Shown here: piece by piece, positions 1-64,000 of the stretch
How the letters are laid out: the number at the start of each line of letters is the position of its first letter
Position numbering within the stretch: the stretch's first letter is position 1
Assembly: GCF_035083965.1 (NCBI RefSeq)
Contig: NC_089739.1
Coordinates: forward strand, 9,350,001 to 9,414,000
Direction of reading: 5' to 3'
Source of the DNA: Branchiostoma lanceolatum
Lineage: Eukaryota > Chordata > Leptocardii > Amphioxiformes > Branchiostomatidae
Length of the DNA: 64,000 nt
The notes under the pieces: generated by a model
Databases searched by the model: none
What the model was told of the DNA's origin: nothing
Seen by the model: only the letters and a program-made list of their open reading frames with translations
Program-made: the position numbers and the translations under genes

Positions 1-69
1 TGTTTTATGTATGTATTTGCTTGCATGTTGTGCTTCTCTAACTAAAGCTGTTTTATGTTGCCATGACAG

Positions 70-2109
70 CCCTGCTGGCCAGGACATCTTTAACAAGGAT
101 GACTTCCAGAAGCTGGCACCCTGGGTACATGGCTTCAGTCTCATGACCTACGACTTCTCCAACCCTCACAGGTCAGTGGTACAGTCTGATGACCTTTGAC
201 TTTTCCCATCTTCCTACGTCCACAGGTGTCATAATTGTGAATTCAAAGTACATACAAATGGGAATCTTATTTAAATGTTGTACGTATTTCGTACAACTTT
301 TAGATAAGATTCCCCAAAGTTGTACGTATTACCTACAACTTTTAACTAAGATTCCCATTTATATGTACTACTTTGAATTTGCAGTGTTAACAGCATATGA
401 TGAATATCTCTCGTCTTTCATATCCAGACCTGGTCCTAATGCCCCCCTAGACTGGGTGAAGGCCTGTGTGCTGATCCTAGACCCAGAGGGGGCACACAGG
501 CACTGGCACTGGACCTTATTAACACTAACAGTGAATACCTTGTCCCCCTTGCCCAGACCCGGTCCTAATGCCCCCCTAGACTGGGTGAAGGCATGTGTGC
601 TGATCCTAGACCCAGAGGGCGCACACAGACACAAGATCCTCCTCGGACTCAACTTCTACGGCAACGACTTCACCGGCGGAGGGGGTGGACCAATCATAGG
701 CAACCAGTAGGTCTTATAAAACACTTATTAAATATCATCTAGTACATGTTCTACTCCTCACGTACTTGTTTAGATCATAGTACCAGGGACAGGAAAGTGC
801 TTTCAGTACCAGGGACTGGAAATTGTTTTCAGTACCAAGGACAGGAAAGTGTAATAGTACCAGGGACAGGAAAATGTTTTCAGTACTAGGGACAGGGAAG
901 TGTTTTCAGTACCAGGGACAGGAAAGTGTTTTCAGTACCAGGCACAGGAAAGTGTTTTCGGAACCAGGGACAGGAAAGTCTTTCAGCATCAGGGACATGA
1001 AAGTGTCTTCAGTACCAGGTACATTGTTCGGTTATTCTTTTTAATCTTGTTATAGTTAAACGTCAATAATAAATCAACGCTAAAAGACAATGAAAATGTC
1101 ACACTGAGTCTCTTGACTGTATATTCTATATTGTGTTTATTACAGGTATATAGACCTACTCACACAGTACAAGCCTAAGTTAAAATGGGAGGAGGAAACA
1201 GGAGAACACATGTTTGAATACAAGTAAGTTCTCTTTTAGAAACTTTCTACTTCCATGTTATAAGTTCAATTTTTGTTCACTTGTTGTGTTATCTGTAAAT
1301 ATCAAAGTATTTGCAGTGACTTTATGTTATGTTCTTGGTTTTTGCAGTGACTTGTTTACGAACATATGCTCAGTATGCTACAATGTGTTACGATTGTTGT
1401 TTAAAAGGTAAATCTAAAACGACCACTACATGGTCACATCTTTCCCCTCCTACTGGAAAGTGAAGTCCCTGCAAACTTCAAACAATTTCACTATAGTGAA
1501 AAATATGTCATATTTTTGTGATTATTTTCTTGAGGATGATAAGAATTATTACAAATCTTACAATGATTTCTTCAGGTTGTTTTGATGTTTGTTGTTTTGT
1601 TTTCACTTTTCAGAGACGGGACAACGAAGCATCTTGTGTACTACCCAACTCTCAAAGTAGGTTCACTTTAAAATTTATTTTCTTTAACAATGGAATATCT
1701 ACAATTAGCCTCCAGATTATACATGCACTTGACAATGACCATCTTATTGTATGATAATTGCATTATATCTAAATATGTTCAATACTAGTCATACTGCTAA
1801 GGTCAAACATTACAAGTCAATTATTGTAATAACTGACCACTTGATGAGATTTATTATTCACCACTTGTGGCACTTCTCTATGATTTAATGTAGTCAAAAC
1901 CAACATAAAATAAGGACTTCTGATTGGTCGACATCATCTGGGTATATCATAATTTATGATTAATCATAATGATTATACATTGTTTCTGACTTCTCCTGTT
2001 TGTCTCTCAGTCTATCCAGGCCCGTCTGGACCTAGCCCAGGAACTAGGGACCGGTATCTCTATCTGGGAACTGGGGCAGGGCCTGGACTACTTCTACGAC
2101 CTCTTCTGA
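70..2109 (+). CDS. CHID1: CHID1-like chitinase-domain protein, 3' part (five exons)
   Basis: Exons: 70-171, 557-706, 1146-1223, 1614-1656, 2011-2109 (TGA at 2107-2109). The first base completes a codon from an exon left of the window; the rest gives 156 residues. The protein resembles the C-terminal half of CHID1 (stabilin-1-interacting chitinase-like protein, GH18 fold). Visible landmarks are [10 protein letters not shown] (the GH18 strand-6 M-x-Y-D element), [19 protein letters not shown], and the terminal [16 protein letters not shown], which closes the barrel. All introns are GT-AG and phases agree (2,2,2,0). CHID1 is known as a secreted/lysosomal saccharide-binding protein with little chitinase activity; function here is inferred by family. 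A duplicated acceptor before the second exon offers a longer in-frame isoform (see 428-556). The 5' half lies outside the window. Confidence 0.93.
239..380. repeat. Foldback MITE in CHID1 intron
   Basis: The left arm (from about 239, AATTCAAAGTACATA then AAATGGGAATCTTA) is the imperfect reverse complement of the right arm ending near 380 (TAAGATTCCCATTTATATG, then CTTTGAATTT). The two arms also share a GTTGTACGTA core. This is a small inverted-repeat element of about 140 bp with no coding potential. It lies immediately upstream of the duplicated CHID1 acceptor. Confidence 0.75.
428..556 (+). repeat. 129-bp tandem duplicate of a CHID1 acceptor and exon start
   Basis: The segment from the acceptor TATCCAG at 421-427 onward repeats the acceptor GCCCAG at 551-556 and the first ~75 bases of the following exon. 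Both copies encode [12 protein letters not shown] and [13 protein letters not shown] with few differences. The offset is 129 bases, a multiple of three, and there is no stop codon between the copies. Use of the upstream acceptor would therefore add 43 codons in frame. Family comparison supports the downstream copy as the ancestral exon, because [13 protein letters not shown] continues directly from it. Confidence 0.8.
781..1025. repeat. Minisatellite in CHID1 intron
   Basis: About nine tandem units of 24-28 bp with the core CAGTACCAGGGACAGGAAAG and TGTTTT, showing point differences between units. Units abut directly without unique spacers, so this is a minisatellite. It creates a spurious open frame. 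Confidence 0.9.
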
Positions 2110-4945
2110 GTCTACGTCTTGGGCACTTGAGACTTGGAAAGAGGTCTTAAAATTCATATCAACTTAAAAGTCAAGTACTTCTGTTAACTACAAAGAAGAG
2201 AGTTTCCTCTTTTAAATGAATGGTTACACTCTACAGTTTGAAACCTGAGTTAGAATGAAAAACTTAAAGTTCATTAGATTTTCTAACTTATAGTTTTTTT
2301 TTTCGAAATTTCAAGTGTGCTGTGATGTTTGTTCGTTTCTCTGAGAAGTATTTGAAGGCATGATTTTATGTATGAAATGCTCTACACAGTGTGACCCCAA
2401 ATGTAGCATAAGAGCAGAAAAAGACAACAAATTGAGTTTGTTTTGCTGTAGATTATATGACATGGTAATTTTTTGTCAGTTTTGTGACAATTTTTTCCAG
2501 AATGTTCACACCAATCAATGTCATCACTATAACAGTACACCATTTGTTAACAAGAGTAAAGAAGTCAACCCATTTCAGGTATTCCTGATTCTAAATTTAT
2601 AATTCTGCCTACCAAAATGACTACTACAACTAGCTGCATTTCTGTCTATTAAAAGTAGGGGAAAGGATTTTTTTCAAGAGATTTAATGATCTAAACTCTA
2701 GTTGTACGACTGCCTTGTTGAATAGTGCATGATGCATGTTGGTGCTATTTCATTATACTCACAATGCATGGTGGAAAATATGATTATTTATTTGTAGCAT
2801 AATTTAATTTTATCTTAATCAAGGATTGAAGAAGGTAAATTCAAAGGTGCCATAATATATAATTACACAGAATGTGTAAAAATTGTAACAATATCATAAC
2901 GAATGTTTATCTGTGCCATTTGAAAAAAAGAGTGAACTAAATTGTTTTGGGACAAAGTTTAAGTCGATGAATCTTTACAATGTAACAATCTTGGAGAAAC
3001 CTATTTCAAATGTAGAAAGAAAATACTTGAAATAGGAATTGATGTAGGATATTGTCCATGGTATCACTTGTATTTTTACTCGATTGGTTTACATGAAATA
3101 ATGACATGAAGAAAAAAAAGGGCTAATCATCCTAAGGGGGATACTTCCAAGTATTGGAACTTGTGTTTAAGAAAAAAAGGACATCAACGTTGGAAAATCT
3201 GTTGTTGGAAGGGTCATGTTGAATGCCTATATTCTGAATAAAATATTCTCTTCAGTCTGAAATACTGTTGTGTACATGTATGTTGTTGTGTTTTCTTAAA
3301 GTTCTAAATGTGTTGTTTCCTTATTACAAGGCCCCACCCCCAAAAAACCTACAAAACATCCTCTTTATACATGTACCTTTATTTTGATATGAGAGAGGAA
3401 AAAACGATTTTGAAAATGGAATGATCACACGACTATAATTATACCAAATACTGAATAAATACACTGCCTGCCATAGCAATGTGTTATCTTAAAATAGCAA
3501 ATACAGTATACAGCTTGTCTACAATGTATGAACACGGCATGAAGTAACAATAATGGGTAATAAAATGTCTGCATTTTTCTTCCTGATTACGCATGTAATG
3601 TTTAACATCTATGATAATTGCACAGTAAAATATATTGTCTTGACAAGTAAGTCAGTTTTCCATCATTCCACCCACAGACTAACATAAATCTTATATTATA
3701 TCATACAGCTCTTTACAACAACCCACAGAATAACATACATCTTATAGAAAGCTCTGTTTCATTGTCAGAATATAATGTTATCATAGGCAGATTTACTTTG
3801 ATATCCTTACATTTATATTCAATGCAAATATACAAAGCAAAGCTTGACAATCTGACGTTCCCAACAATGTAAAGCCTTTAAACTTACAATCATTATGATT
3901 CCGCGTTACTATAATTCACAAATCTTAGATCATCTCTTCCCGCTATACAGCGCTATCTTTTCTTCTAGACTTTACAGTACTTTGTTACATCATTTATTCA
4001 ATATACACTTAGACACACTTAGTACAATTGTTCAAAGCTAAATGTTGCACGACTTCATTCCATTTACAAGTAATCATCCCCAGAAAAGGTAGTCAGACTC
4101 CGAGTCTTCTTACTAATGTCAGTCAACACGCCATATTTCATTCCTCTATACTGTACATGTAGCCAAATATACAGATTTCTTACCATCACCTACTCGTTGT
4201 TCTACAGATCAATACAGTGACTGTCATTTCTTTCATACTTTTCACAGTTTAATTGATTTACCACAATAATTATATCCTTACAGGAAAACATATCTCTTAA
4301 AGTTATCTTGATAACACTAGATTAAGTGCAAAATCTAAACATATATGTTTATCAAATAACTGACTTATCTCAACTCTAGACAGCCTTTGGTAGATGATAA
4401 ATTCGTTGTTTCAGATAAATAAGACTTAAACATACACCAAGTCTTACTAAATAGCTGTAGCCAGATACTTAACATGTAGACCATAAGACTCTGAGTAAAA
4501 TAATATTGGTAATATAATATACTCAATGTAATCTAAACCCAGCAAATATTTTTTCAGAATCTATAGAACTGAAAGGGTACATACTACATTATCCGTATGG
4601 ATAAGGGGGTGAAGTTTGCGATCTCTCATTGCCTTGTCGTTGAGCAAAATGTAATTTGAAAGTCATAAGCTTCAGTCCAGTCTCAGGAGACAATCCATGC
4701 ACCTCTAGAGGTGGCTTTTGTTCTAATACAGAAATGAGTAGACTTAGAATGCAAAACTTCTATATTAAAGAGTGACCAGCTTAGATTGCATTCTGTAGCA
4801 GTTTTTAGAATTATAGATTGTTTCACTTGTCACCATAATGATTGTTTACTTGACTGTCTGTACCCTTTTTCTATACATTGTTTCATGTTGCAATTAGCCC
4901 TCCGGCAAGAAGTTGCAAATAAACAATTGACCTTTTCCGTAACTA
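2110..4945. other. Convergent intergenic interval with 3'UTRs
   Basis: This AT-rich interval lies between two convergent genes. No exon-like open frame with splice consensus is seen on either strand. It should hold the CHID1 3'UTR (a candidate AATAAA lies at 3237-3242, about 1.1 kb past the stop) and the SLC22A18 3'UTR on the minus strand. Where one ends and the other begins cannot be set from sequence alone. Confidence 0.6.
3237..3242 (+). terminator. Candidate poly(A) signal of CHID1
   Basis: A canonical AATAAA lies about 1.1 kb downstream of the CHID1 stop and is followed within 25-60 bases by T- and GT-rich sequence (TGTTGTGTACATGTATGTTG). Other weaker hexamers exist, so this is a candidate only. 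Confidence 0.4.
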
Positions 4946-7900
4946 TCAGCTTTCCTTCTTTGCGTTCTGCCTCTCAACCGCGGCGACCACCGTGGCGTGG
5001 GTCTGTGAGAACAGCATGTACACGGACAGCAGGGTGTTCACCACAAAACCCACGATACCGAAGGACGGATAACCCGCGTAACCAAGCATCAGGCCCCCGA
5101 CGGTCGGAGACATGGTGCGGATGATGGAGTTACTTGCCATGCTCAGGCCCAACATTGTGCCTGCAGAGGGAACAGAGGACAGAATATATTAAGAAAACAA
5201 AAATAACATTAACTCTCCTAGTTTTGCCGGGTACACTAAGACTGTGACATTTCTTTAAAATGGTGAATTTAAAGACTCTACAAATGCTGCATCAGCAATT
5301 CCTGAGGTATGCACATACCTGGTTTTCAAGACATTCTTGAGCAGCCCTTCATAACACTGTTTTTAATGATCTTAGGGTACCCGGCAGGATTAGGAGCGTT
5401 TACTTATTTAATAGTACTTTTTACTAATAGGTGATAGTAATTTCTATCCAGTTTTAATCAAAATCTTCTCTTCTACAAGCCATTATGCACTTTAGAAAAT
5501 AGGGTTACTATATGATTTCATTGAAACAAACTGTATATACATGTACAGCATGTATACGTGAGTTTAACATACTTGAAAAGAAAGGCTATTTTCCGACAAG
5601 TATACAATTGATAGTGGACATTGATTATTGCAATCATTTTTTGTTTGAGTGACATCAGCCAGGATTTAAACAGTCTCTTTTATTTTTTGCTTCAGAAACT
5701 CACCAACTTAGCTTAGTCTATTGGGTAACATATAAGTGCAGTGTTTGTTTGTTTGTTTGTTTGTTTGTTTACCTGTACTGTCCGGTGGCACCACCTTAGT
5801 GAGGGTGCTACTGATGACAGTGTTCATGATGGTCCCTCCGATAGTCAGGGGTATGACAGTCACATAGATGTGCCAGGTGACATTAGCTCCAGCCTGGAAT
5901 AGGAAAACAATCAATGCTATCAGTGCATTGCCAAATGAACATAAAAATGTCTTTCAATTCAGTATACTGGAAATTGATCTAAGTTCACAGGAAGTTCAAC
6001 ATAATTTTGCAGTTGAGGAAAGTTGAGGCATCCGTAATGTTTTAAATCTGTAGTTGAAAGTACCATTACTAAATGCAATAATGCGAGAATGAGCACATTG
6101 TTTGTGGTGTACACCAAGTTCATGGGGAGATTATTCATCAGAAAAAACAGATTCCACAGCTTTGATAGAATTTATTGTCAACTAATGAATTTCCCAATTC
6201 TTAATCTGTTTGAAATAACCAATGATACGTATATTAAATAGATCAGATTCTATCTAGTATTCATATTTGAGAGAAACTAACAAAGCAGACCTAGAACGAT
6301 GCAAGTTTGATATGAATTAAGATATGAAACAGGATTGAATAGCAAATGGCAGTACATGGATTGCCATATATGAGGAACCAATAGCAAATACTGTAACTCA
6401 CCAAGAGCAGGTAGCCAAAGGTGAACATGTAAATGGCCCACTTCAGCAGCAAACCTTCGTTATAGCGCTTGGTGAGGATTCCTACTCCGAGTCCCATCAT
6501 AACCTGAAAAAACAAGGAACATGTTGGTTTTATTTGAACCTTTGTTATTCATGAGAAGCTCAAATCGGCCTGCAGGCCGTTTTTCATTGAGGTATTACAA
6601 TACAGTACTTATTTTGTTACTTTGCAACAAAGAGGAGTACTAAGGATAGGAAATATTTATGACTGGAAAATAAGCATTGTATGTCATTAGTGCTGTAAAT
6701 CACTTTAATATAGCGGCAGGAAAATATAGCGGATGGGGGAAAATGGAGTAGGTCACCGCACTTAATATTAACGTTGGGAACAAACATTACTGTCTCAAGT
6801 ATTACAGATCAAATATTAGCTATGATAAAATTTTAGCTGTTCACTAGTGACCGTAAAATCAGCTAAAATTATGTTACAGTTAACAAATCAAGAATTACAG
6901 TATCCATTTTTCTTTTTTTGTGATTAAATACGGCTCATGTACGCTCCTTTTGCACCATCTTTGTACAAATTATTTAGTACTACAGTATGCATGGTCTCAA
7001 ACATTATTTTTTCTAGGAATTAAAGACAAGAATTGATGCGCTCGTGGATGTCATCCTTGCTATTATTTTACTTAGTCACTTTAAAGGCACCCATAGCATT
7101 TAATGAGGCTTGAAAACTGGAAATATTCTAGTTGCTATAATCTTTATGAAATTGACACTTGATGCCACATTTGCGTGGGAATTTCTTATCAAAAGTGCTC
7201 AAAAGTGGCACAAAACCAAGCTACATGGTGATCTTTTAGTTTCACGCGCCTAGTGTAAATAGACCGATACCATAGACCCGCCCACCTTCGTCGAAACGTA
7301 GAAATGCAAAATCAAAACATAAAAATGCAAATATTTGACGGACATACAGTCACTCTCTTATTGGTCAAACCACTAATTGTGATGGACAGTCAGGATCAGT
7401 CTATTAGGGCTTGGATTTTCCATCAGTTCTCATCACACAAGGACATCGTATCTTTGCTCCTTTAATGTCGATATGTAATAGTATAATGTTATTGAAACTA
7501 ACTATGTGTAGGAATGACTAGAAATTGGATTTTTTTTAGTCAAGTTTTAAGCCTCATAAAATGCTCTGGATGCCTTTAAGCTAGAGGGCATAACAGTCGA
7601 CTCACCATGTTAGACATTCCGATGTAGGACATGAGGTATCCGTTCTCCTCTGGACCGATGTTGAACCGGTCCATGGCGATCACACTGAACATGGACTGGA
7701 AAATACCCAGGGGAGTCCCCACTATGGTTCTCACCTGAAAATGGCAGTAAAAAGATTTCCACTCCAAGTTTCACAATTATCATTTGATTTTGATTAATGT
7801 CTCATATGATTATGACAATTTCTCTTTTTAGGAGTACATGCACCTATTGTCTAGTGTGGTAGATCATTATAATTATTCAAGAGACAGTATACTCAAGAGC

Positions 7901-10900
7901 CCACATAAAAACAATTGATATGCAGATACAATGAAGTAATAGAAAACTAGCATACACAAAATATACTCACAGTCTAATTATACTCTTACTAAAATTCAGA
8001 AATAAACTCACCAATAAAAGATAAGCAGCTACAGGAATGGTGAGAAGTTTGGCAATGGCTTTGACATCAAACACACTGGATGGACCAGAATCTGGAAAGG
8101 AAAAACAACATTAGATCATGCAGATGTTGAGAATTTCATCCATAACCCGATCAAATTCTGTAAAATATTCTGCTTCAAATGGCAGAGATGTCAAAGATTG
8201 CATTTGTGCATCTCAAAAGTGTGTGTGACCTGACTAACAGCAAAGACTACAGCAAAACCTGACCAATTATCATTTTGCACAGTTTGGTGCAGTACTTTGT
8301 CTCTTCACTAGGAGGCGTTCTTGTCATGTCACGGCATTTCTATACTCATAAGAACTTGAAGGATTCTCATGAAACGTTAACATTGTTGAGGCTAGAATGG
8401 AACTTAATCATCTACTAGAAAAGCAAATCTTTGGTTAATCTCAAAGTAAATGTTGGAAGGTACTATCACAATGTTTTTCTATAATACAATTGGCTAATTC
8501 CTTTCAAGAAACATGTAGCAATTTTGCCTTGCAACATTTGCTTGGAGACAAAACATTGAGATCTTGTATGTGAAAATGGCGTTATTGAAATCAGTTGCTG
8601 TGTTTCTTTGCTTGTCTTGGTGTGTGTCTACAGTTATGTGAATACTGGAGATTGGCAGAATTTCAGGCAGAAGTAGTGTACTGAGATTATTCATGTACTT
8701 GTTTTTGATAGTAATCTCTAAGCACTTCATTGATAAACATACCATCCTTGCTGGATTCTGAGGCCTTTTTCCCAGCTTTGGTGTTGGCAGGAATAAACAG
8801 CACCACCAGCACGATACTGACCAGGGAACCGGCCATGGCCAGGTACGCAGAGTGCTGCTCACTGCAGGGAGAGAGGGAAGGAAGGAGTGTGTCAATGAAT
8901 GAATAAATGACTGAATGACTGGATGAATGAATGAATGGATGACTGGATGACTGAATGAATGCATGAAGGAATGTGTGAATGAGTGAGTGAGTGGATGAAA
9001 ATGTAAAGGAATATGTGAAGGGGGGGGGACAGGATAGTACAGGGTGGAGGAGGGGCATTCAGCACCAAGGAAAGGGATGGTACAGAATATCACAGGGTGG
9101 AGGAGGGGCCTTCAGCACCAAGGAAAGGGATGGTACAGGATAGTACAGGGGGATGGATCTTCAGCACCAGGGAAAGGGATCGTGCAGGATTGTACAGGGT
9201 GGGGGACAATCCTTCAGATCGAATGATCATTTTATCATAGAATTTCAATGACTTACATTGGTACAAGCAAGACAATTAATAGTGACATCCAGAAAAAAAA
9301 AGTGATCTTGATACAGTTTTGCTTACAAAAGAGCTACTCTTCCACTGGTCATGAAAGAAAAGACAGACACTGTGTACAGTATTTACAGGTTCATTGTACT
9401 GGGGTAATTCCCCTAGCTCTTTTCGACAAGCACAATGAACAGTGGCCCACTGCTTAATGTCCAGTCCTAAGGACTGTGACCCTTTCCGGTAGAGTGAATG
9501 TCGGGTGAGCGACACAGCTGGAATCGACTTCACAACTTCTAGTTCCAGGGGTAGGGCCGATAACCACTGGACTATGCACACCAAGTCACCAACACAAAAC
9601 TGACCTGAAGTACTTGGTGACCTGTCCCCCTAAGAATGGCCCCACGATCATGCCGATGCCGTAGGACAGGCCCAGCTTTCCTAGAGCGTCGGCACGGGAA
9701 TTCTCATCAGAGATGTCAGTCACCACCATCTGGGCACCTGGAAATACATTGTAACACAATTCTATAGTACTTCAGTGTTTCTGTTTGGTTTACTGTCCTT
9801 GGTTGATTTTTTTCATAGATAAAACATGAAAGAAATAACAAAGACAATAGTGAACATATCAGCAACTTAGAATTCTACCACAAGATGGTATTTGTAAAAT
9901 ATTAATGAGCATCTAATATAGGACTATAGTATAGAGAAAGACAGCAAATGTCACCAAATTATACATGGTTTTCTTCTTCAATTTAGGCAATGCAAATTAA
10001 AGTTTAGGAATGACCTTTGGATTCCTGAAAAGTGAAAATGAAAAGAAAAAACAAAACAACTGATGGCGGTATTTTGAGAATTTGACACAGTAATATGAGT
10101 AGAACATTTTATCGGGAAGCCTGAAGTCACAAAGTTAGAGAGTTACAAGTGATTCCTTGACCCCAGTTACCCAATACAAATATACAGACATTTTGCATAC
10201 AGTACTTTCAACGTGTAGTTTGTTATTACCCACCTTGCATTGAGTGCATGAGGAAGGAAGGAAGTCGAGACAGAAACAGCAGCAACATGCCCTCCGCCAT
10301 TCCCAGAAGGCCATAGGACAGGGCGGCGGCCGAGAAGGCGAGCACTAGCGCCGATCTCGTGCCAAACAGGTCACCAAACCGTCCGAAGAGCGGCCCGCCA
10401 CACAGCTGGACCACCGCGAAGGTTGTCTGAAGGTAACCATACACCACCGGGTCCACTCCCAACTTTTTGGTCAGGTACTGAAGAAGAACAACACTCACAT
10501 GTAAAAAAAGTATGTAAAAATAAACCAAAACATGTTACATCGTAATGTTTTGACTTATCCTGTTGCTAAAAATGTGTTATTTCTACCACAAAGACAAAAG
10601 CCGAAGCACTGGAAAAAAGAAAACATTGCCATTGGCATTAAAATCAGCCTTGAGATCTAGAGATCATCCGGAAAGCATGGATTCTCTACACAAGATACCT
10701 GAATTTAACTTTTAAACTCATGTTTCTGTTATCATTGAAGACCATCTACATGTATTAGCTTGTCAAATAGTTCAGGTACAGGCACAGATCCAGACCTGTA
10801 CCTAACCTCTGTAGTGGTGCCTGTACCTGATGTTACAGCACTACAGACCATTCCTCTAATGCTGGATGTCTCTGCAGCTGGTTACAACTATTTGGTAACT

Positions 10901-12053
10901 GAGGGACACTGTTTCAGGTCCTCAGGTCAGGACATCTCTGTTGGGGCTGCACCGTCTTTTGGAAGGGATGTTAAGAGGGGATCGATCCCTAAACTCTGTA
11001 AAGCTACCTTATTTTATAACACAGCCCCAGTACCTACCATTGGCCCCACAACATCTCTAATAAAGCACTATATAAGATGTGCAACTGTCAACAAAAGTTC
11101 ACCACCTACTAAGGTGGTGCATGTCAGGGCACATCCTCCGCATGCCAGGACAAAAGTCACTAGAATTTGCAACAGTGGAGTGCAACAATACAAGGCCAGG
11201 AAAGGAAGACATTGCACAAACCAACTAAGTGTCCTGAGAACAGACCTCAAAAACAAAGGAATGGGAAACCTAAAAACTGCAAAGAAACTCAGAGAGCTAC
11301 GGCAGCTTGCAGGAAAAAAGACAAAGTGGAAAAAAATGAAGAAAGACTGAATGCAGCCAGAGGTTGTTTCTACAACTACCTGAGCTGTAGAATACAGAGG
11401 ATCATTATTATCATCAGTACCTACCGGCAGTGCGCCCTGCTGTATCCAGAAGCAGGTGCTGTACATGGCGATGTTGATGTGGGTCATCAGGACCACCAGC
11501 TTCCTCTGGGAGGCAGACAGACCCGACCCTGATGTAGCCTCCTTCTCTGGGCTGGAAGTAGAGTTATATAGATGTCAAGTTGTACCTTAAAGAGTTTTGC
11601 TTTACTTACTAGTAGTCGTCTGGTAAACCTATGATTTGACCTTATTTTGATCTTTGATGTAGCCTCCTTCTCTGGGCTGGAAGTAGAGTTGTATAGATGT
11701 CAAGTTGTACCTCAAAGGGTTTTGCCTTGCCCTAGATTTTTACTTTGTCGTCTGGCAAACCTATGATTTGACCTACTTTTGATCTATTTCACAAATGACA
11801 TGGCAATTTTACCTGTCCTACTATAATGACGGACATGTAACACTACAAAATTAAATATTTGATACAAGTAAAAAGTTGATCTCAGATTGATGACTTCTAT
11901 TGTCGAATTCAAATTTCAAAACTGAATTGCAGATCACTAGTCAAAAGAGATGGATATTTAGAGAAGTTCAAGGTTGACCCCTCACCTTTTCTGACCTTGA
12001 CCCTGTGACCCCAATGTTCCTTCCATGACTGTACTTTCCACAGTCTCAGCCAT
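4946..12053 (-). CDS. SLC22A18: SLC22A18-like major facilitator transporter (ten coding exons, complete)
   Basis: Coding exons in transcript order: 12053-11986 (ATG at 12051-12053), 11551-11425, 10477-10234, 9737-9605, 8861-8743, 8091-8012, 7734-7606, 6503-6402, 5893-5773, 5160-4946 (TGA at 4946-4948). Lengths sum to 1338 bases, i.e. 445 aa, close to the usual ~424. All introns are GT-AG and phases match. The protein is a 12-helix MFS carrier with MFS motif A (GRFGDLFGTR, residues 97-106) between helices 2 and 3. It has strong SLC22A18 (ORCTL2/TSSC5) landmarks: YGYLQTTF, AQMVVTDIS, IPANTK, FDVKAIAKLL, GYLMSYIGM, DSTGTMLGLS and SPTVGGL. The family is described as a polyspecific organic cation transporter-like protein; the substrate is uncertain. 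The start was chosen because its exon is the only upstream one that joins in phase (AG+C) and gives a short hydrophilic N-terminus. Introns carry several mobile elements. Confidence 0.95.
7081..7579. mobile_element. TTAA-flanked MITE, about 490 bp (copy 1)
   Basis: The terminal inverted repeats read TTAAAGGCACCCATAGCATT at the left and AATGCTCTGGATGCCTTTAA at the right, with TTAA on both outer ends (7081-7084, 7576-7579). It has no coding capacity. A second copy in opposite orientation lies at 12542-13030. TTAA target duplications are typical of piggyBac-type cut-and-paste elements, but superfamily assignment is inference. It sits in an SLC22A18 intron, abutting the exon at 7606. Confidence 0.8.
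8884..9000. repeat. (GAAT)n-type tetranucleotide repeat
   Basis: Imperfect GAAT/GGAT/GACT tetramers run over about 115 bp in an SLC22A18 intron. Reverse-strand reading gives a spurious Ser/His-rich open frame. Confidence 0.85.
9027..9215. repeat. Minisatellite, about 50-bp units
   Basis: Four diverging tandem units contain TACAGGGTGGAGGAGGGG, CTTCAGCACCA and GGAAAGGGAT. It lies in an SLC22A18 intron next to the tetranucleotide repeat. Confidence 0.8.
9360..9602 (-). mobile_element. tRNA-derived SINE, minus orientation
   Basis: Reading the minus strand from about 9600, a tRNA-like head has an A-box-like TAGTCCAGTGGTTAT and a B-box-like AGTCGATTCC about 40 bases on. A non-tRNA body continues to about 9360. 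It sits just inside the intron following the SLC22A18 exon 9605-9737. The cloverleaf is degenerate, so this is a retroposon and not a tRNA gene. Confidence 0.65.
11095..11350 (+). pseudogene. LINE ORF2 C-terminal relic in SLC22A18 intron
   Basis: Across two frames the plus strand shows a GHILRMP-like segment (about 11115-11145). It is followed by a basic segment, LRTDLKNKGMGNLKTAKKL then RELRQLA, ending at a stop at 11348-11350. The order 'GHvlRMp ... dLk..G.....a..la.dr..W' is characteristic of the C-terminal tail of non-LTR retrotransposon ORF2 proteins. The frame change between the parts marks it as decayed. The upstream part of the 196-codon open frame (10760-11095) is not recognisable. 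Confidence 0.5.
11531..11782. repeat. 125-bp tandem duplication across an SLC22A18 acceptor
   Basis: The unit beginning GATGTAGCCTCCTTCTCTGG occurs at 11531 and again at 11656, and both copies continue through GACGACAAAG-complement and TATGATTTGACCT. The unit includes the 5' end of the exon 11425-11551 and its acceptor (CTACTTCCAG on the minus strand). A second, intact-looking acceptor therefore lies upstream in the intron. The offset of 125 is not a multiple of three. Confidence 0.85.
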
Positions 12054-12541
12054 ATTAGCACCCTGCTTCTGCTGGGAAAAACGATATTATTATTCAGACC
12101 CTGAGTACAATGGGACTTATTACCATTTGATACTAAACATGCCCGAGTATCCATAAAGAGTAATACATGTACCACTTCAGTGCTACCAAGGGTATTATAT
12201 AATGTCCTTGGTGCTAAGAAGTATCTAGCCTGGATGCCTGACTGATTCTGGGCCTACATTGGCCAACACCATGGCAATATAACCAAGGAAATTCCACAAC
12301 ACTTTTCTCCCAGCAGTAAGACCCTGAGAAAGTACGTAGATACTTAATACAATAAAGATCAGGGGGTCTGGCAAAACAAAATAACTAATACAATTTGACA
12401 AGCTGAAATAATACACGTTCAATTCTATTAATAAAATCAAAAGAGAAATAAAGTATGTTGAAGCTTAGCTGATTCGTTTTCCTTTAAACCTTAAACATGA
12501 AGTACAAGTATTACTGCTGCAGGGTTGAACATACATACAAT

Positions 12542-13030
12542 TTAAAGGCATCCAGAGCATTTCATGAGGCTTGAATAAAAAAAACCTCCAATTTCTAGTC
12601 ATTCCTACACATAGTAAGTTTCAATAACACTATTCCATTACATATCAACATTACAGTAGCAATTTAGATACGATGCCATTGTGTGGTGAGGACTGATAGA
12701 AAATCCAAGCCCTAATAGACTGATCCTGACTGTCCATCAAAATTAGCGGTTCAACCAATGAGAGAGTGATTGCATGTCCGTCAAATAGTTGCATTTCTAT
12801 GTTTTAATTTTGCATTTCTATGGTATGGTATGGGTCTATTTACACTCAGGTGAGTGAAACTAAAAGATCACCATGCATGCATATTTTTTGTGCCGCTTTT
12901 GAGCACTGTTGATAAGAAATCTGCACGCAATTGTGGTAAACAGTGGCAACAAATGTCAATTTCATAAAGATTACAGCAACTAGAATACTTCCAGTTTTCA
13001 AACCTCATAAAATGCTCTGGGTGCCTTTAA
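12542..13030. mobile_element. TTAA-flanked MITE, about 490 bp (copy 2, inverted)
   Basis: Same family as 7081-7579 in opposite orientation. Ends read TTAAAGGCATCCAGAGCATT and AATGCTCTGGGTGCCTTTAA, with outer TTAA duplicates at 12542-12545 and 13027-13030. Internal shared blocks include the complement pair AGACTGATCCTGACTGTCC and GTAGGAATGACTAGAAATTG. It lies in the 5' intron of SLC22A18. Confidence 0.8.
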
Positions 13031-13407
13031 GAGTTGTCTGCATACATGCTACATCTGATTGAACACCATCACAATGTTTAAAGTTTGTTGTGGAATCAGA
13101 ATTCATTGATAGTATGATGCATGTATTTGCATAATAACGAAAATAGTTCCGATAGCTTCGGTAGCTTTGAATAAACTCACGATAGAAATTCTCCACGCCC
13201 ACAAAGTGCCACATCATCGTTAAGTTACATAATTTATTTAACCAGGACATACACAAAACATCACTAATTAAGCCACCACAAACACTTTGACTTTAATATA
13301 CTATAAAAAAATTCTTACATTCTATGCGTCAATGAACTAGAAGCGATCTACAATACATTTCAATACCGCTATCAATATCTAGACAGGTGCAAACGGAATT
13401 CTTTTAC

Positions 13408-13500
13408 CTGCAATCTTCCCACTTCCGTGTTTCTTTCTGGTGTCAAAAGCTAAAGGTTACATCTGGGCGAATCCACACATATTCTAGGGGATGTTTTGGA
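13408..13500 (-). other. SLC22A18: Probable 5'UTR exon of SLC22A18
   Basis: On the minus strand GATTGCAG is followed by GTAAAAG, a good donor whose exon side ends at 13408. The coding exon at 12053 is preceded by an acceptor (TTTTTCCCAG, exon from 12071, with a CAGCAG tandem acceptor). This exon would supply the remaining 5'UTR. An ETS-like ACGGAAGTG lies inside it. The upstream limit near 13500 is a guess. Confidence 0.5.
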
Positions 13501-13803
13501 TAATAGAAAAATCAGCTTAAATAGAACATTGTATCAATATATACTTTCGAAAATAATAGATATACTATGATGTATTATAGTTCTATACTCTGTTATTTGT
13601 ATTTTTTAGTTGTATCAAGATAGATATCAAATCTTTTATGTTGAGTCCCTCTTCTGCTAGTTAGACTTGTCTGATGCAATTACGGATTGACCAATCAGCG
13701 CGATGTAAAATGACCCCTGGCCTCGAGCGTGTCATATGACAATCTTTCACAAACCTCACACCTTCCAAGGGCCAGGGAGTTTTAGTTGTCGGATCCTTGC
13801 AAA
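13501..13803. promoter_or_regulatory. Putative divergent promoter, SLC22A18 / Rab32-like
   Basis: This interval lies between the putative SLC22A18 5'UTR exon (minus) and an ATG followed by a perfect donor on the plus strand (13804-13806, GTGAGT). It contains a CCAAT box (GACCAATCAG near 13690) and a palindromic GTCATATGAC at 13731-13740, 64 bases before that ATG. The role is inferred from position only. Confidence 0.35.
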
Positions 13804-13806
13804 ATG
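13804..13806 (+). other. Candidate initiator exon of the Rab32-like gene
   Basis: The second Rab exon (28963) begins in phase 0 directly with Ala-Ser-Ser-Gly and has no in-frame ATG, so the start codon must be in an upstream exon. Here TTGCAAAATG is followed by GTGAGTTTTCC, an ATG immediately abutting a consensus donor. That would give M-ASSGDKKEH and a 214-aa protein. A second candidate lies at 16765-16767. Confidence 0.35.
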
Positions 13807-15045
13807 GTGAGTTTTCCTTCTTTTCTAGACATAATATCGACAAATGATGTATACTATTCATACCTGCTAAAGGATATAAGACTGTGAAGTTTTCTAAGGG
13901 GACATAATGAAGACATTATAACTGAAACGTCTTGATCAAGTGGCCTTGGCTAGACTTTGTGTCTTGCGAAACCCTGTGCCAAGTTTCTGGCGACTCTCCC
14001 CATATTTTCGGGCACGCCAAAGTTTTCCTTCCTTTCTCAATGCCAACAGACACCGTTGATCTGGCTGTTTAACCCAACATAAAACTCCAAGTATAGACAA
14101 AACGTCTGTCAAGTGCCATAGACCACATCCACCCAAGAAATTCCAAAGATCTAGTTCTTGAAACCACAGAATTTTACTACAACGTTTCCTGCATGTTTCA
14201 GTGGCTGTGCTTATAGAATATAAAATATTTTACATTTTCTGCTCTACATAATAGACGGTGTCTATGTCTACGGTAAAGTTGCGGAAACTGTCAAACAACT
14301 GGACAAGTAGACTTTGAAGTCGGTTCTATGTCCAGTTGTTCAGTCAGGAAGTGGTTTTTACGCGTCCCTCCCCAGTGTAATGTCAAACACAGGCAGGGCG
14401 ACTCATGTGCATTCTAGTCTTATTTGCTGGCTAGCCCTGTCTTGTAATCCAAAACCTTCACACTGGACCCCATTGTTGTCTGAAACAAAGTATTCTATTG
14501 TCTTATGAAAGTACAAAACTTGGGTCTTCTTCGGTATGAAAGTGTTCCTATATCTGCCCAGTGCAGGGGCGTGCTTCCTTTTTTGATAGTTTGTTGTTTC
14601 AGTGCTTTCTTGTTTGTGTACTGTTTAAATAGACTTGTTTACACGGTTGCTTCAAATAACACGACAAGTTCCCTAGCTTGTGTGGTCCTCTGTTGGGAAA
14701 AAAGGAGAAAGAAATAGATTTTTATGTACATTTGAAGAAGGAAAGTGGGAATCGGAAATGTCTCGGGCAATTGTCTGATGCAAAATTGATTCTCGGGCTC
14801 TAACTTAAATGTTCAAACAGATTTTTCGTTGGGTATCGCTTGGTTGATTAACTCCTGTAGGATTTATGCCTTAAAAGGTATTTCCTGTACTCTGTTTAAT
14901 TTTTGGATTATCACACTGAGATGTTTTGTTAAAGTTCAGTTAATTATTTCAAAACTTACCCCTACCCCTGTTTACATTTGTCCCATCTCCAATCAGAAAG
15001 TTTATTTATTTCACAAGCCAACCTCTGTAAAAAAGAACGTCCTGC

Positions 15046-15245
15046 GGACTAGTCCGGGACTAGTCCTTGGGGTCCCAGCAGGTCCTAGCAGGTCCCAGAC
15101 AGTTGGGACTAGTCCCGACCTGACGGACGTCTGGCCAGCAGGTCCGAGGTGACCCCGGGGACCGGGCCATTAAGTGGTCCTGGTGGTCCGCGGGTTCCGG
15201 GGACCACCGGGACCACCACATTCCCCTCTGGAACTAGTCCGGCTA
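15046..15245. repeat. Left array of GGACTAGTCC palindromes
   Basis: GGACTAGTCC occurs at 15046-15055 and 15057-15066, GGGACTAGTCCC near 15106, and GAACTAGTCC near 15232. They are interspersed with GGTCCCAGCA/GGTCCTAGCA units and a GGTCC/GGACC-rich foldback (about 15175-15220). Confidence 0.8.
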
Positions 15246-16439
15246 AGTTTTAACACGCATTGCCAGGGATCCGTAGCGCAGCGCCCCCTCCCGTACATCG
15301 GGTGCATCGTATTTCCAAGCAGATGTTACGGTCGAAGACTCGAGGGGCTATCAAAGAAAGTTGTGACCGCGATTTCTTTCGCCCCCCCCCTCTCAACCCT
15401 CCTCGTCACCAGTCAGCGGTCTGCTACAAATACACGCGATTTATTTGTGGAAATCATAACAAAACTGTAGAATACGTCACGAATTGCGAACAATGTCATT
15501 CTCAACTTGACACATTGTGAACCTGGAAAACTACAAATGCCGGTTTATCATCCGGCGACCGCGAAATTGGGCTTGGGAAATGTCGCCGTTTGAATATTTG
15601 CCTCTCACGCCCTTGCGCCGATCACTGCGCACTTCACACCTACGAGTTACACCTCCCCCTCGATAAAGCCAGTGCTAACTGCTATAATTGTTTACCAACT
15701 CGTGGGGGCAAATCCCCGCGTGGCTGTAATCTGAACTCCGTCCGTTAAACACGAAAGACGGCCGAGATCGGCCGGTTATCACCCGCCCCGCGCCGCTGCA
15801 TGCTAGCGGTAAGCAGGGTCAAAGGTCATTCATATGTCAATCAGATGGTACTGAAATCAGAATGATAATATTCATTCATATGTCATATGTCAGGACATTT
15901 CAATAACACGGCGACTCATGAACGACGCCGCAATTCAATCGTAAAAAAAATGTTGTGAACACCGAGTTATTAATTTTTTTTGCTCAGGCACCAGAAGCTT
16001 GGCGACCTGCTTAAATTAATGAATTATTCCGACCGACCTCATGGAACCAAGCGCAAGTAAATGTGGGCAAATTTCCAACTTGACTATGGCTTTCCAAAGT
16101 TGGAAGAATGGAATATCTATTTCGACCTCCTTAATCTACGCAAAGGAGGTTAAATATTGATCTATGCAAACGTCATCCGCGCGATGCGTGTTACAGGACT
16201 ACAGGCTAGCCTCCGTTGCAGGCTTCTCCCACCGGCGATTTTGAACTTATCGGGCCAGATTCTTTGGCTGGGCGGCCGTATTTACTTGAGGCCCCGTCTC
16301 TGAAGACCGTTGCTATGGGCTCGACGGTTGCCATGTCCCCGGCTCCTTTGATCTGCTCGCAACAAGATCGTCTTTCCACCACTAAAACGATTAATGTAGT
16401 ACCACACGACCAGAGCGTCCCGACAGTCTAACGCCGGCT

Positions 16440-16590
16440 ATAGGGATAATATTTCCCAGGGGAGTTTGTCCATCGAGGGTTTCATTCGCAGATTTGACAC
16501 TCTCTCCGTAGCCGACTCCCTTAGCATACTATTCACTCTATGTGGCCAATTTCTACTATTTTCCCAGCCATCCGCGGGGCCTGGTAGAGG
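16440..16590. repeat. Diverged 150-bp duplicate, copy 1 (copy 2 at 20045-20210)
   Basis: Shared order of blocks in both copies: CCGGCTA-AGGGA, CATTCGCA-ATTTGAC, TAGCCGACTCCCT, TGGCCAATTTCTACTATT, CCAGC, and CCGCGG. The copies are 3.6 kb apart inside the GC-rich block. Confidence 0.75.
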
Positions 16591-16701
16591 CGTGTTAATA
16601 TTTTGGAAGAAATATCTGGTGTTGCGATGTTTTTCGCGCTTCCTGAATATTTCCGTATTTGACCCCTTCGAAAAACAAAAACAATTCGTGTTGAGAATCG
16701 G

Positions 16702-16767
16702 TATAAAATCTGCAAAACAACAACAACATTGCTGCGTACTGAAATCTTTACAACGTTAGTCAACATG
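16702..16767 (+). promoter_or_regulatory. TATA box plus ATG-donor: possible short first exon
   Basis: TATAAAA lies at 16702-16708, followed 57 bases later by GTCAACATG and the consensus donor GTAAGAAAG (ATG 16765-16767). Spacing suits a TATA promoter driving a very short first exon that ends in the start codon. It is in phase with the Rab32-like exon at 28963, so it is an alternative to 13804. It could instead belong to the surrounding repeat block. Confidence 0.35.
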
Positions 16768-16816
16768 GTAAGAAAGCAATGATCAACAATAGTGACCTAC
16801 TTGCGCTGACACAACT

Positions 16817-16836
16817 CAAGGAGGTTAACCTCCTTG
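16817..16836. repeat. 20-bp perfect palindrome CAAGGAGGTTAACCTCCTTG
   Basis: A perfect self-complementary 20-mer. Related half-sites or near-palindromes occur at about 16125-16150 (inverted pair with a 9-base gap), 16941-16953, 19914-19925, 19999-20010 and 22564-22582, all within the 15.0-23.3 kb block. Confidence 0.8.
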
Positions 16837-19076
16837 CACGACGGTCAAGATAAATCCTACCGTCGAAGCCGATAATATAAATCATACATTATGAGACAAA
16901 CTGTATACCAAAGAGGTTGAAAGGTCCTTCAAATTCCATTTTAACCTCCTTGATTTTACCACAGTAGTCACAGTTTCCAAAATGTCGCCCTCTCAAACGA
17001 AAAGAGTTTTGAAAAGAATTTTGTAAACTCCAGGGTGTTTTATGACACCACTGGGGTTTCCTCTCCCGGATCCTAGCATGAAGCAAGCTGTGATAACTTC
17101 GGGTCGAGGGGCGAATGGTCACAGCAGGAAGCCATTTGGATAAAGAACCAACTGCGCATGTTCACAACGACATAATAGAAATGGCGGCGTTTTTAACGGT
17201 CATCTTGGGTCAGTCAGTATGCGATGTTTGTACATTGTGTTGTAAGTTAGTCGCAATTTCATCTACTTCATGTATTTCTGATAAAAGAAGGTCGTCGATT
17301 CACCAGAGGATTACTGTCGAGACGACATGGAATGTTGGACACTTATGGCGACAAACTTGGACCGTGAGTTACAAATCTGATCAAGGGACTTCAGTTCACT
17401 ATTCGAAGATTGTCCATTTTGTCTTCATTATAATTTTGGAACTCAGGAAGACAAGAAAAAGGTGACATACTTGCTACAAGACGAAGGTTACGGAAGATGC
17501 ACTCAGGTTTCCCACGCTGGTAAGTTTCTCTTGTATGGATGATGTCATGTTCTGTTAGAGAATTATTATTCAACACATGATGACAAGGTGATCTTGCCGA
17601 ATCCAGAAAAAGAGAATTACTGTACTAGTGTAGGATAATATATATGTAGGGGTAGAAAATGAGCCAAGGTTAGGCAAGGGTTTAACATTAGCACCCCGTC
17701 CTGCCAAGATCATGGAATCATGTAAATCCTATATTTATACATGTTTAAACTTAATAATCTTTTGGTTGTCTAAACGTGACTTACAGTGGCTTTATTTGAG
17801 TGTTTATAATTGAGTGTTTGTGCGTGTTGGTGGGGAAATGGGTGGTCATCAGTTTTCAAGAAAATACTCGACAGAAATTCGGGCGACCCTTCAAAAAGGA
17901 TAATTTTGCTAAACAGAGAACCACGGTTGGTGTTTGAATTTTTGTAACGTACGGCGGGGGGCCGCGGGGATAGGTTTATGACTGGTTATGACTGGTTTTT
18001 GGGGTAGCCTTACATAAATTGTAACTTTGAATTTCGAGTGACTTGATTTCGCAATGTTGATAAACATAATAACCAAATTATAACGGTACACATCAATCGA
18101 AGAGTACTAGAGGATATCTGTCACGATGGAATCGAGTTTCACTCTCTGAGTAAAAGTCCCGCAGTCCTGTGTCGATAACATCACAATTTGGTGTGATCTG
18201 CCAAGGACATTATCCTTGGATCTGCCTAGGATTGGAATGCAGACCACCAGCAGAGTCTGAAAACAAAAACGGATGAAAGATCATTAGTACACCCAAGGAT
18301 CCATGCCTGGCGGGGCTGTTAAACTTATATGTAAAGTTGAGTAGAGTCTTTGATTAGTAAAAAAGTAAAAAAGTAATTATTTCCTTACGATAAAGTTTAT
18401 AATCTGATACAAAATGTTAATGAAAGCTGTTATTTAATGGGTGGTTGAAACAAACAATGGGGCATGTTTCTGCTATCGGCACTCCGGGCAGTCCGGGGAG
18501 TCTGGTGTCAGGACCAGAGCCACACTGGGGGAGGATAAAAGTCCGTCTCCTGATCTCCAAGCAGATGTTTGATAGAGCCGTCGGGGAAAACAGGACGCTT
18601 GTAAGACATACACTATTGTCATTTTCCCCAGAAATCTCAGCACGTCAGCTCAAGACCGTCGAGACCGTCGAGTTATATAATCAAGTGCATCTTCTATCAG
18701 TACCACCTGATTACAAATTAGAGGAATAATCTAACCAACGTCCTAAATTGATGCATAGGGATTTATTAAACCATAACCTCACTAGTATTATACTCAGGTA
18801 CTTCTGAGCTGTAAGATCTCATCAAATACTTGTTTTCAGGATTCGAAACATGTACAGCGACAAAATTAGTTAGTATTTCTCCTTAAATTTGCTGAATACG
18901 TTAGGTCATGTTGATTTGATTCTATCATATATACATATAATATATGGATGGCACCCTCTGGAAGCCCAAAAGCGATGCGAGCGTTCTAGTAAAAAAAATT
19001 TGGCAAACAAGGTTGCCTTCATTATGAACTCTAGCCTGATTCAGCCGCCCGTAACCTGTCAGTCCACAGGGGGCCC

Positions 19077-19151
19077 ATTATAGACCCGGACAGCTGAGTT
19101 TGGCACTTTGGGTTACCCAAAGTGCCAAACTCAGCTGTCCGGGTAATTATA
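19077..19151. repeat. 61-bp perfect palindrome with 6-bp flanking direct repeats
   Basis: Positions 19084-19113 and 19115-19144 are exact reverse complements (30-base arms, one-base centre T at 19114; arms begin ACCCGGACAGCTGAG). ATTATA is present directly at 19077-19082 and again at 19146-19151, with one base between each and the palindrome. This looks like a minimal inserted hairpin. Confidence 0.85.
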
Positions 19152-20044
19152 CAGACTATACGAAATCCAGATCTGAGTGGTCAGGAATGTTGAACAAATC
19201 AATGAATACGTAACTATGTAAACCGAATGATAGATTCTTCATTTTATCTTTCACACTGACTTTGGAATTGACTTACGATAATGACATTAGCGATCTGCGG
19301 AGCCTGGTAGAGGCTAATTACTATCAGTTTCCCATATATTTTTTTAGGCAATTCATAGCACAGATCTATATTTCATTATTTGGTATTAGGCAGCTGTTTT
19401 TTACGATTTTTTGTGTGGAAATGACGAAAATTGATACGCGCGTGGATGCCACCCATACAATCAAATAAACATGTCCTTAGTTGCAAAACATACAAAATGT
19501 CATTTCGCAAGGAAGGTAGCGAAGGAATTGCAGACACTCAGGCCTCAATCTTTGTTTTGGAGTCCTGTGCTGCGTATCTCTACTAATAGTACTATGTTTG
19601 AATGCACGTACATGCGAACGTACTTTCTGTTTTAAAAAAGTAGCATTGACTAATGTAGACAGGAAATCTGTTAGCTGCCAAAGTATATTTTTGTATTACC
19701 AAAGTTAAAGAATAGCCGCCTTAGCTCCTCCGAAAGACGCGTTAGACTTGGATTGCTATACAAGCTCCTTCTTCCAGTTGGATACGGTCTTTGCAATCCA
19801 TTGGGCCTGCTTGGACTTGGAGACTAGCGTTAGAGGCGCTATAGGCCTAGACGAGGTCACGGTACTTGCGTGGGCCGGCGTATGTTCTCACAAGACTTGA
19901 AGTGATGACCTCCTTGTTAGTTTGTATGCAAACAAGATTTCTTAGATTTAGACATTTGCAGCGTTTGCAGCAGGGCTCAAGGTAGATCTTTCTATTTTTA
20001 ACCTCCTTGATGTAATCGTCGAAACCAAAAACACGCCAGTATTT

Positions 20045-20210
20045 TCTTGTAGACTAACCGGCTACAGGGAGAACATTTGCCGGGGGACTTTGGCAATGGA
20101 GGGTAACATTCGCAATATTTGACCCTATAGCCGACTCCCTCCATACAGTTGGCTCTATTTGGCCAATTTCTACTATTCTACCAGCGACCCGCGGAGGGTT
20201 AGGACATAAG
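20045..20210. repeat. Diverged 150-bp duplicate, copy 2
   Basis: Counterpart of 16440-16590 with the same block order. It is preceded by an AACCTCCTTGA half-site at about 19999-20010. Confidence 0.75.
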
Positions 20211-20512
20211 GATTTCTACAGCACGTGTGAACATCCTAAATAGTGATACACACAAAGGCGCCATCCGCGACGACTTTTAAGTGCGGACACTGTGACACAG
20301 GTGTGAAGTGGCTTTGATTGGTTCGAGGCGGTTCTCTCTATCATCAAGGATATTTCACATTATGATTAAATATCCTTGATTTCAACGATATCAACGTTCA
20401 AATGTAAGAATAAGAATGTATGTGTTTCTCTGTGTGGGGGAGATAATGCATATGAAAGTATGCGATAGATTTTCGTCTGTATATTGACACAAATGATTAA
20501 TGTAGACCACCC

Positions 20513-20767
20513 TAGCCTCCGTTGCAGGCCTTCCCACTTACTACTTCCCACTAGCGTTTTCCTGGCGATTTTTGTTCAATTTTGTGTGTGTGGGGGGGGG
20601 GGGGGCGTATCTACTTGAGCCCCGTATCTGCTTGGGATCGGGAGGTACGGGACCCAATGGCCAAGCAGATACGGGAGCTCAAGCAGATACGCCCCCCCCC
20701 CCCAAAAAAAAATTGAAGAAAAAAACCGCTAGTAAAACGCTAGTGGGAAGGCCTGTAACGGAGGCTA
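20513..20767. mobile_element. Foldback MITE, about 255 bp
   Basis: TAGCCTCCGTTGCAGGCCTT at the left is mirrored by AAGGCCTGTAACGGAGGCTA at the right. The inner arms include GGGGGGGCGTATCTACTTGA against TCAAGCAGATACGCCCCCC and CGTATCTGCTTGG against CCAAGCAGATACG, so almost the whole element folds back. A related left end occurs near 16205-16300 (CTCCGTTGCAGGCTTCTCCC). Confidence 0.85.
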
Positions 20768-20850
20768 AGACCATCCCAGCTATAGTATTAGCACAGGCCA
20801 CATGTTAACAACCATTTACGTATAAATGCACAATTATGATTATGTCTAGC

Positions 20851-20998
20851 TAATCATAGGGCTCCTACATTAATTTTATACAATTAACAAGAAGCGATAA
20901 GAAGCTGAAAGTAATTTATACTTAGTATACTCTATATATTACTCTCAGCTTCCTCTCGCTTCTTGGTAATTGTATAAATGTAGGAGGCTGTATGATTA
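20851..20998. mobile_element. Foldback MITE, about 148 bp
   Basis: Left arm TAATCATA..CTCCTACAT, TTATACAATTAACAAGAAGCG and AAGCTGAAAGTAAT is mirrored on the right by ATTACTCTCAGCTT, CGCTTCTTGGTAATTGTATA, ATGTAGGAG and TATGATTA, with mismatches. No coding potential. Confidence 0.8.
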
Positions 20999-22563
20999 TC
21001 CGAGTTGGTTTATCGAAGGCTGTAAGGAATATTAGTTTCTCTTTACTGCTGAAGTATCTGGAGTGGGGGAAATTACATCACACATTATCGAAAAGAATGC
21101 TTCCATCGCTATCATATGATTCATATGGCATTCTACAGTAAAATGTACAGGTACTTCATCTTCTACTAGCAACTTGACAAAGAAATATAGTTGGACAAGT
21201 TGGAAAAACTCACTCTCCCTACAGGGGAGGAACAGAAATAAATTTTCATTGGCCCGAAATGTAAATGACTTCATTCTATGCATTTTACTTGCGGCAAGTA
21301 AAACCATTCAGGGAACGAAAACGGTTGCGCTCCTTCTCTGCCAACTAAACCAAAAATAAATAAAAATTCCAGCTCTCTAATTTTACACTCTGTGTGGATA
21401 CCAGGGAGCATATCTTACTACAGTTTCCCCCCTTTAATTGGTAACGGACTTAGTAGTATTTAACCAGGCGGTAAAAAACTGCCCCTGTTCCTTTACAACC
21501 TTCAGCTTTCGCTAGATCCTTCCCGGTATACTATACCGGTACATTGTACTAGCCTGACCAGACTTTGTAGCTTTCGTCCGCTCCCCAAGCTCGGCTACTG
21601 GTTCCTGGCACTCCAGCGAACACAACAGGTAATGCGATATCCTTCTTCGGAGTTCCTCCGATGATCTTGGGAAGGGGTGTGTCCAGCGGTCTGTGAACAC
21701 TGCGTCATTTCCATCGCACTGTGCTCACGTGCACTCAGCATATGCCGATGTCAGTCAAAGTTTTGGACCGCTGTTGCTAGGGCAATGGCGCCGGAAGTCT
21801 AAAGCGGCGTCTCTGATCTGAACATACGATGATACCAATGTTCGTCGGTCCAAAGTTTTTGTTTCTCAAAAGCAACATTACCAAACCAAGAAATAAAATA
21901 TTTTGTCATAGTAAAATACTTAAAATGATTATGTAGAATAGATATAAACAGCCCTAAACCATCCGTCACGTTGTTCAGACTTGGACCCACATGCATGACA
22001 AAACGTCTTCCGTACGTTCGTTCCTCGACATGCGCCGCTCTTGCCGCCGACTCGCGCTAGCACAGGCCCTGGTCCTATCACCAGAAATGGAGATCGTCCC
22101 ACTGATCAGAGTGACCACTTTAACTATCGACCGTTCTCTCCACCAGCAGGAGATTTATACCTTTGCTCGCTAGCTTGCGAGCCGAACCTGGTGAAACAAA
22201 ACAGGATGACACTGCTGGGAGGGAAATCGGAGCTAGTGACGTCATGTCAGGTCATTTGCATAGAAAGCCCGCAAAACAAGCGCCGCCCCGAGCAAGCTCG
22301 TAAACAATAATACGTAAACAAGGGATCTCAGCGGTGCGAAACAAAGCGGCACACTCCCTCATTGGGTCTTGCACGTGGCGCGTGGTACGCAAAAAGCCGA
22401 CGTAGTTTATATACTCTTGCACAACGCCTTACTTGGCATTTTACTGATCCTACAGTTTGGAACGAAGCTAGAAGTAATAATTGATAAAAAGACTTTAATT
22501 TAAAGTTTAAAAAAGAGCCCAAAACATGCAGCTTCCGTCGTTTCGAAGCATATTCTGATAAAG

Positions 22564-22582
22564 CAAGGAGGTAACCTCCTTG
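22564..22582. repeat. CAAGGAGGTAACCTCCTTG near-palindrome
   Basis: A 19-bp odd-length palindrome that is one base shorter in the centre than 16817-16836. It is the second complete instance of the same site in this block. Confidence 0.75.
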
Positions 22583-22889
22583 GATAAAGTAAATATCTAC
22601 ACCTTTTAATGCTTGACTTTTTATTGCCGTGCGCACTTTTCTGCGAGGAGATTGTTGTTAATGTTGTAACGTGTGGTAGAAACTGCACTTCGCGTCGGTT
22701 ACTGATCACATTGTGCTAGTTCCGGCAACGCCTTCATTGTTTTCACGTGGGTCCCTGGCACAGAGACTTGAGATTACTCTTTCTGCAGCTTCGGCAGGTC
22801 CGACCAAGTCTTCCGACCCGCCCAGGCAAGCCAGACGTCCAGACCGGCTTCTTGTGAATAAAAACGCCGTCTAGTTTCCATGACAACCG

Positions 22890-23310
22890 CCAGTCCTGGG
22901 GCTTGGACTAGTCCCAGCCGTCTAGGACCGGTCCCAACACGGCGTGACTAGTCCGCAAGTACCGGTCCCACCCGGCGCGCTGAGCGCCAGGACCGGTCCC
23001 AACCCGGCGCGCTGAGCCGCCAGGACCGGTCCCAATCGGTCACGCCCAGTCCCCGAGGGCAGGTCCCGGCCCGTCCCAGCCGGTCCGCTCGGACCGGTCA
23101 CGGCCGGGACCGGTCCTGGACTAGTCCCTGAACCACCAATTTTGACCAGTCCAAGTAGTCCCGGACTAGTCCTGGACTAGTCCAAGTAGTCCTGACTAGT
23201 CCTGGGAGGTCCCGGAACACCATAGGTCCTAGGTCGAGACTAGTCCTGGCTAATAAAATCCGGACTAGTCCCGGACTAGTCCCGGACTAGTCCGGGACTA
23301 GTTTTTTTTT
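22890..23310. repeat. Right array of GGACYRGTCC palindromes
   Basis: More than a dozen GGACTAGTCC, GGACCGGTCC or one-base variants occur in ~420 bp. An inner GC-rich stretch has repeated CAGGACCGGTCCCAA and CCGGCGCGCTGAGC units, and the outer end has three near-contiguous CCGGACTAGTCC units. The array faces the one at 15046-15245. Confidence 0.85.
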
Positions 23311-24191
23311 ACAGAGGAAGACAAAGCTTAAGATTTGGTTTAAGAAAAAGACTCGACTACTTTCTTTTTTGCACATGGGCTAAGGGTAGGGTGCCACGCC
23401 CCTCCTTAAGCAAATTTAATGTAGCAGTTAGAACTTAAGAAGTCTGTAAGAATTTTATATCAAGAGAAATTGAAAAAAGGTAGTAGGTCAAGTATACAAA
23501 AAAACTGTGGGATAGAAATGTTAAAAGCTTGGTGATCTTATTAAAAATGTATTACTATTAGATATATTCGTGTTACTTGCATGTACAGTAGCAAAGGATT
23601 TTTGAAGTTCCAAATTGATAAACATCATTTTCTTTGATGAAAGAGTTGAAAAGAAGAACATGTATTATTAGATATTATTTGATTGAAATCATGTGATACA
23701 ATCATATGTCTATGACATCACTGTGTTGCCAAGTTCATATTTACAAAATACTTGTTTTTGCAATATGTAAATATTGATTAGACATATTGGTTGGCAAAGT
23801 CTACTGACGTAAGCTTGTTTTGTAATGATTCTTACACACGACAAATGATATTGGATCATAGAGTTCAATACTACATTGTCCATACATGTATTCATACTTT
23901 TTTTTTGTATTGATTTAAATGCAAATTATTGCCAGAACTTTCAGATGATTAAAAGTTATCTTTATGAAATACAATTTTCATCTGATATGTAAAAAAGTAA
24001 GGTTATATACAATGCCTTAATTTAGACTCAATTTAACTTAAACCATACAAAAGATTTTCCAAAGGATTTATATCTTATCTTATTAATTAATATTATAAGC
24101 AAACTTAACCAAGAAAATAGGCTCCTATAACTACATATAAACCCAGCAAACAAGGACTCAGTGCTACTGTGAGTAAACTATTCTTTTATAC

Positions 24192-24425
24192 AGACTATCA
24201 AGAAAATGGGGCCCTTAAGACATGACATGAGCACATCCAACAAGTCCTCGGTAATACTTGTAGTTTCTTGTCATGTTTCCCCAAGGCTGGTACAACAGAC
24301 TATCATTTCATATAGCAGACAACCAAGAAAATGGGCTACTTAAAGACATGACATGATCACAGCAAACAAGGACTCGGTAGTACTTCAAGTTGTAGTTTCT
24401 TGTCTTGTTTTCCTTAAGGCCTGTG
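24192..24425. repeat. Tandem duplication, about 126-bp period
   Basis: The unit AAGAAAATGGGGCCCTTAAG, GACATGACATGA, CAAGTCCTCGGTA, GTAGTTTCTTGTC and GTTTCCCCAAGG recurs from about 24318. A partial third copy (AGCAAACAAGGACTC) starts near 24147. Noncoding. Confidence 0.75.
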
Positions 24426-26954
24426 CTGTCTTGTCCTTGGCGGGGCTGGGGACATTCCGCTGATTTTTGGTAGGCTGGTGCTACTGTTGATCTTTGCCGA
24501 GAGGTCGCGTCAGGTCACGTCTAAGGAAACTCATTATCTCCGCCCCCCTCTAATGTCCTCACTTAAAATGGGACGAGTCTATTGGTCAGACTGGCAATTT
24601 TTAATTGATTAGATCAATTTTATTTTGGGCATTGAGCTGGGCTTGTTTTAACCACAAAATTGTCACAAGTATACATGCTATTTTCAAATTGTACATGTAC
24701 TGTCACACTGGTTTTTGATGGTTACAAAATGATACAATGAACTTGAGATTCATAAAATCTGTTGTGTTATAATTACTGTTTCATTGTTAAAGTTGATAGT
24801 ATTGTAAATTAGGATAATGAAACAGTAGAACATAAAGATGCATGTACTCATCAATTAATGACATTTCACCCCCTGCCCCTTCTTTTCTTTACTTATGATA
24901 AATTAATGATATGTATCTCAATCTTCTTTTTTGAAGAATTAATGATGGAAATATGCTGAAAAGTGGTTGTCCATGTCACTTGCATTAAGATTTGTTCATA
25001 AGAATATTTTCATTTTTTTGTGCCAAAATGTTACATAGTGGGCCTTTAATGGGACAGAAAAAAATTGAAAGCCAGAGATAGCCCTGGTCCCATTAGTCTT
25101 TCTACCATGTGTAATTATAAGGTGACCATGTGACCTCAGACTATGTTCAGTTTTCCCATGGTGTTGTCCCCTTCCTTGCATGCCTGACTTGCGACAAGAC
25201 CCCCTCTGAACAGAGGCCTTCTTGTCTTTGGCGCCTCCTTAGGAGAAAGTCCTCAAAATACCTGGTCACCTGACACCGCCCTGGGTGGGGTCAAATGGCA
25301 GTGTAGGCAACACCATAGGAGGGGAATCCATCCAGGGCCCAAGTTTCTGTACTAAGTAAATGCATATAAGTTCGTGTGGTTTATATTTTGCGCTAAGGGG
25401 AAAATGGAGTGTTCGTGGTGGTTTTAAGTTCGTGTAGAGAAGTAGAAGAGATACTACTTTGGGATCAAGTGAGCACAGACACACAAGATTTGCCATGGCC
25501 AAGGAACAAACTTTATTTCACGCTCACATCCTCTCTCCTCTATTTCTGCAGTCCAACTGTGCTGTCTTGCTTATTGTCTCCCTTTTTATCTGTGTGGGAC
25601 TCCTTATCTAATCCAGGTCAATTAATTATGTGACAGTTCTTCAAGAAGGGTCATCATTTCACATGTTTCTGTCTTATATTGTCAGCACTTCACATGTTTC
25701 TGTCTTATCTCATCTGCACTTCACATGTTTCTTAGAGATTCAGATGGTCTATCTCTTATAAAAACATATGGGACAAATATCTGCCACATTGCCAGTTGAA
25801 ATACATGTACACTATATTACATTCGCAGCAGTGCTATAGTCACATACTGCTACAGTTAATGGACAAAAATGTTCGCAGTGTCTGTGGTGAAACGGTCTCC
25901 ACGAAAACTGCGAACATAAAACCACCTTGAACACTTCAGAATCTGCATTTACAGTAATTTACAGGGCATTTTCTGTGGTTTTATTTCTGGGTTCCGTGTT
26001 ACATTTTCCATTGACCTCGAATTCACGGCACAGCAAATATTTATAGATTCTCACTATAGTTGTATGACTACATTATCTCCAGAATTGTTTCAACTGCGAA
26101 ATTTAAAGCTCTGTGAAAACCTCATTTTCCCTCCTGCTGGGAAATAAGACTTGCAAAACTAAAATTTACTACCTGCTTTGGTAAAAGTGTAATTAGGACC
26201 AATCAAAGTAGTGGATAATGATCACTTAATTGGGCTGTTTTGGTGGGCGGTGTTAATGTGTATCATGTGATAACCTCCTGCTATATATCTTGCCATTTGC
26301 AGTCCGAAATTGGTCACTGCACCAAAGTGTAACAGACCATAATATACCCCTGCTCAGAATCTACCCGGGTCTATTCTGGCCAGGGGTAGACTGACCTGCC
26401 TGCTACACTGGGCAAAACTACAAAATTGAAGATTTTTGAAAAAGTTTACAGGAATCTTTTAACATTTTTTCTTTATTTCATAAAATCTACTTTGCAAGAG
26501 GAATTGTCCACGTAAAATGTGTAGGTTGCAGACTGAGCTAATTGAATAATTGCTTGTTACTAATGTGCGCATGTGCATGTGTTCAGAAAAAGGCCTTGTA
26601 TTGTAAAGACTAATCACAACTTTCCCATAGCTTTGAAGAACAAAGCACACATTGTTGAGGGGAGGGGGAGGTGGGAAGGGAAGCTCTTTAAACACCAGTG
26701 TACTCAGATCAGCTTTGGGTAGAAAATAGGGGCAGAGGAGAAAATGTCAGAGGATCATGTTACAAGGTGAATCAAACAACCCCCTGTCTAACACTTTTTA
26801 CCTCACCTCACCTATTCTGCGTCAGCTAAATAGACTTTTCACACCGTGAAAAAAAGTTTGTCCTACAGTATGTTCAGGTGGTATTTGATAATTGACTCAA
26901 TACAGACATAAATGTTGTTTCAGATCTGTAACTTTGTAAAAAGAAGTTTTTTTT

Positions 26955-27180
26955 TAGATTTTAAGGAAGGTTGCTCCATCGTCCATGGTTCAAACCCAAC
27001 CAGGTTATACCACACAAAAAATGTGCAGAATGCTTTCTCTACTGTAGCATGTGCACTCAGTGCTTATAATTATGAGAAAGGGTATGTCAGTATAGACACA
27101 CACCACTACCAGTGGACTACGGTACTACTAGTAGTAGCCCCCTACTGTGATACTATGTGGCCAAAGGAAGGGCTATAGAA
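26955..27180 (+). mobile_element. Probable tRNA-derived SINE
   Basis: A B-box-like TGGTTCAAACCC lies near 26985 after a weak A-box region. The body resembles the downstream part of other SINE copies in the window. The 5' end is indistinct. Confidence 0.4.
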
Positions 27181-27272
27181 ATGGATCGGGAAATGAGGAA
27201 TACCCTATGTTGGTCATGGACCTGGACTTTGCCAGTGGAACTTTCAACTTGAGACTGTGCCCTCTTGTTGCT

Positions 27273-27486
27273 GTACTGTAAATGCAGAAATGTTCGTGGT
27301 GGTTTTAGTTTGCAGTTTTTGCGGTGAACTTTCAGCGCAAACATAAAACCACTGCGCCCACCTATGACTGTAGCGTTATGTAAGTATTGACTTGTTTCAA
27401 ACGCGATCTTAAAACCACCACGAACACTCCATTTCCTCCCTACCGCAAAATAAAAACCACACAAAACTTAAATGCATTTACAGTAT
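27273..27486. mobile_element. MITE with TACTGTAAATGCA ends
   Basis: The left end GTACTGTAAATGCAGAAATG mirrors the right end TAAATGCATTTACAGTAT. Inner arms carry TTCGTGGTGGTTTTA and TAAAACCACCACGAA. Partial relatives lie at about 25356-25440, 25857-25975 and 46965-47062. Confidence 0.75.
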
Positions 27487-28829
27487 TTCCTGCGCACACA
27501 CAGAAGATTCTTTCCCTCCCAGTAATATTGCAATTGAAAACCTGGTCAGAAGAGAGCTGCCCCAGGCGAAAAATTCCACAGGTGTTACTTTTAAAGCATG
27601 GCCCGATTTGCACACAAGTTTTTAGAGTTGACTCGAGGCTGTGTGTGAGGAGTTTGGGCTGCTCATTGCAAGCGGAGTTTTCCTACTAGAAAACGCTACT
27701 TGAGTGGCCTAGGGTTCTCCTTGCACGGTCCTAGGCCTGAGTTGACTCCAAGTTGACTTAAAAACGCAGCCTATATTATGATGATACTATTAATAGTATA
27801 TTTCACTGGTCTCAAAAACAATTATTATCTGCCCAGGAGGTGAAGCAGGTACTATGTTAATCATCATACTTATTTATAGTCTGTGCATCTTATGATTAAT
27901 AGCAGTTGACACTAGCTGTCTTGTAATGTTTACAATGTAGTTCATACATTTGGGGGAGGGGGTCCTTTGATTTGAAAAGATACTTGTTGTATGGGCTTGG
28001 CTTATAAAAGTGTTTGTAGGGATTTTTAGTCACATTTCTTCCTTAGGGCTTGTCTAGAAATTAGATTAGATAATTATACGTAATTACTAACTATTTGTTC
28101 TGTTAATACCAACATCAGAAACTGTCATACACAAGTTTATTCACACAATTCTCTACCTAGTAAGTGTTAATAATGTATGTGTCATACTGGCAAACCTTTT
28201 TTTCACATTAGCTCTGAAATCATTATTATTTTTTTGATTAATCATTAATTTTGATCAAATGACAGCTACACATCTAAATCTGGGTCAGTTACAGTTCAGT
28301 GACCCTATTAAGACCTACCTTATGTCAACAAGAAATACGCCTATACACACAGTTTTCTTGGTCTAAATGAAAGACACATTATCTAATTTGTGATATTTCC
28401 ACAAAATCAATAAATTCTATGACAAGTTTAATCTTAGATTTTTGGATGTTATTAAAACTTATTGGTTGTACAAAAATGTTAAGTCCCAAATTTCTAAAAT
28501 ACTGTTCTGGTAAATTTTGCACATGGGGCAAGGGTTACAGTTGAAGGCACTTTCAAAAGGGACAATACCTGGGGCAAAGTCTACTTGTCTGTCAGCAAAG
28601 AGGGAACTTTCTTCTCAGACAGAGTTGAAAATGTTCAAAAAGAATGGAAAAGACCAGGTGATACTACTTTAGTAGACAGTATTACTTGATTAGTACAACT
28701 AGATTCATTGCTTTTGTGTCATAGCCGTCTTCCTATCAGGTTAACAAGTGTTAACTGTGTAAGCTGTTTCTTTATATCTATCATTTAAAAGACAACAGTT
28801 ACTGTAAAAAGCAGTGAAAGGAGAGCGTT

Positions 28830-28915
28830 GGTTTCTACCTTCCAATACCTTGCTGTGGACAAACCCACTAGGCCCTATGGCTTAAAAAGGCTCTGGGACC
28901 ACATTTATCTTCTTT
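28830..28915 (+). mobile_element. 3' fragment of the SINE family also seen at 41565
   Basis: TTCTACCTTCCAATACCTTG, then CCACTAGGCCCTATGGC and AAAAAGGCTCTGGGACCA match the 3' body of the copy near 41755-41845 (TTCCAATACCGTACC, CCCACTGCCCCTAGCC, AAAAAGGCTAAGGGAC). It lies just upstream of a Rab32-like exon. Confidence 0.6.
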
Positions 28916-28962
28916 AACCTATTAATAAAATCAATTTAAGATATTTTCCTTTGTTTCTTCAG

Positions 28963-29111
28963 GCGTCATCGGGAGACAAGAAGGAACACCTGTACAAGAT
29001 CTTGGTGATCGGAGATCTTGGAACAGGAAAGACTAGCATTATCAAGAGATACGTTCATCAGTTCTTCTCACAGCACTACAGGGCAACTGTATCCTTTTGT
29101 ATGCGCCAAGA

Positions 29112-29163
<52 letters not shown>

Positions 29164-29265
29164 GTGTGTGTGTATATGTGTGTATGTGCGTGTGTGTGTG
29201 TATATGTGTGTATGTGCGTGTGTGTGTGCGTGTGTGCGTGTGTGTGTGTATATGTGTGTATGTGC

Positions 29266-29297
<32 letters not shown>

Positions 29298-31415
29298 TTG
29301 TGTGTGTGCAGACAGCATATATGTACAAATCGATTGGGACAACAATGAGCCTGCCAGCGGCTATCTATGGCACTTCAGCGGAACTTCAGGGCAAATTGAA
29401 GAAGATAGATACTTTTGCTATGAAGATTTGTTCACATTTCAAAGCACCATATATAAGTTGTAAGTTTAGTAGAATTTGTTTTTGTGGCCCCTGACCTTCA
29501 AACCACAGATTGGGGTGGACTTTGCCCTCAAGGTCATCAACTGGGATGCAGACACACTAATCAGGTTACAGTTGTGGGACATCGCAGGTAAGACTCCATT
29601 TATTGATTTGTTAAACAAATCTTTTAAGTCGGTAAACGTTGAATGGCACAACATTGTTCTAAATTTCTTCATGTTATGTCTTTGCATCAAGACAGCTTAT
29701 AAATAAATGAACAAATACATGTTGATCAAAAGGAGTTGATTGCTACATTAAATGTGCTCTTTAATTTTATTATTACTTAGATTATACTCTTGCAGAAGTC
29801 AACATTTATAACTTTTTCTGTAAATGTGGACTTGTGCAAGAGTATAATCATTATATTGTTATATCATTGACAAAATGTTATTGTTGATTTTATTGTGGTG
29901 AAATATAGGACAAGAACGGTTTGGAAACATGACAAGAGTATACTACAAGGAAGCAGTAGGAGCATTTGTAGTGTTCGACGTGACGAGAGCGTCGACGTTC
30001 GAAGCCGTGTCCAAGTGGAAGAACGATCTAGACAGCAAAGTTCAACTTCCCAACGGCCAGTCAATTCCTGCAGTCTTATTGGCCAATAAGGTGAGAAAAC
30101 GTTTTCACAACTGGCCATAGGTTGATGTTATATACAGGCTTTCATTTGATGTCTAGATCTCCAAACCAGGCTCTAAGCATTTGGAAGTTAAGTAGATGTT
30201 ATCAGACATAAATCATGCAAATGAGGGCCTCATTTACATTATTTATGAGGAAATGCTACAATATCCTCCTTTGCTAAGATAAGACTTTCATGCTTTAAAC
30301 AACTTTCGTTATTTGGGTAGAGAAGATGATCAACTGACATTGTTATTAAATTCATGCAAACAGGGTCCTTAATTGTATAATGAAATGATGGAAAACATCT
30401 TTTAAGAATTTACTCTAACTTGATATATAACTTTCTAACTTTTTTCTTCATCTACAAAAGTTTAAGAGTGTCTATGTTTCTGTCTCAGTGTGACCAGGCG
30501 AAGGAGGGCATGGTAAATAGCACGTCTCAGATGGACGAGTACTGTAAGGAGAAGAGCTTCATCGGCTGGTTCGAGACGTCTGCCAAGGAAAATATCAACA
30601 TCGACGAGGCGGCCAGATATCTTGTCACTAGGGTATGTTGTTTTTATGTTTCCCTTCACATTACCAGTGCAATAGCATACTACTAGATGGTAGAGTGCTC
30701 GCCTTGCACACGGGAGGTCTTGAGTTTTTATCCCAACCGGGTCATACTAAAGACTTGGTCATGCCTGGCTCACTTTAACTTTTCATGGAAGGTAAACATA
30801 TTGTTTTTGCTCCGTTTCTTCTTCTTCCAAACAAATAAGGTCAATGACCTGTACCAGACTGCTGTCACCTTGGTTTAACTGGTTAAGTAGCAGACACCCT
30901 GTGGTGTTTGATTATTAAACATATACTTTGTAGCAAGTGGCAGGACACTAAGCTTGAGGGGCTGGTCACCATATATATACATGACTTTGTATTATATATG
31001 AATGCATGTGTTTGAATAAGAATAAACAGAGCAGCAGATTGTGAACTTCGTAAACATTATGCATTTGCTTGCAAATGTTATCTTATAGTTCATAGTACAT
31101 TCAATTAATAGTTCATTCTTTCATCATTCATTTATTCACTCACCCATTTATTTACTCATTTACTCTCTCATTCATTCAATCATTCATTTGCTCATTAATT
31201 CACTCATTCATTCACTCATCCATTCATTCACTAACTCATTCATTCCTTCAATCATTAATCCATCCATTCATTCTTTCACTCATACTTTTATTCCTTTATT
31301 CCAGATACTAGCGAACGACAAGGCGAACAGCTATGACGATCCGGTGGACAAAGACAAGATCATGCTGGACGGAACAAGCACAGACGAACCAGAGGGGCGG
31401 GGCAGCTGTTGCTAA
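28963..31415 (+). CDS. RAB32: Rab32/Rab38-family small GTPase (all but the initiator exon)
   Basis: Exons 28963-29088, 29509-29587, 29909-30090, 30489-30632, 31305-31415 (TAA at 31413-31415) give 213 residues plus a Met from an upstream exon, i.e. 214 aa (vertebrate Rab32/38 are 211-225). With Met as 1: P-loop GDLGTGKTS (18-26), switch I RATIGVDF, G3 WDIAGQE (66-72), G4 NKCD (129-132), G5 ETSAK (159-163), and prenylation Cys-Cys at 213-214. Ile in place of Thr in WDxAGQE is a hallmark of the Rab32/38 subfamily, as are HYRATIGVDFALKV and NMTRVYYKEAVGAF. Family role: trafficking to lysosome-related organelles. All introns are GT-AG and phases agree. The 420-base intron after the first listed exon is mostly a TG repeat. 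Rab32 versus Rab38 cannot be decided; it may be pro-orthologous to both. Confidence 0.95.
29114..29312. repeat. (TG)n microsatellite with TATGTG interruptions
   Basis: About 200 bp of TG dinucleotides broken by TATATGTGTGTATGTGCG units. It starts 25 bases after the donor of the Rab32-like exon 28963-29088. It generates long spurious Cys/Val and Thr/His open frames. Confidence 0.97.
30685..30905 (+). mobile_element. tRNA-derived SINE in Rab32-like intron
   Basis: The head has an A-box-like TGGTAGAGTGCTCGCC and a degraded B box GAGTTTTTATCCC, followed by the SINE-like CAACCGGGTCATACTAAA and a pyrimidine-rich body. The damaged B box and lack of a cloverleaf exclude a working tRNA gene. Confidence 0.6.
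31085..31300. repeat. (ATTC)n-type tetranucleotide repeat
   Basis: Imperfect CATT/CACT/CAATCATT tetramers fill the end of the last Rab32-like intron, close to the acceptor at 31304. They may serve as its pyrimidine-rich tract. Confidence 0.9.
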
Positions 31416-32214
31416 TGGCAACTCGTTATAGCACTGTAATTATCACTAATTAACATGAAAACAAGGTTATTGTTTTGCATATATGAGTTTGTTCTTGTTA
31501 CGTTAAAGGACAGCATTTTCAAAAGAAAATTTTTCTACAACCAACAGCAATTTTTAATAGCCGTGTAATTATCACTAATTGACATGAAAACATGATCATT
31601 GTTTTGCAAATGAGTTCATTCATGTTCAGTTAAAGGACACAATTTTCAAAAGAAGATTTTTCTACTACCGATTTGTAAGGAAATGCCTTGGCTATGTCTG
31701 TAGCCTTCATCGTGTAGAATAACCCATTAATTGAGTCACACATGACGGTATCTAGTGGGTCATTCTTTCTGAAGAAGGTTGGATATTATACAGCTAACTA
31801 TTTGTTTACCCCCATTTTTCATGCATTGTTAGTGAAAACTTAATAATTTTCCCTATGACTAAACAGAAGTAAAAGCAAAACTGTCATATTAACACTTCAC
31901 CATGTAAATGTTGTTATGCATAATCATGTAAATTGTAAGGAAAATAGTTGACCTTCATAAAACGACCTTCAACTTTATGAAGAATCGTGTCAAATGTCAT
32001 CGCTGCAATGTCTTTAAATCATTGATTTCATTATAATTGACCCAAGTTATCAAGCTCAAGAGTAACTTAAATGTGTAACTGTTACTGTATTCAATTATTG
32101 CAAAAGTTCTAGTATATTGTATCTTTATTTTCATTTAATGATCATGATATTTGTAGACCTTTGGAGTTCCATGGCTGCAAGTATTGTTGCATAGCATCAC
32201 CTTGTTAAAATAAA
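31416..32214 (+). other. Rab32-like 3'UTR with an internal duplication and poly(A) signal
   Basis: The segment 31436-31544 (GTAATTATCACTAATTAACA, then TTTTCAAAAGAAAATTTTTC) recurs at about 31565-31672, a 129-base period tandem duplication. AATAAA at 32209-32214 is the first canonical poly(A) signal after the stop. Confidence 0.5.
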
Positions 32215-34409
32215 CCATCACAATGCCTTTAACTACTCGGAAAATGGGCCAAAAATCAGTGTGCATCTATTTGTTATGCATTAAATCATGATTGTGCCCC
32301 AAACTCAAAGCTGTAGCGATAGATTCTTCGAATTCAGTCATCTTTCTATAATATAGTTACTAACAAAGTCCATGGATTTTCAGCTCTTAATGTCACAGTC
32401 AATTATGTTACATATCATACTAATACAACTCCATGAGAAAGCATTTTCGATGCAAAACTGTCTCAAACATACTATGCTATACAGTAAACATGATGTACCT
32501 ACAATTATGTATATGCTGACTTTTACATTCAATTTCAAGTGTAAGTAGAAAAAGTTTTTCACTGAAACTTACTTGTAACCTGAAGTATTAAATGATGCCA
32601 TTGAAACATGTCACCTTGCAAAACACCAGGATGATTTTGTGATCAAGCAGTATTTAAGAAAGTCTTATTGAAAAAAATTAGTTCCATTTCATTAGGATGG
32701 AACAGTGCTTTTTGAATAGCCAGTATGCAAGTCAGAATCAACTTATGGCCTTGCTGTATTTTTTAATGATCTTGCCAATGTATATCTTGATATTATTAGT
32801 ATTATATTAGGCAGAAGTTTTGTATTGTAGATGTTTGATGTGAACAATTTCATTGAATAATATTATTTGAATTTGTATAAAAAGTGCTTAACCAATGGTT
32901 TTTGATTATTTGTTTTTGGTAATTTGGTTAAGACATGGGGAAAGGTTTAACATGCTCTTAGACTATATGTAACTGTGTTTATACCTACTCTTGGACTTGT
33001 ACTTCAAACATTGTAAGAATTGAATAGTTCAAGAGGAAACGTAGTTACAAAGTTCCCAAACGTGTTCACTAAGATATTGTATGGGATAGATTAAAGCAAT
33101 TAAGAAGACATAGTAATTAAAACTGCCAAATTAGCTACTTTAAAAGACTTGCCATTTCTGTACCTCATCACATTGATGTTAGTCATAAAACATGTGCTGC
33201 AGTTCTTTTGCCTTAAATTTGAAAAAAAATTAGTACTGTAACAGTTGTTTCTTTTATTGAGGGGGTATGACATTGCAATAAACAAGTCATGTATAACCAA
33301 AGGATGTGTACATAATGACTTTGCTTTTTTTTCAAGCATTGCTAGCAAAGTTGTTGTATTTTGTTGTTAACAGATGTTATCTGTGACGTTTGAAAAGTGA
33401 CCAAATTTATTCAGACAAATATTTGTCAGACATATCTACAATATCAAGGACTTGAAAAACAAACATTTCTACTAAAAAAAGACAAGATGGTTTTCATTGC
33501 AAATCTGTGTAATTATAATCATGATATTCCAGAAATACAGTGAAGCTAGAACACATGTTCTGTAGAGGAATGATAATAAGCTCTTCAAAATTCAATCTGA
33601 CAAATCTACAAATTAGTACAATGAGGACTGAATAGAAATTGAAACCATTTCTTTTCCAGTTCCAAAAAGAAGCTTTCATCACAACACGTGGACCTTCCCC
33701 ATATGACTAAGACAAATGAAGCTGTTTTGACTGTGTTTACAATACTTCAGGGTGACGTCGTCTCCAGATTGGACTCGATCACACTTCCAACAACCCCCCC
33801 ATACATCAATGACATGCCAACCCCTTCAGGCATGCCATTTTGATTGGAGTACGCCCAGTTATGCCTCTTAACCCTCCGCCCAAATACAAACGGTCTCGTT
33901 TCAAAGTCTCGCATTTCGACAAGCCCAGCTTTTCGGAACGGCGGGTCAGGGTCGGCTTGGATAGTTTCAATTGCCAGTTGGACTCGAACTTCGGCGTTTA
34001 TGTGAACTTAGGGCTTGGTGTTTGCGTAGCAGTTAACCTTGACGTTATGTGTGATGGACCGGCACATGCCAGGCAAGTTTGCTCTCCAAATGTTTTACGA
34101 GAGATAAACTTTTCACCCCTATCAAGTTCATGTCCACTTCTGTTCAATTACATACATTTGTATACTGTAAGTCAAACCTGCCCAAGAGGACCACTTGGGA
34201 CCAAAAAATTTTGTCTATATGGACAGGTGGTCACTGTAGACAGGTCAATCTTAAAGGGAAGCAAAACCTGAAATTGAAAAGCCTACAATACTATGCCAAA
34301 TATACCCCAAAGTTGAGTTGTCACTTGTTTTACCTACAAAAAGTCCGTCATAGTCTATGAAATACTACAAAAAGAGGAAGCCAACGCTTGTAAGTTCACC
34401 GGTTACCCT

Positions 34410-34530
34410 AAAGGCCACACCAATTTGATTTCTTGGTTAACGGATTTCTATTTTCAAAAAAAAAATTTTTCATGACTTTTTTTTAAAAATAAAAATCTGT
34501 TAACGAAGAAATTAAATTGGTGTGGCCTAA
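34410..34530. mobile_element. Foldback MITE with GGCCACACCAATTT ends
   Basis: TAAAGGCCACACCAATTTGA (left) mirrors AAATTGGTGTGGCCTAAG (right). Inner arms TTCTTGGTTAACGGATTTCT and AAAATCTGTTAACGAAGAA also pair. A longer, more diverged relative spans about 36395-36615. Confidence 0.85.
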
Positions 34531-35073
34531 GACTGCCACATGAAAAAAATTGATATCAAGGCCTTCTCAAGAATGTCTTGAACATCCGGATATCTGAAGT
34601 GTGCGTACCTCGGAGATTACTGTATCTGATGCTGCTTTTAGCTTATAGTACATGTGCATCTTTTTATATTCACTGACTTCTTAATGTTGTTTTTAACGTA
34701 ACGGTTATAATGTTATAGTTGACGTCACCAGCATACTAACATATTGACCATAAAACTTATGGACTTACTTTCCAAATGTAGTCACATATCAGAGTCATCA
34801 GACTTGGGTGAGTCAGGCAAAGGCTTGAATGTATTTTTACGTATACCAAAGAACAAGGATGACGGAGTCAGCTGAAAATTTGGGTAATTCCCAATCCTTC
34901 CCAGTGTTTGTTCTGTAAACTTCAGTCTTATTATATACATAATGACATTTACCAGAACACAGAAGAATTTTCATGCTAAGACGTAACAGTACGAACTTGT
35001 TTTGCCGTGTAAGCATGTATAGGGTGGTTTTTAAAAAGACTAGATATACCAAAAATGTGAAACAAACTATACA

Positions 35074-35500
35074 GTCAAAACTGGCCAAGAGGACCACTCG
35101 GGACCAATGAAATCTGGTTTATATTATGTATGTGGACAGATGGTCACAATAGACAGGATTCTTAATGCTTGTGTCAGAGGTAAAGTTAACATTTATCTAA
35201 GGGACCACCAAAACTTGTACCCATTGGACTAAGATTAATGGCCATTGTAGTCCTTATGTAGAGGGGGTCACTTGACAGATTTGACTGATTCAATCATTCA
35301 TTGGCCAGATGGTCCATAATTATGTAGAGGTGGTCACTTGTCCATGTTGGACTGTATATCATTGGCCAGATGGTCCATATGTAGAGGTGGTCACTTGTAC
35401 ATGTTGGACTGTATAATTGGCCAGATGGTCCTTATGTAGAGGTGGTCACTAGTACATGTTGGACTGTATATCATTGGCCAAATGGCTCTTACATGGAGTT
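35074..35500. repeat. CAGTCAAA-ended repeat with minisatellite-like interior
   Basis: It starts TACAGTCAAAACTGGCCAAG and contains about four 60-70-bp units of GGTGGTCACTTGTACATGTT, GGACTGTAT and TTGGCCAGATGGTCC. A related single unit lies at about 34170-34255. The TACAGTCAAAC end resembles pogo/Tigger-type termini; that superfamily is inference. Confidence 0.7.
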
Positions 35501-36741
35501 GCTCAGTCTTGTACAGGTTTGACTGAGTGTACATTTGAAGTGTCCCTTACACATTGTTTAAATTTGTACGGCCTGAGCTATATGCAGACAATTTTGTGGT
35601 GGACTGGCACGTCTTCAGCCAAGCTTGCTGTCTCACATTTTGACACCTCGGTACAAATGGCGTCCCAGAAAATACTTGCGGAGTGACACCACAGTTATAA
35701 TTGCGCCAGCAGTTTTTGTATTTTACGTATGGGTTTATATTCATAGAACTTTTGGGTACTGTTGCTAGGGCCAAGTTCAACTTACAAGTCTTCCACTAGA
35801 GCAGACATTGTGTGAAAAAAATTTCCTCAGTTGCACTATGGTCACATTTCCAAACCAGGGCCTGATCAGGCTACTCGCAGAAATGAAAAATAAAGTTAAG
35901 TGTATATAAATCAAGAAATATACACAAATTGTGCTCATGACTAAGATTTTATACATTTTCTGTGTCTTTTAGTTCCCGCAAAATGCCCGGCTGGCCACCA
36001 GTTTGGAAATGTGGCCGTAGCAAGAGGATTATGGCTTGGTTTGTAAGAGACTTCTATGACATTGTTCAAAAGACTGTTAAACTATGGCCTGAACTTTTGA
36101 AGGATTGGTAAATATGATAATTATTATTATGGAAAAACAGCCCAAAAATACTAAATCCTTGAAAGTCTGGGTGTTTTCAGAATAAACTTTATTTCACATG
36201 AAAGAGCTAAATATGAAACCTTGGTGACAGTATAGGCTAGCTATCACCATACATGAATGACACTTTTATTTTTACCAGTCTGTATCTTTTTATTTCACTC
36301 CATATAGGAAACAAAATAAGGTCACTTACTCACAGGAGCCTGGATATTTCAGAGCATTATTTACAGACAAATTGGGCACAAAAATCTACTTACCTAAGCC
36401 ACACTAATTTCATTCGTTGGTTCTTAGAATTTCAAAAATAATGCTAAATCGAAATATCGACTTCAAAACAAAGCCTGATAGCTGTACCTTGATATCATAC
36501 AGTTTCAGGGAGTGACTACACAATGTGGTACAGAGCAAGTTTTCATCCTACTGCTACATTTTCATGTTAAATCTTTATTTTGGAAAGTCTGCAAAGCAAG
36601 GAAAAAAATTGGTGTGGCTTTGTCTACTGACAACAGTTACTGACACGTCTAAATACCCGGTACTTTGCCTTTGGGGGTTGATTTTCTTACAGTTGTGTAC
36701 ATGTGCATGTATGTGTGGGAAGGGGGACACAACAGTTACAT

Positions 36742-36910
36742 GTAACTACAGTCAAAACTGGATTCAGCAACCATGGCCACCCAAGGGACTGAGGAAAAAT
36801 AGTTGCTGAGGACATTAGGTGGGGTTAACTATATATGTTACAATGGACAGAACTGGTTTAATGTGGCTTGTGACTGAAGGTGGTTCCCTAACCAGGTTTG
36901 ACTCATATTG
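36742..36910. mobile_element. TACAGTCAAA-ended MITE, copy A
   Basis: Left end CTACAGTCAAAACTGGATTC, right end CTAACCAGGTTTGACT. The interior GAGGAAAAATAGTTGCTGAGG and GGTGGGGTTAAC is shared with 37887-38038. Confidence 0.7.
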
Positions 36911-37886
36911 GAGATGTTGGTACATGTATGTGAGTTTTCAAACAGAAAGGTGGTACCAGTCATAACACTTGGAGAAACATCAATCTAAGTCTCTGTTTTC
37001 TCTTAGAGTGCATAATAATGATACAGTACATGAACAGCCTTTGTACATAGCTCAAGACATACAGTTTTGTACTGTACAAGACATATACAGTTAAAAGTTA
37101 ACATGAACTTGGTTGAACAAAATTACTTTGAGACACAAACTTGAATCCAGGGACATCTTTAAGTGATAAAAAATCTGATACATACCAAATTTTGCCAGTT
37201 TTGCATCTGGATGCTTGTTTTTTTTAGATTTTTTTTACCATTACAATACAATATATTCTCTTGTCTATTGTAATTTGACATATGTCAATCAAAGAATCAA
37301 GTTTCTGCTGCCCGAAAGACAACCCTAAAATGGACACTACACAAGTATCAACTGCAACCGAAGGAAAGAAATAATGAAAAAAAAGCATCTTAAATTTATA
37401 GATGCCTAACTTATTTTACCTAACTGGGTGACTGTCTACTACATGTGTACAAGTAAATACATGTACTGCACAATGTGTTGTCAGTATGTGTTGTCAATGT
37501 TCTTACCTCTTCTTTTCAATCAAAAATAACCATTTGAATAATGAAGTGGAGCATGTGACAACAGCAGTTGTATATTTTGACCAATGTTTCAAACAAAAAA
37601 AACAATTCTCTTCCTGGCTTGGCAAAAATAGGCAAAATCTGTGTTTTTTTTTGCTTAGGAAAAACAACGTACTAAGTTAATAGCTACAGTGTTAAAATCC
37701 AGTGTTTCAAAAAACAAGACTTGCGTTTGAGACACAATCCGGTCTTGTTGCTGACCGGAAGAAACAGTTTGTTGGAACAGTACTTAATAGATACTCCTAA
37801 AAACCCAACATTTCGACAAAACAAAAAAGTTCTCTTTTGTACCTGGTAAAAACATACAAATTCCGCTGGCACAACATGTAGACAAC

Positions 37887-38038
37887 GTACAGTCAAGCCT
37901 GGATTCTGCAACCACTCAAACGAATGGTCGAGGAAAAATAATTGCTGAGGACAGGTGGTTGCTGAGGACAGGGTGGGGTTAACCATATAAAAACGAACGA
38001 GACTGTTTTAATATGGCTCGTGACAGGTTTGGCTGTAC
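37887..38038. mobile_element. TACAGTCAAG-ended MITE, copy B
   Basis: Inverted ends TACAGTCAAGCCTGG and ACAGGTTTGGCTGTA are flanked by ACG/CGT. The interior matches 36742-36910. It ends 22 bases past the SMNDC1 stop, so it probably lies in that gene's 3'UTR. Confidence 0.8.
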
Positions 38039-38060
38039 GTAGTTATGGGATACAGACGGG

Positions 38061-41000
38061 TCACTGGGGAGGGAGGAATCTGGCGTACTGTGGGGGTGCT
38101 TCATACTTGGTCATCGGCTTGTCTGCAATTCCACATGTGCCCACACCAACCTAGGGAAAACCATTAGGTGTCACTGTTATAAAGCATTAAAGGCATTGAA
38201 GTATTAGCTTACTATGGCTTACGCTTGGCTTATGCAAGTACAATGTACCAAGGATTTCCCTTGCTTTTTCTAAACAAGTACAAGAAGTCTTGTCCTGTCT
38301 TTGAGGACCGTAAGCCTTCCCAGTAGTGTGAAAAGCAAAAACAGATGGGAAATCAACCTGAATATGGCATAAGTGTGGTATATATTAAAATACAAAAACA
38401 TTCCATTCAACTACATATCACAAAGTTCAGCTCTATATATATACCAACATAATTTGAATATTCAAACTGGTAAAAACTCAAGTTGTCATGGTAACTCACC
38501 CGCCCGTCCACGGATTCCGGGGAAGCGAATATACTCTTCTTCACCTTGCCCTTCTTGTTCCCCTTGTGGAAGGCCTGCAACACACCATGGAGAAGCCAGG
38601 GGGCATTAATGCATAGCACATCATGCACAAGGCACTGACCAATGGAACAGCTACATGCACTGGTGATTCAGCCCAAAGTTATCCCTTTGAAACCTCCTTT
38701 ACCATCGGTCAGTGTAATACAACATTTTAGCTTGTCTCCCATTGGTTATAAAGATGTAAGCTGGTCCATGATTGGTTCCTTAAGTATTATGTTTATGAGA
38801 ACTTCTACATGATTGGTTGGTTGCAAATGCACCCTGTTTGTGGAACTTGAAGTGACATTTTTGAGATGTACAAACTTTGGTCATTTTGTTTTCTTATAGC
38901 TTAAAAGTGTAGAAATCAGAAAATCTTAAGTTATAAGTAAAAGACTTATCAAGCAGTACAGGACAAAAAGTTGAAAACTTAAGCTTGAAACAGTATGCAA
39001 ATAATTCATAAACATCTTAGAGAATGTAACTGCAAATAATTTTGTTGGATAGAAAAACTTCCCTAGACTAAATATGTATGTACCTACTACCTCTTACCTT
39101 TCTTACCTTGTACCTGATAGACCTACCCCATTCCCAAGTGGCCGTTCTTCCATGTCCCATGAGCCTTGGTTCTATCAGAGCACTGATCGTGACAAGACAA
39201 AAGTTACTGGATTTTTGCGTCCCTCGATAGTTTCTTACACTATGTTTACGAAGACTTTCAAACAACACCATCCACAATACTTTTAACCTATACCTTTACA
39301 ATCAACATTCAAGACCATTTTCAGTTATCAAAGTGCTTTTTGGGGAGCCCTAAAAATGGAAATTAGACATCCAGGTAGTAAGATACGCAAGATAACAGTT
39401 ACAACTAAATTTTTGAAAGCATTCAGACGTTTTAGACAACATTATGCAGTCATTGACTAAAGACAGCAAATGCAACCTGAAACGTCTGACCCTCATTCGA
39501 ATCCATCCAGTTGCTTGAGTAACTGTTATTTTGCATAATGATGTTGAAAATTCCAAAATTAAATGTTCCTTATAATCAAATACTACTGTGACTGATTTCT
39601 CCAAAACTGTTGTCCTCTGCCTCTTTTAATTGGTGGTACTTGTGAGTAAAAAGTTATCGTACAAAAATTTTCATGTCCGTTGAAGCTAAAAAAAACGCTT
39701 TCTTTCGTGTAGGTTTTAAACTTTCTACAAAACATTTAACCCTTGAAAACCGAGGGCAGTACAAGTAAGACCCTGTTTCAATCAACGTAATCTCTCTGAA
39801 ATTCAATTTTAATCATTTCCACCCAAACTGAACAATAACTTACATGCAGAAGTGTGAAAATGTGAAAGGAACTTAAAAGACATGGTAGTACTAGCACCTG
39901 TGGTGGGACATACCATTGCTTCACTATCTCCGGGGGTGTTCAGCGTCTTCCCCTACCACAATCGGATATTACTGATTTCTGAACTGTGGAACATAAAACA
40001 ACAAAGGACAGTAGTCTTTGCAAATCTGCCAAGACATTCCCCACACTTTTTTTTTGTCTTAGTTTCTTCACCTTTCCTTCAATACTTTTAGCAATATTAT
40101 CAAGTCCAAATATATCCAGTTGCTTGAGTGACTGTTACCTTGCATGTAATAAAAAATCCTGCCTCCAAAACAACCGAGGACAGGAGTCTTTGTAAATCTG
40201 CCAAGTAAACTCCCAGAATTTTTTTCTTATAGCTTTGAGTTAGTTTCTTCACATTTCTTTTAAAACACTTTCAACAATAACAAAAATTGCAAAAAAAATT
40301 TGTTCAGCAATATGATATCAAGTCGTACCTTCAAATTTCGGTGGTAGCAATTGGGGGTATTTACATTAAGTTAAGTCTGATCACAATGTAATAATATAGA
40401 TTTTGATTCGTTTTCAGGATTTCAAACAAAACATGTTTGCTTGACTCATTTTGTGATGAATACCAGACAAGTATGGAATTTTAAAAAGTCCATCTTTTGG
40501 TTTCTTGATTAAGAATTTAGCATTTTCTTGACCGTCAAGCTGAAAACCATGACAACACACACTGTATTTTTCACCAAAAGGAAATGACATGTAATTCTGA
40601 GTTGTTTTTGTTGTATCTTTTACTTGACTGACCGCAGGTTCTTTAAATGGAAGTCATGTACTCAAATAAGCAGTTTCCGTCAAGACTAGTAGAATCTTTT
40701 GACGAAATATTTAACAATTGTTTAACAATTGAACAATTTAACACAACATAATCTGCTACTTTTTTGGGGAGGTTTCATCTTTTGGGGTAGGTTTCTTCTT
40801 TGAGACGAATACATACATTGTACTGTCTTTTCATCAACCCGGTAAGTCAGATCTTGTCTTATAGAATCTTATTCCAAAGCCTACCATGCAGAAGACATGT
40901 AAATAATTAAGGCAACACATTCAAGTACAGAAGAGGGAATAATGCTCACCTTGGCATGTCTGCAGCTAGAGGCCAGAGTAGAAAATACCTCACTCCAATG

Positions 41001-44000
41001 ATTGACCACAACAAATTAACTGCTTGAAGACATTCTACAAACTTAAAGATGAATCATGTGAAGTCTACGCGTAGCTTTCCCAATTTGTTTAAAATTCTCA
41101 AAACTCCACACTATTCCCCCCTTGGGTGCTCCACTTGACGACAAAATGATTCCTCTAGAAAAAAACCTACATGTACTTAAGGGATAAATCCTCTATCTAA
41201 AGACAAGAGCATCAGTCGGACACTAAATACAAAAAAAAGAAAGGATTCACTCTGAAAAAAAGGAAACTACAAAACATTTCAACAGTTAGTTAATCTATAT
41301 GCAAAATGTACAAATCATAGATAGTACACAATACAATTGTATACATAAGTGCTCATTCCCCTGAATGTAACCCACCTTGGCGTTAAAATCTTGCCATTTG
41401 TTCTTCTCAGATTCTCTCGCTTCTTCTATCTCCTTGAGACGGAGGGCTTTCTTCATGTTCTTCTTCTTCTTGTACTCTTGTTTCGCCTTCGACAACTCCT
41501 TCCTTTGAAAAACAAGACCAGGCATCTTACATTAGTACATGTGTATGTACTGTGGTGTCGAATGGGCAAGTGGCTAAGCAAGAGGACACAAGATCAAGAG
41601 ATCACAGGTTTGATTCTTGTCGTTCCACGCTAGACACTGTACATGTGTCCTTAGAAAAGGCACTAGTAACACAACTTTCTTGCTCCATCTAGGTGTAAAA
41701 ATGGGTACCTGACTTCAGTTGGGGAGGTAAAGGGTGGTGGAAAAAGAGGGATGGGTTTTGTCTTCCAATACCGTACCTTAGACGCAGTGGATAACAACCC
41801 ACTGCCCCTAGCCTACGGCCTCAAAAAGGCTAAGGGACTACCTCTACTTTGTATGCCCTGAATAAAGTTGTTCAACAAGGCAACCAGATATGGCAGACTT
41901 CACCCCCTTTCCTACCCAACCTTCATTTCATATTGCAACACTATTAGTCCAACAGACAAAAGTAGAAGCAATAAAAAAATGACTTGGAGTACATTAATCA
42001 ACTATACACAGCTAAAAACTATGCCTACAATAATGTACATAGAGTTAGAACACCCGGCCCCTTACTTTGATTTTGGTTTGTCCCAGTCACTGCTCAGCCC
42101 AGCTTCTGATGCTGATCTTTTATTGGACTCCTCTGGTAACTTTAGCTGATAGTCCTGCAACAAGAATTTTAGAAAATGTTTAAATTGAAGACAAATCTTT
42201 GACTATGAACACAGCAAACTTGTTATACAAAATAGAATTTTTTTTGGTTGAGAGAACATTGTTAGAGCAATCTTTAAACTACATGTACACACAATGCTAA
42301 ACTACACAAACTTAAGGCAATTTCTGAAGTGCAAACAATTGTCATTCTCCTATGCATAGCCTATACAAATATTACAATAAACATGTACCTTGGGAGTCTC
42401 TGCTAAACCGGGCTGAGGTTTCCACTTTTGTGGGCATGGCCTCTAACCAGCTGTCAGCTAGTCAGAGAAATGGCTTTAGATTTAGGTGACTCTCTGATTG
42501 GCTGACAGCTGGTTAGAGGCCTCGCTTACAAGTGGAAAGCTCAGCTCAGTTTAGCAGAGACTTCCCAATGTATATTGTATAGAACGCAGGTACGTCTCTA
42601 AGTAGGAGAATGACGATCATATATTAGTACTAAACACAGATTTTTACAACTATTTTCAAATCGCAAATGTGTATTGGGCCAAAATCTGACATATCCCTAC
42701 CAGTGTTATCTCGCTGTTTCCCCACCCTTCAAATGTGACAGTGACTCTTCCGCCATCCAGCTTCTCATCTATCGTCGCCTCGTAGAACCTGAAATCAACA
42801 ATAGATAAAGGTTCAAAATTTTTCACACTTTTTGGTTTATAGGGCGGTGCCCATCACTGTTTTTATAGCTCTTGGGCCACACAAGTGACCGTTCCAGGTG
42901 GAGATGCACACTGTTCAGACAGCTCAAATCAGGAGAAGTCAGACTGATGCACAGCGCAGAAGAAAAGCGGATCCGCAGAAAAGAGCTTTGCAACAGAACT
43001 GAGTCAGCTTACAGATGTGATTTTTGTGGCAGAGACTGCCATTCTCGTATAGGGCTGTTTAGCCATAGTCGATGCTGTAGGGCTGTTGTGAATTAGGATT
43101 TTACCATGGTCAATACTGACCGACGGAGGCCATAGTGGGCCACACAGTTATGCAAGCACTACTACATGTACAGCAAGGGTCCACTGGTTGTGGTGAGGAG
43201 AGAGAAGAAGAATATACATTTGTAAACACAGCTGAAAATGAAAAAGAGAGTTCTTACAATTTACGGACTGAATTTTAATTTTTATTGGACATGCTTGAGG
43301 GAGGAGGACCTGGGTGGTTATTACTCCTGTTACGTTTCAACAAGAAGAAGAAGATTTACACATTAACTCACCCGCCATCCTCGCTCCATGGTGCCATACA
43401 CGTGTCCCCAACCTTCCATTCCTTGACCGGTTGAGGCGTGGCGCCCTCCCCGGACGGACCTGCGCCGCTCTGACCGGCTTTCGCCAAGTCTAACGACAAG
43501 TCTATCACTTCCTGTAGACAGAAAATTTCTGTTGTAAATACAATTATATCTGTTTGGAAGAAAACAACAAAGTGTAAATCCAGTGCTCATTTTCTAAAGC
43601 TATGCTCTATGCACAATACAAAGTAACTTGAGCAATTGGACGATTTTATTCACTATATGTATCTATACTATTTGTTTCTACCAATATCTCTCACCTGTAA
43701 GTCCTGCTTGAGTTTTAACAAGTCTTCATTGTTGGGGTCTGTGGTTAGGGCTGCTTCAACCTAGTGGGGAGAGAGCACAGAAAACATAAGACAATATTGA
43801 CATGTACTTAGTAGTTCCGTGGTGACCTCTTACCACAAAATTATATTACTGTGAATAGTTGAAAGGAACTTAAAATACTTACAAAAAATATAAATCTTAA
43901 AATATCTTCTTTTCATGGTTTTAGCTGACCTCTTACTAACACAAAACAGACATCACCAGAGTTAAATGTATTACATTTTGTACAACTATCATACTAAAGT

Positions 44001-44706
44001 TGAAATATCACGAAAACCCAGTCAGTCTTTTCCCCTTCTAATGTAAAATCCAGTCACCCAAGAAATAAAATAAATGAATTTGACAGTATTGATTTTAGTT
44101 TAATAGTACTAGTAAGTAAGTTGTATTCAGCAAAAATACCTTATTAATTTGTTATGTATTCTATTTTAATAAGATGGCACATGAGATATCAAATTATTGA
44201 AATTCAGCACTCCAAAATGGTGCAACTGAAAAGGATTTGAAAATGCTGGAAAAACTGTTCATGGCCTAACACATACACATGTGACAACCTCAAACTTCTG
44301 ATGAGGAATAAAAATCAAATACTAGTAGATAAAATATTCCTCACCCTCAAAACAAACAAGCATTACGCATAGTAAGATGCGCAAGTTGTGTACCTGTAGA
44401 AGAATTCAGAATCTACAAATACTACGTAAAAATGTTCAAATCTTGATAAAAACCTCCTTGGCTCAAAATATCTTTTATTTTCCTGCCATAAAAAAGCTAC
44501 CTACCAGTTGCTTTCGACCAACAAAACATGGCTATTTTTCATTGATATGTGGACTAAACACCAATAATTTTCACGCATACGTATTCCATGGCTTTTTCTG
44601 TAACGTCTGAACGATAGTTTTGTTACAGAAAGAGGAATTTAGAGGCACAAACCTGTTGTAATTGTGCTTTGTACGTCGTGATCTGATCTTCACCCATGTC
44701 CGCCAT
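38061..44706 (-). CDS. SMNDC1: SMNDC1 (SPF30) Tudor-domain splicing factor, complete (eight exons)
   Basis: Exons in transcript order: 44706-44653 (ATG at 44704-44706), 43760-43695, 43511-43372, 42788-42701, 42154-42066, 41502-41376, 38574-38500, 38150-38061 (TGA 38061-38063). They total 729 bases, 242 aa (human ~238). All introns are GT-AG and phases match. The N-terminal helix TYKAQLQQVEAAL and DLLKLKQDLQEVIDL is a strong SMNDC1 signature. The Tudor domain spans residues about 72-116 (WKVGDTCMAPWSEDGG to FEGWGNSEITL). The basic helix EYKKKKNMKKALRLKEIEEA and the C-terminal KSIFASPESVDGR / VGVGTCGIADKPMTKY follow. The family binds symmetric dimethylarginine in Sm/hnRNP tails and is needed for tri-snRNP recruitment in the nucleus. 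FEGWGN replaces the usual FxGYGN, keeping an aromatic at that cage position. It is divergent from APOOL across 280 bp. Confidence 0.97.
41565..41868 (+). mobile_element. tRNA-derived SINE in SMNDC1 intron
   Basis: A-box-like TGGCTAAGCAAGAGG near 41571 and B-box-like AGGTTTGATTCTTG near 41606 are separated by the usual tRNA spacing. A body with GAAAAGGCACTAGTAACACA and ATGGGTACCTGACTTCAGTT follows. The 3' body is shared with 28830-28915. Confidence 0.75.
42387..42572. mobile_element. Foldback MITE in SMNDC1 intron
   Basis: GGGAGTCTCTGCTAAACCGG and GGCCTCTAACCAGCTGTCAG on the left are mirrored by CTGACAGCTGGTTAGAGGCC and TTTAGCAGAGACTTCCC on the right, so the element folds over nearly its full ~185 bp. 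Confidence 0.85.
42872..43096 (+). pseudogene. LINE ORF2 C-terminal zinc-finger relic
   Basis: The open frame reads SDRSRWRCTLF, then EEKRIRRKELCNRT and YRCDFCGRDCHSRIGLFSHS-RCC before a stop. A basic 'SDRxxWR...EEKRxxRK' stretch followed by a C-x2-C...H-x-RIGL-x-SH finger is the typical C-terminus of non-LTR retrotransposon ORF2 proteins in many invertebrates. Only ~75 codons remain and no reverse transcriptase precedes them, so it is a 5'-truncated copy. It lies in an SMNDC1 intron, antisense to the gene. Confidence 0.8.
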
Positions 44707-44986
44707 TTTGGAAACAATGTGATGAACCCAAAGCTGCTCTATTATTTTACCTAACAACACCTTATTCTCTACTAATATGTTGATTGATGACATAAAACTT
44801 CGACATAAAATTCAACTTTGATTATTTAAGATATAAAAAAAGTAATTTCTTTAACAAGACGAATTTTTACGTCTTTAAAATGTTTTGTTCTTTTATCATC
44901 AGATTTCTTATCAAACGTGTATAGGGTCTTGATCAATGACTTGCCCCATACCCCGGATGTAGATTACCCATCGTGCTTCAGCCAAG
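44707..44986. promoter_or_regulatory. Bidirectional promoter SMNDC1 / APOOL
   Basis: Only 280 bases separate the two start codons and the genes diverge. Both starts sit in an ATGGC(G/C)GC context (SMNDC1 CCAAAATGGCGGAC; APOOL CCAAGATGGCCGCCAAG). This resembles YY1/TISU elements (SAASATGGCGGC) that direct initiation from very short 5'UTRs. No TATA box is evident at a useful distance on either side. Bidirectionality is inferred from arrangement. Confidence 0.7.
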
Positions 44987-47900
44987 ATGGCCGCCAAGGT
45001 GAGACAAATTTTGATATTTGTGATGTTTTATTACTTTTAATGACTTTTCATGCGAATAGTGCAATATAGAACATACAATTTGTATTCTAAATATGGCGGA
45101 GGGCAAATTTTACCACCAGAAGTTATAATTTTGCTTTGAAAATTAGCAGAACTGGCACGAATGGTTTTGTAACGTGCACCTACCGGCTACTCATCAGAAA
45201 AAAAATGATATATGACAGGTGTTAGACTTGGCCTGCAATATTTGTGGATGCAAATTATGATAATCCGACGCATATTCCTTTTTTCCAGTTCCCCCGGCTG
45301 CTCCCCCTAGCAGTCCTCCCCGCCAGCGCGTCCCTGGGAGCGGTGTACGCGTCGGAGGTCGTGAAGAAAGAGGAGACCGACTGCGGATGTGGGAAGAAGA
45401 AGAAGAAGAAGACAGTCAGCATCTCTGAGGTAGGTCTGTTCAACACATGGTGTCATTGTCTGTGTACTTATTTATGCAGGCTTTGATAGTATCAAGTTAA
45501 GTTGGAATCGTTCCCTAGCCTTTCAGTGTGTAGGGCAACGCCCCTGTCCATAATTTCCATTGCCCTTGGGCCACACAGTTTTGATAAGGAGCTAGTCCAC
45601 TTGTCTAGTACGTAGTGGTGTGTGTTCAACTACATGTGCCATACACTTTCTTATGACTGCCGAGTGCGAAGCAGAGAAAGTAGGATGTACCATTTTTAAA
45701 GTCTTACTTTTAGGTTGACACAGTCCTGAATGCAAAGTGACCACACTAAAATGTGATGTATATTAATGTACATATGATATATGATACTTTTGTATCCCCA
45801 GCTGCCCATCTATGACCAGCCCCCCGACCTGACACAGTACACCTACATCGAGGAGGACGACAGCTTTCTCCGACAGCATGTGTCAAAGGTCAGGCAGGCC
45901 GTGTGGAAGGGGTACGACAAGATGGAGGTACAGTATAGGATCCAAACTTGTCTCTATATCGATGATTTGATTTCAAATGAGAAAAAAAAAGAAACAGATC
46001 AATCTTTATCTGATGCTGATTGTATACAATGTGTCTGACATGTCACTAACTACACTGCAGTGCCAGTTAATAAAAATCATTGTTTATTACTGCAGGGTAC
46101 AAGAGTGTACGTTGTTGACAAATATAGAATTGCAGAGAAGAAAACCACAGGTGAATACATATAGCCTTTTCTCTTATACTGTTCGTTAGCCATAAGGTGC
46201 CCTTTATATTGAAAATTAGAACCAACAATTTGTGTGTTGCACTGTCCATTGGTTTTGCATTAATGTTTCTTGTTTTATACAATGTTTTTATACTTGTACA
46301 TGATGTAAGTGAGTATTATCAGGTTAAATTGTTGTTTTTTCTTTATAAAGAGGGGAACAAGGGAGCTGCACCCCCATGCTCTGACCATGCACCCCCTTAT
46401 CTCTGACATGTATAAAATGCTGATTGACCAGCGATGCTGCTAGGCCACATGTGGCCACAGTCTTCACCTGTGATCTGTCTGACAGACAAATTTCTCCCCC
46501 TCAAGAAGCCCATGTTAACTTTTAAATTAAAAACTCTCTAAAACTCCACACCATGGAAGGCGGGAAAATCCACAGAGTTTCCCCCACTCTGATCCCTCAC
46601 TAGCCCATATGCAATTTTTCTTGAAAAACACAGGTTTATGCATGTACGTTTTGTTCCAGATGGACTTGAGTATGTACAGAGTGAGGAAGGGTTCTTTCCC
46701 CGACTGGGTGTCATCACCCTGTCTGGTCTGACTGGGCTGGTACTGGGAGCCAGAGGTAGGACACACATGTGCACCATATACAAATGTACTCCTATCTGGT
46801 ACTGCGAGCCAGAGGTAGGGTACACACCGTATACTCCTGCCTGCTACTGTAGATTCATTCATTTTCACTTTAAATAATTAACTTGCAGTAGAAGGAAAAA
46901 TTATGTTTTCACTGTATTAAAAGTTAGTGGTTGAAACTATTCTGCTAGTAGTAACAGTAATCGTACAGTGAAAATCCATTTTTGCAATGTTGTAATTTTG
47001 CGATGGAGAGGTCCTACAAAATTTTCGACAATAAAACCACCGAACTGATTTCTACATTTACAATATCATATGCTTAGACAGTCTATAATACCCTTTAAGC
47101 TGCCTTCTGTCCATTGTATTTTTAGAGCAGTGTATCTATGTGACTGTCTTTTATGTTCATTGTGTTGGGATGAAGTTGTCTGGTACCAGCCTCATTAAAT
47201 ATTAATCATGTTTATGTTACTGTGTGCCGGGTTTGATTAGATATATAGATAAATAGGTTTGACAAAATGGCAGTGAACCTAACTTACTAATTTATTCAAC
47301 CTTCTGCCCGCTGCCTATCTCCATAACCAATAAAAAGTTGTCAAATGATGATAAAAGTCTACTTAACAGGGAAATTAAAGGTTAAACTGGTTTATCAACT
47401 TTATGTTACAAACCATGCCTTGTGTTTGTCCTAGTCAAGTCTTTAGGTAGTGGAGTTTCACTACTCCATTTAACCTCCCCCCTACCGCCTAAGCTCATAG
47501 TAATACTTACATGTAACACAGTTTGTAGCAGAAAGGCTTCATGTACTTTAGCAGGGAGAAGGTTAAAGTGACCGATATTACAAACTGTTTTATTTTCTAT
47601 AGTACATGTATAATACAAAAAGTTTGGTCAACAAGGCAGTGGACTCACCTATTCTGTCTAATTATAACCTTCTCCCTGCTGCCTAACCCTATATCTAATA
47701 CAACCTTGGAGCTGAAACACTTCCTCAGCAGTGTTACAAGCTGTTTGTTTTTTATATACAACAATCAATCAATCAATCAGTCACTAAGGCTTGGCTGTTC
47801 TTCCCAGAGGTCCAGTTTGGACGGGAGGGTGTTTAGGGAGCAGGAGGTTTGATTAGCCTGTGTTACTCAATTTCTTGCTGTGAGGGGCTGATTGGGCCTC

Positions 47901-49100
47901 CTCTCCAAGAGGACTGACCAGCTATGCAGTGGAAGGGATGCTAGCATGATTTAGTCAGGCTATAGAGGTTTGATGAACAGGGCAATAGACTTAATTACTA
48001 AAATCATACACTGCTCTAAAAATACAATGGACAGAAGTCAGCTAAAAGGGTATTATGGAGTGTTTAAGCATATGATACCATAAAACTAAAGTGTTGAATT
48101 TTCCACACTCCAGGTGGTTTGATAAAGAAGGCGGTGTACTCCACCACCCTGGCGGGTGCAGCGGCCTCCCTGTGCTACCCTAACCAGGCAGTCAACATCT
48201 CCAGGAGCGGCTACACCAGGGTTAAAGACTTCACACTCGACCAGTACAACAGCATCAGACAAGGGGGGAAACCCAAGAGCAAGGTTAGCCTGCCAATCAA
48301 ACATGTGGTGTCGTACTACTACTAGCATGAAAGTTCATCTTGTTGGTATATTACATCAGGCTTTTAGCAAGGATTTATAGACAGGGCATTCAAACAGAGC
48401 TTCCCAATGTGCTCCATGGATTAACAAGTACCTGGTAGTATTGCATGTCTATCAATGTACATGCTATTCAACTGTCTTGTATGTGGAATGGTCCATTTTG
48501 CAGTGAGTGTGTGGGGGGAACACATGTGCCAGGGATGCAGGGTGTCTTCTGCATGGATGTCCGCTGCAAAAGAAGGGCGTCCAATTTCCTTGTTTTCTTA
48601 GTGTAGGGCGTCCAAAAGACACCCTGACGCCCTACTAGCTAATAGCCTGTATTACATAGTGAGAATTCAAACTCTTCTCCAACTCAAATTTCAAATTGAG
48701 TCAAAGTGAGTCAAATTTTCTTGGATTGGAGAACAGTCTAAATTCTCACTATGTGGCGTCGTGTTGGCATAATGGTTAGGGTGTTTGGACCAGGATCCAG
48801 AGGTCCTGAGTTTGAATCCTCTGACATGCCTCCGACGTTGTGCCCTTGGGAAAGGCACTGTACAAGTCTTTCCTCACTTCACTCAGGTGAAAATAAGTAC
48901 CTAGCTTCGGTTAGGCACACCCTTGAATAGGATGTTAATTAAAGAGAGGTCCCGTGTTTGAAGAGCACGTTAAAGAACCCAACACACTTATTGAAAAGAG
49001 TAGGGGACCTTCACGGTGTGAGTGAATCAAATAAATTTGTCCGGATATGCAGCTTGTGCACCATGAGGTGGTTTACTGGTACATGTATGTAATGCAAACA

Positions 49101-49142
<42 letters not shown>

Positions 49143-49682
49143 GTTTTTGTATACATTGCAACCAAGGGCTGAATTGTGAAAAATTGAACAATGTACAATG
49201 TACCATTACAGTAACAGTAACTGTAAAAAGCACTGGTTGTTTTGAAATGATGAAATAGAATAAAAACTTATATCGTAATAGCTGTTATAATGGTTATCAG
49301 AAACATGACAAAAGTAAAGATAGCTAAGCTCAAAAAACTTTCATTGTCTACATTACATTAGATACAAGATTGTGGCAAAGTGTTGAATCAACTTGGTTAT
49401 ATCGGATTTTCATTACATATTACTATTAGTATCATGTTTATATTGATCTGATTTCCGTTACAGCCATCAAAACCTGCACCAGAAGCAGCTGAAGTTATAC
49501 CTTCCGCACCTGAAACACCTGCAGCTGAAACTCCTGCAGCTGAAACTCCTGCAGCTGAAGACGCTGCAGCTGTAACAGATGCACCTGCAGCAGAACCAGC
49601 AAAGGATAAACCTAAAGGAGAGGTTGACTTTGGACAGTCCAACCCTGAAGACAAAGACATGTACACTACTAGAGGCAGTTAA
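44987..49682 (+). CDS. APOOL: APOOL/MIC27-like MICOS complex subunit, complete (seven exons)
   Basis: Exons 44987-44998, 45289-45429, 45802-45927, 46096-46150, 46660-46755, 48114-48283, 49464-49682 (TAA 49680-49682) total 819 bases, 272 aa (human APOOL 268). All introns are GT-AG and phases agree. The family is an inner-membrane protein of the mitochondrial contact-site and cristae organising system, binding cardiolipin. Landmarks: LPIYDQPPDL motif, first membrane segment within FFPRLGVITLSGLTGLVLGA (residues 123-142), second segment about 147-166 (IKKAVYSTTLAGAAASLCYP), an Ala/Pro/Glu-rich tail with ETPAA repeats, and the conserved NPEDKDMYTTR end. Residues 35-45 (DCGC then a glycine and six lysines) are not a feature I know from vertebrate MIC27. 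MIC26 versus MIC27 is judged by length and C-terminus. Confidence 0.94.
46740..46830. repeat. 59-bp tandem duplication across an APOOL donor site
   Basis: CTGGTACTGGGAGCCAGAGG, then TAGGACACACA at the exon 46660-46755 boundary recurs 59 bases later as CTGGTACTGCGAGCCAGAGG, then TAGGGTACACA. The exon end and its GTAGG donor are therefore present twice. Use of the distal donor would shift the frame. Confidence 0.85.
47064..48077. mobile_element. 1.0-kb element with ~70-bp terminal inverted repeats in APOOL intron
   Basis: The left end (about 47064-47135: TATCATATGCTTAGACAGTC, ATAATACCCTTTAAGCTGCC, TTCTGTCCATTGTATTTTTA, GAGCAGTGTAT) is the near-exact reverse complement of 48005-48077. The interior repeats a CCTTCTCCCTGCTGCCTAA-like unit two to three times and has no transposase-like frame. 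It fills most of the 1.36-kb intron and its right end stops 36 bases before an exon. Confidence 0.8.
48754..49138 (+). mobile_element. tRNA-derived SINE with (AATC)n tail
   Basis: The head GTGTTGGCATAATGGTTAGG (A box) and GAGTTTGAATCC (B box) is spaced as in a tRNA, followed by CCCTTGGGAAAGGCACTGTA, CTCAGGTGAAAATAAGTACC and a body ending in about nine AATC units (49107-49138). It is the best-preserved SINE in the window, in the last APOOL intron. Confidence 0.88.
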
Positions 49683-49693
49683 TTATAGTCATA

Positions 49694-50043
49694 AATAAAC
49701 TCTAAATAACTTCAAGAGTGCTAACCTATGACAACTAAGAATGCTGTAAATTCATTAATGTTTGTGATGACTTAATTTTGTTTCAGAAGTGGAAAGTAGG
49801 TTTTGGCAGTGTTTTAAGATTGAGGTTGGAACAATTGTAACTGTTACGGTAGAAGTAATACTGTAACAATAGAAATGCGAAGAACATGAAAATAAGACCC
49901 CCGCAAACATTTGAAGATTTACAAATGTATGGTAGTTCCATCATATCTTTAACTTGTCATGATCTTTGTAGTAGGATTTGTCGTCTGCAATTAAAAGGGA
50001 GCCCATCAAGGGATCCCTGGTAAAGAATCATTTAAATAATAAA
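49694..50043 (+). terminator. Candidate poly(A) signals of APOOL
   Basis: AATAAA occurs at 49694-49699, only 12 bases past the stop, and again at 50038-50043. The second gives a more usual 3'UTR of about 0.4 kb. Confidence 0.4.
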
Positions 50044-52159
50044 AGCATGATACTACTTAACTGCATGCGGCTATATGTGATGTGTACATGTTACATGTAT
50101 GCACCTTTGATAAACTATACAAGCTTCTAGCTTTAGACTATGTAACATTCATAACATGTATGTTTTGCTTTTGACAGAAACAGAATGAACATGTATGCTT
50201 TATGAAAGACTGATTAAAAAGAATTCAACATCTGTTTAAGACAATACATATAATGTTGACTCATACATGTATCAGTGGAAAGTCTTTAGTTAGCTGTTTT
50301 TATTATTGATATAATTGCTAAGCAGATTATATTGAATGTTGTAACATGAAGTAACACTGCCACTTTCAAGCTGACTGCATTTGTGGCATCTCAGCGTTTG
50401 TGGAATTTGAAATGAATATGAGGTATGGAAAAACACAATATACAAGCTGTTAGTCTTTATTTTCTGTATAATTTTTATTTGTGTGTATGTGTGTGTGCAT
50501 GTGTGTTTGTCAGTGTGTGTGTGTGTGAATCTGTGTGTACGTGTGTGCATCTGTGTGTACAATGTATGTGTGTGTGTGAATCAGGCTATCACATTTATTG
50601 GCCTTTTTAGAAGTTACGTCTCACACATTGTGTTGTCCGTTCAACAGTTTATGAGGGACGTTGGTTTTTCACTTGTCATCACTTATGTGTTAATTGGTAT
50701 GGAAAATGGAGCCATTTTAGCCAGGTGTTTCCTGGATCCAAATATTCTCATGAGAAAGTTGAAAATTTTCTCAATAGCCAGGAGCATGGTTGTATCTTGC
50801 AGTTTAAGTTATGAACTTTCCTTGATTTGTATTTAAATCTTTCTTCTTTTATTTCATCCGGCTATTCTTAGAAGTCTTTTCTGTGAGCCATACCTGTACG
50901 TACACACACTTGATAACAGTTTTTAAAATGGTCAGAAGATTTCTAGATGTCCAAAATTGCTTGAGCTACAGTACAATTCACAAAATTACAAGTAGCTACT
51001 ACTGGCTCCAGATTAATTCATTTTCCAAGAATAATTCTGTTTAGCACTTGATTTTATCCTGCCTGTTGGAGTCCTTTAAATCCTTCTATTCATTTCATCA
51101 GGCTATCCTTAGTACTCTTCTCTGTGAGCCACACGCACTTAATAACAGTTTTTTAAGAGGGTTAGAAGATTTCTAGATGATCAAAATCGCTTGAGCAACA
51201 ATTCACCGAATCACAAGTAGCTACGACCGCCTCCATATTTGTGTCCCTATGACATCACATGAGGATGATCCTTAGAGAAAAGATACTCTGAAGAAAGTTA
51301 GGAAAATTTTGTATAAAATCATATCAGAAGTATATGTCTTTCTCCTTAATGTATGTTGGAATGTTTTTTTTTTTACTTTATACAGAAGATTAGTATACTA
51401 ATTTTGTATATGTATATTTCTCAAAATGAGAAGTATAAGATGTGTCGAAGCAGCCAATTGTTATTGTTACTATGATTGTCACAGATATGGGCGTAAAATA
51501 TAAAAGGCACCACGGAGGCTTAACTCCACATTGTTAAACTCAAATATTTCATTACTCAATGTGGCCATTAACATTCATATACATCTACGGTAACACCCCC
51601 ATACAATTGTTAGGATAACCAGTGTATGTCGTATGATAACTTTACGACCTTCAATGCTCACATTGCACAAAGACTACGGCATTCCGGCAGAGTATCAGAA
51701 GAATGTTACTTTTTCCTTCGTGACTATTTATCTGTTTCTTTTTATTACTTTAACGTTATACTTTAGTAAATTTTGAATGTATATTCGCAAAAAGAGCAAT
51801 ATGTGATATGTCAAAGCAAAGAAATGTTATTGTCACCACCAGTGGCATCACAAATGATGGGCGTGAAATATAATTGGCCAGGTAGGCTTAACGCCCCATT
51901 GTTGAAAATGGCTTTCAATAGTGGGAAACATCAATTTCTCAAATTTCATTACTCAAGATGGCCATTAACATACGTATATACTTATTGTGTTCCATACAGA
52001 TGTTGACTCAGAAGCGCGTTGCTAACCAGCGTATGTCAGTATAATTTCCCTTGGGACCTTCCGTGCTTGCATCTCACTAAGACTACGGCTTTCCTGTGCT
52101 CTTCTGTTTTCGTGCTTTCGGCCGAGACGTTTGTTTGAGTCGGTCGAACATACAGAAAC
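50044..52159. other. Intergenic interval upstream of the mosaic channel gene
   Basis: No supported exon. It contains a TG-rich repeat (50483-50578). About 160 bp at 50840-50990 is tandemly repeated at 51065-51235 (GGCTATTCTTAGAAGTCTTT / GGCTATCCTTAGTACTCTTC; AGAAGATTTCTAGATG). A diverged ~260-bp duplication follows (51439-51690 and 51790-52100). Confidence 0.6.
51439..52100. repeat. Duplicated promoter-proximal segment
   Basis: Blocks shared in order between 51439-51690 and 51790-52100: TTGTTATTGT/TGTTATTGTC, GATGGGCGTGAAATATAA, GGCTTAAC-CC-CATTGTT, TTTCATTACTCAA, TGGCCATTAACAT, AACCAG-GTATGTC, and AAGACTACGGC-TTCC. The second copy ends about 60 bases before the mosaic gene's ATG. Confidence 0.75.
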
Positions 52160-54950
52160 ATGGCCAAGTTAGGCCTAGGCTTGGCTGTTGCCGTTGCGTT
52201 TGCCATTTTTCTTGTTGTCTCTTCTGAATCACCGCACAGTAAGGAACATTTTGTCTACTTTATAGCTGTGTTGCTTTTTGTTGGCTTAAGTTGCGCTAAA
52301 ATGTTTTAGACAGTAGAAGAAGTCTTTATGATTTGCCCTGCCTCATTGTCTATGATACCGTATGATGTAGCATCAATTCAACGTGTGCGTACATTTCTTT
52401 TTTTGCATGCTTTTAGTTATTTTCTGTATATCGTATGGCAAAAAATTAGCGCTCTTTGAAACGACAGGCAAATATAAAACACAAAGACAGGAAAGCACAG
52501 ACGGAAGATGATCATTTGAATATCAAACCTAATGCCTGTATTGCCAACCACAATATTGGCGACAGTGGTCGATGCAAATTTGATCCGTGGACACCTTAGT
52601 GTTGGAAGAAAGTTTAGCATTGTACTATAATTATTACCAACACCGTTGAGCTTCCATCATACTTTTTCTTGTCCTCCCAGCCTGTCTACAACCACTTGGG
52701 ATGGAGTCGGGTGTCATACCTGATGACCGCATCACTGCGTCCTCGTACCCGGCCCCAAATTTCGAGCCCTACCGCGGGCGCTTGAACGGAGCTGCCGATG
52801 CAAGCGCCTGGGCAGCAGGAAGCAACACCATCGGGGAATGGTTGCAGGTAGACAGACATTTTGATCTGATAAACAGTCGCGAAAGTTTAGAAAATGAATG
52901 TTTTCTATGAACTTCATCCCCTAGCTCCCACCATTAGAATATCTATGTTTGTGTTGAACTTAGTATACAAGGAGGATTGGTCCGATCTCTGTCATTCTTA
53001 AAAAAGACGAATAAAGCCAATCCGGTCTAATTCCGTCTCAGGGGTGTCATTATCCTAGAACTACGAATGGCAGTCGCGCTCTGCTAGTTTGGAAAAGGAA
53101 TATCTTCTATGAACTTCATCCCCTAGCTCCCACCATTGCAACATCTATGTTTGCGTTAAACTTGAGCCGGTATCAACTTTGTTATTCAACTAAATGTCAT
53201 ATTTCCTTTATCTCAAAAGTACAAAAGGAGGAGTGGTCCGATCTCTGTCATTCTTCGAAAAGACGAATTAAGTCGAAACCGGTCTAATTCCGTCTCAGGG
53301 GTGTCATTATCCCAGAACTACGAATAGCAGTCACGCTCTGCTAGTTTGGAAAAGGAATATTTTCTGTGAACTTCATCCCCTAGCTCCCACCATTGCAACA
53401 TCTATCTTTGCGTTAAACTTAATTCGGTATCAACTTTGTTATTGAACTAAAAGTCATATTTGCTTTATCTCAACAGTGTCCCTACTTTAATAAGGTCTAG
53501 ATTTGATATGTTTGGCATGGAATGTGCTGTATCGAGAGTACAATGTACCCTACTTGTGGTCTCCTTTCAATGAAGACCGAGAGTTAGTTAGAAAGAGTTA
53601 GTTTGCTCTTGCATTCATGTGAACTTCTATAACGAAAAATAATTATTGACCTTAGGTGGATTTAGGGTCGACGAAGCGTATCACGGGTACCATAATACAG
53701 GGCCGCGCCACATACGACCAATGGGTGACCTCCTACAAACTTCAGTTCAGCCAAGATGGCACTTCCTGGACAGCATATCAAGGCGGCAATGGCGCAGAAA
53801 AGGTGTCCTCTTGATTATGTCTCCATTTTGTAAATTATGGGGGAAACTGTTATTATCTGTTATTGTATTACATGTATCTTACATCTTCTACAGTATACCC
53901 ATGGGTGTCATTTAATCTAGTCTACAATGTAATCCTTATCTTCTGTACATGTCAGTGTCATTTGCTTTGAGATATTTCTCGCAATCTCCCGATTACAAAG
54001 CGAGCACACTACCAATTACGCTATTGCATCGGTGTCATGTATATCAAATAATGTCTAGACGCTAGAAATTGTTCCAATGATTGTAAAAGTTCATCATCCC
54101 ATTCTATATACTCTTGTATTAGGTAGATTAGCTTTATAGAACTGTAAGTACCAGTAGATGCCATATTTTCTACCTTGTACAGTTGTTGTGCAATAAAGTT
54201 AAATCATATGAATCCGTTCGCCTTTCAGGTATTTGAAGGCAATACGGATAGGAACACCCCCGTGACCAACCTGCTGGACCCCCCGGTTGATGCCCGCTAC
54301 GTGCGTTTCTACCCTCAAACTTGGAATCTTTACATCGGCATGAGGGCAGAGGTTTTGGGCTGCAACACAGGCAGTAAGTTTCTTAGAAACTACATGTATA
54401 AGGTATTTTAAGTCTTTGTTGAGGCTGACCTACAATGTATAGCATTTTCACTCTTCCTGTATAATCGGAGGAAAGTAAAGGTTCTGTTTCTCCTTTCTCA
54501 TTTTTCCAGCATCCTTTTTCTTTCTTTTGAGTAATATCTTCAGCGGACCAAACGCCTATCCAGTATCATTCATTTGTGCCTAGGGTAAGCTGTAACAAAT
54601 TGATGGGTGCAAATAAAAGGTTAAGTGCATTTGATTTTAGGTAAGCATTTTTAATCCAGAAATTGAAAATAACCAATATATGAATATATGAAAATATGAA
54701 AGGCAAAATGTAAAAGGAAAATTGAGACACACATATTCACACGCGCGCGTACACATACACACACAAACACACATACACACATACAAAGCGCGTGTGTGAA
54801 TTTTTTTCTCATCTATGTATAATATAGAGAGAGATGCATATATGGATAGGTAGATAGATGACAGAGTGACATATAGATAGATGGATTATCTCTATATATC
54901 TATATATCTATATGTACGTATGTATGTATGCATGTATGTATGTATGCATG

Positions 54951-55023
<73 letters not shown>

Positions 55024-58000
55024 ATGTGTGTGTATGTACGTATGTATGTACTAGTATGTATGTATGCATGCATGCATGTATATATATGTATGTCTCTCTG
55101 TCATCTATCTACCTATCCATATATGCATCTCTCTCTATATTATACCATATCATTACCTTCCGCATTTATCAAGAATAACGTTACTCACATGCAATTAAGG
55201 GCCAAAACATATGTAGGATGACAAATAGATAAAACTACATGTATGCACACACTGTTTTTTTTTCACTAAACAACAGAAAAAATATACAGGACATAGAGAT
55301 GATGCGCTCTAGCTATCGCTAATATTAAACATCATCTCTGGAAATAATCATTACAACTTACATAGATACAATAACAATAAGAAACAGCAATTGGGTCGTC
55401 CAATACAAACTAACTAACAAACAAACAAACAATCAATATAATAACACACCTGTACTACGTTTCAAAAACGTTTGCTTGTAGCAATAAAGTCCTGTGTCAA
55501 GCCCAAAATTTTACAATTGATATCAAACGAAACAGAGGATAAACCTCTTAATAACAAATAAATGAGTGCTTGATTAGACAAAGTGTCAAGAACAAGTATG
55601 GGGGCACTGTTGACCAGCAAAAATAATGCATTCTACACTCACTGATGTAATCTCTATTCTTTTGGATTTTTCTAATGAGCAGACATTCGGACCTTGAAGA
55701 ATAAAATGAAACTACATGTACTGTCAATTCACTTTCTGTGCATTATCATAATGAAAAAGAATGCAACATAAGAAAAAAAACAGCCTGACAGGTGTTCTGC
55801 TGGCAACAAGTGCGTTTTACAAAATATTTGATGTTGTGTTACCTGAGTGACTAATGGCATTTCCTGTGTCATCAAAACACCTGCTGATGAATAAATCATT
55901 ACTCCCAAATTGCCCCGGCTCGTCTTTTGTGAAGGGATCATGAGTTCGAGATGGGTCATTATGTATTTGCCAGTCATTCAAAGAATTACACTCCTTTGTT
56001 GTACAACATGCATCATGATGACATCGATAAAAACGTACCATCAAAGGTATATTCAAGACTTTCCACTGAAAGTAGCATTTGAAATTGCCACTTAAATTTT
56101 ATCATTTCAGTATCAATTCCCTTCATGGACCAGAGAGTAATTGTAATGTAAAATGCTACAAGTAGTTGTTTTTTTACAGCCAGCTGTGGCAGCTTTTGAC
56201 CGTTGCATCTCATTGTCATGTTGGAAGTTTGATTTAAGCATACTTAGCATTAAGGGATGCATCTTTTTTTTCAAATTGCAGCCCAAACAACAACAGCTCT
56301 ACATTCATCCACTACAAAAACCACAATCATGGCAACCACCACTGCGGCAACTACTACTCTTGGAGCTACTCCTGCGCCCACTCCTACTACTGCGGCCACT
56401 ACTACTCCTGGAACTACTACTGTGCCCACTACTACTCCTATAACTACTACTGCGGCCATTACTACTCCTGGAACTACTACTGCGGCCCCTACAACTCCTC
56501 TAACTACTACTGTGCCCACTACTACTCCTATAACTACCTCTGCGGTCACTACTTCTCCTATAACTACTTCTGTGGCCTCTACTTCTCCTCTAACTACTTC
56601 TGCGGCCACTACTACTCCAGGACCTGTAACTACTACTGTGGCCTCTACTACTCCTCTAACTACTACACCTGGCTCTACTAATGCGGCCACTACCAGTACT
56701 TCAGGAGCAACAACAGGTGAGGCTGATGTACATTTGACAGCGCTGGTGGAGGCCTCCGGGCTAAGACAGTGACCGAAGTCAAGTAACTCTTTATAACACT
56801 TTTGAAATGTAGACTGAGACAACTGATAAGGGATCACATTGTATGTATGGTCAATGTACATAATATAAGTTTTCCCCAGGAAAGGCCACAGTAGGAGATA
56901 CTTCCTTAGTGCTGTACCCAGGGCACAACCATCTCATCTTTAATGTTTTTTATAGGTTGTCCTCCTGGCTACGCTCCGTTCGGGGGTTCGTGCTTCAAGG
57001 CGTACAACCAAGACAAAACCTACAACCAGGCCAGGCAGGTGTGTGCAGCGGATGGGGGGCTTCTGGCCATGCCGAAGGACAAAGAAGCGGACAACTTCTT
57101 GAGAGACCTGAAGAACGGCGTGGATCCCAACTCACCTTTCTGGTTCGGCCTGAGCAGTCAGAAAGGCGAGGGCGGTTGGGTGTGGGAAGATGGGACTCCA
57201 CACAACACAGCCGCAGACCGGCCGTATGGGGGATGGCAGCTGGGGGAACCCAGCAATAAAGGAGGAGGAGGAGGAGGAGATGTCTGCGCCAACCACTTCG
57301 AAACCGGATGGAACGACGCGCCCTGCTCGTCTGCACAGAAGTTCATCTGCCAGCTGAATGATGGTATGCCAAGTAACATTGTATAGGTACCCATAACATG
57401 CATGCACATAACACATATGTCTAGGCTAGTAACATGTTATTTTGCATCTGCAAAATCTACTGTTATTCCTTTTGCCTGGTGCAAGGTATATATCAATTGA
57501 AAAAAAAAGTTTCACCGAAAGGGCTAAAAATACTTGGTGCATGAAATGCTTTTTTTGTGTACAGTTCATTCTGGTTTAAATCTTATAATTAGAAGATGTG
57601 CTTTGCTGCAGATGGAGCATAACTAAACAAAGAACACAGTTAACAGGTTGTTTCTCTACACAGCAGTCCACTGCCCCCTGGGGTACCTCCGGTGCGGACA
57701 CGGACATGGCTGCATCCTGGCCTGGAGGCGCTGTGACGGGCGGACGGACTGTTCAGACGGGAGTGACGAGGAAGGTTGTGGTGAGTTGGGCTCACATCTT
57801 AACCGTACATGCGGGTGCTTGTAATGTTTTCATTAATAGTAGAAATTACTCTTTCTACTGTTGGCAAAGATGCTTAGAAAAGGTCTTGATATTCATTATT
57901 TCACTTCTCTTCTAGCTATAAATACTAATCTACCTCACTCAACTTATGTTACCGTTAAACTCCAATGGTGTTTTACCCTTTTCCTGTCATGACCTTAAGG

Positions 58001-61000
58001 GCTAATAAATGTAGGCAAATGGTCACTCAGTACTGTGGGAAAAAATTGCATGAGTTGTAGAAGACTTTATTTTTTTCTTGTAAACATTCTGTAATGATTT
58101 TATTGTATGTTGAACAGATTTTTGAATCAATGATTATTTTCATGTTGTTTGTCCGTGCTTCCTGTCAATGTTTAAGCATGTGATGTCTGTGATGTTGAAT
58201 GTCTGTATTGTTGTAATTTTCAGAGTGCCGGCCGATTCCTGCGGATTTCAACCTCGGGGGTAGACTTGCTATGCTACCTAATCAGCTGGGCCAGATGACG
58301 TTTGAGGAGATACAGAATTCCTCTGTCGTGGAGCTGCTCAACAACCCTGCCAGCAACGCAGAGAACCAGCATCCTGAGTTCCGGGAATTCGCATCTACGG
58401 TCATCTTCCCGCGATGTGCTGTCTCGGAAGAGAACACCACTTCCTGCACTTCGTCTCAACATGCAGACAACACGACATCGTGCATGTGAGTAAAACATGC
58501 TGCAGTTGATTTTGATATTGTTACCGTGATTCTGATAATTTACATTAGATTCACTTTTATTTCTTAAGATGTATCTCTAAACATGCTTCATTTGATTTTG
58601 AGTGGACATTTGTTGCAATAATTTTGGTTCTCTACATTAAAGTCACTTTTATTCCTTAATATTGACTGGTTAACAACAGCCACCTGGCCATCTATACTCA
58701 GGATTGCGACATAAACTATAAGCACTTATTTGTTGTTTTGTTTTACAGGTCTAAGCATATGTAGTAGCTGTTGTAACTGGTAACAAACCTCACATTGTAT
58801 GTCCAGTAGTTTTTCTAAATATGCCGCTGTTTTGTAGGGACACACAGCTGCTGCCGTGCCGTTCGTGGTGCGAGGAAGTCAACAAGGCTGATGGCCGGAT
58901 GAAGAACCGGTTCCCTACCTGTGACCTGTTCCCGTCACCACCACACCGCTGTTGGAACCCTGAACCAGACACCAAGAGCAACAAAGGTACATGTGTATTC
59001 AAGACTTTGCACTGAAAGTAGCATTTGGGATTGTCCGACTCAAATTTTAGTATTTCCTGCATATCACTTCATGCATTGTAGATAAGAGAGTAATAATACA
59101 TGGCTTGGTATTCTTTTCTGCCAGCTGTTGAAGCTTTTGATCCTTGTATCTCATTGTCATGTTGGAAGTTTGATTAAAGCATTCTTAGCATTCAGGGATG
59201 CGTCATTCGGAAAATCTATACGATAAATTGCTAATCAGAAATATGGCTGTTGGTCTTCCTCAGGTTGCTTCCATGGCAATGGCATGAACTACCGTGGTAC
59301 ATGGAGTACAACCAAGTCCGGGGCGGAGTGTGCAAAGTGGTCCGCTGCCCAGGCTGGTTTCTACGCGATCAAGTATCCGTGGGCCAACATGGACAACAAC
59401 TACTGTCGCAACCCTACCGGGCTGGAGCGGCCATTTTGTCTGGTGGAAGATGGCAGCCAGGAGGATTGTGACGTCACTCTGTGTGGTAAGTTGTCTCGTC
59501 AAGATGGGAGACATCTTTTGAACCATACCATGTTCCTAAGGCCACCCCAACTCATTTCTGTTTCATTTTGTTATATATTGGACTATAATAACCAGAATGA
59601 GTGGGCACAGACCATATGCCAACTTTCACTTTGTTATGTATTTTTGTGATACTATTGTCTGTGAGGATTTCACCCTATGTTGTAGATTTATTAGGACTTT
59701 ATCATGTAATCTGTATCTTTGTGATAACAGTTATGTTTTTTTTACATGAATGGAGAAAGGTTCGAAAGATCAAAAACATTATCATGAAACTTCATCAGAT
59801 GATGATTTTCACTGCCTTTGATATTTTCTCATCACACCCAGGTGCCGTCGGTTGCTGGGACTTGGGTCCACCAAACTACGGCAACAGAAGCCCAATGAAG
59901 AGGTTCTACAACGTGGGAGAGAGGGTCGCGTACACCTGCAATAGGGGGTACTCCATTAAGTCAGGACATCCCGGCGAAGTGAGGTGCACCGAAGGAGGCA
60001 TCTGGGAAGATGACAAGCCCAGCTGTTCAGGTAAGGTCATTTATTTAGGTGATTGTGATATATTCTTTGCAGTGAACAAGCTTGTAGTGTGTACTCAGAA
60101 TAATATGGTATCCTAAGTTGAATAGAAATGTGATAATCTGATATCAAAAACTTGTGCAATAGTTCAAACTATTATCTTTTGTTATTAAGTTTTGTTTTAA
60201 AGATCTTTTTAAGTCAATGCAAGAAACAAGTACAAAATATGATCATGACCATTTTAAATGTTCACAGTATCTTGTGTTCATATTAGTTGCCTTTCTAATT
60301 GATGAGCATGTACTTTTTCCCTCCTCAGAGAATATGGAGCAAAAGCTAGCAGAGGAGTTGCTGGATGTGTACAGTCCGTCCCAGGCACCTGTGGCTGAGG
60401 CTAAGGTTGACACCGCGACTGCAACTGGCACTGATGACACTGGGACCGAGACTGACACCGATGACACTGGGACCGGGACCGGGACCAATGACACTGGGAC
60501 CGGGACTGGGGCTGATGGCACTGGGACCGACACTGGGACTGCGACTGATGACACTGGGACCGGGACCGGCACTGATGACACTGGGACCGACACGGATAAC
60601 ACCGGGACCGGGACCAAGGCTGAGAGCCATCCCCGGTTCATCATCGGCTTCAACGGCTATGTGGAACAGATCGTTGACTTGGTAAGCTTCAGACTGTCTT
60701 GCAGGTTTATAACAGATATATATGACTCATGGAGGTAACTTAACACAACTAATCGATGCTACAACTTTTATTTCAGGATGAAAAGAAGGAGTTCCTGATT
60801 GCCTCTGTTGTCATCGACTTTGTAAGTTGACCTATTTATGAACTTTTCATCATTCCAGTTTCCATTCAAGTAATCTTGTAATGAAGATTTTTGAAAGATT
60901 TTTCTATAGTAATTGTTATGATATGCACAACAAAATCATTTTGTTTTGTTTTGTTTCAGACTTGGCAGGACAGCCGACTGAAGTGGGACCTTAAGTACTA

Positions 61001-63573
61001 CGAGAACATTGAGAGTCTCACCGTCCCAGCCAGCAGCATCTGGACACCAACATTTACTCTGAAGAGGAAGTATGTAGACTCCTTATCAATTGCTATCATT
61101 GAATCAAGATTTAATCATGTTAAATCTGCTTTCTCATACAGATAATGAATTGTACTAACGATATTGTTTTGCTAGCAGGACGCGTGGTGTAGAGGTCTGC
61201 GTACTGGCCACTTGCCTTTCTGTTTCAAATGCTGTGGAGCCAGGGGTCCTAGGTTTGCGCCCAGGTCTGGATACGACTGGAAAAGAGTCGCATCGTCTTT
61301 TTTGAGTTGGGCGTAAAGCCATCGGCCCCATTTATGAGGCCGAGCTTTAGGCGTTAGTCTTTAGCGCCAAACTTCTGCGCATAAAACACACTTATCCAGA
61401 AGAATAAGGGTGACCCGGTGTGCTTGGGCAAAAATGCGAGCCGTAGCGAAACCGCAGCGCACTTACCACAAGCTCCTTGAAAAAGCATGGTGCTTCACCT
61501 CAATTGAGTATAACTGCTTTATCTTAAGCAGAAACAATATTCTGAATTTACAGTGCCTTAGCTGAAGCTGAATAAGGGTCTTTATCATTTTCACACAACC
61601 AGGAAGTCTCTGAAGAAGGTAGCCCTTAAAGGATAGTGTCTTTTTTTAACCAACCCACGGAAGATTACCAGAGTAATGGATTCAGACGCACAAGGAATAT
61701 CATTCTAGTAGTGGAAACAACATCTTAACTTTTTAATCCAACACTAGTCCAACAAACAAAATGAACAGCTCATGTGCGAAGGAACAGTGGTTGTCGGAAA
61801 ATTATGACACTGACTAGTCTAAGGAAATGACAAGACTTTATTGGTTACTCCACAGTGCTAACCCATTGTACGAAGGCCTACCAAAGGACGTACCACTCCG
61901 GGTCAGCCTAAATGGTACGGTAACATGGAGGGTAGAAACTCTGACTACCACCATTTGTGAGGCAGACCCGTTCTTCTTCCCCGCTGACACCATGACATGC
62001 GACATCTGTTTCTCTGCATTCTCAGCAATTGGGGAATTCATTGGTAAAGCTTTACAAATGTCATGAAAGAATATTGATATCCATTAGTTTATCTTACGAG
62101 GGCAGTTCAATAAAGATTTTTCTCTGACTTATTTCAGTTTACTAGTATTGTAGAATGCTTAAACTTGTTTAAGTGGAAAAAACTGTCTGACAAGATGTAT
62201 GATAGGGACTACTGGAAGCTGAACTTTGTGAATGGTACAACCCTTTAATAGAAAAAGAAATATAATGCTGATTCTGTAGAATGCTACAATTGTACAATAA
62301 TGTATACCTCTACATGTACCCTGCTTGTTATTATTCCTGAACACCAAATAGTTTCTCCTTTAAAGGTACCGGTGGTAATGTAGATTTAGGTGTGATGACA
62401 AAGTCAGTGGAATGCACTTGTACTTACTAATATGTTAGAAATTGGATTCTCACCTTCACAACAAATGTGTTGTTTTAATGGCCGAAATTTCAGCAAACTT
62501 TTTAGGCTAGCTTTGTAGGGTAGATGAAATGCTTATCCTTTTCTCATGGTGACTTAACGACAAGAATGCATTCCCGAACATGGCAAGAAGTAGTATATTC
62601 CATGCCAGTCATGGTCGGGAATGCCTTCTTGTCACAAGAGTTATTTAGCCCTTGGTCTTAGGAACAGAGACATAAGGTTGCTAAAATGTTGACAGAGAAA
62701 ATCGCATAAGAATCCAGTATACATATTATTAGTCATTGCTCTGCTTTCCATAAGTATCTGTATACTTTAAGGATATATCTTGATGATAATTCGTTGTGAT
62801 GATTTGTTGGACACAGAATGCGGAGAGGGCAGTACCTGTGACGTCTGGTCTACCGCAGAGCCTGAGGGTGAGTGGAATCGGAAGGACAAGATCTCCGCAA
62901 GAGACAACAAGGAGGCGTGCTTCACTCTCCAGCTGGACAGGATGCCCCTGTTCCACCTCGCCACGACTGTCGGGCCCTGCGCCATCCTGGTGGTGCTGAT
63001 GATCATCACCTTCATCATGCCCATAGACAGGGGAGACCGGATCTCCTTCGGAGTGACCATCCAACTCTCTGTGGTCATGTGCCTCGTGTTTGTCACAGAG
63101 GTACTTCCTGTCAAGGGAGCCCTGCCATTTTTCGGTGAGTAAAGGCAGATGTATTAAGTTGTGCTGTTCTTATTTCTATTTGCTGTTTTTAAACTACATG
63201 TATTTGAAAACAAAGTTAAGCTTTTGTATGCTGCTTACTGGAAAATGAGGCTCTTGCATCACAACCTAGACGATATTTTTGTAACTCCTCAACTACTTTT
63301 CGCAGGCCTAAAATGGACCCTGCTTAGTCTATGTTGCTGTTAAGATTCAAGCATCAGATTCTCATTTTCTAATAACCAATCCTAATAACATTTCCACAGA
63401 ACATTCCGCTAACTTATAATTTATTATGGAAATGTTACAGCCGCGCTGATCGTCGTGTGCATGGGCCTGATGGGAATTTTCCTCTTCTTCACCATCGGCA
63501 TCATCAAGATCCACGACAAGGAGGGGAGCCTGTCTCCAATGGCGAAGAATTTCTTTCTCCGCTACATGGCAAA
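52160..63573 (+). CDS. Mosaic receptor-channel: F5/8C, mucin, C-lectin, LDLa, Fz, kringle, sushi, then Cys-loop channel (3' end outside window)
   Basis: Exons 52160-52238, 52681-52847, 53656-53802, 54229-54373, 56282-56716, 56956-57363, 57664-57780, 58224-58485, 58838-58986, 59264-59485, 59842-60030, 60329-60681, 60777-60821, 60960-61069, 61856-62043, 62817-63134, 63441-63573. Every junction is GT-AG and phase-compatible, giving at least 1155 residues with no stop. Residues 1-22 are a signal peptide (hydrophobic LGLAVAVAFAIFLVV). Domains: F5/8C about 28-178, Thr-rich 180-324, C-type lectin 325-460, LDLa 461-499, Frizzled-like 500-636, kringle 637-710, sushi 711-773, channel ligand-binding region from 774, Cys-loop 977-991, M1 about 1052-1075, M2 1081-1100, M3 about 1112-1134. 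M4 should lie past 64000. Inferred role: a surface cation channel with a large adhesive/lectin-like ectodomain. A false merger of two adjacent genes is the main alternative. Against it, no stop, poly(A) signal or new signal-peptide exon is seen between the sushi exon and the channel exons, and phase 1 continues. Confidence 0.82.
52681..54373 (+). CDS. Exons 2-4: F5/8 type C (discoidin) domain
   Basis: Three exons (52681-52847, 53656-53802, 54229-54373) encode about 150 residues, the full usual length. CLQPLGMESGVIPDDRITAS is the classical domain start. WLQVDLGSTKRITG is the central strand, YKLQFSQDGTSW the SxDG motif, ARYVRFYPQTWN the RYVRI-like strand, and EVLGC the closing cysteine. F5/8C domains bind phospholipids, glycans or collagen. 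The block is entered and left in phase 1. Confidence 0.93.
52870..53475. repeat. Tandem 257-bp repeat in intron 2 of the mosaic gene
   Basis: CTATGAACTTCATCCCCTAG, GTCCGATCTCTGTCATTCTT and GGTCTAATTCCGTCTCAGGG each recur with a period near 257 bp (for example CGGTCTAATT at 53023 and 53280). There are two full copies and a partial one; noncoding. Confidence 0.85.
54818..55144. repeat. Long hairpin: ~57-bp inverted repeats around TA/TG microsatellites
   Basis: 54818-54874 (TATAATATAGAGAGAGATGC, ATATATGGATAGGTAGATAG, ATGACAGAG) is the near-perfect reverse complement of 55084-55144. Between lie (TATG)n, about 50 bp of (TA)n and (TG)n. A CA repeat lies just upstream (about 54727-54790). Confidence 0.85.
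56042..56263 (+). repeat. 220-bp intronic repeat before the mucin exon (partner 58982-59206)
   Basis: Shared with 58982-59206: CAAAGGTA, TATTCAAGACTTT-CACTGAA, AGTAGCATTTG, GCCAGCTGT, GCTTTTGA, TCTCATTGTCATGTTGGAAG, AGCAT-CTTAGCATT and GGGATGC. It ends 18 bases before the acceptor of the Thr-rich exon. Confidence 0.85.
56282..56716 (+). CDS. Exon 5: Thr-rich mucin-like stalk
   Basis: About 145 residues, mostly Thr, Ala, Pro and Ser in imperfect repeats (TTTPGTTTA-, TTTPITT-, TTSPLTTSA-like), matching ACTACTACTCCT-type DNA repeats. It would be densely O-glycosylated and extended. It is a symmetrical 1-1 exon. The repeated DNA makes copy number likely to vary between alleles. Confidence 0.85.
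56956..57363 (+). CDS. Exon 6: C-type lectin domain
   Basis: A single symmetrical 1-1 exon. CPPGYAPFGGSCFKAY opens a long-form CTLD; then ARQVCAADGGLLAMPKDKEA, FWFGLSSQKGEGGWVWEDG (WIGL-type core), GEPSNKGGGGGGDVCANH, GWNDAPCSSAQKFICQ. The GEPSN and WND residues resemble the EPN/WND calcium-sugar site, with an extra Ser and a six-Gly run, so sugar binding is possible but unproven. Confidence 0.94.
57664..57780 (+). CDS. Exon 7: LDL-receptor class A repeat
   Basis: Six cysteines and the calcium-binding CDGRTDCSDGSDEEGC element are intact. The start can be 57664 or 57667, because the acceptor is a CAGCAG tandem; the choice adds or removes one Ala without shifting the frame. Symmetrical 1-1 exon. 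Confidence 0.92.
58224..58986 (+). CDS. Exons 8-9: Frizzled-like cysteine-rich domain
   Basis: Exons 58224-58485 and 58838-58986 are joined in phase 2 internally and are phase 1 outside. ECRPIPADF starts the domain, LPNQLGQMTFEEIQ corresponds to the Fz 'LPNLLGHxxQEE' helix, and LLPCRSWCEEV and RFPTCDLFP match the 'PCRxxCExV...xxCxxFP' part. The second cysteine (usually after the C-x-PI start) is absent and the central cysteines are shifted, so it is divergent. Fz-CRD followed by kringle recalls ROR-type receptors. Confidence 0.85.
58982..59206 (+). repeat. 220-bp intronic repeat before the kringle exon
   Basis: Partner of 56042-56263. It begins at the very end of the second Frizzled exon (CAAAGGTACATG spans the donor) and ends about 57 bases before the kringle exon. 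Confidence 0.85.
59264..59485 (+). CDS. Exon 10: kringle domain
   Basis: Symmetrical 1-1 exon of 74 residues. CFHGNGMNYRGTWSTTKSG, ECAKWSA, NNYCRNPTGLERPFCLVEDG and DCDVTLC give all six kringle cysteines in order and the diagnostic YRG and NYCRNP motifs. The lysine-binding DxD is not evident (the ERPFCLVEDG region differs). Confidence 0.94.
59842..60030 (+). CDS. Exon 11: sushi/CCP domain
   Basis: Symmetrical 1-1 exon of 63 residues. It has four cysteines in CCP order (GCWDLG, VAYTCNRGYSI, EVRCTEGGIW, PSCS) and the conserved Trp before the last cysteine. CCP modules are protein-binding in complement and adhesion proteins and also occur next to invertebrate channel subunits as clustering factors. 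Confidence 0.92.
60329..62043 (+). CDS. Exons 12-15: ligand-binding region of a Cys-loop channel
   Basis: Exons 60329-60681, 60777-60821, 60960-61069, 61856-62043. MEQKLAEELLDVYSPSQAPV matches the N-terminal helix of nicotinic-type subunits. A ~70-residue Asp/Thr/Gly repeat (TGTDDTGT-type) is inserted before strand 1. Then FNGYVEQIVDLDEKKEFLIA, WQDSRLKWDLKYYENIESLT and VPASSIWTPTFTLKR align with the conserved channel core. Cys977 and Cys991 enclose exactly 13 residues (EADPFFFPADTMT), the defining Cys-loop. Loop A has WTPT instead of WxPD, and the loop B Trp is replaced (CFSAFSAIGEF). Confidence 0.9.
61180..61510 (+). mobile_element. SINE-like element in mosaic-gene intron
   Basis: A-box-like GTGGTGTAGAGGTCTGCG and B-box-like AGGTTTGCGCCC are spaced by about 55 bases, followed by a GC-rich body unlike the surrounding intron. 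The 3' end is not clear. Confidence 0.45.
62559..62633. repeat. Short foldback in mosaic-gene intron
   Basis: GACAAGAATGCATTCCCGAA, then CATGGCA on the left pairs with CATGGTCGGGAATGCCTTCT, then TGTC on the right (two mismatches). About 75 bp in total. Confidence 0.75.
62817..63573 (+). CDS. Exons 16-17: pre-M1, M1, M2 and M3 of the channel
   Basis: Exons 62817-63134 and 63441-63573. M1 includes the conserved Pro-Cys (TTVGPCAILVVLMIITFIMP). M2 aligns residue by residue with alpha7-type nicotinic receptors: Asp1079 (-1'), Arg1080 (0'), Leu1089 (9'), Glu1100 (20'), then VLPVKG. There is no Pro-Ala insertion before M2, the anion-channel signature. M3 is AALIVVCMGLMGIFLFFTIG. The exon ends in phase 2 at 63573, in what should be the M3-M4 cytoplasmic loop. 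There is no stop codon before the window end. Confidence 0.92.
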
Positions 63574-64000
63574 GTATGTACTACTTGTAATATCTATATG
63601 CATAATTCCACCAGAGTAGATACGTCAAACAGATCTCCAACACAATATCCCTCAGTATAATGCACTCCTGTATATCTTAACTGTGATGTATATCTTAACT
63701 GTGCATACCTGTGGGGTGCTGCACGAGAGATCTCTCAAACCCACTTTTTTTTCAAAATGGCAGATTTATGTAACCTGGCAGATTAATGTTAACGGAGGTT
63801 AACAATATCTAGGGTTAGACTGAATTACAAAAGACAACAGATTGCAAATTATGTATAAACCCAGTGGACATGTTTGCTTTTTTCTTTGTTTTGTTTTGTC
63901 GGTTGCTAAGTTTTCTTTCCTACTTTTCACTTGGGCTGAGAACAAAGTGATCAACCTTTTAGGACAGCTTTGCAAATTTTATATTATGCAATACAGCATC
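63574..64000 (+). other. Intron at window end
   Basis: Sequence after the donor GTATGT at 63574. I see no further exon here; M4 and the gene's 3' end must lie beyond the window. Confidence 0.6.

Follow-up and report, generated by a model that had tools for sequence, protein, structure and literature searches.

A predicted lancelet gene that joins a nicotinic-type channel subunit to a string of six adhesive module types

Introduction

Can a single animal gene encode both a Cys-loop channel subunit and the extracellular modules that would anchor it? This question is raised by one stretch of 64,000 nucleotides of the lancelet Branchiostoma lanceolatum (hereafter the window), in which the original prediction had joined 17 exons in one frame, from a signal peptide through an ectodomain of seven module types into a nicotinic-type channel. 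Such models call for care, since domain differences between lancelet species have been traced to prediction errors, and one false lectin-fn2 fusion was common to two lancelet species (Banyai and Patthy; PMC4967905, PMC6071037, both in part). Similarly, a survey of pLGICs warns that where a pLGIC fragment is combined with an unrelated one, the assembly may be unreliable (PMC4795631, in part). We rebuilt the gene model from the window, searched its translation, and weighed the single gene against the alternatives.

Results

We rebuilt the 17 exons from the window (Table 1), and they indeed gave a single open frame (52160-63573, forward strand) of 1155 codons without a stop. All 16 introns were GT-AG and the phases agreed at every exon join. 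The window contains no N, and the G+C content was 42-67% in the exons and 26-42% in the introns. Splice sites were ranked against the GT and AG sites in 52000-63990 with leave-one-out matrices from the same gene. By these matrices, several sites were weak, namely the acceptors of introns 8 (54.9 percentile) and 16 (75.8 percentile) and the donor sites at introns 2, 3 and 9 (72-77 percentile). Introns 11, 14, 15 and 16 were scanned for extra small exons, and a single weak candidate of 24 bases emerged in intron 15. No paralogue of the gene model was matched elsewhere in the window (tblastn, E up to 1), no Rfam match occurred in 50000-64000, and no tRNA was found in the whole window. One scan of viral contigs, which reaches close relatives only, returned six pattern matches and no relatives of the model. 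The predicted gene, confirmed as a gene model, appears to join a nicotinic-type channel subunit and a string of six adhesive module types.

Table 1. Exons of the predicted gene and the intron between its adhesive and channel parts
Feature	Position in window	Strand	Content	Phase and remarks
Exon 1	52160..52238	+	Start codon and signal peptide MAKLGLGLAVAVAFAIFLVVSSESPH	Ends phase 1
Exon 2	52681..52847	+	F5/8 type C, part 1	
Exon 3	53656..53802	+	F5/8 type C, part 2	
Exon 4	54229..54373	+	F5/8 type C, part 3	Ends phase 1
Exon 5	56282..56716	+	Thr/Pro-rich mucin-like stalk	Phase 1-1; internally repetitive
Exon 6	56956..57363	+	C-type lectin domain	Phase 1-1
Exon 7	57664..57780	+	LDL-receptor class A (LDLa)	Phase 1-1; six Cys
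Exon 8	58224..58485	+	Frizzled-CRD-like module, part 1	
Exon 9	58838..58986	+	Frizzled-CRD-like module, part 2 (LLPCRSWCEEV)	Ends phase 1; weak acceptor
Exon 10	59264..59485	+	Kringle	Phase 1-1; six Cys
Exon 11	59842..60030	+	Sushi/CCP	Phase 1-1; four Cys
Intron 11	60031..60328	+	Sushi-to-channel join	298 bases; critical to the one-gene reading
Exon 12	60329..60681	+	Ligand-binding domain (LBD): N-terminal helix, then in-frame Thr/Gly/Asp minisatellite, then first strand	
Exon 13	60777..60821	+	LBD DEKKEFLIASVVIDF	Phase 0-0; 45 bp
Exon 14	60960..61069	+	LBD	Phase 0-2; 110 bp
Exon 15	61856..62043	+	LBD with Cys-loop (C-x13-C, FPAD)	
Exon 16	62817..63134	+	LBD end, M1 and M2	
Exon 17	63441..63573	+	M3 and start of the M3-M4 loop	

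We then searched the translated model against Pfam. The F5/8 type C domain (PF00754, F5_F8_type_C; 2.1e-33, residues 44-173), the C-type lectin domain (PF00059, Lectin_C; 2.4e-17), the LDLa module (PF00057, Ldl_recept_a; 1.6e-8), the kringle (PF00051; 5.2e-16), the sushi module (PF00084; 6.1e-7) and the channel LBD were all found, whereas the predicted Frizzled domain was not matched. The signal peptide has a hydrophobic core (Kyte-Doolittle 3.28 over 11 residues) and the stalk is 55% T+S, so that its composition, together with the Pfam matches, upheld the remaining modules of the head as they had been proposed. The cysteine counts were as expected in all modules but the Frizzled part. The ectodomain had been called seven-type; it comprises six folded module types, the seventh element being the Thr-rich stalk, which is not a folded module. 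Within intron 2, a 257-base tandem duplication with 91% matches was observed at 52962-53477.

Modules of these kinds could also belong to an immune or microbe-sensing channel of a phagocyte or an epithelium, in which the lectin, F5/8C and sushi modules would recognise glycans, either microbial or self, and so gate the channel or recruit it. In keeping with such a role, the lectin presumably retains its WND motif and the LDLa module has what we take to be its acidic cluster, but the lectin EPN motif is, on the same assumed assignment, replaced by EPS. Lancelet immune-related domains do form new pairs via promiscuous modules (PMC4284660, in part), but amphioxus adhesion GPCRs bear the same modules, namely kringle, C-type lectin, LDLa and discoidin (PMC2246102, in part), and we consider the immune reading quite improbable.

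The Frizzled-like module and its pairing with the kringle, which had been likened to the ROR arrangement, held in part. Exons 8 and 9 matched no Pfam family, the Frizzled domain included, and no PDB chain, up to E=10 in either case. Against a small custom CRD profile made from six CRDs (one verified, five provisional), their two-piece match (6.9 and 7.0) scored 13.0 bits, above the best of 2000 shuffles (9.2 bits; 1990 reported). A Frizzled CRD has ten cysteines in five disulfides; here six of the ten canonical cysteines aligned, C2, C3, C4 and C8 were missing, and two of the module's eight cysteines were extra to the canonical set. By the connectivity that we assume, the missing four would make up two complete disulfides. 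We hold with moderate confidence that exons 8 and 9 represent a strongly diverged Frizzled-type domain; the custom profile puts the module above shuffles, but four of its ten cysteines are lost and neither database matches it.

ROR receptor kinases consist of Ig, Fz and kringle domains, a single TM and a kinase. Like them, the model has a Frizzled-like module adjoining a kringle, and among the best 60 of 120 PDB matches the kringle aligned to ROR1/2 as well as to plasminogen, apolipoprotein(a) and HGF; one ROR2 chain in this set aligned also over the end of the Frizzled-like module and thus spans both. Unlike them, it has neither an Ig domain nor a kinase by Pfam, which sets it apart from the ROR receptor kinases, and among the single-kringle chains in the same best 60 of 120, apolipoprotein(a) (56.4 bits) and plasminogen (54.8) scored somewhat higher than ROR1 (49.7) and ROR2 (48.4). 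The resemblance to ROR therefore extends to the adjacency of the two modules, with a very diverged Frizzled part and a kringle for which ROR1 and ROR2 are outscored. A lysine-binding kringle was also considered. The region that carries an acidic pair and a Trp in plasminogen kringles reads RNPTGLERPFC here, and lysine binding is doubtful because both the acidic pair and the Trp are absent.

The channel part was examined in the same manner. The Neur_chan_LBD profile (PF02931) matched at 5e-26 from profile position 24 with the repeat insert in place, and at 6.6e-30 from profile position 1 once the insert was left out. This insert is a coding minisatellite inside the top of the LBD (60424-60589, TRF; 27-base unit, about six copies), which is possibly polymorphic in length. 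Since the N-terminal LBD helix lies in exon 12, the sushi exon is followed at once by the channel, which in the model lacks its own signal peptide, and the adhesive ectodomain and the nicotinic-type channel indeed stand in one model. Neur_chan_memb matched at 9e-6 with 26.5 bits, just under the cut-off of 28.1, and with 28.6 bits without the repeat insert. M1-M3 aligned to nAChR chains, and the Cys-loop, CEADPFFFPADTMTC, with two Cys 13 residues apart and a Pro motif, aligned to nAChR Cys-loops. The LBD profile, the C-x13-C spacing and these alignments bear out the nicotinic-type channel that had been proposed. In the best 60 of 181 PDB matches, the top ones were nAChR chains (5.2e-29), with nAChR beta, alpha4 and alpha7 leading and 5-HT3 next; the identity to alpha4 and Torpedo beta was 25-26%. 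Among the PDB chains compared (best 60 of 181), the channel part thus appears nearest to nicotinic receptors.

We then compared the binding loops with those of alpha4, taking the roles of the nAChR loop residues and the M2 numbering to be the usual ones. The loop D W is V, the loop A Y is K and the loop B W is F; the loop C tyrosines are lost, and the vicinal CC aligns to IS. Neither feature of an nAChR alpha subunit, the vicinal cysteine pair of loop C or the aromatic box, was found. Counted by hand, the segment between the Cys-loop and M1 has ten residues fewer than its alpha4 counterpart, with two alignments placing the gap differently. Because the acetylcholine-site residues are lost, ordinary acetylcholine gating through the predicted subunit is unlikely, and the protein looks like a non-alpha or orphan subunit. 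Meanwhile, M2 keeps D-1', L9' and E20', which suggests that the channel is cation-permeable.

The gene structure may also be that of a nicotinic subunit. The N-terminal helix, DEK and TW are each preceded by an intron, and exons of 45 and 110 bp occur; these intron positions and exon sizes presumably match the canonical nAChR gene layout. Every vertebrate nAChR gene has introns 1-3 in common with the others (PMC6354393, in part), and the portions of PMC2792709 and PMC2045683 drawn on here give no canonical exon lengths. No M4 exon or stop codon was assigned in 63574-64000, and the gene presumably continues past 64000. A hydrophobic open frame starts at 63865, after the best (fair) acceptor of this region, and leaves the window at 64000; it could be a further exon or chance. 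In intron 14, the segment 61180-61500 looks SINE-like by eye; it has no tRNA and no Rfam match and is single-copy in the window.

The lost residues raise the question of a decaying or unexpressed fusion gene, a recent product of shuffling without function. Besides the acetylcholine site and four of the ten Frizzled cysteines, the repetitive coding insert and some weak splice sites, above all the intron 8 acceptor, would fit decay. Against this, the 1155 codons run without stop or frameshift, GT-AG is kept at 16 of 16 introns, the Cys-loop and the pore residues are retained, and the module cysteine counts are as expected outside the Frizzled part, where the loss presumably takes out two complete disulfides. 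We regard decay as very improbable.

The most critical join is that across intron 11. An alternative to the single gene is a pair of neighbours. One would encode a secreted lectin-like protein of several modules that stops after the sushi exon; the other would encode a nicotinic-type channel, with a first exon inside intron 11 or a start at an ATG at 60217, and the shared frame would be a phase-1 coincidence. Module edges often coincide with phase-1 boundaries, which makes it easy for exons to join in frame by accident, and false fusions of this kind have been described for lancelets (PMC4967905, PMC6071037, both in part). On the other hand, the gap is just 298 bases, and its donor (99.3 percentile) and acceptor (98.9 percentile) are each the second best among the 16 introns. 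A transcript end after the sushi exon had been named as a point against the single gene, and we looked for it through the poly(A) signals of intron 11: AATAAA and ATTAAA are absent, but the weaker variants AATAGA, AAGAAA and TTTAAA occur. When the sushi donor is read past, 27 more residues precede a stop, with no clear membrane anchor by eye.

A separate channel start in intron 11 had likewise been named, and here, too, the result was divided. Our scan of introns 1-11 for phase-1 signal-peptide exons gave 30 candidates, two in intron 3 and 28 in the intron 4 microsatellite, and none in intron 11. However, an in-frame read-through from the ATG at 60217 (60217-60328) into exon 12, MQETSTKYDHDHFKCSQYLVFILVAFLIDEHVLFPSS, contains a hydrophobic stretch (KD 3.17) and is a possible alternative start for the channel. 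By eye, a net negative stretch lies ahead of its hydrophobic part; exon 11 has a similar and more hydrophobic in-frame extension (KD 3.37), and such extensions were seen at two of the 16 internal exons. The two-gene case is weakened, although this read-through speaks for it, and we judge it unlikely.

An assembly artefact, with two loci misjoined in the contig, would produce the same model. Two 220-base repeats, 76% identical, lie at 56047-56266 (intron 4, before the stalk exon) and 58993-59207 (intron 9, before the kringle exon), and no further long copy was found in the window; the pair is possibly a trace of shuffling or of a mobile element. Repeats can misjoin assemblies, and misassembly is suspected in some mixed pLGIC models (PMC4795631, in part), but neither copy lies in intron 11, the window has no N, and neither base composition nor splice quality shows a break at that intron. 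Misassembly appears extremely improbable.

That the adhesive head and the channel form one gene is likely, short of demonstrated, because the exon joins are computed and some lancelet gene models have proved to be false fusions (PMC4967905, PMC6071037, both in part).

Elsewhere in the window, ORFs at 4949-10534 on the minus strand resemble an MFS transporter, which we take to be SLC22A18-like; Pfam MFS_1 matched two of the four pieces searched, at 2.3e-9 (above the cut-off) and 1.4e-6 (below it). Part of this region is flanked by an inverted repeat of about 500 bases with 83% identity (7081-7579 and 12542-13030). An ORF at 147-707, presumably recalling a chitinase-domain protein (CHID1), contains one 24-residue phrase twice, and neither of the two pieces searched matched a Pfam family.

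Discussion

Ordinary nicotinic subunit genes have an intron between the exon for the signal peptide and the first exon of the LBD. We propose that the lancelet locus is a single gene built by exon shuffling of symmetrical phase-1 modules. In the simplest history, 1-1 modules would have been inserted into this canonical first intron, in the order F5/8C, mucin-like stalk, C-type lectin, LDLa, Frizzled-like, kringle and sushi. Exon shuffling predicts phase-1 module boundaries, and all eight module-boundary introns here (1, 4, 5, 6, 7, 9, 10 and 11) are in phase 1; the three introns inside modules are in phases 0, 0 and 2. Indeed, exon shuffling in lancelets is biased to 1-1 exons (PMC4284660, in part).

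Such a gene would encode a subunit of nicotinic type, similar to cation channels, with its LBD capped by about 750 extra residues. Because the normal acetylcholine-site residues are absent, it would most likely serve as an accessory (non-alpha) subunit or respond to a ligand other than acetylcholine. The modular head may act as a covalent extracellular tether that binds a glycan, lipid, matrix or guidance factor and thereby places and clusters the channel, a task for which other animals use separate scaffold proteins such as LEV-9 and LEV-10. On balance, we lean towards a tethered accessory nicotinic-type subunit from one shuffled gene. The computation itself establishes the open spliced frame, the domains, the splice-site strengths, the intron phases and the loss of acetylcholine-site residues; from these we infer one transcript, pentamer assembly, conductance and tethering. 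As a mechanism, tethering is preferred to gating by the head, which is possible. The wider proposal, that a clustering and matrix-sensing head is fused to the Cys-loop subunit so that glycan, lipid, matrix or Wnt-type ligands, not acetylcholine, would place or gate it, strikes us as tentative and rather doubtful.

If a transcript confirms the model, this would be an ion channel with its own anchor. With the fused head one could then ask directly if an extracellular tether gates a Cys-loop channel or just positions it, and the gene would be a test case in the debate on lancelet domain novelties, which may be genuine or may stem from faulty annotation.

Compared with nAChR subunits, the model shares the LBD, the Cys-loop (C-x13-C with FPxD), M1-M3, the cation-type M2 residues and an identity of 25-26%. 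It differs from them in an added segment of roughly 750 residues, comprising six module types, that precedes the LBD, the minisatellite in the LBD top, the shorter stretch from Cys-loop to M1, and the loss of the vicinal Cys pair and the aromatic box. Additional domains on pLGICs have precedents. The bacterial pLGIC DeCLIC likewise has an extra domain N-terminal to the LBD, described as modulatory, but it is prokaryotic, and its added domain is not one of the animal adhesive modules of the model (PMC9897478, PMC12664993, both in part). pLGICs joined to other domains exist, on evidence that is so far genome-level only; the survey names no such module set in the portion cited and warns of assembly errors (PMC4795631, in part). 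For mollusc nAChRs, additional domains such as GAIN or dynamin have been predicted, but kringle, lectin, LDLa, F5/8C and sushi are not named there, the "other functional domains" being counted and not itemised (PMC6896357, in part).

According to the original prediction, no described receptor is known to have this order. We found none in the literature searched, including the portions of PMC6526094 and PMC11788884 drawn on, which held no channel fusion of this kind, but PMC4967905 (in part) names a lancelet orthologue pair, 269420_PRF0 of B. belcheri and its B. floridae partner, identical to each other in architecture, with Neur_chan_memb in an unspecified novel arrangement that is apparently Branchiostoma-only. 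This pair is compared with our model by Neur_chan_memb alone, its full domain list standing in Table S2 of that paper. The locus is consistent with a known channel class carrying an ectodomain order not found in print in the literature searched.

The same kinds of modules sit on membrane receptors in the amphioxus adhesion GPCRs, but these are 7TM proteins and not ion channels (PMC2246102, in part). A functional parallel to a tether would come from LEV-9 and Hig, which are CCP proteins, and LEV-10 (CUB/LDLa), which hold acetylcholine receptors in C. elegans and Drosophila (PMC9083331, in part). Like the head of the model, these are extracellular proteins bearing CCP or LDLa modules, and they place acetylcholine receptors; unlike it, they are separate from the channel, and LEV-10 acts via CUB, its LDLa being dispensable (PMC9083331, in part). 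Thus, in the worm and fly cases separate scaffolds place the receptor, whereas in the lancelet gene exon shuffling would join both functions.
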